Below, piece by piece: positions 1 through 64,000 of a stretch of 64,000 bases of DNA. Positions within the stretch are counted from its first letter, which is position 1. Every line of letters begins with the position of its first letter. The translations under genes and the position numbers were made by a program. The DNA is taken from positions 106,856 to 170,855 of the forward strand of contig NW_026516303.1 of the NCBI RefSeq assembly GCF_025602895.1. The letters are read 5' to 3'. Below the pieces are notes generated by a model, which saw nothing but the letters and a program-made list of their open reading frames with translations, did not search any database and had not been told where the DNA came from. This DNA is from Polychytrium aggregatum. Lineage: Eukaryota > Chytridiomycota > Chytridiomycetes > Polychytriales.

Positions 1-1118
1 TTCTGTTCAACTGATCCGAAACTCGCCGATAATCTTCATGGACAACATCGAGCTGGGATTTCAGAGCATGCATCTGCGCCGAGAGGTGTTCGTTCTTCTC
101 CCTAGCCAGTAATGGAGCGCAGTCAGCGTACTGGTTTGTCGTGCAGCTGTCGCCAAGACCCGCAATGTCCGGCAGAGCCACCTTACCTCTCGGTATCCAG
201 GCTAAACTGCATGTCTTCGCGGAGGGTTTCGAGCTCCCTCGAGGCTTGATAGACCTGAACAGACAGCTTTGACCTCATGGGCTCAGTGGCACGCCATGCC
301 ACGACACAGCAGAGTTAAGGAGTATTTCGGGCTCGGCGACTACACTGCTCATCAACAGGACGGTGGCTCGAAGAATGGTCAGCTTCAGAATGGGTAGGAT
401 ATAGATTCTCCAAGAGCACGTCCTGCGCGCTGATGCACGCCTCATACTCGTTCTTGATATCGCTGAGAATCGACTCGTACGTCTTGAATTCTTGAATGAA
501 CTGATCTGCGCCGATCGGAGAGACGGCATTTCGGACGCATGAAATGAATGCCAGAGTTTGATCAGCCTGGCGCGTGCAGCTCGCCTCGCATGCACCCCAA
601 GAGCACCCGGCGATCGTGAGCCGCCAGAAGAACCTTACCGAAGAGCTCTCGATAGATTTGCAGGCGCACAGGATGCCCTGCATTGAGCCTTTGCCGTGGA
701 CGCACCGTGCAACAGCCGCCTTGGTCAGCACCCTGGCGTGGGAACGGCGGCAGACAAAGCCTCCAGCGAGCACTCACCCATCACCGCCAGTCACCCTGAG
801 TTCCTCTTGCAGACATCGTAGCAACTGGACCAAAAATCTCGGTCTGGTCTTATCGCCTGGATACAGCACCGAACCGCGAGCCGACGCTTGACTCCGCCTC
901 GAAGCAGCGGCTGAGTCTTTCTGGTTGAGATCCAGCACGATCCCCGCGATTGTCTTGGTCTTGATGGTTGCCGGCGGAATCAGCGGATGTGTCTCGTGCT
1001 CACCGATGGAATCGTCCAGGCCCGAGTACAACGGCAGAGATGTTCCGATCCCGCCAGTTGGTATCGGAGATACGAAGATTTTGGACAGGTCCTGGTCGAT
1101 CATGAAGTTCTGGCGCAT
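1..1118 (-). CDS. Coiled-coil protein, partial (runs off the left edge)
   Basis: At least four coding blocks are read on the minus strand. The most upstream I can support starts near MRQNFMIDQDLSKIF (about 1118). It is followed by a block around 570-380 containing IGADQFIQEFKTYESILSDI, then VYQASRELETLREDMQ (about 270-200, ending at a GTAAGG donor). The last block, ending SQLDVVHEDYRRVSDQLNR, is open at base 1. The last three blocks are heptad-rich and acidic/basic, as in a coiled coil. The true start may lie upstream of 1118, because a CAG precedes this ATG as if it were an internal acceptor. I do not recognise the family; centrosomal or ciliary coiled-coil proteins look similar but no specific motif decides it. 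The coding blocks are fairly certain, the exact exon limits are not. Confidence 0.55.
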
Positions 1119-1664
1119 CCTGAGGATGCCGCGATGGTGGCGGTCGTGATGATACGGCGCATCTAGCGTTAGGATACTGGCTGCGGGGCAGCGCTGTCGG
1201 CGAACAGAGCCTATATATCCATCGAGTGGACCAAATATATCGATGCACCCGCAGCAGGTCTACACTCGCATCTCGACATGCTCGCAGATACCTCCTGAAT
1301 GGCTCCGATCGGTTGCTCATGGAACTGCCCGGGCGCTGGCTCTCGATGCCGGTCATGTCGACGGAGCGTGGATGCTTTTGAGACGGGCGTTGCTCGTTGG
1401 AATCGAAACTGGTATCGTGCCTCTCGTCGACCCTGACGATCGCCGGGGTTGATTGTCAGGCGATCCGTGGGGCGCATATGCAGCGTCGTCGGTTTCGATC
1501 TTGGTGGGAAGAACGATCAACACCGTCTCGGCGAGAGCGAGAGCGGACGAGAGCAGGCGAGAGCAGACGAGAACGGAGGGCGGCATCTGGAGCCGATGCC
1601 AGCCGCACTTGCCTGTGCTCTGCCCTGATCTCACCGATCCAGCACCGTCAACTGCAAAACGGCA

Positions 1665-3260
1665 ATGGCCGCGGCGACAAGGATACTGATGGGCCTATTC
1701 TCGCGGACTGGGGTAGCGCTGTCGGCCCCGGTTCGCTCGATCCTGCGGGCCTCGCCCTGGACCCGATCTGTTTCGGCACTCAGTCCAGCGCCCCAGCGAT
1801 GCAGCATGTGGGTGCTCGCCCAACAAGCCAAGCAACCGTGGAGTCGACCCAGCATGCTTTCCGGGCCCGGTTCTCTGATTACCTCGAGACTCAAGACATC
1901 CATGTGGAGGGCTCCAGCACGTTGCTCGGTATCGTCGCTGGTAGCGCAGCGCCCATTTGCGTCTTTGTCGAAGCAGCCGCAGAACAAGATCCCCACCGAA
2001 TGGAGGCGGACTCTGCGGCGGTTCACCAACTCCAAATGGTTCAGTCCCGAATATGTAGTTTATGGCATCATCGGCATCAACTGTGCAGGTAAATTGCGGG
2101 GCTGCGTGGTTTGTCTGAAGACCCAGTCCGCGACACTCGAGATGGCTTCATGGATCCAGCTGCTTTTGCTCATATTTCGCCATCCGGCTCTGCGCAACTT
2201 CAGTGTATCTTGTCTGGCTCTATGCTCAGAAGAATGCAAAAGAGTTCCGGGACTACAAGCTGCTGCAATTCATGTGAGTCTGGTGTGCAGGCGATATGGC
2301 AATATATGCCAGATCTGCAACAAAGCACAGGCAGGAGCCGCTGGCAGCATCCGAACGGAGTGTGCTTAGGATCTGCTGAATGCTCCGAAACATGGCGATG
2401 CGGAATGCCGGCTTGAGTCCCATCTGTGGTGCCTGTCCTTTGCCTCATCCGGAGTGACCTCGATCTTGCATCGTCAGGTACAAGAACTTCATGATCAGCT
2501 GGCCATCGACCGTCGAGCAATTCCGATGGTGGACCATCTTTACCGCCTCGTTCTCGCACATGGAGTTTATGCGTAAGTTGGAGGAGCGACCACGGCGGGC
2601 TGGTCTGCGAGGTGCTCGACATCGATGTATGCGGGACTCGCCGTCGTTGGCGGCGCCAACAGCCCAAGAGCTGCCCTCGACTGGCCTCTGAACGGACCCC
2701 CATTGGTCGTCTACTACTAGATCTGCTTGTCAATATGATGACTCTCTACTTTTTCGGCATCCCGGTATGTACCTATCTGCACTTGCGGTCGTCTGTAGAT
2801 GTCTGCGCTTGGTGACGATGGGAGCGTATGTGCTAACGGGACGTCCTCCACCGCATCTGTCGTCCAGGTGGCGGCATTCCTTGGAAGCGCTCGGTTTCTG
2901 TCGATCTACCTCCTGGCCAGCGCCCCCACGTCGCTCCTGACGCTCATCTACCAGTACTACAAGGCGTCGACCGAGTTCTCGCGAAGCCACGTCCCAGTCC
3001 CTGTGAGCTCGAGCCTGGGCGCCTCGGGCAACACCATGTCGGCGATTGTCATCTTCACCTGCCTCAACCCGCTGGCCACGATCTATCTCTATTTCATTCC
3101 CATTCCTGCATATCTGGCGACCGTCGGCCTGATTCTGCATGATCTGTGGGGCCACTTTTCGAACCAGCAAAGCCGCACCAACTTTATTGCCCATCTTGCC
3201 GGCGCTGGCTTTGGCTTCGTGTACTATTGGCGGCACATCCGCAAGGCCATCCGAAGATGA
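1665..3260 (+). CDS. Mitochondrial rhomboid-family intramembrane serine protease
   Basis: Five exons close in frame (1665-2088, 2204-2273, 2478-2572, 2721-2764, 2868-3260) and give 341 residues. The protein cleaves membrane segments within the bilayer. The catalytic serine sits in the rhomboid motif GASGN and the catalytic histidine in AHLAGAGFGFVYYW near the C-terminus. A conserved helix around YVVYGIIGINCA and a loop FTASFSHMEFMHLLVNM precede them. The N-terminus MAAATRILMGLFSRTGVALS is basic, hydroxylated and free of acidic residues, as in a mitochondrial targeting sequence, which favours the PARL/Pcp1-like branch of the inner membrane. This is why I chose the ATG at 1665. Introns are short (about 100-205 bp) with GTAAAT, GTGAGT, GTAAGT and GTATGT donors. 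The gene is convergent with the coiled-coil gene at 3631. Assignment to the mitochondrial branch is inference; rhomboid membership is secure. Confidence 0.9.
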
Positions 3261-3630
3261 GATTATGTGCGACGCAACCTCGATTTTTCAGGCTTCGGTT
3301 TCCAAAGACCTGTCAGCACCGAGCGACGAGGGTCATAAGGTAGCCGACACCTGCAGCCATTGACCATCATGGTTGTCACACAACATGGAGCTGCCATGCG
3401 AGAGCACAACTCTCGAAGTATGCGGATATGGTAGTGTATTGTGAGCCCAGCAAAGGCACAAACGCCCGCTCGTCCAATAAACACACTCCAGCAACACCGA
3501 ATTGCGACACCGTCCTCATGTATTCGCCTAATGCTGTCGACGCAGCGCACCGGCTGCGGCCGCAACTTTCGCCACCGATCCATTACACGCGGATCAGTCA
3601 ACTTGTCGCCCTAGTTTGAGGGCAGCGATA
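3261..3630. other. Convergent intergenic region
   Basis: 370 bp between the stops of the rhomboid gene and the coiled-coil gene. It should hold both 3' UTRs; I see no further gene or repeat. Confidence 0.6.
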
Positions 3631-5310
3631 CTAATCCTCAGCACCGCTCGCGCTGACTCTGAGCGACTTTTTGAGCTTGTTGGTGAGCAGATCCAGATGC
3701 TGGTGCGTCTCCTGGATCCGTCCCTTTGAAAGCTGGCACAGTTGTAGAATCTCATGCGTCTGCCTTTCCTGAGATTCATGGGCACGCTCAATCTCAGTGA
3801 CCTCCTCGAGCTGCTTTATGATCTGCTTTATCTGCTGCTCGTGACGGGATTTCGAAGACTGCTCGTGCCGCGTCCGTTCCTTGGCGATAGCTTGCTCCAG
3901 ACCCGCCTTTGCTTCCTCAAGCGACTTGTAGTGCAGCTTCTCCTTGTACAACTCCAGCTCTAGCTCCCGAATTTGGGTCGAATGACCCTTGTTGATCTTG
4001 GCCTCCATCTGAACCAACTCCTTTCTCAGAGCGCGGATGGTGATTTCCTGCTGCTGGTGCTTGGCCTTGGACTCGTGCTTTGTCGACTCGAACAAGTCTG
4101 CCAGGGCATGCAGTTGCTCCTGGGACTTACCGAGTTCGCTCTCGAGCGCACGAATCTGAACAGCCTGATCCTTTGCAAATGCGGTAATTTCGGCAAGACG
4201 TGCCTTGACAATATTCAGCAGCGGTAGCGACACCGGAACAGTTGAGTGTGCCGCGGGAGAGGACGGGCGATGGCGCTTGGTCGGATGCCGCTTCTTCTTG
4301 CGATGTTTCTTCTCACGATGGACGCGCCCCCTGCGGCTGGAGCTGACCGAGAGCGCATCGAGATGTGCCAAGGGGTCGGGCGCAAAGACCTGGGTGGGAG
4401 CCGCACCGATAGGCAGGTGCGTGGTTGGCAAACATGCCGAGTTCATGAGCAAAGTCGCTGTGGCAAGAGCAGCCGGGGCAGAGGCGGTGAGAGCAGGATC
4501 CCACAGTGGACGTCCGGGGGTGGCCCGAGCAGTTTTGTAAGATGGAGGTGGCAGCGGGGCAAAGAAAAGGTCGGCCCGAGATTGGGCCGGTCGCTTGGCC
4601 GACGCCGGGACGGCACCGACGGGCTTGGAGGGCTCGGCGCGAATGGACCTATATGCGTCTCGCTGATAGGGCAGGTTGTCTTTTGGGGACGAGCATGCCG
4701 AAGATGCCGAGCTGTCGCTGGAGCCGTCCGTGCTCTGGCGAGTGCGAGAATGGCGGTCCTTCGTTTCCAGCGGCGGCGCAATTGTTACGCGTGGGATGAG
4801 CTCTTGCTTGAGCCGCTCGAGCAACTCGTCCCTGTCGTCGACGATATTCAGGCGCGGCGCTTGTCGTGGGTGGCTTTCGGGAAGAATACTCGGGTCCAGC
4901 AGATCGGCAAACTCCTTTTCGATGTTCCGACGGGTGGTCTCTGGAGAGGCAGCGACGGGGATTCTCGGCCCTGTCGGCTCAGTTCTCACACCGGCTGCAC
5001 GGATGCTTTGGTCGGGTGCTGTTGATCTGGGCCTGGTGCTTCCCGAGCTGTTCAGCGCACCTCGAAGGGTCGGCGAGCCCGAGTCTGCTCTGTTGTGGAT
5101 GCCCTCGAGAAGCGACTGGCTTCGTGGCTGGGAAGACGGGCTGTCCTCAACTCGAAGGTGCAGACTAGCTGCCGAGCGGCTTCGGGCAGCCGGTACAGCC
5201 GCTCGCGACAGCAGATCGTCGCCAAAGGCGCCGCTCGAGACTGGACCATGGGAGGTGCTGGACATTGCCAAAGAAGCGATACAACGTGCCCAGTCAACTG
5301 GTAGGAGCAA
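3631..5310 (-). CDS. Basic/Ser-rich protein with C-terminal coiled coil
   Basis: A single open frame of 559 codons. The first ATG is at 5310; a second in-frame ATG at 5265 (MSSTSHGPVSS) could equally be the start. Residues 1-340 are low-complexity and rich in Ser, Pro and Arg. A strongly basic patch follows (REKKHRKKKRHPTKRHR, about residue 350), which could be a nuclear localisation signal. From about residue 375 to the end there is a long, unbroken heptad-rich coiled coil (for example IRALESELGKSQEQLHALAD and LEQAIAKERTRHEQS). No enzymatic motif is visible. The codon bias and long open frame support a real gene, whereas the overlapping plus-strand ORFs look like shadows. Function unknown; a structural or scaffold role is only a guess. 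Confidence 0.8.
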   Translation of the reverse strand: MLLPVDWARCIASLAMSSTSHGPVSSGAFGDDLLSRAAVPAARSRSAASLHLRVEDSPSSQPRSQSLLEGIHNRADSGSPTLRGALNSSGSTRPRSTAPDQSIRAAGVRTEPTGPRIPVAASPETTRRNIEKEFADLLDPSILPESHPRQAPRLNIVDDRDELLERLKQELIPRVTIAPPLETKDRHSRTRQSTDGSSDSSASSACSSPKDNLPYQRDAYRSIRAEPSKPVGAVPASAKRPAQSRADLFFAPLPPPSYKTARATPGRPLWDPALTASAPAALATATLLMNSACLPTTHLPIGAAPTQVFAPDPLAHLDALSVSSSRRGRVHREKKHRKKKRHPTKRHRPSSPAAHSTVPVSLPLLNIVKARLAEITAFAKDQAVQIRALESELGKSQEQLHALADLFESTKHESKAKHQQQEITIRALRKELVQMEAKINKGHSTQIRELELELYKEKLHYKSLEEAKAGLEQAIAKERTRHEQSSKSRHEQQIKQIIKQLEEVTEIERAHESQERQTHEILQLCQLSKGRIQETHQHLDLLTNKLKKSLRVSASGAED

Positions 5311-5867
5311 TAGATCAGAGCGACGTTACCAAATGTAAAGGCAGTGCAACCCTCAGAACGGAAACATTGGAGCAGTGGCGGCTCAGTAATAGTCGCAGGC
5401 CCGTGATCGATTGATTGCTGCAGATAGACAAATCACTCTGATGTGGGGTAAGCAGAATCTGGAGAAATGCATCGGGTCGCTTCCAGCCCATGGCTCCTGT
5501 TGCGAGTGGCAACCAGGAAGTTCGTCCTTGCCTTGATCTTTTCACATCCCGTAGGCCCAAGCGGAGCCACTAGCTGCATCGCCCAGGGCGCTCTGTTTCG
5601 ATCTGGAGCAGTGATGAACTCCAATGGACACACTTGGCACTGTTTTCACGCGTAGAGTGGCAAGAGAAATGAGGAAATCCAATCGATGATTGCCTTTTAT
5701 ATAGCCAGAGCGACAAAGCAACGGCTCTCGACGAAGCCGTTGCCGGCACAAGGCGGGGGAGTGCGTGGATGAAGATAAAATTAAGGAAGCGGATCAAGGT
5801 GCTGGGCCAGAGCACACAACAGCATGGGCACTGGAGCGAGGGAGGAGTGTTGGGGATGGGGACATGC
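5311..5867. other. Intergenic region between two minus-strand genes
   Basis: About 555 bp holding the 3' UTR of the thioesterase gene and the promoter of the coiled-coil gene. No additional gene, RNA or repeat recognised. Confidence 0.5.
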
Positions 5868-8400
5868 TCAAAGTTTGGCTGCAACGGTGTTGCCGCTTTC
5901 GTCGTCTTGGTTTCCAGGGCTGTCCGAGATGCCCTTGGATATCTTCTCGATTCGGATGACGCCCTCTTGGGCACAAGACATGACGAGGCGTCCATCCATA
6001 GTAAAGATGCGTCCGAATGTCAAGCCACGACCGCCGCACGTTCTCGAGCTCTAGTTGTATTTCGGAGCACAGGTGATTAGCATCGCGAACCAACTGGAAT
6101 ATGGCGAGGTAGGGGGTGCTCGGTAATCCTTACCTCCATTTCGTAGAGGAGCCATTCGTCCGCCCTAAAAGGCTCATGGAACCACTAAGAGAGCAAATCG
6201 CATCGCACAGAGCGATGCGCTTCAGTACAAAACAATAGGAATCACATGCATAAATGCAGCGGGCAGAGCCATCCAGCCATAGTCGGGAGACACCGGCAAG
6301 AGTAATAATCGCTTACAATGGTATGGTCCAGGCTGGCGATCATTTGGAGCCTTGGAGTCGAGAATCGAGTGATTCCGTGGGGAAGAAGGCTCGTGTTGAG
6401 CAGATAATAGTCGGAACAGTAGGCCGCAACGCACTGTGACAAGAGTTGGGCATCCAGTCAGTGCATTGCGATTGCAGAAAAGCAAGCACGCGGGTGATGC
6501 TCGAGAGTTGGGCATACATGATGAACAGAGAGTGCATCGGGGAGCTTGCCCTTGGCACGCATCCAGGCCAGCTGCGGAATCGGAATCGGAATCGGAATCG
6601 GAATGAGAGGGTCGGATGCCCATATATCAGTCAATATCTGCATCGATAGACCGTGAACGCCATAGTGGATTGCCCGACGACATGGAGAAAAATGCACATG
6701 CACAGCTCCGGCACTGGGGTATCGTACCTGCTTTGGCTTTCGTTTCTCCGGGGCTCGCCAGGCCGAAAGCGGTTCGACAGTCTCGCGAATGAGCTTGGCC
6801 TCGATCGGGATAGGCTTTATAACGGGGATCAACCACGACAACGATTACTCAAAGTGTTCCGGCCTTGGCTGGGATTGCCAAGGTTGGTGCTTTAACATCA
6901 CTCAAGACCGTTTCGGCAGGCAAAAAGTCCTCCGACGGGAAGTACTTCGGCACACACAAAGCCAGACGTCTTCTCGGGCATTCGCGGACGCGCAGAAGGC
7001 CCTGTGCAGAATCTGCTGACTTGTGAATGCTGCTGCCTTCGAGATGCACCCTCACCTGCTTCAGCCTCATCTTGATCAGACTAGCAGAGCTGGACGACAC
7101 TTCCGGGTGCTTGAGCAGATAGTTCAGTTCATCTTCCTCGCTGGTCATGGTGAGCGACAGTGGGATGTGAATGGACCGCGTGGAAGAAACGGTCAACAGC
7201 ATGACGAACGGAGCAGCGTGCGGCCAGGGAAGGCCACTCTCGAAGGAAATAGTCATGCCAAAGCATCTGAGCTCGGATGAAACCTACGAGGGAATAGAGT
7301 CTGGATGGGGTGCTTGGGGCATCTCGTACTGAAGACGACAGTGGTGTTAGATGCCGAGACGGCGGCTGGACATGCCTCAGGGACACGGATGCATATGGAG
7401 CCCAGGGGCAACAACCTGGTGATCGAGGGCGTTATCCTCGGATGTTTGGAAAGAACAGATGCAAGAAAATATGATCTTGCCCTTCTGGCTGGCGTTCACG
7501 ATGCGGGTGACGTAGGTTCGTCCTGGAGCGCGATAGTCAGTCGGGGATATGGATGCCGAAAGTCCCTGGCTGTTGGGCAGAGGACGCTGAAATGCGGGGA
7601 CTTACCGTCTCTCACGCGAATCACCTTGTAGATGATGGGGATGTTTGCATCGCCGGGGAGAATAAAGTAGGAATGGAGAGACTATGCAAGAAAAGCGCCA
7701 TGAGAAGCTGATGCATGACTCTTGCCATGCCGACGCCGACGGCAATCTGCGAACGTACATGGACGTGATGCGTGGGAGGAACTTGAGCGGAAGAGGGAAG
7801 CCTCACGTTAGATGGGCCCTTTGGCCGCTTTGCGAGTTGGCAGCAGCAAAAGCGAGCGGAGAAATGCAGGAACGGCGATATGCGGGCAGCAGAGATAAGG
7901 CGACTCCTCAGGAGCGCAGAGCCGACATACCTGTCTTTGTGGCGGCAGCAAGAGCCAAGCCAACGACCTGGCCGCCTGGATCCAGCAGCGAGCCGAGTGG
8001 ATGGGTGAGCGAGCGAAGAGGCTTATGGTCGCAGTCGGTTCAAAGCTGCATCATCGGCAAAATGCAGCTGCGGCAGCATGGGAGAAGGGCATGGATCTGC
8101 TGTGGGACATCTTTGGCCGACAATACCGACCATATACACCGCGAGCCCCCACGGGAAGCCAGAGATGTCTGCTTCTGTAGAGATCGGCATCGATATCTGG
8201 CGATCAGAGGAGCGGGTTTCAGCACGGTATCTCCGGTCCAATATCCCGGCGGGTGCAGCAGAAGCGACGAAGCAGAGCCAGAAGCAGGGCTAGAAGCAGG
8301 GCCAGAGGCCAGCCGGAGCGGCAGACGCAGCAAACACACATTCGAGCTCGAGAGCCGCCTCGATCTCGGTCGAGATGCCTTCGGAGAGGGGCAACTTCAT
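5868..8400 (-). CDS. Peroxisomal acyl-CoA thioesterase (TesB/ACOT8 type)
   Basis: A many-intron gene. Family signatures appear in order on the minus strand: PGGQVVGLALAAATKT (about 7975-7930); VPPTHHVH then SLHSYFILPGDANIPIIYKV; APGRTYVTRIVNASQKGKII; WMRAKGKLPDALSVHH (6571-6518); CVAAYCSDYYLLNTSLLPHG through IASLDHTI (6433-6317); WFHEPFRADEWLLYEME (6184-6134); and GRGLTFGRIFTMDGRLVMS (6050-5868). This matches the double hotdog fold of acyl-CoA thioesterase II, which hydrolyses acyl-CoA to free acid plus CoA. The C-terminus ends AAKL; AKL is a functional variant of the peroxisomal PTS1 signal, so the enzyme probably acts in beta-oxidation or peroxisomal CoA turnover. The start at 8400 (MKLPLSEGISTEIE) and the first one or two exons are tentative. 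A (GGAATC)n run forms part of the acceptor tract of the intron next to 6571. Confidence 0.85.
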
Positions 8401-8584
8401 CGTGGGCAGATGTGGAAGGCCGGTCGAGGCGGGCGGCCGACAGCTTTTATTGAGCGTCGGCATCACATGAATCACCCGTTCTCCCCGAGGCTCATGCGTC
8501 AATCAGCCGAGCCGCCTTGCATCGGCTCGCAGCGTCGTTTGTGCCGGACAGTCGATCGCCAGCGAGCCTGCGGCTGCTTCGTTT

Positions 8585-9570
8585 TCATGCCGGCGGGAAT
8601 ATGCGTTTGAGTGCCCTGTAGGTTTTGCAGTAGACCTCCTTGTCGCCATACGGGATGAGGCCGCAGGGAAGGCCAGGACCTGGAACAGCCATGAGCCGGC
8701 AATCAGCGGATCCGGTGGTGCTCGGCGCTCGCCTCACCACCCGATCGCTCGAATGACACCCGCTGGTGCCGACAGCGACAACGAGGGTTGTGCCGTACCT
8801 GCTTTGCCCGGATGAACACCGCCCTCGCTGTTGTTGATCACACGGACACATCGATGCGCGGCCAATATTAGAGGATACTCAAAGCAAAAGTAGTTGCAGC
8901 ACAGCAGCGGCACTCAACTGTTTGCCTTGGATGATGTAGCGAGGCGCTCCATATGTCCCGGCTTCGTATCCGGCAATCATGTATTCGGGCTCGGTGCCGC
9001 CCGAAGGGCCGGGATTGAACTCGCCGGTGCACACGACCCAGATGAAGTGGTCGGCAAAGTTGCCGTCGGCGACCAGAACATCATAGTCGACCACATGATA
9101 CTCGAGGTCGCCGTAAGAGACCGTCGCACCCTTCAGATGGGCACCGCACTTGCCCGGGTGCAAGCCGCCCTGAGACGGCAAAGGGTAATACCGGGCATTG
9201 GATGTGGCAGCGAAGATCAGTCCACGATGGCACAACGATGGCAATGGCGAGATGACGCTGCCAGGGTGGTGTCGAGGCCGCCCTCACCCAAGCAGCAGCG
9301 ACCTTGGGACGGCAGCCCAGAATCTTACAAAAATATCGGCCCGTGCGATGAAGAGCGGCCTTCCGTCAACCTCAAATCCGCCAGGCACGGCATTGGCAGG
9401 GATGTTGCCTATGATCCGGTTGAAGACGCGGGGCACCTTCGTCAGGGCAGCAGTGCTATGGCAGTACCAGGGCGAAGCGAGTACGCAGGATCGCCGCGAG
9501 AGCGACAGGGCGTACCTCCGTGAGCCCGCTCCCATCGCACGGGGCTGTGTGGTTGCGGTACCCAGTCCAT
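8585..9570 (-). CDS. DM9-repeat (DUF3421) protein
   Basis: Minus-strand exons carry two DM9-type repeats. The first reads IPANAVPGGFEVDGRPLF.IARA, then GGLHPGKCGAHLKGATVSYG and YHVVDYDVLV. The second reads EYMIAGYEAGTYGAPRYII, GGVHPGKAG and GLIPYGDKEVYCKTYRAL, ending at the stop 8585. DM9 proteins bind glycans in animals (CGL1-type lectins, natterin-related proteins), so a sugar-binding role is possible but unproven. The start near 9570 (MDWVPQPHSPV, fitting the Trp that opens the fold) is inferred, as is the order of the small exons. No signal peptide is evident. A dispersed repeat (9640-9830) lies directly upstream. Confidence 0.7.
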
Positions 9571-9639
9571 TCCCGCAGAGTCGATGCAGATGGGCAGTGC
9601 GTTTTGCGAGGCCGGCTGGGCCGAATGTCCATGAACACT

Positions 9640-9830
9640 ATGAAAAAATTTCTTGTTAAAAATTGAGCGAGAACGAAAAAACGCGCTCTCGGAGCCACCT
9701 CGGTCGGCGAGAAGAGCAGTCTCTGGCGAGAGACCCCCGAGGGAAGGCGAGAAGCCTCTCGCCGTCACACACACACACTTTGCACAAGGGAGTCAAATGC
9801 CGTCAATCGACCATGGCCGGATTCCAACTT
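9640..9830. repeat. Dispersed repeat R1, copy A
   Basis: About 150-190 bp that recurs at 63741-63905 in the same orientation. Both copies share a TGAAAAAATTTC start, GAGCGAGAACGAAA, GCCACCTCGGTCGGCGAGA, AGAGCAGTCTCTGGCGAGA and the end CACTTTGCACAAGGGAGTC. Copy A has about 22 extra bases (GACCCCCGAGGGAAGGCGAG region). No ORF is conserved with certainty. Both copies lie just upstream of minus-strand genes. Confidence 0.85.
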
Positions 9831-10047
9831 TGCTGCGCCACATACAACGTGACTTTCAGGTGACCGAGACGAGCAGCCGCGAGGAGGCCGGAAAAATTGA
9901 TAGTGCGATCTCAGGCGAGAACCGCGACGGCGCTCTCGGGGCGTGATGCCCTTCTCGCCGAGAAGCCCGTGTGCGCAGCAGACCGCCTTCCTTTCTGGGC
10001 AGAGCGGCCAGCAAGCAGCCACCGCATGGCTGGTTCGTCGTCGCTGA

Positions 10048-10160
10048 TCCGACTGCCATAGCTTCCCACCAACTGCCATAGCTTCCCACCAACTGCCATA
10101 GCTTCCCATCGCATGCCATTGCTTCCCATCGCATGCCATTGCTTCCGACTGCATGCCGGG
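10048..10160. repeat. 20-bp tandem repeat
   Basis: Five to six tandem 20-bp units in two sub-families: GCCATAGCTTCCCACCAACT followed by GCCATTGCTTCCCATCGCAT. The order suggests unit-by-unit expansion after a variant arose. It lies downstream of the ankyrin gene, in non-coding DNA. Confidence 0.9.
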
Positions 10161-10245
10161 CAGACGTGTGCGTGTTCAGGTTCAGGTTCCAGAAAATGAC
10201 AACCAGCGCTCAAATCAAGGAGCAACCTTATCCTGCAGCGGCGGC

Positions 10246-11987
10246 TCACTCGAGTTTGGCAGTGGCTTCGATCGAATCAGCGCTCGTGCCGATCCATTCT
10301 GTAGTGGTGCCTGTCAGACGCCTCGGTCGAAGAGCATTCGGACAGCGTCTGGCTGGGCCGATCCCTGGCCGAGACTTGAGTGAGTTGTGTTTGTGTCCTT
10401 TCGCCGCAAGGATCTGTGCTCAGAGTGCGCACAAAGGCACTCTGCGATCAAGAGGAACGGCCGAGGCATTCAGTCCAATGCACCCCAGGAGTGCTCAGAT
10501 TGGGGCTCCTGCCTGGCCGCGGCCCTTCGCTACTACACCCCCCCCCAAAGGCCGCTTTACCTTGCATGTAGTCAGCAACTTCAAACGAGTAGGCGTACTC
10601 GAGCGGCACCCACTCGAGCTTGTTCTTGATCTTGGGATCCGCGCCCCGCTCGATCAGAAGGGCGATCAGATCAAAGTGTCCGAAAGCCAGAGCGCTAATG
10701 TGGAGAAAACATGATGAGCAACGATCGACTTCGGAGCCATCTGGTTTCGACCACCAGGCGGCGTTGACTCACTGGTGAAGCGGGGTATTTCCAGCCTTGT
10801 CGGGTTTGTTGATCTCGGCACCAGCATCAAGAAGTGTCTGTGAGAAACAATGCTCAGTCTCGCGCCAGACGACAGGAATCCTGTTGGTGAGCACAGGGTG
10901 TGCTTGCGATATTGGTGCATGATGCCGACATCAATACAGGGATGCATCCGAGCCGGCAGTGCAGTCCTCACATTCACGGCCTTGGTGAGACCTCTCCGTA
11001 CGGCGAGAATAAGGAGTGTCTCTTCGTTCAGGTTGCATATGTCCAGGACCTTGGGGAACCTTTCAAAGTACATGGCAAAGCCCTGGATCCGCGAAAGACG
11101 TTCATGGCGTGAGGACTGAGGATCTGCGTCCAACGAAGCAACGACAGCGAGGCAATTCGGCTCGACCGGTCGGATCCAACAGCTCTAGCGGATGCGGGCA
11201 CCTGCTCATTGCCATGCTCGACGGCAACCATCGGGGCAGTGTTTCCTCGAAGATCCTGGTGGAGACAGAGAGACAGACAGACGGGCGGATCAGCATTGGG
11301 GCACGAGTTTGCTGTCGACTTTCTGTGGAAGCTCCTGGCCAACAACGTCCTGAGCCAAGACCAGAACAGACCGCCCCTTTCGCCGCTCTTGGTCGGCGCT
11401 CCCAACCACCATTACCACCGCAGTTTTCTCGGCTTCGTGCCCAGCATCGAGGTAAAACTTGAGAATGTCGTTCTGACCATATGCAGCTGCATAGAACAGC
11501 CCCGGCCTGCGCAATAAAGGCGTCTTGGTCGGTTAGGGCCTCGGGTCCTGGATGTTTCTGCTGTCCAGACCCACAGCGCATTGGCATCCACGGCAGCATT
11601 CGTTCGAGGGTCCAAGAACACAAGAAGTCTGTGCCCAGTCAGTCGTTGCAGTGCCTACCATCCGTTCTGTGGGTCTGGCATCTGCAGGGGGAACTTTTTC
11701 TCGGAATAGAGCTTCTTGAGCTGGGCCAGATTGCCCTGCCGTATCAGCTGCTTGATGGGCAGGAAGTAGTTGTTGGTGATGGAGAGCTTCTGCTGGGATT
11801 TTTTCTCTCGCTGAGTGGCCAGCAACGACAGAGCAGTTTCGGTCGAGGCCGGCGCCTGGGACATGAGCAGCAGCTGTTGAGGCGGGGGTGCTTGGGTTGC
11901 CGAAAGCTTGCGCGTGCGGCTCTCGATCGGCTTGTCCATCGAGGCTGTCCGAGCCAAGCCGGATTGCAGCGACTGGTGGATGCTCAT
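10246..11987 (-). CDS. Ankyrin-repeat protein
   Basis: Starts at 11987 (MSIHQSLQSGLARTASM). Six exons are in frame: 11987-11659, 11506-11416, 11255-11202, 11115-10972, 10837-10773, 10694-10561. The N-terminal 80 residues are polar. Ankyrin units follow: IKQLIRQGNLAQLKKLYSEK, PGLFYAAAYGQNDILKFYLD, DLRGNTAPMVAVEHGNEQ, NEETLLILAVRRGLTKAVN, LLDAGAEINKPDKAGNTPLH and HALAFGHFDLIALLIERGAD. Several repeat boundaries coincide with introns. After EVADYMQ a GTAAAG donor leaves one base, so a last exon is needed. A candidate ends at the TGA at 10246 (SADSIEATAKLE), but this is not proven. Ankyrin repeats mediate protein binding; partner unknown. Transcribed divergently from the AAA ATPase gene. Confidence 0.75.
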
Positions 11988-12334
11988 GGCCGGTTGGTTG
12001 GCTGCGAGTGGGTGGGTGGGAGTTGCAGAAGCTCTTGGGTCGTCGTCTTGGGCAGGCTGGAGACGGCAGCTGCTTGGGATGGCGGTGCCCAAACGAACTG
12101 GGGGGCCAGGAAATGAGAGACGAGTCGGGCAAGGGAAGAGTCGGAGCAGAGAAGGGGCGATTGGCTGGCGATCGGCTCTCGGCCTCGCCAGGGCCCGCCC
12201 AAGAGATTGCTCTCCACGATCTGCCGAGCCCGACCTGCACCGGGAAGGACCCACAGGCAACGAGCGGCACTGAAAAGCAGCGACAAGCAGCGACGGACAT
12301 TCGAAATTACTGGCAGATATCGGCCATACCTCCG
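11988..12334. promoter_or_regulatory. Shared bidirectional promoter region
   Basis: 347 bp between the start codons of the ankyrin gene (minus) and the AAA ATPase gene (plus). It must hold both promoters and 5' UTRs. No clear TATA box is seen. Confidence 0.6.
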
Positions 12335-15219
12335 ATGTTCGGCTTCGCGAGCGCCGACCGGCCGCGGCTTCCTCTGGCAGCCTTTGGCCCAGCAGCAGAC
12401 CGGCTACGTCACTTTTTCGAGCTGCCCTCGCTTGCGCCCCCAACATGTTACTTTGTGCTGATTGCCGGGAGATCCGGAACAGGTGAAGCAGTCGAGCATA
12501 GGGAAACCACGAGGGCAGTGCAAGCAAGCATTCCGTTTCGACGATTGTCTCGGTGTCACTGCTCGCGGCTGATCCTCCTCCGATCGACTCGGGCTATTTG
12601 CGGTCGCAGGCAAGAAGGCAATGATCAAAGAAATGGCCAGCCAGTTCCAGGCCGAGGTGAGCTGTCCCTTCGCAGCCCGATGTATGCCCTCGCCACCATG
12701 TACCGTCAGCGCCGACCTGCAGCGCCTGGTCGATGGTCCTCAGGCCGCCCCTCCCAATGCACAGATCACAAGCATCGACATCCGGAAAGACGCAGTGCGG
12801 CAACAGCGCCCGTGCCCGGATATCCCACCGAGTCCGGACCCGCAGCTCAGCGTTACCCTGCTCGACAGTATCGGAACGATGTTTCCGACAAAGTCATTGG
12901 ACCCCATTCGCCTGCACCGGCTGAACCAGCTTCTGGACTGTGCTCGCCGGGCGAGTGCTTCCAAGGCCCAGCTGATCATAGGAACCTGCTACAGCCCGAC
13001 CGATCTGCACCCAGCCGTTCGCAAGATCTTCCAGGTAGTCTCGGCAACAATCGACCCTCCGGGGTGCTGGGAATGGCGACAGATTTGAGTGCCACTACTT
13101 TCGTATTGGCAACAGAGCGTGTGCCGGAACGACATCAGCGCTGCATACCGATGAGGTATGTGCGAGGACATGCGATTCTTGCTCATTGATCGCCTGCTTC
13201 CTTCTATTCTCAATATGCCACCCGGTTTGCCAGGAGACTATTCACATGGCCCTTCCGAATGCATCGCAACGACTGGAGTTCTTGCTGTTTCTCGCGCAGC
13301 CTTCTCGATTCTCTCGATTCGACCGGGGTGCCAACGGCTCCATCGAGAAACAGCTGCAAGGCATATCGAAAAAGTGCCACGGCTGGACCTTTGCCGATCT
13401 GGTTGCCTTTAGCATCCAATGCGAACGGCTTGCGTCGCCAGGTACTTCCAACGGCCCCGTACAGGCCATGTTTGCAGGACAGACAAACGAGTCATGCCGA
13501 GACGCTGTGGGACACTAGACTGTTTGCATCGATTGAAGTTATGGGATGGATGGCACAGATGCAGTCAATTCTATCCCGACATTGCAACGCCGATGTGAAT
13601 ATGTCCGTGATAGCACTGTCGGTCTGTGCATCGATCGATGACAATGCTAATCCCAATGTCAATGCCGTTGTCTGGACATTCTCGATACCAATGTCTGGGC
13701 CATGGTCGATGGTACGTTTGGGTCCAGATCCAGTCACCATCGACTTGGACTGTCTCTTTGATCAAGCCTTTGAGATTGTCAGACACAATGTATCGTCGGA
13801 TATCTTCGAGATGAACCAAGTGGCCTCGGTGGCGTGGTCGGATATTGGTGGACACAGCCACATCAAGGTATTGATTTCCTCTGTCGCATGGGACGCCAAG
13901 AGACGCTTTGAGGACAATCAAGTTGACGCAATTGCGCTTGCAGGGCCTTCTGGAAGAAAGCGCGGTCTGGTTTTATCGTCGCGAGGCAGACTTTCGAGCC
14001 CTTGGAATCCGGCCATCCAAAGGAGTGCTGCTGTACGTACTGCTGCCAGAGCACATCAAGCAGGGATATTCTGTCTCTGAGCGGCACGAGCAACGATCGG
14101 CTAACAATCAAAGGCGACACCGTCTCTGACGCTTCCCAGGTACGGCCCTCCTGGCACCGGAAAGACAATGCTGGCCAAGGCAGTCTCCTCTGAGGCCCAC
14201 GCCCAGTTCCTGCCTGTTTCGATATCATCGCTGATAAAAGGCGAGGTAAGCCCCACCCCAAGCGTGCAGGAAGACCCGGACACTTGCTCTGGAACAAAGG
14301 GTTGTCTCTGGCGCCGCATGTGCTCTGGGTGCAAGTGCATCTGCAGCATGCATATCTTCCATGGACCTAACTCTGTATCAAATCAAGGTCGGAGAGTCCG
14401 AGAAGGCCATTGCAGCGCTTTTCCAGACGGCACGACGATGTCAGCCCTGCGTCATCTTCATCGATGAGGTGGAGTGCCTGTTTAGCGACCGCGATAACTC
14501 TGGAGATCTGAATCAGAAGGTAGGAGCAGCGCTAGCGCATCCTCGAGACAAAGCACTCTTTGCGTGCGCTCAAGCTCTCCAGTGCGCCGCTTGACGGACA
14601 TCTCCCATGAACTCTGAGCCAGCCACTCTCGCCTCACTCTGAATCCGTGCTTTGCTGCCACAGATCTTTTCTCAGCTACTCTTTGAAATCGACTCGCTTG
14701 AATGGCCCCACGACAAGATCGTTGTCATGGTTGCGACGAACCATCCACAAAGAATGGATCCGGCTCTGCTGCGGCCCGGCCGCATCGACCGGCTGATTGC
14801 CGTCGGATTGCCGGATGATGCAGAGCGATTCGACATTCTGAGAACGGTGACACGGTCGCTGTCTCTATCGCCCCAAGCCGATTTGAAGTCCATGGCTCTG
14901 CAGACGAAGGGGTTTTCAGGCGCCGACATCCAAGACATGGTCCGACGGGCAGTGCTCGTTTCGTTCCATCGTCAATCGGACCAGGACAAGGTATGGGCAG
15001 TGTTGCAGAGCGATGGATGGCGTACATGCAGTCATCAAGGACCATTTTATCGATTGCCGTCCAGTTCCTATTTCCTTGTACTTTTGCCTTGCAATACCTT
15101 GCTCACGCAGGCCCCTCCCGCTTTAGATTACTCGCGCGATAGATGCAGTCGTTTCCCAGGATGACCTTCAGGCGGCGTTGGACGAAATGAGGCGGCAGGA
15201 CCAAACCAGCGACTCCTAG
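12335..15219 (+). CDS. Tandem-module AAA ATPase with degenerate first module
   Basis: Ten exons are inferred; most close in frame (12335-12482, 12610-12656, a third ending 13034, 13234-13441, 13734-13867, 13944-14032, 14140-14245, 14388-14519, 14664-14990, 15127-15219). Module 1 has GRSGTGKK in place of a normal Walker A (last Thr/Ser replaced by Lys) and LLDSIGTMF in place of a Walker B Asp-Glu, followed by an ordinary small-domain-like stretch (HGWTFADLVAFSI). Module 2 is canonical: WSDIGG, GVLLYGPPGTGKT, CVIFIDEVECLF, the sensor Asn in VATNHPQRMDPALLRPGR with Arg-finger residues, and FSGADIQDMVRRA. This layout resembles CDC48/AFG2 (SPATA5)-type or peroxin ATPases, but the N-domain is nearly absent, so substrate and partner stay unknown. 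The 5' limit of exon 3 (about 12720-12760) is uncertain. Confidence 0.8.
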
Positions 15220-15722
15220 AACATTGGACCATTTTGGAATGCATGGTTCATTCTGTGTAGCAGCCCATGACCCGCGATATCTGCTTCGTCCTTCGTCATC
15301 GCGATGTGAGGGCTGGGTGGTGTTGAAGGTTGTTGATCAGTCAGTTGCCTGGCTGAATGGCGCCGATCAGCGCTCGCACTGGGATGGATTCTGTCGATGA
15401 GATGTCGACTGCAGAGATCTAGGAGTCCCAGACAGACTCTATGACTTGGCCCACTTGGTCGTCCGTGGTCGAAAGAAATGGTGTATCCCGCTGTGCTTGG
15501 AACCCACCATGTCCTGAATCCGCTGAAGCCCCACATTCTGTTTCGGGCAGGCGGTGCCATCCAGAAGCCGCCCGCGCCACGCGCGCCCAAACCACGGCTG
15601 TTCTGCGCTTACCCTGCCCGTCTTGACCTCGAGCCGCCATCGTCTCGTCCAAAGCCACAGCCGTCTGTCGTTTCGGGGCCATAAGAATCTCATAGTATCC
15701 CCTCCATCCGCCCAGCCCCCAG
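15220..15722. other. Intergenic region
   Basis: About 500 bp between the AAA gene stop and the STE14 start. It holds the 3' UTR and the STE14 promoter; nothing else recognised. Confidence 0.5.
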
Positions 15723-17092
15723 ATGAGCGCATTCTCGAACGGAACCATCCGGCTGGACTCGCCTCCGCTCACGCGGTCCGACTCGGGCTCGTCGACATCC
15801 TCCAACTCATCGCCCAGGACCAGCTTTGCTCGTCCTCCGCACCACTCCCGCCACTCGCATGGCTACGGATGTGGGTTTATGGGCTTTCCTGTTCTGGACG
15901 GCGCTCATACGCCGCAGAATGTGGCCATCTACGCTGCTGCGATGGGCCTCTTGATCGGCCTGGGACTCGCTGTCGGCGCGGTGTCTGCTCGCTTCGGCCC
16001 CATCGGCCTCTTTATTGCCTCTCTGGCAATGTTCCATCTGATGGAGTACATCAGCACCGCAATGTATCGACGGGACGTTACGCTCCAGTGTAAGCAGTGG
16101 CCTTTGCAGATGCATCCTCCATTTGCTTTGGGGAGGCGGATCTGTCTGGTGGGATCTCCGCGGTCTCCTGTCTGGGTCTCGTACCGACCTCGGTATGGAA
16201 GCAGCAACTGACTCAATGCGCCGATGTGTCCTCGTCACTGCGACCTCCTTCGCCGTGCGTCGCTTTGCACGGGCGTCTGCAGCTTTCCTGTTCAACCACA
16301 GCCCTCAGTATCACTTTGCCATGAGTGCATGTGTGGTAGAATTCGTCATAGAGTCGTTTTTCTGGCCCAACATGAAGCGTATGGGTATGATGAATCTCCT
16401 CGGTAAGAACGCCTAATCCAGTTACTGCGCTATCATCTCGCTGGAATAGAGCAGTCTGTGTTATGCAGAGAGAGAGAGGATGCGTCCAAGCGTACCCGGC
16501 TTTGCAAATGGGCGAATGCTACTGTGTGTGAGTCACTGGTTGAGTCCTTGCTCATGATCAATGCTGTGCTTTCTTTACTCTGCGGGGGCGGCGGGCCGGG
16601 GACGTTCTAGGCTTCGTCATCGTGGTGTCGATGCAGATCATCAGGTCGGCCGCGATGATCACCGCCGGATCCAACTTTACCCATCTGATCGCCGAGCGAC
16701 GAGAAAAGAACCATGTCCTCATCACCAACGGCGTCTACAGGTTCGTTGCATCGGTTGGCCAGCTCACACGAACGACGCAAGTGCAGAAGGCTCTGCTCGT
16801 CCCTCGGCAGCCTGAAACTTGGTTTCCGCTCGCGGTGCTCACCACGCTCATGCTCTGTTTCGATAGTGTCTTCCGTCACCCGTCGTACACATCCTTCTTC
16901 TACTGGGGCATCGGCATGACCGTCATGCTCTGGAACCCCATCTGCTTTGTGGGCTTTATTGCGGCCCTCTGGACCTTCTTCAACAACCGCATCCGATATG
17001 AGGAGGGCGTCATGTCGCAACCTGAGTTTTTCGGCGAGGCTTACCGCCAGTATCGCCAGCGAACGTTCACCTTTATACCGCTCATCCCGTAA
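15723..17092 (+). CDS. STE14: Protein-S-isoprenylcysteine O-methyltransferase
   Basis: Four exons (15723-16089, 16283-16402, 16611-16740, 16867-17092) close in frame to 280 residues. This ER membrane enzyme methylates the C-terminal prenylcysteine of CAAX proteins (Ras, Rho, a-factor type) using S-adenosylmethionine. After a polar N-terminal tail of about 45 residues come membrane segments (NVAIYAAAMGLLIGLGLAVG; FGPIGLFIASLAMFHLMEYI). The family signature follows: FNHSPQYHFAMSACVVE, then GVYSVFRHPSYTSFFYWGIG with the RHPSY motif, then a C-terminal EEGVMSQPEFFGEAYRQY. All hallmark positions of the ICMT family are present. A CAAX protein that would be a natural client (recyclin-1, 46434-50489) lies 30 kb away; this is not an operon. 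Confidence 0.93.
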
Positions 17093-17787
17093 TCATCCAG
17101 CCAAAGGCCCCCTACTTCTGCGCTTCCCACCTTGCCCTTGCCCTCCCGCGTCGACAGATCCCTGGATCGAATGAAAAATACAAACATACAACAAAACGAA
17201 TATGGGCCACACAAACCAAGACGAGACCTCGCAAACCATTGCCCGGTCTCAAGAGTCACTCCGCTGATCGGGGGGGGGATGCTCGGCCGACATTCTTGAT
17301 TGAGAATGCCCGGTCGGCACATGATGCTGCGATGTGCTGCTTGGCGTCACGGTGACAATGACGCTTCCATTGGCCGAGACGAAGGTGGGCATTTCACTGG
17401 CAAGCTGGAAGCAAGGCTGATGTGCACACAGCACAGAGGCGTCAAAGCAGCGAGTCGAGAGAGCCAGGAACGATTTGCACAAGAATGAGCGGGCACTATG
17501 TATTGAAGCGCATGGCCCTGGGGGGACACGGAAGCGCTGCTCGTCGTCACGCCGTCCAGGGGGCACCGGCGAACGCCCAGACGCAGGTGCGGGAGAGTTG
17601 CATCGGGATCCGCTGGGGAGGGGGTCGATCGCATCGAGCGAACGTCGGGTATAAGTTGCAATGATTGGACACAATATCGGATGGATACATGAACAAAGCG
17701 ACATCCGAGGAAGGTATATTGCGTGAAAGGAGGGAATGCGAGGCGTCAGTGACAAACAGGCGTGGGAACGAAAGCCGGAGGGATCCT
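17093..17787. other. Convergent intergenic region
   Basis: About 700 bp between STE14 and the small minus-strand ORF. It includes a G-run (17271-17278). No gene recognised. Confidence 0.5.
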
Positions 17788-18135
17788 TCAGGCGAGCACA
17801 TCCCAGCAGGCTTTGAGCCCCACTGCGATCTTGTTTAGGGCGAGCTTGAACCGCCAGGCCTGGATGGTGATCCACCGCTGCCGGCGTTGGCCCTTGCTTT
17901 CGTCTTGGAAGGATACGGAGAGACTGAGTGATTGTCGCCGGGAAGACGTGCGCGACTGCGAGTCTTTCCTGGGCAAGCTGTAGTGCACCAGCGTTTGGGA
18001 TTCGCACAGAGTGTCTGTGGAACCAAAGCTGACATGCTGAGTGGTTGGGTGGACGGTCGATTCGTGCTTGGGGCACTTGAGGACCATAAGCTGGCTAATG
18101 GGCTTTGAGGATCTCATGGTGTGTGTGACAGCCAT
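17788..18135 (-). CDS. Small basic protein, unknown
   Basis: Single-exon ORF of 115 codons (a second in-frame Met at codon 7). The first half is Ser/Thr-rich and polar. The end is an amphipathic segment (RWITIQAWRFKLALNKIAVG, then LKACWDVLA). A TTAAATA box sits about 130 bp upstream (18262-18268) on the same strand, which favours a real transcript. No domain recognised; it could be spurious. Confidence 0.4.
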   Translation of the reverse strand: MAVTHTMRSSKPISQLMVLKCPKHESTVHPTTQHVSFGSTDTLCESQTLVHYSLPRKDSQSRTSSRRQSLSLSVSFQDESKGQRRQRWITIQAWRFKLALNKIAVGLKACWDVLA

Positions 18136-18639
18136 ACGGTATGCCTGTGATGGGAGTTGATGCCTGGATGGAGACGTGGATACGCAGCACTGTGGTCAAG
18201 CGCGGATTGAGATGCGACGGGAGGAGGATGGGAGCAGATCTGCGGATCGCTGGTGACGGCGTATTTAAGGGGTTTAGTTTTATTTTGTTGACACAGGGTT
18301 GTTGATCCTGCGACAGCGTCATTGCACGTGTGGTTTACGGGTCGTTCGAGCCGGGGCCGGGCGATGGTGGAACAGACAGCACAGCGGCAACGCCGTCGTC
18401 GATGACGAGCAGGGATGTGACCTGCTGTGATATGACGTGAGCGGAAAATAACGCTCACAGCAATCCTTGAGGGCGCTGCTACACATCACCACCGACCAAG
18501 GGGCTTGTGCCGGGGGCTGAACTTGGTTTGTGGCCACGTCCAGGCCGAGCAGCCCGCAACAGTGAGGCGGTATAGGGAGCTGTGTGTGCTGGCTGGGATC
18601 CTTGTTCACCATCTTGCGGCCAGAGAGGGGCGGGGTGGG
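18136..18639. other. Intergenic region
   Basis: Promoter of the small ORF and 3' flank of epimerase copy 1. No further feature seen. Confidence 0.45.
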
Positions 18640-20394
18640 CTAATTCGGAAGACGGAGAGGGGCGTCGCTTTGCCAGTTGACGACTTGCTTCGGAGAGAGC
18701 GGAGGGGTGGCGAGCTGGCTGATGACTTGACGGCGTTTGCTTGCCAAACAGCTCGCCTCGGGTGTGTACACCTCGATTTCGAGCGATCGCTTAAGCTTGC
18801 CCTGGGCAGTCTTGTCAGAGGCATGACATGCAGCAGAGTTTGTGGGACGGGACTGCACCTGGGATTGCACCCGGAAGTGTCGATACCACTCCACAAACTT
18901 GCTCATGCCCTCCCGAAGCGACGTCTGCGGCCGGTACCCGAGCATCCGGCTGCTCTTTGTCAGATCCGCGTAGGTCAGTGGAACATCTCCCGGCTGGTCC
19001 GGGAGCTGCTTGATGAGGGCCTTCTTGCCAACAACGTCCTCGATCACCTCGATGAAGCCGTTGAGGTTGATGGTCTGCGAGTTGCCGAGGTTGAAGACCT
19101 CGCACGGATGCGGCTTGTCGATCGAGGCCAGCACGCCCGACACAATGTCGTCGATGTAAGTGTAGTCGCGGCACGACGAGCCGTCGCCGTACTTGTTGAT
19201 TGGCGAGCCGCTCGAGATCTTCTCGACAAACATCCACGGCGCCATGTCTGGCCGGCCACGGGGTCCCTGTCGGCGGCGGCGAGGTGGATGGGCAGATGAG
19301 CAGATGGGCAGATGAGCAGATGGGCAGATGAGCGGATGGGCAGATGGGCAGACGAGCAGATGAGTGGATGAGTGGATGGGAGCCAGAGCCGCACAAGTCA
19401 CCATCGAGCAATCAAGGGTGTCGAGGATACCAAGGGAATCAACACCAACCCACCCGCCGATTGCACCAACACCGCATCCGCACTCACATAGACGGTAAAG
19501 AACCGCAGTCCCGTCACGTTGATCTTGTACAGCGAGTGGTATGTCTTGGCCATGATCTCGCACGCCTTCTTGGTGGCCGCATACGGCGACACTGTGTTCT
19601 CGGTGGTGTCGTCCTCGGCAAACGGGATCTTTGTGTTGGCGCCGTAGACCGAGCTGCTGGAGGCATACACAAAGTTGGAGACGCCAAACTGCCGCGCCAT
19701 CTCGAGCATCGTGACGGTGGCCTGGATGTTGGAGTGGACATAGATGTGCGGATCCTGTCGGCGGGAGCAGCGGGGCGGTGGTGTGCGATTGTGCGATTGT
19801 GCGATTGTGCGATTGTGCGATTGTGCGATTGTGCGATTGTGCGAGCAGGTTTGGTGGATGGCGGAGCAGCGAGGCCAAATCGAGGAGGGTCAAACGAGGG
19901 AGTCGGCGAATGATGCAATGTCAGTGCTGGTCGATCGGGTGCGGCTGTGCTGATGGTGTGCCGCATGGATGGCATGCTGCATTGATGGTACGCAGTAGCG
20001 ATGGAATGCTGCATGGATGATATACCGCATGAACAGCAATCCCGCATCGATGGCATGCTGCACATCGGCCCCGCTGTCCGTCGCCTCGAATACCCACCTT
20101 GATTGACGGCCTGACTCCTGCTCGCGCCGCCAGATGGCACACCACGTCTGGCCGCTCGAGCTCAAAGATCGTTGTCATGCTTGTCATGTCGGCACAGTCG
20201 GCCTGGAAGAACTGGAATTGCGACCCGGTCTCGGCGGCCTTGGCCTTGAGGATGTCAATGTTGGCCATCTTCTGGGACAGGTCGTAGTAATCGTTGAGTT
20301 CGTCGACGACGACAACCGAGTCGCCTCTGGCGAGCAGGGCCTCGGCCGTGTGGGAGCCGATGAATCCGGCGCCTCCTGTGACGAGCACTTTCAT
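18640..20394 (-). CDS. UDP-glucuronate 4-epimerase-like SDR, copy 1
   Basis: Three exons (20394-20098, 19754-19488, 19266-18640) give 396 residues. It is an extended short-chain dehydrogenase that inverts C4 of a UDP-sugar; UDP-glucuronate to UDP-galacturonate is the most likely reaction by similarity. The Rossmann motif is GGAGFIGSHTAEALL. Further marks are PDVVCHLAARAGVRPSI, the catalytic Ser in YASSSSVYG and the Tyr-xxx-Lys in SPYAATKKACEIM, then RFFTVYGPRGRPDMA and YGDGSSCRDYTYIDDIVSG. The body is nearly identical to copy 2 (34055-35803), introns included. Only the C-terminal tail after RVQSQVQSRP differs (here it contains LKRSLEIEVYTPE and ATPPLSPKQ). Both introns hold minisatellites. 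No signal peptide; probably cytosolic, feeding cell-wall or capsule polysaccharide synthesis (inference). Confidence 0.9.
19296..19375. repeat. Intronic minisatellite (GCAGATGAGCAGATGG type)
   Basis: Tandem GCAGATGA/GCAGATGG units inside intron 2 of epimerase copy 1. The same array, inverted, lies in copy 2 at about 35075-35160. Confidence 0.85.
19785..19844. repeat. Intronic octamer array (GCGATTGT)7
   Basis: Seven perfect tandem GCGATTGT units in intron 1 of epimerase copy 1. Copy 2 has the same seven units at about 34610-34670, which shows how recent the homogenisation is, because such arrays change length quickly. Confidence 0.9.
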
Positions 20395-20649
20395 TTTGGA
20401 GCAGGGGCTGGGACTGGGACTGAGACGGGAAAGCGAGGGAGGGGCGATTGGCTTGGGCCTGGGCAGAGAGCGGCGGTGTTGATGGCGACAGACCGAGCTT
20501 GGCAGAGTGCAGACCGGATTGCGGCTGTTGTGCTCGATATCGACCAGAGGATGAACCGGGTTGACCGACGGAGACGGAGAGACGGAGAGATGGAGAGATG
20601 GAGAGATGGAGAGATGGAGAGATGGACTGAACAAATCACTCAGACCAGA

Positions 20650-21173
20650 CATATCAGCGGGCGGTGGTCGAGCGCGGCCAATGTCTGCTCAAATGTGTCC
20701 CGCTTTCCGCCCAATCGCCTGTGCGCCTCATGGGGCGCCTGGTCTTTGCAAGGCCGCATGCCCATCAGCAGCCTTGGGTCGCAGCCTTGGGTCGCAGCCT
20801 TGGGTCGCAGCCCCGCACCGGCCTGTGCGCGCTTTGGCAACCAGCCCGCCGGAGCGCCGCGCCAATGGGATGATCCTGGGTGATCTCCATCGACCCAGCC
20901 GGCCCATCCTGGTCCTCTGGCGCCATCGGCCAGTGTCGGTTCATCTGGGATCGGCTGTTGCATGTTCCTATGTCCCGCCCCCTATTTCGCCGCCGCTTGG
21001 CGATTCGCCGTTGCTCCCTGCGACCTGCACGGCTCTCGCTCTGCACACGGTGCCAACCATTGCCCAGTCTGTCGCTGCTGAGCATCTGGAGAGACCTATA
21101 TCTGCATCCTGATCATCGATTATATCTTGTTCTATGCGATTCCGGCACGGCAACGCCCCCAAAGGCTTTGAGC
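20650..21173. other. Intergenic region with 13-bp tandem repeats
   Basis: Lies between the epimerase 5' edge and the uS15m stop. At about 20770-20815 there are three to four tandem CAGCCTTGGGTCG units. No gene recognised. Confidence 0.6.
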
Positions 21174-22991
21174 TCACACACGGATGCTCTCAGGGTTGAC
21201 GCCGGCGGCCTCACAGACATCCAGGAATTCTTGCAAGTTCTGAACACGGATATGGGCACGGACATGGACAGCGTCAGTGTCAGTGTCGTGCCATATGTGG
21301 CCAGCGGCCAGTGGAGTCATGGGTTTGCCGTCGATAACCCCTGCCCGTGCAAAGCAACCCCTCAGAGCAACCACCGCTCACATACCTTTCGCCTCAGGTA
21401 CTTGAGCATCCGGTGGCGCTTGTTGATAACGAGCTGGAGCTGTCGCTTGTTGCTCTTGTCCTTCTTGTGCTTTTGCAGGTGATCCTCGAGGGCCTGGATC
21501 TGGACCGTGAAAACCCCGACTGGATAGCGACGCCCGGTTGCAGACAAGGCATTGTGAGGCCGAGAGTTCGTCGTAGTGATCAATCGGAGCCATGCGGAGG
21601 ATTGCCACATGTGCCGCATTGTCGGGGGAGACCGCAGAAGCCGCATAGGATGTTCCAACGGTTGGATAATCAGGACATAGCGTCAGCGAATCGGCACTGG
21701 GCCCACTCTGTGCATCCGGAAGCGAGCCAAAGGGGTCGCTTCAAACCGTACCGACAGCGGCAAGCCGGTCCAGCCACATCTGCCTTGCGCCGCCAAGCAG
21801 AAACTCGACGAGGGCGAGCAGTATCACCATCGCCGCCGTCGATGCCGGAGCCAACGCGAGCATGTCAACACAAACAGGGCCATGTCGTCATTCCCCGGCG
21901 GGCCGACGGTACGCTCCCGGACACATCAACAAACACACAGCAACGATAAAATACAATGGCGGACGATCCAGCTCTAAATGTCCGCATCCACGACGACTCG
22001 GACACCAAGTGCACGGCCTCTTGATGACGACAGTCTTGTCTTTGGTCGATCGTCCCATCGACCTCCCCCATCGATCCCCGCTGCATCAACTGGTTCGCGA
22101 AGCAAGTCCCACCCCGCACTTACTCTGGACGGCGGGGCTTCCAGTGTCAAAGGGCTTCTTGGCAAAGACATCCATGATCCGCAACTTGTTGAGTTCGGTC
22201 AGCTGCTTCTTGCTCGAGTTTTCGATCGAGAGGATTCGCCGCACCATCTCGGACTGCTCGGCAGGGGTGGCCGACAGCGAGTTCTGCACCCGATTGCGGT
22301 GGACGACCTGGGTATCTTCCAGGAGGAACTTGATGTCCGAGTGCGTCAATCCGTAGTTGTAGAAGGGGCCGTGTTGCAGAGGCTCCGGCAGCTTTGTTTC
22401 CTCGGGAACAGCCAGGCTCTCAGGCACGGCCACAGTTTCCGGCTTGGGTGGGATCGCGTCCGGTGCCAGCGTCATCTCGGCGATGGCATCGACAATGTTG
22501 TTGTCTCGGCGAGTCATGTTGCGGAGGTTGCGTGGATCCTGTGTCTCGCTGGCTACACGCTGGCTTTTTGAGGAGCTTTCGTTGTCGGGTTCGGTCGAGA
22601 CGGCTTTGCTGGCCAGGTGCTTCAGCGTCTCGCCCAGGTTCTGCGGGACGATCGATGCAGGGCTCAGGTTCGACGGTGTGGCAAAGACAGGCGTGAGCTT
22701 GGCGCCGCCCTCGATCGTCGACGGGACCGGGGCCGGGGTGGTTTTGGGGCGGTACTTGTCGCCGAACCTGATCTTGTCGCGCTCGGCTCGTCTCTGTGCC
22801 CGCTGGATCGACCGGCGGGATCGCACGATCTCGAGGGGCTGCGATCGGGACGAGACCGCAGGCGAGCTGTGCATCTGGGCCCATTGCTGGCCAAAGATGG
22901 GCTTTTGCAGACTCGACGACGCCGATCGCCATGTCGGGCCCGATGTGGCGATGCGAGAGTATCCGGACTGGAGCAGAGTCGAGATGTTCAT
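21174..22991 (-). CDS. Mitochondrial small-subunit ribosomal protein uS15m
   Basis: Three exons (22991-22124, 21519-21386, 21239-21174) close in frame to 355 residues. The S15 fold sits at the end: MVRRILSIENSSKKQLTELN in exon 1, then VQIQALEDHLQKHKKDKSN, RQLQLVINKRHRMLKYLRRK and a short last exon NLQEFLDVCEAAGV. It binds 16S-type rRNA in the mitoribosome. The N-terminus MNISTLLQSGYSRIATSG is a typical mitochondrial presequence. The roughly 200 residues between presequence and S15 domain are polar and unusual compared with the bacterial protein of about 90 residues, though long extensions are common in fungal uS15m. The first ORF extends upstream of 22991, but the Met there opens the presequence, so I chose it. 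Confidence 0.9.
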
Positions 22992-23684
22992 GGCCGCTGT
23001 GTGAGGTTGTGTGTACGAACGTAGATGCGTGTGCGTATGGATGCGGGTGCGCGGCAGCGACGACGAATTCCGGCTCGGTTGATGTCCTGGATGCCTGGGG
23101 GGGGGCCTCGATCGGGTACTCGGGCTGCGCTGCGAAGAGGAGGAGGAGCAAGAGAGCGCTGCTCGCAGCCAGAGACAAGTCGTTCGATCTGGCGACGTCT
23201 TTCTGCCGAGCAGATTGGAGCCGCTTTTTTTTGCGCCGCAGAGCCCGTGGGTCATGGAGCACGTGACTGACCCAAAAGGAGATATGAAGATTTCATTTGG
23301 GAGTAGCCAGGGGGTGGCTGGCGGATCGCTGGCCAGCCAGGATGTGGCGGTAACGCAGCCATGGCGCCAGGACGGAGGCAATTCCCGCCCATGAGCGAGA
23401 GACGCAAGCGAGGAGCGGGAACCAGGCCCGGAGAGCTGGAGGACAGAGTCAAGAAGATGATGTGGGGCGAGCTGAATGCGAGACACGAAGGCAGAGCGCG
23501 AACGATCGAGCACAAACGCAGTCGATGCAAGCATCCCATGGTGTGAACAGCCCAAATGATACCACGCACGACATCCCATGGATCCCGACGAAGGAGCCGC
23601 GACGATGTGCATTTAGGGCTTGCTTTGTTTTATCCATTCAATCATTCAATCGATCATTTATTCATTCATTCATTCATTCATTCT
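22992..23684. other. Intergenic region with ATTC microsatellite
   Basis: Promoter of uS15m and 3' flank of the BTB gene. A tetranucleotide (ATTC)n run lies at about 23638-23690. No additional gene. Confidence 0.6.
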
Positions 23685-25388
23685 TCAATTTCCCAGCTCA
23701 ACTGAGATGCAGTCATCATTGTCGATGAGAATGGCGACAGGGAGCTGGAAGACAATCTTCCAGCCGCGGAAAAACCGGATGGTACCCATGCCCCAGGATT
23801 TTGACACAGCATGCGGGGTGCCTCCATCTGCGTCGGTGGTGGCAGTCTCTGGATTGAGTGTGGCAGCAGCAGCGTCGGAGCTCGTAGCCAGCCTGGCAAC
23901 AGAGGCACCCATGTCCGGGAATGCCGATGCTGGTGGCGGCATTGCCGATGACGACGACGACGACGACGACGATGCTGCTGCTGCTGACCATGTCGACGAT
24001 GGGCCGCTGCCTGGATTGCGCTCCCAGAACCGCTGGGTGACCTTGGAGAGCGACGGGCGATTCAGGGTGAGATTGAGGGACTGCGACCGCTGCAGGGTGA
24101 CTTGCGACTGGGCCGTGCTATGGAAGGCATCTGGGTGGAAATGGGACAGGGTGCTGAGGGTGCTGTATCGGCGCAGCTCGTCGTCCGGATCGTCTGCAGC
24201 CTGCGAGGCCATGGCATCTTCGAGTCCAGGGCCCCCGGACATGGACAACCTCAGCGACTTTTTGTTCTTGTTGCGTCTGGGAACTCTCAGCTTGAGGGAC
24301 TGCTCGCGCTCGTCAAAGACCTCGGTCGCCGTCAGCGACAGGCCGCCCGGAAGCAGCACAGGACCAAGCCTGTGAAAGTTTGTGGCAGAGTTGTAGCGCA
24401 CCGTGGTAACCTGGACCAGGTCCATGGAAGCGACGAGCTCGTTCAGACACGAGACAAACTCGAGCGGCGACTCGTACGTGACCATGGCCGAGCTGAAATC
24501 CTGCCAGAACGAGTCGTGCAGGACCTGCGGGATAGATTCGCAGCGTCCGTCAGGACGCACCACCACCGAGAAAGTTGTCAGTCCAGCTGTCAGAGCTTTG
24601 CTTGCGATCCCGGCGGCCCGTTGGCCGAGGCGCATGAGGGGGATGTGAGTGGAGTTTGTCGAGGCAGGGTTGTGGGTGGCAGCGGCGGCGGCGGCGGCGG
24701 CGGCTTCAGGGGCTCCAGGCTGCGAGCCGCGGCGCGAGGAGCGGATGGAGAGGTTGGAGATGGAGTCCGAGTCCCGCTGCGAGTCACCGTAATATGGCGA
24801 CCGGCTGGCGGCAGCCGAGGCGGAGCGGTCAAAGTAATAGTCGTTGAGGCTGTTGTCAAAGATGGGCTCGCCTGTCTCGCGATGGATCTGTTCGATGGCA
24901 TCCCACATGCCAAAGTAGTCGAGCTCCTTCTCGACCGCCCGCACAGAGACGCCCAGGGGAATCTGGATGGGCAGGTCGGCTGTCCGGTAGAACTCCAGGA
25001 CGGCGGCAAAGATGGTGGGGTTGCGGTCAAAAAAGTGTTGTCCCTTGGAGTCGGAGATGGACCCCGTCGAGGAGCATGTCATGGTCGATGCCGACGAGGC
25101 TTCCGAAAGTGAATGGCTTTGACGATGCGAGACCCGCGACCGGCGCTGCGACCCGACCGAGGATGACGGTGCGGCCGAAAACAGCCGGCCCAGCAACGTT
25201 GTCGGAAGGGACTGGAGGGTTGTTCGTGTGGTCTCGAAGGTCTTGCCGCCGACATTCAAGACGACCCGGCTGTCCTCGGCGAGCTGGTCCGAGCCATGAG
25301 GCGACATGAGCGAACAGGCTAGTTCGGAGACGGGGGTGTCTGTTCGGAGCCGGGTGGGGCTTGAGGCAAAGGGGGAGATGGATTGCAT
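23685..25388 (-). CDS. BTB/POZ (T1, KCTD-like) domain protein
   Basis: Single exon, 567 codons from the ATG at 25388 (MQSISPFASSPTRL). Residues about 40-130 form a T1-type BTB fold: SRVVLNVGGKTFETTRTTLQ, LPTTLLGRLF, then HFFDRNPTIFAAVLEFYRTA and EKELDYFGMWD, with a Ser-rich insertion in between. KCTD-type BTB domains oligomerise and often recruit cullin-3 ligases. Next come a linker with an Ala run and a globular region with SKALTAGLTTFSVVVRPDGR. The C-terminal part is Ser-rich, with a poly-Ser run before MPPPASAF. The open frame continues upstream to 25628, but a TATA box at 25553-25560 lies between the two Met codons, so the downstream start is preferred. Function beyond the BTB fold is unknown. 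Confidence 0.85.
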   Translation of the reverse strand: MQSISPFASSPTRLRTDTPVSELACSLMSPHGSDQLAEDSRVVLNVGGKTFETTRTTLQSLPTTLLGRLFSAAPSSSVGSQRRSRVSHRQSHSLSEASSASTMTCSSTGSISDSKGQHFFDRNPTIFAAVLEFYRTADLPIQIPLGVSVRAVEKELDYFGMWDAIEQIHRETGEPIFDNSLNDYYFDRSASAAASRSPYYGDSQRDSDSISNLSIRSSRRGSQPGAPEAAAAAAAAATHNPASTNSTHIPLMRLGQRAAGIASKALTAGLTTFSVVVRPDGRCESIPQVLHDSFWQDFSSAMVTYESPLEFVSCLNELVASMDLVQVTTVRYNSATNFHRLGPVLLPGGLSLTATEVFDEREQSLKLRVPRRNKNKKSLRLSMSGGPGLEDAMASQAADDPDDELRRYSTLSTLSHFHPDAFHSTAQSQVTLQRSQSLNLTLNRPSLSKVTQRFWERNPGSGPSSTWSAAAASSSSSSSSSAMPPPASAFPDMGASVARLATSSDAAAATLNPETATTDADGGTPHAVSKSWGMGTIRFFRGWKIVFQLPVAILIDNDDCISVELGN

Positions 25389-25552
25389 GAAAACGAGTGA
25401 AATCGGTGGGTTTTGACGATGGACACGGAGCTGGGCGGCGGACGGACGAACGAACGGACGGGACGGGACGGGACGGTTGGCAAATGGCGCGAGGAGAGGG
25501 GTTGCACCCAGGGGTATTGGAAATGCTGCTTGAGCCGGATGAGGAGTGCGTG

Positions 25553-25560
25553 TTTTATAG
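25553..25560 (-). promoter_or_regulatory. TATA box of the BTB gene
   Basis: CTATAAAA on the minus strand, 165 bp upstream of the chosen start codon. It decides the start against the upstream in-frame ATG. Confidence 0.6.
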
Positions 25561-26718
25561 TTGCAGATGCAGTTGGCGGTGAGCGTTACGGGCAGGGGGC
25601 GAGCACCGGTAACGGCGTTGTTGGTCAAGGTCGAAGCCGGCGAGGGTGCTAGCCGAGATCGAAGCCGGTGATAGTGACGGCAAAGGTGCCGCTGGCAGCG
25701 ATGGCGATGCTGATGGCAAAGAAGCTATGGGGCTCTTGGCGGTGAGTGCAATGGATTTCTTGGCGCTTGAGGTTCACCCCCAAGTTTCGAAGCTACCAAA
25801 ATTGCACACCAGAGAGGGGGCAGGGACGAGAAACGATGGCAATCGGGAGACAAGAAAGAGGCCAGAGAAAGAGAGAGCGATGCGCCAGCGATGGTGCGGA
25901 TGTCGCAGCAGCGACTTGCCAGACGACAGCGGGGCGCAAGAGATGCAGGAGGAAAACGAGCGAGAGATGCTGCCACGATAAGGGGGGGAGAAAGACGGAG
26001 CGCGAAATGCAGCGCTGCGGGCTTGGGGGGGGGGAGGGAATCTGGCGACCCTCGCTCGGCAACAAGCGCCAGCGACAAACTCGGTGCACCGCCATGCCCA
26101 AACGGGAAGACTGGATGTATGGACGGGCCTGGCTGTATCCGCTCCTGGGGGAGTCTGCGATGCAAAGACCGATGCACCCAGACGGGCAGCAGGGCGACAG
26201 CAACAGCAATAGCAGGAGAACAGCAGCAGCAGGAGAACAGCAGCAGCAGCAGCAGGACGATGGCAGGGGACGACTTGGCCCTGGCTCGAGCCTCGTCCAT
26301 GCCACCGCAATCGACAACCCAGGCATCGACAAGGCACCGCAAAGGACCTCAGCCGCAGAGGACTGCAGTCCACAAAGAAGTCCACAAAGAAGTCCACAGC
26401 AAGGGACGGATCGCGCCATGTCCGCCGGACAGCCACACACGCACGCGACCCGTGGCAGTGCATGTATCACTGTGGCAGTGTGTGGCAGCGCATCTATTGA
26501 TTTCATTTCCGTGCCGCCGTGCCTCCACAGAACCCCGCAGAAAATTTTTTCGGGCCTCGGCGTCTGCGCACGACAATCGTGCCTGTGCCTGGCGGCTGTG
26601 TTCCTGCCGGAGCCGCAGACCCGATCGGCATCGGCTCTGCCTCACTCATCGACTCCATCGACTCTATCGACTCTGCTCGACGCCCGTCCCGATCGCAGCG
26701 CTCACAGCCCCACAGATC
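25561..26718. other. Divergent promoter region, low complexity
   Basis: Upstream DNA of the BTB gene (minus) and TIM44 (plus). Contains purine-rich stretches, an AGCAGC/CAACAG-type run at about 26205-26265 and G-runs. Long overlapping ORFs here occur in several frames without domains and look non-coding. Confidence 0.55.
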
Positions 26719-28699
26719 ATGTCCTTCATCGCACGCACACGAGCCGCCGTCCCTCGGCTGCTTTCATCGCAGCGGCCCGTCCTGCGGCAGCATGGCCTGT
26801 CGCTGCCGAGATCGGGTCTCCCGTCCCCCATGATCGTCTGCCGGCTCTTCTCGTCCTCAAAAGAAAAGCAAGACAACGGCGATAAGAGCGACAACAACAG
26901 CGGCGGCGGCGGCGGCGGAGACGGTGGCGAGCCAGTGTCCTTCTTCTCTGCCTTTGCCCGGTCCGTCAAGCGTCAGATCGAGGAAAATCGTGATCTGCAG
27001 CAGAACGTCAAGTTGCTCTCCGACGAGACAAACAAGGTGGCCGACTCGGAAGCCGTCAAGCGTGCCAAGGAGGCCATGGCGAAGGGCTCCAAGGTCGTTG
27101 GTGCTGTTGCCGCGGGCACGGCCCAAGCCATCCATACCGTCGCCGAAATGCCGGCTGTCAAGAAAACCACCGAGACCATCTCCTATGTCGGAGAGAAGGT
27201 CGCGGACACTGCCCAGAAGGTAGGGGCACCATGGCATCGTCTCTGTGGCCCAAATCAGATCGGAGAGGGTGGTTTGCACATGCAGCCACTCGAACACGCA
27301 GACTGTGATTGTACGATCATTTACTGTCCGTGTCAAGCCGCGCGGCCTGCGAATGTCAATCGGCCAGATCGTCGGCGGAGGCATAATAGCGCATGCGGCG
27401 TCGATCCGGCTCTAGCCTCTCGCACCGCCAGCAAGCTGTCTTCTGTGCTGGATGTCGACACCATTGGGCCACGGCTCTGCTTTTGTTTCGGCGCTGACCG
27501 CGCTCATCACTTTTCCAGGTTGCCGATCCCATCCTGGAAACTGAAGCCGCCAAGACAATCGCCAAGGGCGTCAAGAGCATTCAAAAGGACCTGGCAAGCG
27601 ACAGCGCTGTGCGCTACGCCGAATACAAGCCCAAGCACATCCGTGAAGCTGAGAAGGCCCAGCGCTTGGCCGAGGCTGCCAAGGACCCGTTCAGCAAGGA
27701 TTCGATCCGAATGCTCACAGCCGATCCCAATGCCGGCCAGAGCGTTGTTCTCCACAAGACCTCCAAATGGGCCGCGAGCTGGAACGACTTTAAGGAGAAC
27801 AGCCTCCTGTCCAAGTCTGTCTCGGCCATCGGCCGCCGCATCGAAGAGAGCGACGATCCTCTGATCGACCGTCTGCGCTCGTGGTTTTCGCCGTGGGAGG
27901 ACACCGAAGAGGCCCGCGTCATCACCGCTATCCGCATGGTCGACGGAGTCTTCCGGATGGATACCTTCCTGCGCGAAGCCACCGAGTGGATGGTTCCGGA
28001 TATCCTGGAAGCCTATCTGCACAGCGACGCCCAGGCTCTGAAGGCCTGGTGCACTGAGAGGGTATGTGTCGCGGCTTTGCCGTTGTGTTTGGAGTCTCTA
28101 GTCTGCTGTCCGTCGCTGATGAATCAGCAAACTCCATCGCCAGCAGCACTAACTGCCCTGTCCATTCAACGCCGGCATCATTCGTCCGACGACTTTCTGC
28201 AACAAACGCAACGTACCTGCCATGAATTTACATCACCGCTTGTGCACGCAACCCGTATCATGTGCCGTCGGTGGCTCTGGCTCAATCCGCATCACATGCC
28301 GTACTCTTCAATTGTCTTCCTTGCCGATCTCGCCGATCCATCTTGATCGTTTGACTCGGCTGTTGGCAGGCATGGGCAAAGTTCTCGATGGCGATCGAGA
28401 ACCAGCACTCCCAGGGACTCATCAGCGACTGCAAGCTGCTCGACGTTCGCAAGATTCAAATCCACAAGGCCATCATGCTGGACGACGAGCTGCCGCTGCT
28501 ATCGCTGACATGTCAGACAAATGAAATCCTCAACTTCCGCAACAAGAAGGGCGAGCTTGTTGTTGGCGTCGAGGATCACATCGACCAGGCCTACTACTCC
28601 ATCATCTTCACCAAAGCGCAATGCATCGATCCCCAGGCCGAGAACAACCCTGCGACGGATGGATGGGTGCTATTTGATCTCCACCGACAAGCCTTCTAA
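26719..28699 (+). CDS. TIM44: Mitochondrial import motor subunit Tim44
   Basis: Three exons (26719-27219, 27519-28061, 28370-28699) close in frame to 457 residues. Tim44 tethers mtHsp70 to the TIM23 channel at the matrix side of the inner membrane. The N-terminus MSFIARTRAAVPRLLSSQRP is a presequence. A Gly/Asn-rich linker comes next, then the helical region FSAFARSVKRQIEENRDLQQ. The C-terminal Tim44/MBA1-like domain follows: MVDGVFRMDTFLREATEWMV, PDILEAYLHSDAQALKAWC, then LLDVRKIQIHKAIMLDDELP, LSLTCQTNEI and a terminal GWVLFDLHRQAF. Length and domain order fit the family. It lies inside the inverted-repeat interval, directly upstream of the transposon cluster. Confidence 0.95.
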
Positions 28700-28759
28700 G
28701 CCGGGTGCCCGCCTAGCCACACTGTCTATAGAACCGAGGGCGATGCCGGTGCCCGGCTC

Positions 28760-28820
28760 TGGAACATACGATACGATACGATGCCATGCGATACGATGCC
28801 ATGCGATGCGATGCCACAAT
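28760..28820. repeat. GATACGATGCCAT tandem repeats
   Basis: Short imperfect tandem units of GATACGATGCCATGC just past the TIM44 stop. Non-coding. Confidence 0.8.
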
Positions 28821-28894
28821 CTCAATCCCGTCGGTCGCTGCTGTCCAGTGGCCTCTCAAGCATCCCCTCCCACTTCCAATCAACCCCCCCCCAC

Positions 28895-29349
28895 CGCATC
28901 TTTGCTAATAAATACCGGGATACCCCGGATTTTGGCCGTTGATCAAATACGCTGTTGCCTCAAAACATCGTACGCTGACCATGACCGTTCAGTGATGCGT
29001 GTTTCTGGATCTGAATCAAGGATACTTTCTCGCTCAAATGGCTCCCTGCAAGCGAAACGCACCACCCAGGCGACCAAGTGGATCCAGAGCACCCACAAGG
29101 TCCTTGGTCTGCAGCAACGGACGAATGCCACACCAAGTCCCAAGATCTCCAGGTGTGCTCACAGTGCCGGGGAACCAAGCGACTCGAGAAGGCAGAGTCT
29201 CTTGATATTGATACACCATGGGAAATGCACCACACCAAGAGATTGCCAACCAGGACAGGAAACAATCGCCCACTGGAGCCTATGGAAGATCAGCAGACTT
29301 GTGTCGCTGATGCCAGAAAGTGACTGTCCCGTTTCTTTCTTATCGACTG
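28895..29349 (+). mobile_element. Non-autonomous element R2, copy 1 (MITE-like, related to the Fanzor element)
   Basis: The left part (GGATTTTGGCCGTTGATCAA, then CATCGTACGCTGACCATGAC and GTGATGCG) aligns with the left end of the 52504 MITE. The right end (GTGACTGTCCCGTTTCTTTC) is a variant of the terminal CGGGACA motif. The interior (GTGCTCACAGTGCC through GCAGACTTGTGTCGCTGA) recurs inverted at 36005-36320. No intact ORF. It abuts the full-length element at the TA 29350-29351. Confidence 0.75.
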
Positions 29350-29351
29350 TA

Positions 29352-29530
29352 CACTTTATTCAGAAAAAAAAAAACGGGACAATATAGCCGTTTCCATGAA
29401 CATGTAGTATGTGATGTGCTTGCGTCAAGCAAAGCTACAAGAAATAAAACAGATCACTTTGGCAGCCTCCGAGTGAAGACCACCGGTCGCTCTCCGATCT
29501 CCACAATCGACCTGCATACTGTGATCATGT
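29352..29530 (-). ncRNA. Candidate guide RNA (omega/fRNA) region at the Fanzor 3' end
   Basis: The last codons of Fanzor plus the 3' end of the element are conserved in the 52504 MITE although almost all protein-coding sequence is deleted there (ACCGGTGGTCTTCACTCGGA, then GGCTGCCAA and CATCACATACT). In TnpB and Fanzor systems the guide scaffold is read from this end and the guide comes from flanking DNA. An AATAAA (complement of 29355-29360) lies 3 bp from the element end, so transcript cleavage would fall outside it, as that model needs. RNA production is inference. Confidence 0.45.
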
Positions 29531-31825
29531 TGCGCGCCGCATTGACGTCGCGATTCCACACTGTCCGGCAGCTGGGATTCTTGCAGCTCCTGACAAAGTG
29601 GGAATTCGCAACCCTGGGCGCATCGAGTCCTTCCAACCGAACCGGCTCCAGGCACTTGGAGCACACTTGCGAGGTGTTGAACTCGTTCGTCGAGACTACC
29701 TTGACGCTTCCATGATGGTGATTGGGACGGCGTCGGTGGTGCTCGAATTGCTCAAAGTACCGAGCAAATCGCTGCCTCCGAGGGCTGGATGCATAGCCCT
29801 TGCCTTGTCGCCATGACGCATTGCCAAAGGCGATCACCACATCGGTCCGTATCGGGGCGTGCTTCAGGACGGCCTTGCACATCTTGTCGACGGCCACTTG
29901 GCGCCTCTTGTGGCCCGTGAAGCGATGGTGACGGGCCTTCTTGCCAAGGTGGAAGTCGAGCTGCACTCGCAGCTCCGGTCGCAGGACATGGGTGAGATGG
30001 ACCTTGAAGGCCTCCGAGGACGACACCTTGGGCGAGGGAGTGGTCGACATCCAGGTCTCGATGCTGAGTCGATACTTCATGATATTGTGCCACTTGGTGT
30101 TGGACGTATGGCCACACATTTGCTGGTAGTGGCCATTGGAGAATGAGACCACCTCGTCTTGGTGGCCCGGTGCTTGGATGACCGCCGTGAAGATGGAGCC
30201 GACTCCAGGATCGATGCCAATCCAAGTGGTGCGATCGGGGTCTGGGTCGCCGATGTGGGCCTGGATACGCTGCTCGGCGGTCGGAGGAGGCTCGGAGGTC
30301 TCGGTGCGATCGGTTCGAGGCAGAAACTTGACGAGGCCGATGGTGCATCCAATGCCATCGGTGCTGATCTCGTAGTTGAACAGCTTCTTGTTCACGTCCC
30401 GTTCTTGGAAGAGGGAACTACGCAGCTTGAAGCAACTGCGCCAGAGACGATCCTGGTTGTTGATGCCGTCCTCGCCTTCTTCCTTGAGCTTGTCCCGGGT
30501 GAGTCCAAGGCGCTTCTTTGGACCCAGGAGTTGCCAAAGAGTGACCGTGTCAATCTTGACATACTTGGCCTTGGTGGTGCACAGAGGAACCATCGTGCAC
30601 ACGGCCGGAGGAGTGTCGACGGCGAGCTACTTGAGAGCCCACTTGAGCCTGGATGCCAGCTTGTTGATCTTGGACTTGGTGGTGCCGAGCTCAGACTTGG
30701 CCGTGGTGAACCTCTTGTCGTCGGAGGGAATGCCTTGGGTAGTGAGGCTGTCCAGCTTGGCCTGGAGCTGCAGCTCGGTGACTCGGAGGGCGGACATGTC
30801 ACAGTCGATCCACTTGTGGACATTGTCGACCATCTTGTCCCGGTCGAGGATTCCCACATGGTGTGAGAGGCGATGGAGGGCCCGGAAGCGGTCCTGGTCG
30901 TTGCTGTACCGAAACTCGACCAGGACGTGGCCAAAGTCCGGGTAGAGGAACTCGAGATCGGCCTTGGGTGGAGTCTGCCCTGGTTTCTCGAAGAGCTCGA
31001 GACAGGCCTCGATGGCTTCGTGCTTGTGCTTGTTGGCTGGGAAGACGGCAGCGCAGAAGCGGCGAAGGAGTCGCCAGTAGGCCAGGTCGAGGTGGGTGGT
31101 GCAGTTGGTGGCATAGGCATTGACAGCCAGGGTGAGAAGCTGACTGTGAGCACCATCAGGCAGACGAGGGGCCGGAGGCAGGTCTGCGTGCCGAGTGGTC
31201 TGGTAGTCGCGAAAGGAAGCGACCAGATGCTCGTTGTATTTCTTGGTATCCCTGGCCGTCGAGAGGGCATCGGCCTGGACGATCCTGAAGCATTGGCGAA
31301 CGAAAGCAGGGGTGGACTTGGAGATGACGGGGACGGGAAGATCCTGCTCGATGCACCGGAGGATGTGCAGGTTGAGCAGCCTGGATGCCTCGAACTGGAT
31401 CTGGGTCATGGCCTCGACAGTGGCCTGGATCTTGTCGCGGAGAGCGGGATTGAGACAACAGCCATACATCGTCTGCTTGAAGCAGCTGAACTGAGGGGCG
31501 GATGACCTTCCATCCACGAGAGGGACGACAGAACTCTTGAGGGGCCGGTATTTGGACATTTGCTGGTGTTGCAACGTTCGTGATCGGTGCCATCGCACTG
31601 GCGACATCGCTTGCCGGTACTCGAGGAAGTAGATGGACCAGGCTCGGTGGGATCGACATCCATTGGATCTGCAGAAGCAGTGGTGGTGAGCGACGGAGCA
31701 ACAGACGAACAAGCATGCGTGGGGTCAGAATACGAACCAGAGACAGGCTCCGACTGTGACTTGGCTTTCTTGGGCCTGGGTGGCCGAGGCTGGCCATCAC
31801 CGGTACCCTTGCGCTTCGGAGGCAT
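29454..31825 (-). CDS. Fanzor (eukaryotic TnpB-like RNA-guided endonuclease), interrupted
   Basis: The start is at 31825 (MPPKRKGTGDGQ), 128 bp past a TATA box. The N-terminus has two basic nuclear-localisation-like patches and a small Cys/His cluster (KRCRQCDGTDHERCNTSKC). At about 31540-31600 the coding frame changes (NTSKCPNTG to SKYRPLKSSVVPL). A long helical region follows (for example FCAAVFPANKHKHEAIEACL). One in-frame TAG then interrupts at 30627-30629 (RLKWALK, stop, LAVDTPPAV); the same frame continues to 29454. RuvC-like motifs are WIGIDPGVGS (first Asp), VVIAFGNASW, STNEFNTS (the probable rearranged Glu) and RDVNAARNM (last Asp), with a zinc ribbon VCSKC...CKNPSC. All catalytic residues expected for Fanzor are present, so the breaks look recent. 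About 790 codons in total. Confidence 0.88.
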
Positions 31826-31952
31826 GGGGGCAGAGGATGCTGGATGCCTGCCAGTGGTACTGGTCAGAACAGAGACTTTTTTTATCGTACAATGGCGCGA
31901 TGATCCGATCAAGGCGAGATGAGGGAAGAAAGCAGCAGGACGAAGGTGTGGC

Positions 31953-31959
31953 ATTTATA
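31953..31959 (-). promoter_or_regulatory. TATA box of the Fanzor gene
   Basis: TATAAAT on the minus strand, 128 bp upstream of the Fanzor start and just past the transposase stop (32029). It suggests Fanzor has its own promoter within the element. Confidence 0.6.
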
Positions 31960-32028
31960 CCCGAGAGCAGGAACCCGTCTGCGCGGGCTGGTTGGGGAAG
32001 TGACCCTGTTCAAAAATCGCCGAGAGGT

Positions 32029-32880
32029 TCAAGCCAGGGATGTGAACGCGAAAATGGCGGCTTGATTGGAGGGACAACCCCAAATCGGTGGGGACTCAAC
32101 CCCAAAGAAGTTCTCGATGGGATTGAAGTCGGGCGAGGCAGGTGGGGTGAAGATCACTGACCATCCTCGGCGCTCGATGCAGTCCAGGATAGCCATTGTC
32201 TTGTGCATGCTGACATTGTCCATCACAATCACAGAGTCGTCTGGGAAGGTCGCTCGCTCAAAGAACTCGACCATCGAGTGTGTCTTGAATGATGTGGGGA
32301 TGTACATGCGATGCAGCACACCAGAGTGGTTGATGGCAAATGCAGCCGAGACAGACTTGTGTTTCATGTGATTGCGCTGGCGAAGCGGAGCACCCTTCGG
32401 CGAGTATCCGTAAAGAGGGAAAATGGATTTCCTGATCCCTGTCTCGTCGACAAAAACGAGCCGTCGTGGGTCGATGGAGCGGACCTGGTCCCTGAACTGT
32501 GCCACTCGCTCATCCAGTTGCTTGGACTTGTAGAGGTGTGTTGCCCTCTTGTGTGAGAGACCTGCTCGGTGGATGGCAGTGTGGCAGAGTGAGAGTGATA
32601 CTTTCCTCTGGAGGATGGACTCGAGCTTGCATCGCAACACAGGACCAGTCTGGAACGGGTCCTGTTCAATCAGGGTGCGAATGACTGGACATGCCTGCTC
32701 GAAGAAAGTGGATCTGCGAGCTGGGACCCGGGATGGGTCATCCAGCTTGCATCCTCGGTGCCATCGATGGATGGTGTTCTTGGATACACTGAATATGGAG
32801 GCGACCTTACGCAGGCTATGGATGAGGGCGTAGCATCGCAATGCGGCGGTGCGAAAGTCGGATGTGTGGCGAATGGTCAT
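32029..32880 (-). CDS. IS630/Tc1-mariner family DDE transposase
   Basis: Single exon, 283 codons from 32880 (MTIRHTSDFRTAALRCYAL). An N-terminal helix-turn-helix (LRKVASIFSVSKNTIHRWHR) should bind the terminal repeats. The catalytic core has RLVFVDETGIRKS (first Asp), SVIVMDNVSMHKT (second Asp) and SPDFNPIENFFG (Glu). Exactly 34 residues separate the last two, the DD34E spacing of Tc1/IS630. After the Glu motif the usual tail is replaced by about 25 atypical residues (ESPPIWGCPSNQ), so the C-terminus may be truncated or frame-shifted. First gene of the element, 75 bp before the Fanzor TATA box. Confidence 0.93.
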   Translation of the reverse strand: MTIRHTSDFRTAALRCYALIHSLRKVASIFSVSKNTIHRWHRGCKLDDPSRVPARRSTFFEQACPVIRTLIEQDPFQTGPVLRCKLESILQRKVSLSLCHTAIHRAGLSHKRATHLYKSKQLDERVAQFRDQVRSIDPRRLVFVDETGIRKSIFPLYGYSPKGAPLRQRNHMKHKSVSAAFAINHSGVLHRMYIPTSFKTHSMVEFFERATFPDDSVIVMDNVSMHKTMAILDCIERRGWSVIFTPPASPDFNPIENFFGVESPPIWGCPSNQAAIFAFTSLA

Positions 32881-32966
32881 GGCCAGCGCGCGATAACATT
32901 GGGTAACAAAATATTCGATGAATGGTCAAAAACCCGGGTGTCCCGTTTTTTATTGGATTGCCTGTA

Positions 32967-33817
32967 ATAAAACACGACCTAATTGCAGGTGTAGTGCGCG
33001 CGTAGGATGATGCATTGACAATCTGCGGCGATCTGGCGCACAGCAAACCGCCAGTATGCCAGGGCTTCGAGGCTGTTTGGGGTCACTGTGCGGTGTTCAT
33101 TGATAATTTGAGCGAATCCATCACCTGACCCCTCGAAAACAGCCAGACGCAGCAGCAGGAGGCATGAGGAGGATCACGGATTGCAAATGTGGCCGACATG
33201 TTTGTCACAGTGGCCGAGATTCGGGAGATATTTTCCGCTGCTCTGGCTACGCGGATGCTGAGCGGGATGCCCGGATGCGGATCTCGTTGTCGATTGGGCA
33301 AGTTGCCCGCTGCAAGGAGACGGGGATCAGGCATGCGGAACATCGCCGCCTCTGAGGATGCAGCGATGCAGGCAGCCAAGCCAAGCCCTTCGAAGCCAAG
33401 CCTCTCGAAGCCAACCAAGCAGGGGCACGCAGTGAGCGAAGGTTGGTCCGCGCCAAGCTTGGCTGGGCTGGGCTGGGCTGGTGAGGGCCGCATGGGACGG
33501 AATGGTAGAGCGTGCGGCGACGCCGATGTACGAGAGGTATAATTGGAATATGTTTGTATGTCCGTTTGAGGGAGAATTGCCTGCAGAGATTCGGAAACAA
33601 CAGGCGGGTGCTCGGAGCGTTTGGGTTTGCACCTGTGTTTTTCCGAGCGCAGGGGCGCTGGCCGGCACCAGGCCAGCCTTGCTGCGGCCACGGGCGGTCG
33701 CACAGATTTGAAGCCCAGGCGCCGAAAAAAAACGTTACAAATCGAGCGAACATAAAAACGGACGTGCTCGCCATCCCCGGCCAGCCAGCGAGCCCAGCAG
33801 TCATTGCCACGGATCAG
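32967..33817. other. Intergenic region between transposon and epimerase copy 2
   Basis: About 850 bp. Contains short CCAAGCCAAGCCC/TCGAAGCCAAGC and GGGCTGGGCT repeats at about 33370-33485. Overlapping ORFs in several frames carry no motif. Probably promoter DNA of epimerase copy 2. Confidence 0.5.
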
Positions 33818-35605
33818 TCTGGTCTGAGTGATTTGTTCAGTCCATCTCTCCATCTCTCCATCTCTCCATCTCCGTCTCCGTCGGTCAACCCGGTTCATCC
33901 TCTGGTCGATATCGAGCACAACAGCCGCAATCCGGTCTGCACTCTGCCAAGCTCGGTCTGTCGCCATCAACACCGCCGCTCTCTGCCCAGGCCCAAGCCA
34001 ATCGCCCCTCCCTCGCTTTCCCGTCTCAGTCCCAGTCCCAGCCCCTGCTCCAAAATGAAAGTGCTCGTCACAGGAGGCGCCGGATTCATCGGCTCCCACA
34101 CGGCCGAGGCCCTGCTCGCCAGAGGCGACTCGGTTGTCGTCGTCGACGAACTCAACGATTACTACGACCTGTCCCAGAAGATGGCCAACATTGACATCCT
34201 CAAGGCCAAGGCCGCCGAGACCGGGTCGCAATTCCAGTTCTTCCAGGCCGACTGTGCCGACATGACAAGCATGACAACGATCTTTGAGCTCGAGCGGCCA
34301 GACGTGGTGTGCCATCTGGCGGCGCGAGCAGGAGTCAGGCCGTCAATCAAGGTGGGTATTCGAGGCGACGGACAGCGGGGCCGATGTGCAGCATGCCATC
34401 GATGCGGGATTGCTGTTCATGCGGTATATCATCCATGCAGCATTCCATCGCTACTGCGTACCATCAATGCAGCATGCCATCCATGCGGCACACCATCAGC
34501 ACAGCCGCACCCGATCGACCAGCACTGACATTGCATCATTCGCCGACTCCCTCGTTTGACCCTCCTCGATTTGGCCTCGCTGCTCCGCCATCCACCAAAC
34601 CTGCTCGCACAATCGCACAATCGCACAATCGCACAATCGCACAATCGCACAATCGCACAATCGCACACCACCGCCCCGCTGCTCCCGCCGACAGGATCCG
34701 CACATCTATGTCCACTCCAACATCCAGGCCACCGTCACGATGCTCGAGATGGCGCGGCAGTTTGGCGTCTCCAACTTTGTGTATGCCTCCAGCAGCTCGG
34801 TCTACGGCGCCAACACAAAGATCCCGTTTGCCGAGGACGACACCACCGAGAACACAGTGTCGCCGTATGCGGCCACCAAGAAGGCGTGCGAGATCATGGC
34901 CAAGACATACCACTCGCTGTACAAGATCAACGTGACGGGACTGCGGTTCTTTACCGTCTATGTGAGTGCGGATGCGGTGTTGGTGCAATCGGCGGGTGGG
35001 TTGGTGTTGATTCCCTTGGTATCCTCGACACCCTTGATTGCTCGATGGTGACTTGTGCGGCTCTGGCTCCCATCCACTCATCCACTCATCTGCTCGTCTG
35101 CCCATCTGCCCATCCGCTCATCTGCCCATCTGCTCATCTGCCCATCTGCTCATCTGCCCATCCACCTCGCCGCCGCCGACAGGGACCCCGTGGCCGGCCA
35201 GACATGGCGCCGTGGATGTTTGTCGAGAAGATCTCGAGCGGCTCGCCAATCAACAAGTACGGCGACGGCTCGTCGTGCCGCGACTACACTTACATCGACG
35301 ACATTGTGTCGGGCGTGCTGGCCTCGATCGACAAGCCGCATCCGTGCGAGGTCTTCAACCTCGGCAACTCGCAGACCATCAACCTCAACGGCTTCATCGA
35401 GGTGATCGAGGACGTTGTTGGCAAGAAGGCCCTCATCAAGCAGCTCCCGGACCAGCCGGGAGATGTTCCACTGACCTACGCGGATCTGACAAAGAGCAGC
35501 CGGATGCTCGGGTACCGGCCGCAGACGTCGCTTCGGGAGGGCATGAGCAAGTTTGTGGAGTGGTATCGACACTTCCGGGTGCAATCCCAGGTGCAGTCCC
35601 GTCCC
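33818..35605 (+). repeat. Inverted repeat, right arm (1.8 kb)
   Basis: Inverted copy of 18844-20649. Homology starts at TCTGGTCTGAGTGATTTG and stops at GTGCAGTCCCGTCCC, in the middle of the coding frame. See the left arm for the comparison. Confidence 0.95.
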
Positions 35606-35803
35606 GCAACCTCCACCACCCTCGCCTTGAACTCGTCCCTGCTCTCGTCCCATCACACTCTCAACTTTGGCATCCTGAAGCGCTCGGAGCCCGAGCCTCT
35701 CACCCCGCCCATTTCGCCTCGTTCCAAGAAGCTGCGATTCGAGAGCGCCAACGAAACCGAGGCACATCCGCACGACGGCCTGTTCGCCCCGCCTCTTGCT
35801 TGA
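34055..35803 (+). CDS. UDP-glucuronate 4-epimerase-like SDR, copy 2
   Basis: Three exons (34055-34351, 34695-34961, 35183-35803) give 394 residues. Up to residue SRP the protein is the same as copy 1, with the same NAD-binding and SSSVYG / YAATK catalytic motifs. The tail then diverges: here it holds GILKRSEPEPLTPPISPRSK and ends FAPPLA. Both tails keep an LKRS segment and a TPP-x-SP motif, so they are diverged relatives rather than unrelated sequences. The 5' flank outside the repeat is also unrelated to that of copy 1, so the two genes probably have different promoters. Reading direction is away from the 13-kb interval in both copies. Confidence 0.9.
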
Positions 35804-36004
35804 ACTCGCACACATGCATCCCGTTTCTGTCTCTTCGTCAACGAGACTAGCATGTTTCCCTCGACCCTTCCCTGTACATAGATATTGGCGCAATACCATG
35901 ACTCATGCTCTCCATGGCCCTGCCACCCAGCTGCTCTCTAGCGCTGCAATGCGGTTCGCTGCAAGCGGCTCTCGATCATGTCTTGATGGTTCCTAAACGA
36001 ATAA

Positions 36005-36320
36005 AGTCGATTCAGAAAGAAACGAGACGGTCACTCTCTGGCTTCAGCGACACAAGTCTGCTGATCTTCCATAGGCTCCAGTGGGCGATTGTTTCCCATC
36101 CTGGTTGGCAATCTCTTTGTGTGGTGCATTCACTCGACAATCTGGACCACTCTGTGGTGTATCGATATCAAAATGTTCGGCCTTCCCGAGTCGTTTGGCT
36201 TCCAGGCACTGTGAATACTCTGTTTGGCGGTGGGGGGGGGGTGTATTCAGGTCCTGGAAATACAAGCGATTGTCCAGGTTCAAAACTATGCCAGTTTCAT
36301 TCTGGGAACGAACAGACCCC
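36005..36320 (-). mobile_element. Element R2, copy 2 (fragment)
   Basis: The reverse complement aligns with 29010-29340: CCAACCAGGATGGGAAACAA, TCGCCCACTGGAGCCTATGG and AAGATCAGCAGACTTGTGTC are almost identical. Its right terminus (GACCGTCTCGTTTCTTTCTG) lies about 200 bp past the stop of epimerase copy 2. The left end is poorly defined. No ORF intact. Confidence 0.8.
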
Positions 36321-36564
36321 TCAGTACATGATCAAGCCGCGATTTGCAGCGACACACACCTCGCAACACTCATTCACTCCAAGCCCTTATCGCCTGAGCG
36401 CATCCTCCAGTTACAAATTGGTGCCCAAGGCAAGGCGGTCGCCCGGCATGCCGCCCTTGCCCTCACTCCTCATATGCGAGCCCCATGAAATGAGTGGACA
36501 TATGTGTATTCACGATCCCAGAACAAAGCGACTGGTGAGGCTGGAGGTAGAACAGCGCGTCCCA

Positions 36565-39081
36565 TCAGTATCGTCCATACGGATTCGACATGTATCTCAG
36601 CTCTGTCTGGAATTCGGAATCCAGTCTTCCCTCCACGACAAAGGCGGGGTTTGCTGACGAGTCTTCTGCATAAAGATTGTGGATTGATTTGTAGACGGCC
36701 TCGGAGAGCAACACTGTGTTGAATTCGATGGCATTGAGCATCGCAAGCTGATAGTTCTCAAAGGCGTTGCTGGAGCTGTCGTCCGTATTTACGATCGGGA
36801 AAATCGTCTGCAGGTAGTTGCAGATCTTCTCGAGCGAGGAGTCCACGAGCAGGTACGAGCCGGAGAAGTGTGGCGGCCGCGAGTGTGAGTCAAAGAGAAT
36901 AAATTTGCAAGGAAGGAGCGCCGCATCGTCCGGGTAAGATGAGGTGCCGTTCTGTCCTTGCGCGCTCAGACTCTCGCTGAGAGCGACGTTGTACTCCTGG
37001 ACACGAGGGGAATCTCGCACACTCCCTCCTATCGAAGAGTTTGTTGGTTGGCTTTGCCGGTTCAATGGTCTGGTGTTGGGGCCACGAGAATCTCCTCGTG
37101 GCGGTATAACAGGACTAGGGAAGCCATTCCTTGGTGGAAGGGGCGGGCGGGCCTGAGTTGCCTGGGTACTTTGAAGGGTAAAGGGCATGATACTTGTTAA
37201 GATACTTCCGATAACATTCCAATTTTGCTGAATTGAATTCCGAGAAGTCGAACGAGTCAAGCTGGGAGACTTGACCTGATCGCGCGGCAGTGTCCGCGAT
37301 TGTGTTGTGTACGTGCCATAAGGGCTGTGGAGCGTCATGTTGGGGTCTATGTGTTGGTTATCGGGAGTACGATTGTTGAAAGCGGAGGTCTGACCCGTGG
37401 ACCCGTTCGGATCATAACCAAGCGATTGGCCCTGACTATACGAGTTGCTTTGACCGTGGGTAGGCCGGAAGCTACCGGGATTGGCGCCGGACGGTGGAGC
37501 CCGGGCAGCATTGCCTTCGTTGTCGTACCCACTTGCTGACTGGGCAGTCCTGCCATCGAATCCCCGGCGTTCGTCAAAGCATCCGAGATTCTTAGGGGGA
37601 TCGTTGGCTGAGATTCCACCGGTAACGCTTGCACTACGCTGTGGCACAAATTGCGGTGCGACATTTGAGCCAGAGCTCTTGTTCGGATTACGAACGGTCT
37701 TCCGGCGACCGAGAATCGTGCGTGACTGCATCGCCGCAGTTTGGTTCGAAGGAACGGCGGAGCTTGTCGCCGAGGGGCTATTGATGGTTCTATCAGCCGT
37801 CATAGCGTCAGTAGCGTTGATTCGGCTGTCAAGAGGGACAGTTGAACTTGTGGTGCTTGTCGTTCTTGACGCAATGAAATGTGTTGATGCAGCCGATGCG
37901 CTGAGCGCAGAGTCACTCGTAACAGGAGCATTGTCGACCAAAGTAGATGTGGCGACGGCTTGAGCAGTGCCGTTCGTCCAAGACCCACCAGCCGAGGACA
38001 CGAATTGGAGCTGCGAGGCTTCAGGTGGCGCAGGGGTGCCCGTTTCGTGAGTCTGCCCGCCGACCACAGCGCAGTTGCTGATCGTCGACATGGTGTCCGA
38101 GTCTGGCAGATCTGGAACCGAGGGTGCCACGGTCGAGAAATCCGATCTGTTCAGAGCGGCATTCACAGGCGAGTTGCTGATGGTGCTTGGGTGCAAATCT
38201 TGGGCCGCAGGGCCCTGCGACATCCCCATCGAGGGGGTGTCGTCAAGGAGACTTTGCGATACCGACGAGGACGGCGGATTCCCGATGAAAGAGCCCCAAG
38301 CTTCTGTATCTTCCAAGGAACGAATCGCCCCAGAAGAGTGGTCGGTACCAAGATTATCTGTCTTTGGATTGAGGGCCCCGGCCTGGCTTATCGTGGGCTG
38401 TTGGCTGATAAAATCATCCAGATGCTGGCCCGTTTGGGCGAACTCGCTGAGACCAACAGCTTCAAAGCCACTCGAAAATGTGCTGTTCACGTCGGCCCGG
38501 GCACGGCTTTGTGTTTCTATCGATCGAGGGTCGAAGTTATCCATCGGCTGCTCTTTGGCAGGAACGGGAGGCGGCGGGCCGATTGGACTGGTTGGGTTCC
38601 CGATATCCCTCTGGCCGACATCTGAATCGACAATCGGCACGATGACAAGCGAGACGGTTTCAGGTGGCTTGGTGATGATGACAGCGAAGGGCCTGAGGCA
38701 GTTGTTTACGTCCTTCAGGTGCTGGGATAGGATGGTTTTGAGAATGTCGGGGATTTGGTTCGACAGGGACTGAATGGCAGGCCTGGCGTCGAGGCTCGTG
38801 CGGAACCGACTCAGTCCCGCAAACATCGTCTCAAAGTCGAGGTGGGCGGCAGAGTTGTATCTCTCTGCTGAGGAGACTATCTCCTCGAGGAAGTTGGTGT
38901 TGAAGTAGGGAACAAACACAGCGGCCTCATTTTGGTACATGACAGCCAGATGCAGGACCCGGAGAGCGGCTTCGGTGGCGAGGATGGTGCAGGCCGACGG
39001 AGTGTTCTGGGAGTACTGCGAATGGCGGCTGCGGACGACGAGCTCGAACGAGTCCGCAGAACCAGGGCCGCTTGTGGTCAT
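36565..39081 (-). CDS. Large Ser/Thr-rich protein with possible cysteine-peptidase core
   Basis: Single exon, 838 codons from the ATG at 39081 (MTTSGPGSADSFELVVRS). The frame stays open upstream, but this Met directly precedes the conserved-looking start. Two ordered segments flank a disordered middle of about 500 residues rich in Ser, Thr, Asn and Pro. The N-terminal one is SQYSQNTPSACTILATEAAL and continues to about residue 160. The C-terminal one is PCKFILFDSHSRPPHFSG followed by SYLLVDSSLEKICNYLQTIF. A Cys after a small/polar stretch at a helix start, and a His in an FDSHSRP strand, are the pattern of papain-like deubiquitinase-type peptidases. The catalytic role is inference from motif alone. 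What else it could be: a DNA- or ubiquitin-binding scaffold. Confidence 0.65.
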   Translation of the reverse strand: MTTSGPGSADSFELVVRSRHSQYSQNTPSACTILATEAALRVLHLAVMYQNEAAVFVPYFNTNFLEEIVSSAERYNSAAHLDFETMFAGLSRFRTSLDARPAIQSLSNQIPDILKTILSQHLKDVNNCLRPFAVIITKPPETVSLVIVPIVDSDVGQRDIGNPTSPIGPPPPVPAKEQPMDNFDPRSIETQSRARADVNSTFSSGFEAVGLSEFAQTGQHLDDFISQQPTISQAGALNPKTDNLGTDHSSGAIRSLEDTEAWGSFIGNPPSSSVSQSLLDDTPSMGMSQGPAAQDLHPSTISNSPVNAALNRSDFSTVAPSVPDLPDSDTMSTISNCAVVGGQTHETGTPAPPEASQLQFVSSAGGSWTNGTAQAVATSTLVDNAPVTSDSALSASAASTHFIASRTTSTTSSTVPLDSRINATDAMTADRTINSPSATSSAVPSNQTAAMQSRTILGRRKTVRNPNKSSGSNVAPQFVPQRSASVTGGISANDPPKNLGCFDERRGFDGRTAQSASGYDNEGNAARAPPSGANPGSFRPTHGQSNSYSQGQSLGYDPNGSTGQTSAFNNRTPDNQHIDPNMTLHSPYGTYTTQSRTLPRDQVKSPSLTRSTSRNSIQQNWNVIGSILTSIMPFTLQSTQATQARPPLPPRNGFPSPVIPPRGDSRGPNTRPLNRQSQPTNSSIGGSVRDSPRVQEYNVALSESLSAQGQNGTSSYPDDAALLPCKFILFDSHSRPPHFSGSYLLVDSSLEKICNYLQTIFPIVNTDDSSSNAFENYQLAMLNAIEFNTVLLSEAVYKSIHNLYAEDSSANPAFVVEGRLDSEFQTELRYMSNPYGRY

Positions 39082-39757
39082 GGCAGGGCGTTGGTCGTTG
39101 CGGGACGAAGGGGGTTGGCCAAGAGCTCGGATGAACGAGACAGAGAGGCTGGGTCGCCAAGGAAGGAAAGCCACCCAGACCAGAACCAGAACCAGAACCG
39201 AAACCAGGGCGGCCGGAAGGAGACGAGACACCGCCCTCGCCTGCCGAGAGCGCTGGAGAGAGCACATGCGAGAACAGCGCCACGGGCACTGTGCTGCGCA
39301 GATGTGGCGCGGGTGCACTGCCGCCTCGGCCGATGCGCCAGCAGAATCGCATGCACAGATACCCGAGGTGTGCTTGCGAATCTCAGTGTGATGCCCACGG
39401 CCACACAGCCGGGGGGGGGCCGACGCAGCTCTCTTTAGGTATGCGTTGTATTAGTGAGTGTGCTGTGCATCGACGAAATGGCAGCAAAGATGTGTGGCAA
39501 GCGAGATGATCAAGGCGATCGTGCCCGCAGAAGGGTTGACGTTGCCGATATCATGAGCAGGATCATGCCGTGGACCATCGCATTCAAGCGCGACAGAGAC
39601 ACGGGAAGCATCAACATGAAAGTGGCCAAGAAGTGCGGGCGCATGTTAGACCGGCAAGAAGAGCCGCATTCTGCTGCCATGGATTCGACTCTGTCTTGCT
39701 GCCATGGACACAACCGTATCCCGCGTGCATGTCCGGTGCAGGCACAACTCGACTCAC
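39082..39757. other. Promoter of the 838-codon gene and 3' end of the zinc transporter gene
   Basis: About 680 bp. The last short exon of the ZIP gene should lie in its right part (about 39500-39740) but I cannot place it. An A/C-rich (CAGAAC)n run lies at 39178-39205. Confidence 0.45.
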
Positions 39758-41197
39758 CTCGATCGTAAGAATGATCGGAGCAAACACACCGCAGAGGAAG
39801 GCGATGATCTGCAGGATGGAGAGATTCTTGGCGTGCACATGGCCGGTCGTGCCTGTGACGGGGCTGGTACCGGGATTGGAGCCCTTGCTGTGGTTGGCAT
39901 ATATCTCGGGAAGGATGTGCACCGTGGCAACGTACAGGAAGGTGCCGGCAGAGAAGAGCAGTAGCGTGCCCGTCCACTTCTGCATAGCTGCAGCGTTGTA
40001 GAAGCCCTGCTTGAGAAAGATATAGGTGATGATGGCTGCGAGTGGAGCCGCAAGGGAGAACACCAGCAGATGCTGGCGCACGACTCGTTTGGAGCGTCCC
40101 TCGTGCAGAAGGAAAGTCGAGAGGCCAAAGGCCGATGGTGCCTTGTGGAGCATGATGGCGACAAAGACAATCAGCTCGAGGCTGGTTCGGCCTACGATCG
40201 CCGTCGAGTGCGTTGATATCATTGATTTTCGCAGTCCGACACACCGAAGGATCCCGGCAGCGATTGCCGCATTGGCGAGTACAAGTCAATGCATACGTTA
40301 ATCGCGAGATATGGCCGGTTTTACGACAGTACAGAGTGCTGGAGTGCTGGAGTGTCAGACGATGCTCTCCAGCAGGTGGCCCTCCGCCATGATCCTGTCG
40401 ACCAGCTGTAACTGCAGGAGACCACGCAGACATCGCATTCTCATCGCTCCGACGTCGCTCGGATGCACATGCGCCGACTGATACTGACTCGACGAGGAGG
40501 CAGCGCCCAGCGCTATGCCGTCGGCCGCAGCGTGGACAACCAGCCCGACTGTGGCCGCGGTCTTGGATCTTTCGGCCGGCAGCACATCGACGGCGCGTGG
40601 CAACGGGAACTCCGAGACCGAAATGTGCGAGGTGTGGTGGTAGTCGTGAGCGCTTCCAAAGTGGTCGATCAGGAACATGAACGCAAAACCGACGGAGAGC
40701 GCAGGGCCGATGTATCGATGGGCAGCAAAGCCCTCTTGGCTGTGCTGGTGGTCCGTATGGCTGTCGTCGGACTCGGATTTGCCAGGGTTCTGCGAATCGA
40801 ACAGGCCGGATCGGGTCGCGCCTTCGTCTGAACCACGCGAGACCAAGGGACTGGCTTTCTTTTCCAAGGAGCCCCGGTTCGTTTCGCTGTGCGAGGCGGG
40901 GTTGTGTGAATGCGGTCCGCTGGACGGCTCGTCCGGGTGCGCCGAATGCTGCTCGGCCTGGGGATAGGAATCAGGATCAGCAACGACCTGACGGACACCC
41001 TGGACGGCATAAAGTGTCTCGACGCCTTCGGGAATGATGACGATCAAGGCCGTCCCGACGAGAAGCCCCGAGCCAAAGGTCGAAATAAGATTCAGATGGT
41101 CGTCGGTGAGATGCACCAGCAGCGGCAGATTGCCGGCCAGGAACGACCCAGCCAGCATCGAGAAGGACAGGAACAGAAGCCACACGAACGGGCCCAT
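39758..41197 (-). CDS. ZIP9-like (SLC39A9) zinc transporter
   Basis: Exon 1 is 41197-40489 and exon 2 40191-39758; the two join in frame (GAASSSS-RTSLELIVF) and cover residues 1-381. The last exon after the GTGAGT donor is not located, so the C-terminus is missing from this call. ZIP proteins move Zn2+ into the cytosol; ZIP9 sits in Golgi/plasma membrane. Signatures are the first helix FLSFSMLAGSFLAGNLPLLV, TALIVIIPEGVETLY, LVVHAAADGIALGAA (metal site on helix IV), IVFVAIMLHKAPSAFGL (helix V) and FSAGTFLYVATVHILPE. Between helices III and IV lies a long His-rich loop (SSGPHSHNPASHSE, DDSHTDHQHSQ), typical of zinc sensing. Divergent from bL27m. Confidence 0.9.
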
Positions 41198-41650
41198 GGC
41201 AGGCAGGCTCGCGTTGGGTTGCTGGGATAAACTGCTGGGGCGGGGTGGGAGATGCTGCTGGGCTGGGCTGCCGGGTTGCTCGCTCGACCGCAGAGATGCA
41301 ATGCTTGGCCTGAGAACGGCGGGCTGGCCGAGGCGAGGCTGGATGCAGAGCCAGGGAAAGACCAGGACGTGCTCTTAGCCGGGGCGGATGGCGATATGAA
41401 TTTAATTCATAGGCCGGCGCCATGGCGGCGCCTGCGAAAAAACTTTGCCAAACGCGCACCGCTTCCCACAACAGGATCTGCCTCCAGACCGACCGCATCT
41501 GCCTCCAGACCGATCGCATCTGCTTCCGGATCTGCATCCGCGCCAGGACGGGCTGTCACCGGCATTCGCATCCACACTCCCGCAGCCTCTGAATTTGCGT
41601 CGAATCCCCCACTCGCACTAGCATCGCCGCACACAAGCGCATCGTCCACA
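41198..41650. promoter_or_regulatory. Shared bidirectional promoter region
   Basis: 453 bp between the starts of the ZIP gene (minus) and bL27m (plus). Contains short GACCGCATCTGCCTCCA tandem repeats at about 41475-41530. No clear TATA box. Confidence 0.55.
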
Positions 41651-42280
41651 ATGCTGTTCTCGTCAGCCATCACCCGGCTCATTGCAGCCTCTCGTCCCAT
41701 GCCCGTGGCCTCTGTCGGCCCCTCAATCTTGCTCCCGGCAGTCCCTCGGTGCCCGCTCCCGTCGTCGTTTTCGCCAATCGCGCCTCTGCAGGTCCGTTGG
41801 GCCACCAAGAAGGCTGGAGGATCCACAAAGAACGGGCGCACATCCCAGCCAAAGTTCCTGGGCTTCAAGAAGAGAGAGGGTGCCAAGGTCGATCAGGGCA
41901 ACATCATTATCCGACAGCGCGGCACCGAGTGGTTTCCGGGCAACAACGTCGGCATCGGTCGCGACCACACCATCTTTGCGCTCATCCCTGGCACCGTCCG
42001 ACTCCATTACGACCTCAAGACTCAGCGGCGATACATCTCTGTCGACGACGGCACCCTGCCGGAGCTGCAGAGCCGCTCCCAACTGAAACGACAGCTGGCC
42101 GAGGCGGTCGATCCCAAGGTCTATCTCAGCCTCGACAACCTTTCCAAGTACCAGTATGTCATGAACAAGATCGACGAGCTCTCGGCGCAGGCCCAGACGC
42201 TGAAGAAGGAGAAGGCTGAAGAGCGGCTGCTGATGCCTGGCCGACGAAAGTGCCGACTGGTCGATCTGACCCGATTCTGA
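41651..42280 (+). CDS. Mitochondrial large-subunit ribosomal protein bL27m
   Basis: Single exon, 209 residues. The presequence [20 protein letters not shown] leads into [60 protein letters not shown] and IFALIPGTV, the full bL27 signature; bL27 reaches the peptidyl-transferase centre. The family core is about 85 residues. The extra C-terminal 100 residues (FKVYLSLDN-like helical region, ending RLVDLTRF) match the extended fungal form (MRP7-like). I chose this Met because it opens the presequence; the upstream frame is also open. Confidence 0.95.
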
Positions 42281-43304
42281 TCCGACCTGTGGGTGTCTGT
42301 TTGGATGAGCCCGATGCGACCATCGTATCGCAGGCGCATGCCGCCTAGGTCGGTGATGCGGGCGGCTGATTGGGGCTGGTTTTTGGACAACGACCAAGCG
42401 AACATCCTCAGTATTCGACCATCGGCGCTCGACAACCGGCATTCGACAATCAGCTGGCCAGCGGGTGCTTGCGGCCGAAGGATATGTATAGTTGCCGAGC
42501 TACCCGCGGCGTCTGTCCCAGACGATGCTCCAGGACGACGTGGATGTAATAACTGCACATTGCAACAGCAGAGCCCGTGTATGCATCCATGCAATACACT
42601 GGCAGCGCTTTCTGGGTAAATGGACGCCGACGCAGAGAGTGCGCATGGTCGATGTCAGGCGGCATCATGGACAGCCCACCGGCCGACGATCCCCATACTG
42701 TCCGAGGAGAGTCTGGTGGCCGTGCGATCCGAGGCAAGTGTGCGTCCCTCCGCATTTCTGTCGTCAGCGACATGGCATGGCATGGCATGGCACGGATGGT
42801 GCTTGGGCTTGCCTGCCGACTGCCCCCGACACACCGACTCTCAGGACCGGGCTGGGCGAATGTGCCCGCCTCCATCGATCCCCCCCCCTGATAGCCCGAC
42901 AAAGCAACAGCTGAATCGCAGGAATTCCCGCTCGAAAGGGCAGGAACCCAGAAGGGCCTGATTGGCCTGTCGCCGCCGTCTGCAGTCGCCATCTGCGCTC
43001 GTCTCCATCCCCATTCAATGATATCGACCCCAGTGGCGCTTACCGATATGGACGGCGCTTCTGGATGGGCTTGGTCCTCATCGCTCCTTCCCAGCCGCAT
43101 TGAAAAGCGCCCTCGGTTCGTCCAGCAGCAGGCGCTGTCCAGGCTTCGAACGCATCCGTCTGCCCATAATCTATCCGCTGCTTTCTCAGCAACACAGATC
43201 CAAGTACTTGCTTGCCGTCGCACGACCGCCATCCCGATACAATCTTGGCTCCGTCGACTCGCTCTCAGTCCTCCGCGCAATTGCTGCCTTTCATTTCTCT
43301 CGCG
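42281..43304. other. Intergenic region with ATGGC repeats
   Basis: About 1 kb. A (GCATG)n-type run (GACATGGCATGGCATGGCAT) lies at about 42770-42792 and a C-run at 42885. The two long ORFs on either strand lack motifs. Promoter of the LRR gene. Confidence 0.5.
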
Positions 43305-45176
43305 ATGGCACAAAGCGAGCCTGCAACCCGGTCTTGCATCTGGATATCGGTGGTCCGTCTCCTGGATTTTCACGATCTCCGCACCCTTCTGGTGGTCTCG
43401 AAGGCTGTTTCCCGAATAGCGCTGGCCGAGATGTGTATGCGCCCCAAGTTTGCTCATGCCGCAGGTTTTCTCCAGCACCTGGCTCGCCTCCGACACCATG
43501 ACAAAGGAGGTGTCGCCGGTGATGCTTCCGGCCCGCCTGCACCGCTGCGAATCCTGTCGATTACAGCCGAGCTGCTCCCCGATCTCCTGGTCGGCGACAT
43601 CGTCGCCATGCTGGAGCTTGCTCCAGCGCTCGAACGCCTGACCATCGAGAGCAGTTTGGCCATCACCAACTTGGTGGTGGATCGATCAGCCATCCACAAC
43701 CCCCACCTCCGATATCTCTCACTTCGCGGGTGCCCCATCACCGACTCGTGCGTTCTGGACCTCGTCAAGGGCTGTGCCCGCCTCGCCGATCTTGATCTGT
43801 CGTTCACAAACTGCACTTTGGACACCCTCTTCATCGCCATCCATCGGGCCACGTCGCTGCAGCGCCTGGTCCTGTCCGGGATCGAAGGGGCGTCCTCGCT
43901 GCCGCTCCCACGGTCAACCCAAAGTAAATCCAGTCTGCGATTCCTGGATGTGTCGTCGACCCCGATATCCGACCCTCTTCTCAACCATGTGGCCGCGGTG
44001 TGCCCTCGGCTTCGATTGCTCGACCTTAGTAACTGTGGGCTGATCTCGGACGGGTCGCTTGTTGATCTACCGAACCGTTGCTCGAATTTGCGTCATCTCT
44101 TTCTCACCAACCTGCCGCGAGTAACCCCGGCGACACTCAACAGTCTGTCCGCTTCGGGTGTGCTCGGATCACTCGAGACCCTGGATCTCCGAGGCTGCAG
44201 CCAGCTGGAGCTCTATCCAGAGCAGCTTGAGCTGGGCCACGCTGGCTCGCAACCGGATATGTTTGCTGTCCCAGAAGCCCATGAATCCTTCGTCACAAGC
44301 CACAAGCACTCCCCTGTTCAATCCGGCGCTCCATCTCCTCAAGCGCGGATGCCCAAGGCCACTCCACTTCAAGTCTCCGCCTTGATCGATGATCGCTCGA
44401 GAACCCTCAAGAACCAATCGCAGAGCACCCCACTGCTTCGCCATTATCGGGACCCACTCTTGGTGCTCAAGCTGCCGTTGGCTGACCATGCCCTTATCCC
44501 CTTTCGCTCGGACCCGTCACTTCTAGCGCCCGGGCCGATTGCGAATCGGGGCTGTGCCCATGAGTTACGAGAACAGCGAGCCAAGGCCAGAGCACGCCCG
44601 GTGATGGCTGAGCCTGGCAATCCAACCATCGTCAGCGAGCAAAATCGGGGGACTGCATCAAAGGACACTCGTTCTCCCACCAAACCCCATGTCGCCGAGG
44701 CTGTTGATCTAGAGCCTGTGTCGTCACCGACCAATTCTCAGCAGGCACAGACCCAATCCCTCTCTGATGGATGCACATTCGGGCTCCGTGTGCTACTTGC
44801 TGCGTGCTTGCTTGCCACAACATCTCGCCTTCTGCTGCTATTCTCGCTGGTGGTTTTGGGTATCGTCGCATTCCAAATCTTGGCCCCGATAATCAAATCA
44901 CTGGCGGCTTCAGTGACGGAGAAACTAGGCCACGACTCACCCGTGGAAAGCCTTAGCCCATCCCCGGCAGTCTTGCCCTCATCGACACCAACACCAGCCG
45001 GCCCAATCCCTCGCACCCCGCGGATGCAGGCTCGTCTGCGGGGGAGTATTCACGGACTCGACAGCAAACTGCTGGAGCGCTTGCCACATTTTCTCAAGGC
45101 GGATGCCTCTTCAACCCCGATTGTCAAGCGCCTCAGGTCAAGTAGCGCTCAGCCACAGTTTCGCCGACCAATGTAG
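43305..45176 (+). CDS. LRR protein, F-box-like start, C-terminal membrane anchor
   Basis: Single exon. The Met at 43305 (MAQSEPATRSCIWISVVRLL) is preferred over an in-frame Met at 43212. Residues 10-50 (VVRLLDFHDLRTLLVVSKAV) look like a weak F-box. AMN1/FBXL-type leucine-rich repeats follow: LRYLSLRGCPITDSCVLDLV, ARLADLDLSFTNCTLDTLF, LRFLDVSSTPISDPLLNHVA, LRLLDLSNCGLISDGSLVDL and LETLDLRGCSQLELYPEQLE. A disordered linker leads to one hydrophobic span (LLLLFSLVVLGIVAFQILAP, about residue 530). F-box/LRR proteins choose substrates for SCF ubiquitin ligases; a membrane anchor on such a protein is uncommon. F-box assignment is tentative, LRRs are clear. Confidence 0.8.
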   Translation: MAQSEPATRSCIWISVVRLLDFHDLRTLLVVSKAVSRIALAEMCMRPKFAHAAGFLQHLARLRHHDKGGVAGDASGPPAPLRILSITAELLPDLLVGDIVAMLELAPALERLTIESSLAITNLVVDRSAIHNPHLRYLSLRGCPITDSCVLDLVKGCARLADLDLSFTNCTLDTLFIAIHRATSLQRLVLSGIEGASSLPLPRSTQSKSSLRFLDVSSTPISDPLLNHVAAVCPRLRLLDLSNCGLISDGSLVDLPNRCSNLRHLFLTNLPRVTPATLNSLSASGVLGSLETLDLRGCSQLELYPEQLELGHAGSQPDMFAVPEAHESFVTSHKHSPVQSGAPSPQARMPKATPLQVSALIDDRSRTLKNQSQSTPLLRHYRDPLLVLKLPLADHALIPFRSDPSLLAPGPIANRGCAHELREQRAKARARPVMAEPGNPTIVSEQNRGTASKDTRSPTKPHVAEAVDLEPVSSPTNSQQAQTQSLSDGCTFGLRVLLAACLLATTSRLLLLFSLVVLGIVAFQILAPIIKSLAASVTEKLGHDSPVESLSPSPAVLPSSTPTPAGPIPRTPRMQARLRGSIHGLDSKLLERLPHFLKADASSTPIVKRLRSSSAQPQFRRPM

Positions 45177-45215
45177 AGCCGACCAATGTAGAGCCGATCA
45201 ATGTAAAGCCGAGCG
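45166..45215. repeat. GACCAATGTAGAGCC tandem repeat
   Basis: Three near-perfect units of GCCGACCAATGTAGA straddling the stop codon of the LRR gene. Followed by GTGGTGGT/TGTATGGTGG low-complexity DNA to 45295. Confidence 0.85.
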
Positions 45216-46433
45216 ACGGGCCGGCCTCTGTGGTGGTGGTTGTGCGGTGGTGGCTGTATGGTAGTGGCTGTATGGTGGCGGTGGTGGTGGGTATCAAGTC
45301 AAGACTGCGATGCCTGTACGATATTGACTGAAATACATCCATAATCACGACGGGATACCGTCAAAGCTATGTTTGGATGCTCATCCTGAGATCAGCGATT
45401 CCGCTGACGAATGACATGGGCAGCGGCGGATCGGCAAATGCAGTTGTCTGGTCGAGCCCAAGTAACTTTGGTGATCGATCCATCGAGAATAAGAGCCAGA
45501 TACCCGTTGGTGTGGAACCGTATCCAGAGGTATGTATAGCGGCAGATGCCATCATGACCAGTACAAAGCATCCCGAGAAGGAACCAGCCAGCGCGACCGA
45601 CAATGTGATGCCCCGGCCCCCGCCCATGTTGGGAGAGCCCCGGTTTCGAGAACGCATTCTGTATTGGCCAGATTTCATCTGAGCCCGAGCCACAATAGAA
45701 TCCGTGCGCTGGCGAATCACGCACTTGCATCCCAGCGAGCTTCCCAACGATGTTGAGTGGAATGTTGCTGTTGATCCCGCTCGCCGCTCGCCTTTCGCCG
45801 TCTCCATCGCTTTCGGCAGACAGCTGCCATCCAAGCCAGCCCTTTCCACAGACCAGTCCAGACCAGCCCAGTCCAGACCAGCGACCGTCGGGCCAACGAA
45901 CCACCCGGCTATCCGAGGGGATACACGCGATTCTGGTCGTGAATGTGAGTGCCAACCGTGCCCGATATCGCCCAACAGGCCACCGTCTGTCAGGATCGCC
46001 GCTGCCCCTTCCGCACAAGCATCTTCCATCAGCACCGCCAACATCCTCCCCTTCCATCGCCATCAACACCGCCATGCCATTTCCATATCCATTTCCATTT
46101 CCATATCCTCCCCGACTGTCCCGCGTCGCACTGGTATCCATGGCATCGCCTGCCAAGGATGTGGCAGCGTCCGGCTCCTTGTGCGTGCGTCTGCCCAAAC
46201 AGACACGGCCTTGGCCACAAGTGCGCCCGCTGGACAGCATCCCGAGACATCCGCCGTCTCTTGAGCAGCTCGTCTCTGCCACGATCCTCTCCAGCCCCTC
46301 ATCGGCACCCTCTCCCCCTTCCCCATCCCTCCCTCTCTGTCCTCTGTCGATCTCCCATCCCATCCCGTCCCGTCCCTGAGCACAGCACCTCTCCCCCATC
46401 CCATCTGCAGCGTCGAGCCCCTCGTCCACAGCC
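45216..46433. other. Intergenic region upstream of recyclin-1
   Basis: About 1.2 kb, pyrimidine-rich near 46300-46430 as expected for a 5' UTR, with CCATTTCCATATCC repeats at 46077-46110 and CAGACCAGCCCAGTCCAGAC at about 45850-45890. Overlapping ORFs on both strands at 45367-46044 have no recognisable domain. Confidence 0.5.
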
Positions 46434-49400
46434 ATGTTGTCCCAATTCGTCAACTCTATAAACAACTCCGGTCTGATCCGGAAGGCCGACCTGCAGGGCT
46501 TGGCGATGCGGCGAACTCCCTCTTCGCAGTATCGCAATCTGCGAGAGTATTCTGACTCTAACAATCCGTGGGACCCTGCCTCCTCATCCAGCTCGCTTAC
46601 CTCTGACTGGGACGATCCCAACAGCGCCCCGCAGCAGCATCCCGGCCTTCGAGAAATGATAGCTTCCAAGAAGGCTGGCTCGTCCGTCGGCACCGGCAGC
46701 ACCACGTCGCCCAAGCTCATCACCTCGCTGCCGCCAGACCTTGTCATCCGCATCTTTTCATACCTGCATGTCTCGGATCTCCCAAAGGTTGCCTGCGTCT
46801 CGCGGCGCTTCAAGATCCTTGTGTACAACGATGCGGTCTATGCGCCAAAGCTCAAAGCCCTTGGCTATGTTATCGAAGGACCCGATACCCAGGCGGCGCT
46901 CGGCCAGACCAAGTCCGACGACTTGGTCGATATTCTCAACTCCCGGCTCCGCCAGTTGCCCGGCGGACAGTTCCTGCCCGGCAGCACACGATACCTCGAG
47001 ACCGGGACAATGTGGGGCGGCATCGCCGCTCCTTCGGGCGATGGCTCGTCGAGCGCCGCAGCCGCAGTCTCTTCCAACGAGCCGCTGCCGACAAATCCCC
47101 CTGAAATTGCGATTGAGCAGCCTGCACGGGAGGGCACCCCGGCACCGGTCAGTCCCGGCGGCGCCACGCCTTCTCAAAAGATCACCTCGACCTTGCCCTC
47201 AAAGCCCTCGCCCATCACTGTCGGTGCCGGTGGACTGAGGGCCAAGAGTCGCAACAGCAGCAACATCACCATCGGGATGAGGCGGTCGACCTCGGGCGTC
47301 GCGTCGGGTGTCTCGTCAGTCTCCAGTATTGTCGATGGATCGGCACGGGCCTCGCGCGAATCGTTCAAGCAGATCTACACAGAGCTCCTGCCATACTTTA
47401 TCGACTTTCGGAAGAAGCAAAAGGACTCGAAGCTGTTCAAGGACTTTAAGGACATCACCGACGTCGCCACCATTCTGCGCCGCCTGCGGCTTTTCTCGCG
47501 GGCGAAATTCCTCCCCAACTGCGACGACATTGATTTTTCTCTCGAGACGACAATCGAGTGGTTCGAGTCCATGGTCCTGGCTCAGTTCGACCGGGCTTAC
47601 GATACCAAGAGCTACGAGGAGATGCGTCAGAACGCCATGGCCTGCTTCAACCTCAACGGCGGCGCCTCGTGCGTGTCCCTCTTCGTGGCCAAGAACCCCA
47701 TCTTTTTCGACTCGACCTTCAACCCCTCCTTGATCAACGAGGCGGCGCGGCTGCAGGTCAATGGCATCAAGGCCTCGGGCTATGCCCTGGCCGACAACTT
47801 TGCATCGTTCATGGACCACCTGCTCAGCAACTCCCACGAGCAAATCTTGGTCATCTCCAAGGTTTTCCTGCCCCAAATGGATGCCGGCACGATCTTCATC
47901 ACCAAGGTCTTTGAGGACTCGGTGTCTGAGTATCTTAACTCGACTCTTGTTGCTGCTCGCGATGGCGAGTCCACCGGAATCTACCTCCACACCCTGGCGG
48001 CCACGGTTCACTGCTGCAGCCAGTATGTCGAGTTCATTTCCAGCAACGCGCATGGCGTTGCGCTTCAGACCGATAACTTGAAGCTCGCTGTGGCGGCCAT
48101 GTTCAAGCCGTATGCCGAGACGTACATAAATCAGGAAATTGACTACATGCTCAAGGCTTTTGAGGGCGAGTTTATGCGCTGGAAAAACAGGGTAAGTGCA
48201 GCACTGCCTCTGGTCGACACCCTCGGGTATGCACGGATGCATGTGTGCATGCGCACGCCAATACGGGCGAGCGTAAACCCAGACAGGATGGAGACCAATC
48301 CCTCCCCCGCAATCTCGCTTCGGCTGGCTGGGATACAGCAAGCACCAGCTGCCTCGTTGGAGTCTGTGATGCCTGTCTTACTCGTCTCGTAATGGTAACC
48401 GTGCTTTTGCGCTGCCGACAATAGAAAAGCAAGGCCGGAAAGCCCACGTCTGACCCGAGTTACATGACTGATGTTGAACAGTCGGTCGCCCATAAGCGCC
48501 ATGTGATGCAGACCTTCAAGACGGTCCTGTTCGCACCCGTCGCCCTCACGATGACGATCGGCACAACGATAGGTAGCACGGTACTTGGAAAGAAATCAGC
48601 GCAGCCCCAAAGTGCCACTACGCCTGTTGCCGAAGTCACCGACGACGGGAAGGTCCGATCGGTCACCTACCATCTGGACGATGGCTCCCTATCGCGTCTG
48701 GTATCGCTGGAACTTTCCTTGAACCTGATTCACTTCAACAAGGAAAGCCTTGGCCGCGCAATGGTCATTACAGCGGCAACCGACTATTCCAAGCTGTAAG
48801 TAGCACCTGCCAGAATCCGATGACATTTGAGTGCGTGGATGTGTGGATGTATGATCTGTGGCTGTGTGGATGTTGGTCAATGAGGCGGCGTGCGCAGCTG
48901 GATAGACTAAAACTAGAACGGAAACTAAAGCTGAGCTACGTGTGTCTGTCTGCATCTCACAGGAGGATCAACATCGAAAAGATCTTTGTGAGGCTGCTCA
49001 AGGCCCTTGGAGAGAAGCACCTTAAACCTGGATTTGTGGCGTAAGTGTCGGCACACACGATGCGCCATGGGGCGCTCGTGTTGGCAGGTTCCGTTGTGCA
49101 TTCAATGATCAGACCAAGATACGCGAATCAGCGTCCCATTTGCTGACGAGGTACTCTGGATTTGTCGTCATCTACCCAACTGGCACTTTGCTCACTTGTT
49201 GCGCATGGCCTCTCACAGGGCCACCGATCAGCTGACGATGGTTGTCGACGGCAAGACCCAGTCCGGCGCAACCGACTCGATGGAATTCTTCGAGCTGGTG
49301 CATATCGGCGACCTGATCTCCCAGATGGTGGATGCGTACTACTGCGAGGATATTGTAGGTGACTGGGTAGCTCTGGGCATCGGGCGCTGGTCAGCTTTCT

Positions 49401-50489
49401 GATTTCTTGATGCCTGGCTTACTTTGTCTCAATCGAACACCGCTACGCGATGGCGTGACAGAAACCATGGATCGATGAGGGTGATTTCCTGTCCGAGATC
49501 ATAATGGAGAAGAAGGCCTTTGAGCGACTACTGGACGATCAGGTGGCCGGTGGAATGGACAAGTCGATTCAGGCGCTGATCAACCAGGCCGACCACATCC
49601 TTATCACCGAGCAGCTTCCGACGGACTTCAATCCTGTCGGCGGCTTGGTCGAGCTGCGTCCAACGAAGGTGAGCCGACCATCGACCAGGCGGGCGCGCGC
49701 TGGGCTGGCTCAAGAGTATGCTGGGTGTACATTCCCTCTGTTTACTTCAAACGGATCGCACATGGATCTCCGCGACGCCTGCTTCCACTCTCTGGCTGAC
49801 GCATCAGTGGGTCAATCTAAACTCCAGGCGTGCGAACATGTAGTCGAGTGTTTCAATGCATACGCCAAAGCCCTCAATGGCGTGACCGAGAAACACACGG
49901 TCGAAGTATTCTTCAGCGAGCTTGCTGTCCGCTTGTTTGCGTAGGTGTTTGTGTTTGATGTGCTCGTCGTCGAGTCGATGAGCGGGGGCTCCGCGGCTGT
50001 CGCATGCGATTCTGACGATCCCTCTTCCGCAGCGTCATCATCAAACACATCAAGCGGCATCAAGTCAGCCAGTCCGGCTCGATCCAGCTGATGTGGTGGG
50101 TGCAGACCCTTGGCCGGGGCATATCCGCACTAAGACCTTTGCTTGGTCGGCGTGGTCGGCGTGGTCGGCGTGGGCGAGAATCAGCGATCTGCGTCAAAGT
50201 TTATGGCTCACTTACATGTCACCTGTGTCGATGCAGCGACCTGAACCGCTACTACGAGTGGTCAACCTCGCTCCGGGTCTCCAGCGTGTCCAAAGTGTTT
50301 ATTGTCCTCAAGGAACTCGGCAATCTCTTCATGGCGGATGGCGAGGTCGAACTGAAGACCCTCGTCTATGACTCGTCGCGATGGGGAAACAATCTGCGTC
50401 TGGAAGAGATATACGAGCTGCTGGCGTCGCGGACAGACTACAAGAAGATACAGAAGTACGTCGAGTCCAAGGACTGCTGCATACAGTAG
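46434..50489 (+). CDS. RCY1: Recyclin-1-like F-box protein with Sec10-like region and CAAX box
   Basis: Eight exons (46434-48191, 48425-48795, 48963-49040, 49219-49354, 49462-49668, 49828-49940, 50033-50095, 50237-50489) close in frame to 992 residues. RCY1 is an F-box protein needed for endocytic recycling. The F-box is at about 100-145 (SLPPDLVIRIFSYLHVSDLP then KVACVSRRFKIL). A Ser/Pro/Gly-rich linker follows. From about 305 to the end lies an exocyst Sec10-like helical region (IYTELLPYFIDFRKKQKDSK, ATILRRLRLFSRAKF, FKTVLFAPVALTM, CDLNRYYEWSTSL). The C-terminus ends KDCCIQ, a CAAX box for prenylation, so the protein should be membrane-anchored and a client of STE14-type methylation. All eight junctions have consensus donors and acceptors. 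Confidence 0.93.
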
Positions 50490-50987
50490 CGGCACTGTGC
50501 TCTGCCATGTGCTCTCCCTGTCTGCTCCAGGCTCGCTCCGCCTAGAACGGCAGCCAACGCCAGCGTCTGGAGCACCCGACTTCGGACCTGCGAATTTTTT
50601 GGAAGACTGCCTGTCCATGGCTTCGGCTGCTTTGTGCCGATGGTCTCAGCTGCTCGATGTCCCAATAGAGTGTCCGCGAATTGAACCAAGATTTGCCGTA
50701 TCCATAGCCAAATGCAGGGTGAGATAGCCTGGGCCATTTTGCAATAAACGCTGATCACTGTGGCAACCCCGAGCAAAGACCCATGGATGGCGCTGGGTGA
50801 TCGTCGGCCAGACAACCGGGGTGTCCTGTCCCTTTCGTATTCACACACTGATTGGTCAGACAGGGAAGTGTGGCGCAGCGGCTGGCAGAAAAATCGAGTC
50901 GAAAACAGCAGAGCCGAGTCGAGAACAGCAGAGCCGAGCTGCAAACAACCAAGCAAGGCAAATCGCAGCGAGGACAGGCACAGCACC
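50490..50987. other. Intergenic region upstream of EIF1AD
   Basis: About 500 bp with two tandem units of GAGTCGAGAACAGCAGAGCC at about 50890-50940. No other feature seen. Confidence 0.55.
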
Positions 50988-51999
50988 ATGAGCAAGAAGC
51001 ACACCACCCAGCGGTTCCTCACGGAGATGCCGCTGCCAACCCCGGAGCACCCGGTCGTCAAGATCCTTGAGCCGCGAGGCAACTCGTTCCTGGTCCTCTT
51101 TGCAGACGGACAGACCACGCTGGCGACGATTCCGACAAAGTTCCGCAAGGTGCTCTGGATCAAGCGAGGTACGAGCAGAGTCAAGAGGGCAGGGGTGCTG
51201 CCTATCGGCGGGGAGCTGGTCTCCTCGAAGCTGATCCGGGCCTGCTCTCGAGGATACGCCCACAGCACGGTTCCTTCCCACCTCCCTCCATCGGCCACCC
51301 AGATGCGCTGGAGGATAGCTGTGCGATTCCAAAAGAAAGAAAGCAAATCAGGCTTGACAGGTCCTGGTCTGTGATATGCCTCTGACTTGCTTTTCCATCC
51401 ATTCACCCATTTACCTTACTCTATGTCGTCCGACCGATTGCCGCCCATCGCCCTTATCTTCACACAGGCAACTTTGTCATCGTCCAGCCCATCGTGGATT
51501 CCAAAATCAAAATCACCCACGAAGTGCTGTATGTTCTCGGGCCAGATCACATCAAGCATATCAAGCAGGCAGGACAATGGTGAGCTATAGCAGCTGCACG
51601 CCGGCAATCCTGAGAGGGCGACGGAATGAAGGAATGCCGGGAAGCAGGAAGCAGGAAGCAGGGAGCAGGAAGCAGTACCCTGCGTCCCATCCCCGATCGA
51701 GAGCACAGCATCGAGGAGGGGGAGGTTTGTCGTCATTTGGTTAATGAATGCTCATACCTGACCCCACCGGCTACAGGCCGCCGGAATTTGAGCAACAGCA
51801 ACAGCAGCAGCAGCAACAGGCTGAATCGAATGACCAAGACTCGAGCACAACGGCCGAGCGAACAGACCAGGCGGAACAAAGCGGATACAACGAGAACGGA
51901 GAGAATGACGATGAGGAGGAGGACGAAGAGGATGATGACGAACTGTTTTCGAACACCAACCGCAGGGTCTACGACGATTCTGACGACGACGATGAATAG
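50988..51999 (+). CDS. EIF1AD-type S1-like (eIF1A domain) protein
   Basis: Three exons (50988-51168, 51468-51579, 51777-51999) close in frame to 171 residues. The OB fold is VVKILEPRGNSFLVLFADGQ, IPTKFRKVLWIKRGNFVIV and YVLGPDHIKHIKQAGQWP. It matches the EIF1AD family (start MSKK, FRK..WIKRG), not eIF1A itself. A Gln run (QQQQQQQQQ) and a highly acidic C-terminus (DDEEEDEEDDDELF, then DDSDDDDE) follow, as in EIF1AD. EIF1AD acts in late cytoplasmic maturation of the small ribosomal subunit in animals. Absent from budding yeast, as far as I know. Confidence 0.9.
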
Positions 52000-52503
52000 A
52001 CGCCGATACCCCCCGGCCAAGAATCCTAACGCCGAATGTCGACGGGCTGGTGTGGAATAGCGCTCGCCCAGTGCATCTGATCGAAAGGAATAAGGTGTCC
52101 GACGACTGCTGGGGGCAATTTGGCGACTGCTCGACACTGCTACCGATATCCGAAATGACTTGCTCGTGCACTTCCCAAGGTCGACCCGTCCACTTCCCAA
52201 GGTCGACCCGTCCACCATCGCCCCAAAGTTTCACCATCGTACTACTTTGGCATCATCCCGAGCAAGAAAGTCACAGCGTGACGAGTATCTCAGCGTCAAT
52301 CCATTGTTCCGCGGACAGCGAGGCCAGTAGGCAACCCGGAGGCACCGTCCTTCTCTGAGCCCAATACAAATCCATGAGCTGACCATCGCATCCTGTGCCT
52401 GCATTCTTATTCGGTGCTGGAAATGAATCCACAACATATCAAGACGACGACGATGGTTTATTGGAGTGATTGGTGCGGCATGGCCGGTGTTGCTGCTGCT
52501 TCG
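52000..52503. other. Intergenic region left of the MITE
   Basis: About 500 bp of 3' flank of EIF1AD. A short direct repeat CCCAAGGTCGACCCGTCCAC occurs twice at about 52177-52213. No gene seen. Confidence 0.5.
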
Positions 52504-52849
52504 CAGTCATTCCAATAAAACACGGGACACATTGGTTTTGACCATTGATCAAATGATTTGTTGCCCAATACCATCGCACCCTGGCCAAGACCATTCTGTG
52601 ATGCGGTGCAATACCATCATCCGTGGCCTGAGAAAAGTTGCCCCCCATATTCAGCGTCCAAAAGCACCAGTCACCGCTGGCATTCCAAGACCAGTGTGCA
52701 TGTCGATTGTGGATACCGGAGAGCACCGGTGGTCTTCACTCGGAGGCTGCCAAGGTTATCTGTTATATTTCTTATGGCTCCGCTAGACGCAAGCCATCAC
52801 ATACTTCATGTTTATGGAAGCGCGTGTGTCCCGTTTTCTGAATAAAGTG
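52504..52849 (+). mobile_element. MITE: internally deleted Fanzor/IS630 element
   Basis: 346 bp. The left 150 bp match the 5' end of the full element (CCAATAAAACACGGGACACA, GTTTTGACCATTGATCAAAT, CCTGGCCAAGACCATTC = start of the transposase gene). The right 180 bp match the Fanzor 3' end (ACCGGTGGTCTTCACTCGGA) up to GTGTCCCGTTTTCTGAATAA. TA follows the right end (52850); the left flank has CG in place of TA. The right end lies only 12 bp beyond the stop codon of the isopropylmalate synthase gene. Confidence 0.9.
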
Positions 52850-52861
52850 TAGCTACTCAGA

Positions 52862-55176
52862 TCAGAGGTTGACCCGCACCGGCTGCTGGCTCACTTGCGT
52901 GACTGATTCGGCTGCCACGGATCTGGCAGCCTCCATTCTGTTGATGGCATTGATATATGCCTTGGCGCTTGCGACCAGGATGTCTTGGTCCGTGCCTTGG
53001 CCCTGGTACAGCGTCGGTTGATCATCCGAGGCAAACGAGTCGTCAGCAACAAGCTTGGGAGGCTGGCTGGCGGCCTTGGCGTCGAAGCTGTGGATGCGCA
53101 CGATAACCCGACCCAAAGAGTCGGAGCCCTCGGTGACGCCCTTGACTTCATACGAGACCAGGGCGTTGTTGCACTGGGTGATGCGGTTGATGGCGTTGAA
53201 GATGGCGTGGATGGGGCCGTTTCCGACGGCGGCGTCGGTGGCCTCTTCGGAGCTGGGCCCCTCGCTGTCGGCCTCTGGATCGTTGGCACTGATACTGATG
53301 GAGACTGTGGCAGTTGCATGGCCCCGGGTGTTGGAGACAACATGCATGTCCGCGAGCTTGTACTTTTCCGAGCCCGAGGTTTTGATGTGCAGCTCCTCGT
53401 CCAGGAGGGCGAGCAAATCCTCGTTCGAGACGCCATGTTTCTTGGAATCGGCAAGGACCTTGAACTTTTCAAACAGGGTGTTGAGGAGCTCAGGGTGGCC
53501 TTGGAAGTGGTGGGCGTAGACGACGTTGTCGAGGAGCTCCTCGATGCGAGTGCGGAAGGCGTTCCGGCCCGAGTGCTTGCCCAAGAACAGCGACTGGGCG
53601 GTGCGGCCAATCAGCTCAGGCTCGATGATTTCATAAGTAGCCTTGTTCTTGAGGACGCCGTCTTGGTGGATACCGCTCTCGTGCGCAAAGGCATTGGCAC
53701 CGACGATGGCCTTGTTGGGCTGGATGCTGACGCCGGTGCGTTTCATCACCAACTGGGAGGTGGGATAGATCTGCCGGGTGTCGATCAGGTGGTGAACTGG
53801 GAAGTAATCAGGGTGTGTGTTGACGGCCATGACGACTTCTTCAAACGAAGTGTTGCCTGCAGTGTTGAATGGATGATCAAAGTCAATCGAGTGAGCAGGT
53901 CAGGCAAAGTCAAGCCAGGCAAAGTCAAGCCGATGGAGACAGAGACAAATGGATCTACTGACCAGCTCGCTCGCCGATGCCGTTGATGGTGACTTCGACT
54001 TGACGCGCGCCGTTGAGGACACCGGCAAGGGTATTTGCTGTGGCCATTCCGAGATCGTTGTGGCAGTGGACAGACCAGACCACCTGGCACCGGCAATTCC
54101 TGGGTTAGCCTCACTCCGGTACTCATCACTCAAGAGCAGCGGGCTGTTGATCTCAGGCCACTCGGCCATACCTGGTCGGCGCCCTTGGTGTTCTGAATCA
54201 GGTATTTGATGCGACCGCCAAACTGCTCGGGGTTGTTGTAGCCAACGGTGTCGGCAATGTTGAGGGTTCCGGCACCGGCCTCGATGACCTTGGACAGGAT
54301 GGTGCACAGAAACTCTGGATCGGTGCGTCCAGCGTCTTCGGGGGAGAACTCGACATCGGTGCAGCCGAGAGAGCGGGCGTAGGTGACCGCCGAGACGGCT
54401 CGTTCAATGCACTGCTCGCGGGTGATCCGGAGCTTGTACTCGAGATGGAGATCCGAGGTCGCCAGAACGATGTGGACTCGGTGGAGGGGTGCCTCCTTAA
54501 TGGCTTCGTAGCACCGGGCAATGTCAGCGTGGACTGCTCGAGCAAGACCAGCGATCACCTGGTGATGGCCAAGAGCAGCAAGCGTCAGCGTGTGGTCGAC
54601 GGAGGAGAGAGAGATGTCAATCTAGATCGACTTGGGCTGGCGACCAAGCAAGTTCCAGCGGAGGTACAACGTGGATCGAGGGATATGTGGACAAAGCTCT
54701 CGTACCATGGGCTTGCCGGACTTTCGGCCTTCGACCAGATGGCCGACCTCTTTGGCGACTCGCTTGACAGCGGCAAAGTCTCCGGGCGATGCGATCGGGA
54801 ATCCGGCCTCGCAAATGTCGACTCCGAGACGCGAGAGCTGGCGGGCGATTTCGACCTTTTCGTCCTCATTAAGGGTGACGCCGGGGGACTAGAGTGGAGG
54901 AAGGCGTGGTAGGTGGTATAAGTACTTTACAGACGAAAATATGGAAGCAGAAGGGTGGCGCGACAGCGGCAATAGATTGACTTGAAAGAATGGTGCGAGA
55001 GCGATAAGGAGAGGGGACGCGGAGATATGTATGGATGAGCCTGCAGCAGGACGAGCTCGACCGATCGGATCGACTCCGTGACCCGTCGATAGTGGTGTCT
55101 GGCATGGATGCTGTACCTGCTCGCCGTCGCGCAGAGTGGTATCGAAAACAATGAGCTGATCTTTCTGCATAACCAT
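52862..55176 (-). CDS. 2-isopropylmalate synthase (LeuA type-1-like)
   Basis: Five exons (55176-55117, 54888-54706, 54558-54172, 54083-53963, 53856-52862) close in frame to 581 residues. The enzyme condenses acetyl-CoA with 2-ketoisovalerate, the committed step of leucine synthesis. The TIM barrel starts [20 protein letters not shown] with the catalytic Arg-Asp and continues [44 protein letters not shown] and [18 protein letters not shown] (metal His). The flexible loop is [20 protein letters not shown] then GIHQDG, and the C-terminal regulatory domain runs to the end (leucine inhibition likely). The start motif belongs to the bacterial/plant type-1 class rather than yeast LEU4 (STDLRDGNQ type). 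No obvious presequence, because the first exon encodes only 20 residues. Confidence 0.93.
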
Positions 55177-55493
55177 GGTGGAAGAGTATCAAATCGAAGG
55201 CGGCTGACGGATAGGTGGCTGGGAGGGCAGGGCACTCAAGACAGGCGAGGAGGTGCGTTGGTGCTGGTCGCTCCGGACCGGGCGGCCTCGCATTTTTATA
55301 TATATTTTTTTCTTTGGATCAGCACGGAGGGATCGGCGAGGCGGATGGTCTGGTGCGGATCTGCGGTGTGGATTCCCACACCAGGTTGCGTGGTGGTTGT
55401 CGAATGACCAGGCGCGCAGCAGACAAGGTTCAGGCTCAACCGGGGACACGGGATTGGCTGGCGGGCTGCATTCTGGCGGAACTGGAGGTATGT
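55177..55493. other. Intergenic region
   Basis: About 315 bp. Contains a TATATATTTTTTTC stretch at 55298-55311, which read on either strand could be a core promoter element. No gene. Confidence 0.45.
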
Positions 55494-56517
55494 TCAAGCG
55501 GATGACACTGCCGGTAGCTCACGGACCATAACATGGATGTGCTGGACCTCGGGAACGGTTTTCTTGTGCGGCGGATTCTCAAAGAACTGGTACTCGATCT
55601 TGTCCAGGTCAAGCTGGGTCTTGAGAAAGTCGATGATCTGTTGGCGAGTCAGGATCTTCTGGGACCACAGGACCTTGTGGCTGATCTCGGGATGAAGAGC
55701 GTAGGGGTAGTCATTGTCGATGAGGGTCTGGCGAAGCGATATTGACCAGTTAGTGAGTCCGACGGGGCAGAGACTGAGGAGAGATTCAAAGCTGCCAAAA
55801 AAAAAGAAAATACCAACGCCGAGGAGCAGCAAGCCAAGGACTATCCATTGGGACTCGGGATATCGGCAGGGACCCAACGCACCATCGTGAGCGACACCTT
55901 AGGGTCGGCAGGCCGGGCCTTCAACTTCCGAGAACCCGGGTCAGCCTCGGAAGGATACTTGAGGACGCGAATCTTGATATAGTCTGGCAGAGAGTGCAGC
56001 TGTGAGTTCTGGGGTGTTGCTTTGAGTGACGGGGGAAGGCACGACATCGAGATTCATCATCGGAGCTCGACCAGAGCCAGCGGCGGCATGACCAATCGGA
56101 GAGACGGCTATGTGGTCGATAAATCGGATTCTAACCCACCGCCTGTCGACACATAGGTCTGCCTGATCTCGGCGATGCCTTTGGCATAGGTGTCGTTAAC
56201 CTGGTCAAACCGAGGGCGGCGGTGCCAAGGTGGGGGCGGAGAATGATGATGATCGGATCGTTATCCCGATGGCCACGAAGAGCGGTATATGCCCATGACC
56301 CTGGTTGCGAAGCGAGGATGTGGTCGCAGGTCGGTGTTGTCCTGCGTCGACCCATGTCATCGCCGGACATTTGCGCGGGGCGGCATTAACCTCGTTCTGA
56401 ACTCGCTGGCGAAGGGCATACCTCTTGGTAGCGACAGAATATCTCGGTGCGGCCTTGGCGAATAATGTCCCGCACCTCGTCCCAGTCGTATGCCTTGGTG
56501 AAGGGCGTGAATTCCAT
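55494..56517 (-). CDS. DUF3605-like protein
   Basis: Exon 1 56517-56422 encodes MEFTPFTKAYDWDEVRDIIR then QGRTEIFCRYQE. A second exon starts near 56200 (VNDTYAKGIAEIRQTYVSTG). A third includes LPDYIKIRVLKYPSEADPGS and PKVSLTMVRWVPADIPS. The last reads SLRQTLIDNDYPYALHPEIS, HKVLWSQKILTRQQIIDFLK and EVQHIHVMVRE, stopping at 55494. The pattern Trp-rich start, DYIK strand, NDYPYALHPEISHKVLW, then QHIHVMVR fits the fungal DUF3605 family of unknown function. Internal splice sites of exons 3-4 are not fully resolved. Confidence 0.75.
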
Positions 56518-57772
56518 GGATGCAGCCGATGGACGGTCGTTCGACGGTTGTTCGACGGACGGTCGTTTGATCAAGGGCTGGTGCGGACCCAACAGACCAA
56601 CAAGCTGATCAGCAACGACAGAAGAAAGTCGACAAGCCAGCCACGAAGGGCATGTCGGTGTTTTGGCTGGGCGCGACAGCAGGACGGCGCAGGCCCCGAC
56701 ACCACCGAGCCAGCTGGTGTGGTGCACAAAGATGACGACAAAACAACAACAATCCGGCCAGCAACGCATCGCTGCATGGAGGGAACGACGTGCTCATGAT
56801 GTCGGTCTGGAGCCAGGCGTTCGCGACAGCGATCGCACAGGACGTGCTGCACACTGCGCCGGATGGGCCCAAGGTTGTATGGGACAGACTCGCCTGCTGT
56901 GGAGGGCAATCTTCACCATGTTCGCACCGCCCTCGGGCCTTGCCATCGTCACCCACCACCACCACCACCACCACCACCCACTGGCATTTCTTCATGTCCA
57001 TGCGAGGCTTCGGGAGCAAGGCGCGCATGTCTGCTGGGCCGAAGGAGAGCCGGCGGCAGCAACAACAACAACGCGGAAACAACGGCTGGCAATGGGACCG
57101 AGCGACACAAACAGCAGTCACAGACACGCACACAGTTGCCATAGATAGACCAAGACGCGCACAGAGAGGGGGATACAATCGGCAATCGCCATGGACGCAA
57201 CAAGACCAGGACAGCACAGATCGCCCACACAAACAGCCAAAACAATGCTGCAAACAGAGCTGCGCTACGCAGCACCGCCCTTGCACAACATATCCGACGC
57301 GTCCCGCCCCCAACAGCTGCACAGGCACTGCAGTGCCGACCGCGCGCCGCCGTGATACACGTGTGACTCTGTCGCGCACAGCGTGCGTCGGTTTCCTTTT
57401 GCGGCGGGCCAAAAAAAGCACTGGCCTCGGCTGCAAGCGCCGCCACTGCGACTGTGGCTGTGGACCGAGAGCGACGCGCTCTCGCGAGAGCCGCGGCCAG
57501 CTGCGTTCTCGTTCGGGCGAGGGCCGCCGTCTCGCCTCTCTCGTCCCGGCCCGCGGCTTTGGTCTGCCCTTCCTTTCTCTTTTATGTCGTCGTCTTTCTG
57601 CTGCCGCCTCTCCTGCGTCCAGGTCGCTTGCTTGGTGCTCTGCTTCTGTCGTTTCCTTCCCCGGCCCATCTGCCGTCCTGCCTGCTTCGTGCCTGCTGTC
57701 TGCCGCACGCTCTTCTCTCACTCGTCCTCCCCCTGATCGTCGCCTCTTCCGTTCATCTCTCGCTCCAACACC
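56518..57772. other. Septin upstream region
   Basis: About 1.25 kb with a (CAC)n run at 56951-56978, CAACAA at 57060 and a CT-rich stretch from 57540 to the septin start, typical of a 5' UTR. A 755-codon ORF on the opposite strand crosses this region and the whole septin gene but shows no domain. Confidence 0.55.
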
Positions 57773-58864
57773 ATGGCCTCCCGAAGAGCTCGTCGCAATG
57801 CGGCCCACCAGTTCAACCTGATGATTGCCGGCCACGCCAACACTGGCAAGTCGTCGTTCATCCGCACCCTCTATGAGACGCTCGAAGTCAGCAAGCTGGT
57901 CTACTCGCCCGAGGTCGAGGAGGCTCCCAAGTCGCCCTTCCCGCTCCACGAGATCGTCGAGCCCACGCCCACCACCGCCCGCATCGAGTTTGACGACGAT
58001 TACACCGGAGAGCGCATCTCGCTCCGACTCATCGACACTCCCGGCCTGCCCGTGCCCGTCACCATCTACCGATCGAAATCGGCGGACGAGTACAGCAGCC
58101 TGGCCTCTGCCTGGGTCTCGGGCATTCTCCGCTATCTCGAGGCCCAGTACGAGGCCACCCTTCTCGAAGAGTCCAAGGTCAAGCGCAACCCCAAGTCGCC
58201 CGACTACCAGACTCACGCCTGCCTCTACTTCCTGGATCCCCAGCTCACCCACGCCTGCGGCGGCCTCACTCCCATCGACCATCTTGTCCTCAAGGAGCTC
58301 TGCCCCCGAGTCAACATCATCCCTGTCATTGCCAAGGTCGATCTCCTGACTGTCCGCCAGCTCAAGTCGCTGCGTGCCTCCATCCTCAAGGACATTGAGG
58401 AGCACGACCTCAAGATCTTCAACTTCCCCGACGACCCCGAGGAGGAGGACGAGGAGATGGCCGCCATCAACGCCGAGCTGCGATCGTTTGCTCCCTTTGC
58501 CGTCGTCAATTCGGAGGAGGAAAACGGCCATGTCGGCCTGATCATCGAGAACGAGCGTATCCTGTGCCGTCAGTACCTGTGGGGCCTCGTCGAGGTCCAG
58601 AACGAGGACCACTGCGACTTTTTGCGTCTCAAGCAGGCTGTCTTTGGCACCCACATGAACGAGCTGCGGGTCACCACCAGAGAAATCTTCTATGAGGCCT
58701 GGAGAACCGAGAAGCTGCTGGAGGTTCGCGCCACCTCGAGCATCAAGGACAGCGTCGGTAGCTTCCCCCGCACCCCCGCCACGGCTCGACGCAACAGCAA
58801 GTCCGGCACCATCACCTCCCCGGCAGTAAAGCACCCCACTCTCGAACTCCCGTTGGAGAAGTAA
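57773..58864 (+). CDS. Septin GTPase
   Basis: Single exon, 363 residues. Septins form filaments at the cortex and septum or rhizoid base. The P-loop is MIAGHANTGKSSFIRTLYET (GxxxxGKS retained but not the usual GESGLGKST). G3 is LRLIDTPGL and G4 VIAKVDLLT (AKAD in most septins). The septin unique element is CRQYLWGLVEVQNEDHCDFL, then LKQAVFGTHMNELRV and REIFYEAWR. The N-terminus is short (MASRRARRNAAHQ, basic, lipid-binding candidate) and there is no C-terminal coiled coil. The non-standard P-loop and short ends suggest a divergent fungal septin class. Codon use is strongly C-biased, suggesting high expression. Confidence 0.93.
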   Translation: MASRRARRNAAHQFNLMIAGHANTGKSSFIRTLYETLEVSKLVYSPEVEEAPKSPFPLHEIVEPTPTTARIEFDDDYTGERISLRLIDTPGLPVPVTIYRSKSADEYSSLASAWVSGILRYLEAQYEATLLEESKVKRNPKSPDYQTHACLYFLDPQLTHACGGLTPIDHLVLKELCPRVNIIPVIAKVDLLTVRQLKSLRASILKDIEEHDLKIFNFPDDPEEEDEEMAAINAELRSFAPFAVVNSEEENGHVGLIIENERILCRQYLWGLVEVQNEDHCDFLRLKQAVFGTHMNELRVTTREIFYEAWRTEKLLEVRATSSIKDSVGSFPRTPATARRNSKSGTITSPAVKHPTLELPLEK

Positions 58865-59689
58865 CATCGTCCCCACGATAGATTGCCGCTTCTACCCGCT
58901 TTCTCCCTTTTTTTTTTACGGTGTTCCAGCCCCACCTGCTGCAAGTTTTCTTTTTTGCTGCAGTCTGGCTCTGCCCGTCCCATCGGATCGAAGCCCCGTC
59001 GGCGTCAGCGAATAAATACACATCACAAGGAAAGCGGAGGTAGAGACTGTGCTGCTTCCGAGACGATCCATGTGGTTCCGCTGGCCTGGTTATCTTGTTT
59101 GATAGATGTAAAGCTACTTGCCCCCCCCTCCCGCTCTTCTCTTCATGTCTTTCTTTCTCCTTCCTGCCTGTACCGCTTCGTTGGCTACACTCAGTCTTCA
59201 TGCTTTGTCCAGTGTCTCATTGTATTTCCCCCCCCCTTTCTTCCATTCTCTCTCTCTCTCTCTTTTCCTGTTGATATGTCGGCGGGTGCTGGAATGCCTG
59301 TGAGTCGGCAAAGAATCTTGCTCGCCCGTTTACAGCTCAAAACGGGGCACTCAGTTGTTTTTTTGGATGGAAATACACGCGCACATCCATCATTCAGTCG
59401 AGCATCCGCCTCGTGGGAAACAGGGCAGGGCAAGGGGAGGCGTTCCGGCAGTTCCGCCAGCGGGAGCCATGAATACGCACGACCAATGGACATGCATACG
59501 CATGGCCGATGGACATGAATACACACGACCAATGGACATGAATACACATGAATACATGGCCGATGGACGTGGATATCCCAACAGCGGCCGGCAGCAGCAG
59601 TGGAGGTGCGATGGCCTGGTGTGACTGCATCTCAATGAGACTCCCATCGACGAACGGCGTCGGCCTCGGCCTCGGTCGGCAGGCCGTGG
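58865..59689. other. 3' flank of the septin gene with tandem repeats
   Basis: Poly-T runs, a (TC)n run at 59247-59262 and the array described at 59465. No gene recognised. Confidence 0.5.
59465..59575. repeat. Tandem repeat of ACCAATGGACATGAATACAC type
   Basis: Four imperfect units alternating CGACCAATGGACATG and GGCCGATGGACATGAATACA. Non-coding. Confidence 0.85.
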
Positions 59690-59960
59690 GAGCAGTCTTG
59701 CATACACAAATCTGGTCGATCTCCTGTGGCGACGACCGAGTGGCATTGATGGCGTGATGTGGGGTGTGGTGCATGCATTCGACCACCTGGATACTTCTGT
59801 GGCTGCTCGATATCACGCTGTTTGGTCATGATGGGCGATGGACGGGGTGTATTCAGGACCAGAAAATAGCGATGTATCGGACTCAAACCAGGCACGGTGC
59901 AATCGCAATCCAACAGAAATGCATATTCCGAGGCCGTGTTTGAGCCGGACAGACTCGAGT
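59690..59960 (-). mobile_element. Element R2, copy 3 (degenerate fragment)
   Basis: The reverse complement shows TGGTCGAATGCATGCACCAC, GACCAGATTTGTGT and TTTTCTGGTCCTGAATACAC, matching the other R2 copies at about 70-80 percent by eye. Ends not definable. Confidence 0.55.
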
Positions 59961-59986
59961 GTCGGAGGCCATACCACGGCAACAGA

Positions 59987-60178
59987 TCAAATCATGATCT
60001 CGCGCTTGATATTCCTGACCTCGAATGTCCGGCTGTCAAAGTAGGCCAGAACGGCCCTGGTGAACAGGTCAGCGCCCTTGTGCAAAAACTTCTTGGCCGC
60101 AATCACGGGCGTCATGCCCGAGCCCGTACCAGATGCAGCGGCACATCGAAACAAACAAACGTCCTGCTTGTTTGCCAA
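59987..60178 (-). CDS. Unidentified short coding segment
   Basis: An ORF of 63 codons; the part GMTPVIAAKKFLHKGADLF, then TRAVLAYFDSRTFEVRN looks like conserved protein. It may be the last exon of an otherwise decayed gene, or chance. I do not recognise it. Confidence 0.25.
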   Translation of the reverse strand: MANKQDVCLFRCAAASGTGSGMTPVIAAKKFLHKGADLFTRAVLAYFDSRTFEVRNIKREIMI

Positions 60179-60790
60179 ACCTCGGTGCCAGCCTTACCAT
60201 CGGCGATCGACAGCGCCGGGGCGGGACTTGGCCGACAACGGCGTCCGCACCAGCAGCAGGCCGATGACCCCCCCCCGTTTGCGTCCCGGCCAGCCGGTGG
60301 CGGACGGGCCCAACAGGCCCCCTCGTCATGTCACTCCAGCAGGCAGCCGCTCTCATCCAGGCAGACTTCTTTGGCCTGGTCTGCCCTGGTCATTGTCGTT
60401 GACCCCGCTGGGCCTGTCTCGGCCTCTGGCCACCCAAAAGGCCCCCTCTTGCGGCCAATCGGCGCCCAGCCCGCGGCTGCGCATGCATCATCCCGTGGCT
60501 TGCGGTGCCGCGCTATCTCTTGCTTGCTGCGCGGCCGGGCGCACAGCCGCCTTGCTGCCGCTCGTCTGTGTTTCGCCAACGGCGCGTGCTCTCTCTCTCT
60601 GCTCTCTCTCTCTGCTCTCGCTGCTCTCGCTGCGCTCTCTCTGCGTCCTCTGCCCGCCCTCGCCGTCTTCTCGCCCCTCTCGCCCCTCCCGCCGCCCTCT
60701 CGCCCCGCCCCTCGGCCCTTGTCGCTGTCGTCATTTTCCCACGGAATCCGTCGTCGATTCCCACCCGTTTTTTTCTCGGCCGCCCGATCC

Positions 60791-60798
60791 TATAAATT
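60791..60798 (+). promoter_or_regulatory. TATA box of CPA1
   Basis: TATAAATT, 182 bp before the uORF start and 451 bp before the CPA1 start, placing both in one transcript. The region to the left (60580-60790) is CT-rich. Confidence 0.65.
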
Positions 60799-60972
60799 GT
60801 GCCCCTCGCCCTGCCCTTCTCTTCCGCCCATCGCTCTCATCGGACCCGTTCTTTCGCCTCCCGCCCCGGTCGCCAACGCCCCTCCAGACGCCTCCTGCTC
60901 GCCCCAACCCATTGCTCTTTCCAAGGACCTTGCTTCCTCGCCTCGTCGACTTGCCCCGAGTGCTTTCGTCTC

Positions 60973-61047
60973 ATGTATAAGCACTCTTTCGAAAAGGTTT
61001 CCAACGACTACATTGCCGATCAAGTCTTCAAGAGCCACAGCCAGTAA
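60973..61047 (+). CDS. Arginine attenuator peptide uORF of CPA1
   Basis: 24 codons plus stop in the CPA1 leader. The peptide begins MYKHSFEKV and continues [15 protein letters not shown]. Fungal attenuator peptides (Neurospora arg-2, yeast CPA1) are 24-25 residues long and carry a DYxxD core in which the Asp is essential. Here Asp12, Tyr13 and Asp16 fall at the Neurospora positions. In the known cases the nascent peptide stalls the ribosome at the uORF stop when arginine is high and so lowers CPA1 translation. The match in length, position and core residues makes this strong, although chance short ORFs are common. Confidence 0.88.
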
Positions 61048-61241
61048 ATCCCCACTGTCAGGCTTTTCCTTCCGCTATCTCGCGCCGCATACATATCGTC
61101 TCTCCAGTTATCGGACTCGCTCTGCAGCCCCTCCCCGTTGCTCTCTGTCCTGCGTCGATTCGCCAAGTTTCTGTGCCTCGAATCTCGTCTTGCCCCCCCT
61201 CGCTCCTTATCGCCGTATCCTCCTCCAGCCCTCCTGCTCCC

Positions 61242-62753
61242 ATGCTCGCTCCAAAGTCTCTCTTCCGCCCCATGATCCAGGCTGCTTCGCGCGGCTCTCG
61301 CTCCCTGGCAACGCTCGTTGCCGACCACCCGACTCTCAAGCCCTCGGCTGTTGCCAAGGGCATCTCGGACATTTTCCTGCCGGCCACCCTCAAGCTCCAG
61401 TCCGGCGAAACCTTCAAGGCGACCTCCTTTGGCGCCCCGCTCGTCAACTCCCCCATCTCGGGCGAGGTTGTCTTCACCACCTCGGTCGTGGGATATCCCG
61501 AATCCATGACCGACCCCTCTTATCGCGGTCAGATCCTGGTCTTTACCCAGCCTCTGGTCGGTAACTACGGCGTTCCTGCCCCGTCTCGCGACGAGTTTGG
61601 GCTCCTGAAGCACTTTGAGAGCGAGGGCATCCAGGTGAAGGGCATCATCGTCAACGACTACGCCGCAAGTACTCGCATTGGAATGCCATCGAGTCGCTCG
61701 GCCAGTGGTGCGCCCGCCACAACGTCCCCGCCCTCTCTGGTGTCGACACCCGCCAGGTCGTGACTCTGTTGCGCGAGCGCGGAACTACCCTTGGCCGCAT
61801 CACGATCGGCGGCGACAAGGGCGATGCTGCTGCCGCTGCTGTCGTCGAATCGTCTTATGAGGATCCCAGCAAGACCAATCTCATCGCCGAGGTCTCGACC
61901 AAGACGCACACGATTTACAACTACGGTGGCGACGTCCGCATCGGTCTGATTGGTAAGTAATGCCCCTTGTCCTTGACGCTGCGGTCCGTGGCAGAAATCG
62001 TCCTGGGTTGTGCCTTGGCCCCACTTCCGCCATGGCATCGCCTCTGTCATACGTAGCCGCGCCGAGCGGCTCGCCCGCGTCGGCATTTGGCCGGTGGTTC
62101 CTTCTGCTCATGCTTGCCGTTCTATCCGCCCAGACTGCGGTGTCAAGCACAACATCATCCGCCACCTCACCAAGCGCGGCGCCCAGGTCCACGTTGTCCC
62201 GTGGGACTATGATCTCAGCAGCGACAACTTTGACGGCATCTTCATCTCCAACGGCCCTGGCAACCCCCTGCACGCCACCAAGACCGTCGAGACCCTGCGC
62301 AAGATCATGTCTGCGGAGAACAACAAGGCCCCGACCCCCGTCTTTGGCATCTGCATGGGCAACCAGATCATGGGCATGGCTGCGGGCTTCCCCATCTACA
62401 AGCTGCCCTATGGCAACCGTGGCCACAACCAGCCTGCCCTCAACCTGGTCACTGGCAAGTGTGTCATCACTTCGCAGAACCACGGCTATGCTCTGCAGGA
62501 CTCGGCCCCGGTCCAGGACTGGCTGCCCTACTTCCGCAATGCCAACGACGGCTCGAACGAAGGCATCCGCCACAGCTCCCTGCCCTACAGTGCTGTGCAG
62601 TTCCATCCCGAGGCCATGGGCGGACCCCAAGATACCGAGTATCTCTTCCAGGACTTTATCGACCAGGTCCGCCACTACAAGGCCCGCCGCACGGGCACTA
62701 TCGCTGCCGCTGCGGATGCTCCTGCCCGCGCCAGCGCCAGCGTCAGCATCTAA
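61242..62753 (+). CDS. CPA1: Arginine-specific carbamoyl-phosphate synthase, small subunit
   Basis: Two exons (61242-61952, 62134-62753). The glutaminase subunit supplies ammonia for carbamoyl phosphate in arginine synthesis. [20 protein letters not shown] is a mitochondrial presequence. The small-subunit N-domain follows ([40 protein letters not shown]), then [18 protein letters not shown]. The class-I glutaminase domain carries [12 protein letters not shown], the nucleophile Cys in [18 protein letters not shown], and the His in AVQFHPEA. At about 61661-61667 one base is missing: the frame reads NDYAA, but the following codons ([14 protein letters not shown]) are in the next frame. Counting the exon lengths, a single lost base (a C in the CCC expected) restores phase to the intron. 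The uORF at 60973 lies in its leader. Confidence 0.92.
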
Positions 62754-63169
62754 TCGACCTGGCTGCTTCTCTGTGCTGTGGCCAAATATGCTGCATCCAA
62801 TATATATATCGATCTAATTCAGAAAGCACACCGATAGATTTTCCCATTGATCGAGCGCAGGACTGCAGGACTGGCCAAAGTCATAATCCATATCTGGGCA
62901 CAATCCGTCCAGAATCGTTGCTTGTTGCTGCCTGCTTGTTGCTGCCTGCTTGTTGCCTGTTGATGCGCTGCATCAGATCCATCTTGGATGATTGTTGGAT
63001 CCAAAGACATTGATCGTATCAGACACAGGGGCCACCAAGGGTTAACGAGCAGTGTCGTGTCAGCAAAGCCTGCTCGTCTGCCCCCGAACAAACAACAGGG
63101 TCCTTTTGATCCCTCTCCTCCCCGTCTGGCCCGTCTCTGTTCGATCGCCCGATCGCCGGGTTGGTCGGC
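62754..63169. other. Convergent intergenic region
   Basis: 3' UTR of CPA1. Contains (AT)n at 62802-62810 and three tandem TTGTTGCTGCCTGC units at 62920-62960. No gene. Confidence 0.55.
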
Positions 63170-63696
63170 TTACCTCGACGACTTGGTTTCGACGGTTCGT
63201 GGAGTCGCCGGCTTCGACAGCTCGTCGATTCTGCGCTCCAGCTCCAGAATCTTCAGCTCTGTGGCCTCTGCCATGCGTCGCAGCGTCTCTTGATTGTCGT
63301 TCAGATCTTGTTGCAGCTTTTGGGTGCTGTATCCTTATGACGTGACGTCGTCAGTGCGATCCGGTCGAGCAGCGAACCCAAGCAAGATGAAACAAACCCA
63401 GGCGCAGAACGGGGGGGGTGAGCAAGGTGCAAGAGGCATAGAGATAGCGTTCGATGGTGGCGATGGACGAAGGGGCGAGCGGGCAAAACATGGGCAAAAA
63501 ATCACCGGCGGCGTTGCATCTCATTGTCAAGAGCAAACAGCCTGGCCATACCAGTCGCAATGGCGATGCCGGCCATCACCAACAGGCCGACTCCAAAGAG
63601 CGTGCCGCTCACATGGGTCGTCGATGGGTTCGAAGCAGCACGGGTGCTCTGCGAGACTTGCTGGATACGCAGGAGACGAGAGGCAAAGAAGCCCAT
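63170..63696 (-). CDS. Small membrane protein with C-terminal coiled coil, probably mitochondrial
   Basis: Two exons (63696-63506, 63326-63170) close in frame to 115 residues. The N-terminus MGFFASRLLRIQQVSQSTRA looks like a mitochondrial presequence. One membrane span (SGTLFGVGLLVMAGIAIATG) is followed by a coiled coil (TQKLQQDLNDNQETLRRMAE, ATELKILELERRIDELS). This layout is that of small inner-membrane assembly or regulatory proteins; I do not recognise the family. The final codons overlap a GTAAGC donor-like site, so a further exon is possible. A copy of dispersed repeat R1 lies 45 bp upstream. Confidence 0.65.
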
Positions 63697-63740
63697 CCTG
63701 GGCAGCGGAGGAGAGGGAAGGCGGGAGGGCAGATCAAGGA

Positions 63741-63905
63741 CACTGAAAAAATTTCATGTTAATAAAATGAGCGAGAACGAAACAACGCGCTCTCGGGGCC
63801 ACCTCGGTCGGCGAGAAGAGCAGTCTCTGGCGAGAAGCCTCTCGCCGTCACACGCACACACACTTTGCACAAGGGAGTCAAACACCTCCCATCGACCATC
63901 CCGAG
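63741..63905. repeat. Dispersed repeat R1, copy B
   Basis: Second copy of the 9640-9830 repeat, same orientation, lacking the 22-bp insertion. It ends with CACTTTGCACAAGGGAGTC like copy A. Sits upstream of the small membrane-protein gene. Confidence 0.85.
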
Positions 63906-64000
63906 GGATGGCAACCCCGAAGTGGACTGCCCAGAATATGGGCGACCCGGCATCCACTGTCGAAATGCACAAGGAACAGTGCGAGATGCTTACAGTCTAT

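Follow-up and report, generated by a model that had tools for sequence, protein, structure and literature searches.

Introduction

Fanzor nucleases are relatives of the CRISPR nuclease Cas12. According to the accessible text of Bao and Jurka (2013; PMC3627910), Fanzor1 and a Mariner transposase can reside in one TA-flanked element, for example in PUl-1 and PGv-1, and the Fanzor element CMe-1A is present in about 150 copies. The combination of Fanzor1 with a Mariner transposase is hence not new and has been known since 2013. For Spizellomyces punctatus, the available part of Saito 2023 (PMC10432273) reports the element SPu-1 with its nuclease SpuFz1, a conserved CA outside the 5' end of the element and a measured target-adjacent motif (TAM) of CATA. 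The same part describes 134 gene-free ghost loci in this species, in which the ends persist together with a region resembling the source of the omegaRNA.

Here we analysed a stretch of 64,000 nucleotides from the chytrid Polychytrium aggregatum (contig NW_026516303.1, positions 106,856-170,855; in the following 'the window'). It contains a locus that bears on the question why eukaryotic transposons carry Fanzor genes. We read this locus as a decayed copy of a large Tc1/mariner (IS630, DD34E) family with a Fanzor1-type nuclease, which would use a flank-guided omegaRNA, cut at TTA and thereby favour retention of the element. We assign this reading as a whole a probability of about two in three.

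Structure of the element

The segment 29352-32964 is one TA-flanked IS630/Tc1-mariner DD34E transposon with a Fanzor gene and a transposase gene on the same (minus) strand. The flanking TA dinucleotides, already recognised in the sequence-only reading of the window together with the common orientation of the genes, are located at 29350-29351 and 32965-32966. Based on end comparisons, the left terminal repeat spans 29352-29381 (plus strand) and has CGGGACA at its end (29375-29381), while the right terminal repeat spans 32939-32964 (minus strand) and features the reversed copy of this motif at 32939-32945. The terminal inverted repeats contain a 16-nt inner repeat, 94% complementary and offset from the ends, and their outer bases are imperfect. 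AAACGGGACA occurs four times in the window, compared to 0.09 expected occurrences. The motif CGGGACA, correctly noted before as shared by both ends, was also found just outside the element, because an older decayed relative (approximately 28907-29349) directly adjoins the left TA. The window copy was therefore inserted next to the border of an element that had arrived before it. In another part of the window, F-box and Sec10 domains are joined in one gene (46380-48389).

The genome searched comprises 64.7 Mb in 418 contigs. The initial reading had been made to depend on the recurrence of both ends, and they do recur. Among 39 left-end matches elsewhere in the genome, 37 begin at query positions 48-53, corresponding to window positions of approximately 29347-29352 (query base 51 is window base 29350); the remaining two begin at query positions 44 and 23. 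In an unfiltered comparison against the collected loci, every left-end match starts at element base 1. In each of 19 further loci that were read at both ends (L002-L020), a single unit of 3.2-3.7 kb lies between the same termini. The TA duplication was observed on the left in 34 of 35 unique flanks and on the right in 53 of 55.

Copies in the genome

The genome yielded at least 106 Fanzor and at least 137 transposase matches, with the best candidates scored and both counts being lower bounds. Among the matches listed, stop-free frames of at least 790 codons were found for 72 of the 106 Fanzor genes (34 lack one) and stop-free frames of at least 310 codons for 81 of the 137 transposase genes. 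Judged by coordinates, a correctly placed listed transposase lies beside 56 of the 106 Fanzor matches listed. For 81 transposase matches no Fanzor was listed; three of these were set aside as loci collected before, and a sample of 20 was taken from the remaining 78. Fanzor DNA was present downstream in 17 of the 20, and no Fanzor DNA was detected within the slice read in the other three. The two genes travel together, as the sequence-only reading had proposed. The assumption of two neighbouring elements could appeal to the merely partial overlap of the two match lists and to these three samples, but is extremely improbable and was rejected in view of the termini shared by all 19 loci L002-L020 and the Fanzor DNA in 17 of 20 sampled copies.

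The family also includes gene-free derivatives of approximately 340-380 bp, which retain both ends. One of them lies inside the window (52504-52849). L054, L056 and L061, whose right ends were not located, were excluded from the count of short derivatives.

Fanzor and transposase genes

The Fanzor gene (29454-31825, minus strand) was identified by its motifs, by PF07282 and by comparison with intact copies. Intact copies (L018, L019) encode a Fanzor protein of 790 residues and a transposase of 310 residues. Relative to these, the Fanzor frame of the window copy is interrupted by an in-frame TAG (30627-30629) and a frameshift near 31550. The RuvC motifs and the zinc ribbon reported earlier are present, the window frame matching PF07282 with an E-value of 2.1e-10. 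For the intact protein, the zinc-ribbon (TNB) domain scores 38 bits against PF07282, above the cut-off of 26.3. The D-E-D triad of the RuvC domain consists of Asp539 (in DPG), Glu715 and Asp760. Glu715 is located six residues before the first CxxC of the zinc motif (E-FNTSQV-CSKC), and both DPG and a Glu six residues ahead of the zinc motif are given as Fanzor fingerprints in the accessible text of PMC10711439. With a value of 173, the DPG-Glu spacing is larger than the 120-160 allowed by the search pattern for prokaryotic relatives in that text.

Matches to characterised proteins were weaker. The Fanzor protein scores 27 bits with the guided_TnpB model (cut-off 100), and the full protein had no match to PDB chains at an E-value of 0.1. 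Its C-terminal 290 residues match SpuFz1 weakly (E-value 0.15), with two LaTranC chains ranking ahead (0.066 and 0.075). Six peptide patterns revealed no close relatives in viral contigs. The Fanzor1-type protein is predicted to be an RNA-guided nuclease.

The transposase gene (32029-32880, minus strand) lies upstream of the Fanzor gene and was assigned to the IS630 type by profiles and intact copies. The protein scores 125.3 bits with the IS630 model NF033545 of NCBIfam (cut-off 100) and 85.2 bits with PF13358 (DDE_3; cut-off 28.6), and the window frame matches DDE_3 with an E-value of 1.2e-21. In an intact copy, 34 residues separate Asp221 and Glu256, which bears out the earlier assignment to the DD34E type. 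The window copy has lost the C-terminal part: it lacks approximately 126 bp near 32082-32097 that are present in many copies, e.g. C1:1195632-1199371, and terminates in a foreign frame. The full loci were chosen by likeness to this copy with its truncated transposase and are thus a biased sample with regard to the state of the transposase. Of the initial description as a complete Tc1/mariner-IS630 transposon with Fanzor, the single mobile unit holding both genes stands, but 'complete' does not, both genes being broken.

Selection

The ratio pN/pS of the Fanzor gene is 0.30 among 22 copies with an intact frame and is lowest (0.22) over residues 561-790, which comprise the RuvC domain and the zinc ribbon. 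Fanzor singletons show 109 nonsynonymous and 97 synonymous changes (N/S 1.12), compared to a ratio of 3.08 expected under uniform mutation, a value that ignores transition bias. The Fanzor gene is under purifying selection. For the transposase, singletons gave an N/S of 86/37 (2.32) over the first 205 codons of 14 copies, which had been chosen for their similarity to one whose transposase is broken; L011, which carries a deletion, was left out of this count. A first count with L011 included gave a mean pN/pS of 0.76 and a median of 0.53.

That Fanzor is passive cargo with no present role is an improbable explanation. Broken copies exist, and a third of the listed matches have no stop-free 790-codon frame (34 of 106), but neither the low pN/pS, in particular over the RuvC domain and the zinc ribbon, nor the singleton ratio of 1.12 instead of 3.08 is expected of mere cargo. 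Selection on Fanzor could act on transposing lineages and not on every copy.

Flanking sequence and predicted target-adjacent motif

Right flanks were obtained from 59 loci, 55 of which are unique. They comprise 20 full loci and 39 transposase loci from a sample of 40, in which one locus had no readable end. The unique flanks begin with TAA (50), TAG (2), TAT (1), TCA (1) or AAA (1). The base after the right TA is A in 50 of 53 unique insertions, while A follows TA in 14.1% of cases across the window (p = 4e-39); the second position after TA holds T or A in 42 of 53 insertions. On the left side, the base before TA is T in 5 of 34 cases, which is the background rate. The flank preference is one-sided, with the right A constrained and the left side free. 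Read on the Fanzor strand, TTA precedes the element, and TA and the flank follow it. Of the 13 unique short derivatives whose right end was located, 10 likewise show TAA.

The search for allelic empty sites found none. Two paralogous stretches, both weakly aligned, resemble unfilled sites and contain one TA each. The first reads GTAATGCTG, going by which the A seems to be part of the target; the second has C at that position.

Since the layout is the same as in the Spizellomyces Fanzor element, we predict that TTA (right TA and next A, 32965-32967) is the TAM of this Fanzor, with a flank-derived guide and a scaffold. The candidate omegaRNA scaffold (29352-29476, minus strand) would consist of the last Fanzor codons, the 3' region and the left end, and the putative guide would be the flank beyond 29350. 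In an alignment of 20 sequences, this region is retained in the short derivatives, and no covariation was detected in it. Folding was unremarkable in the three sequences analysed (z-scores of -1.5, 1.2 and -1.2), and Rfam gave no match up to an E-value of 0.5.

The one-sided A could instead be a property of the transposase, if the latter distinguishes between the two ends and integrates the element in a fixed orientation into TAA, leaving Fanzor without a role in target choice or retention. We consider this to be on the unlikely side. An oriented complex is conceivable given the sequence differences between the two terminal repeats, and an oriented insertion preference would yield the same flanks. 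The gene-free derivatives with TAA also fit such a preference, but they fail to separate the two readings because they keep the candidate omegaRNA region. The strictness of the one-sidedness (50 of 53 on the right, 5 of 34 on the left) speaks against the transposase by our reasoning, as a symmetric complex that targets TA should give both orientations.

Proposed mechanism

In the preferred reading, with a nuclease that acts on TTA, the transposase would cut the element out and insert it at TA. The Fanzor transcript would extend through the left terminus into the flank, which would thus serve as the guide of the omegaRNA. An empty site would be detected by the nuclease through TTA and the guide sequence next to it, and the filled site would be protected by a self/non-self rule, the element end supplying G and not T before TA. 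Once an empty site is cut, repair would copy the element back, and insertions at TTA would be retained. With this family, a concrete TAM can be predicted and the retention hypothesis becomes testable.

Variation among copies

Several copies share one site on two contigs, and these pairs are probably haplotypes. For six such pairs, the element was compared over 2.7 kb. The flanks are almost identical in all six, whereas the elements are often not: L001/L022 show 1 difference in 1298 bases of flank and 29 in the element, L006/L025 2 in 1294 and 89, L016/L043 4 in 1300 and 96, L036/L037 0 in 1300 and 15, L008/L073 1 in 300 and 114, and L047/L048 2 in 1299 and 1. Slices of four further same-site pairs differ at 21 of 501, 18 of 501, 25 of 493 and 6 of 374 positions; about 30 bases of their right flanks were compared and are identical save for one run-length difference. 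Compared with unrelated copies, the first three slices show median differences of 21, 13 and 19. Non-allelic copies show a median of 108 differences, ranging from 64 to 150 (814 pairs). Accordingly, in six of the ten same-site pairs the divergence is roughly that of unrelated copies, three pairs are partly alike and one is alike. Same-site partners can nevertheless be close: ranked among 41 copies, the partner is the nearest copy for L025, the 9th for L006, the 13th for L016, the 4th for L043, the 33rd for L008 and the 11th for L073. Allelic differences are found in other copies as well (72-100%), which proves little on its own because the value for 200 random pairs is 76%.

Among 35 non-allelic copies, the mean r2 is 0.51 at distances of 1-3 bp, 0.22 at 4-10 bp and 0.07 at 11-20 bp, and stays close to the value for shuffled data (0.03) at distances between 21 bp and 2.7 kb. 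Loci collected twice and partner alleles were excluded from the linkage and selection counts. The outlier L033 (664 differences from the majority) was left out of the linkage, singleton and selection counts and kept in the same-site and short-derivative comparisons. Repeat-induced point mutation was not supported as the source of divergence, transversions making up 60 of 166 common variants. As a linkage control, retrotransposon copies were uninformative, since 18 of 18 are identical over 401 bp. PF03184, used to look for another family of DNA transposons that could act as a control, had no match here and none in the control genomes. Of five same-site pairs of short derivatives, four show 0-2 base differences and L052/L055 show 9 in 532 bases, though such pairs are too short and too diverged for a fair control of shuffling.

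The copies behave as a freely recombining population, which reflects either pervasive ectopic gene conversion, possibly driven by Fanzor, or an assembly artefact in which reads of similar copies were mixed. Gene conversion of this kind would arise naturally from excision followed by repair that switches templates. We put the artefact at somewhat below even odds. Mixing predicts the equidistance of the copies and the lack of any near-identical non-allelic pair (minimum of 64 differences in 814 pairs). However, 260 of 628 variants are singletons, which majority mixing should presumably erase and which carry the signature of selection. Further points against mixing are the length difference of 168 bp between L008 and L073 at one site and the four of ten same-site pairs that are partly or wholly alike.

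Real shuffling would be a population-genetic trace of a Fanzor element and would surprise specialists. One conceivable cause, which we hold to be quite doubtful, is that copies are repeatedly excised and rebuilt: the transposase would empty a site, the flank-guided Fanzor would cut it, and repair would begin on the homolog and then switch among dispersed copies. Such a cycle would account for divergent same-site copies with identical flanks, for linkage equilibrium beyond approximately 20 bp, for the many internal deletions and for the restriction of retention to TTA. The pattern, if so caused, would record across the whole genome how Fanzor drives the recovery of the element. The accessible literature on Fanzor and gene conversion, mostly judged by title and limited to papers outside subscription, contained nothing on such shuffling.

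Comparison with described elements

A literature search for Fanzor together with IS630, covering papers outside subscription, returned no paper. PUl-1 and PGv-1 resemble the window family in that Fanzor1, a Mariner-like transposase, terminal repeats and TA duplications are combined in one element, but they belong to another host and encode another protein (PMC3627910). In the accessible text of that paper, no flank motif, gene-free derivatives carrying the motif or same-site comparison was seen. High copy number is common to the window family and to CMe-1A, with its approximately 150 copies, in the same text. Based on the available part of PMC10432273, SPu-1 is likewise a TA-flanked Fanzor1 element with conserved outside bases and gene-free ghosts, and the TTA of the window family is placed as the CATA of SpuFz1. 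SPu-1 differs in having one open reading frame, no transposase and CATA instead of TTA, and its protein is matched only weakly, as given above. GtFz1 of Guillardia theta has a measured TAM of TTAA(N) in the accessible parts of PMC10432273 and PMC11423790, which is close to the predicted TTA but stems from another lineage. In the green alga Auxenochlorella, a Fanzor element is the most abundant repeat of the genome; the accessible text of PMC12633428 calls it uncharacterised and mentions no transposase.

The window family adds a new case to the known elements that combine Fanzor1 with a Mariner transposase; it has its own transposase, numerous open Fanzor frames and a clean motif in the flank. 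With its at least 106 Fanzor matches, dozens of independent insertions and same-site pairs on two contigs, it is a useful family for the study of Fanzor in eukaryotic transposons.

Copies and gene-free derivatives of the element

Most same-site pairs, i.e. two copies at the same insertion site on two contigs, which probably represent haplotypes, showed a far higher divergence within the element than in the flanks (pairs of loci compared: L001/L022, L006/L025, L016/L043, L036/L037, L008/L073, L047/L048, L002/L094, L003/L110, L102/L135 and L106/L136). Across element copies, variant-to-variant linkage was lost past approximately 20 bp.

A 346-bp derivative lacking both the transposase and the Fanzor gene is located at window positions 52504-52849; of the element's two ends it retains about 158 bp on the left and 93 bp on the right. 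Such gene-free derivatives account for at least 40 scored matches genome-wide (loci L051-L070 among those concerned) and share 75-84% identity, except for one near-identical copy on contig C364.

Left end and predicted guide

On the Fanzor strand, AATAAA is found within window positions 29352-29362, 4 bases ahead of the element terminus; the motif is absent from some derivatives. Should this motif function in polyadenylation, the 3' end of the Fanzor transcript would lie in the flank, so that the predicted guide beyond the left TA (29350-29351) would be part of the transcript. The sequence at about 28907-29349, which adjoins this TA, is a relative of the element that is older and decayed, and the stretch predicted as the guide of the window copy is the terminal repeat of this relative.

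Reverse-transcriptase clusters

Elsewhere in the host genome, almost identical reverse-transcriptase genes are clustered on both strands at a spacing of a few kb (e.g. C1:1275421-1320684 and contigs C115, C201 and C366). All 18 of the 18 sampled copies were identical across 401 bp. These clusters are possibly centromeric.
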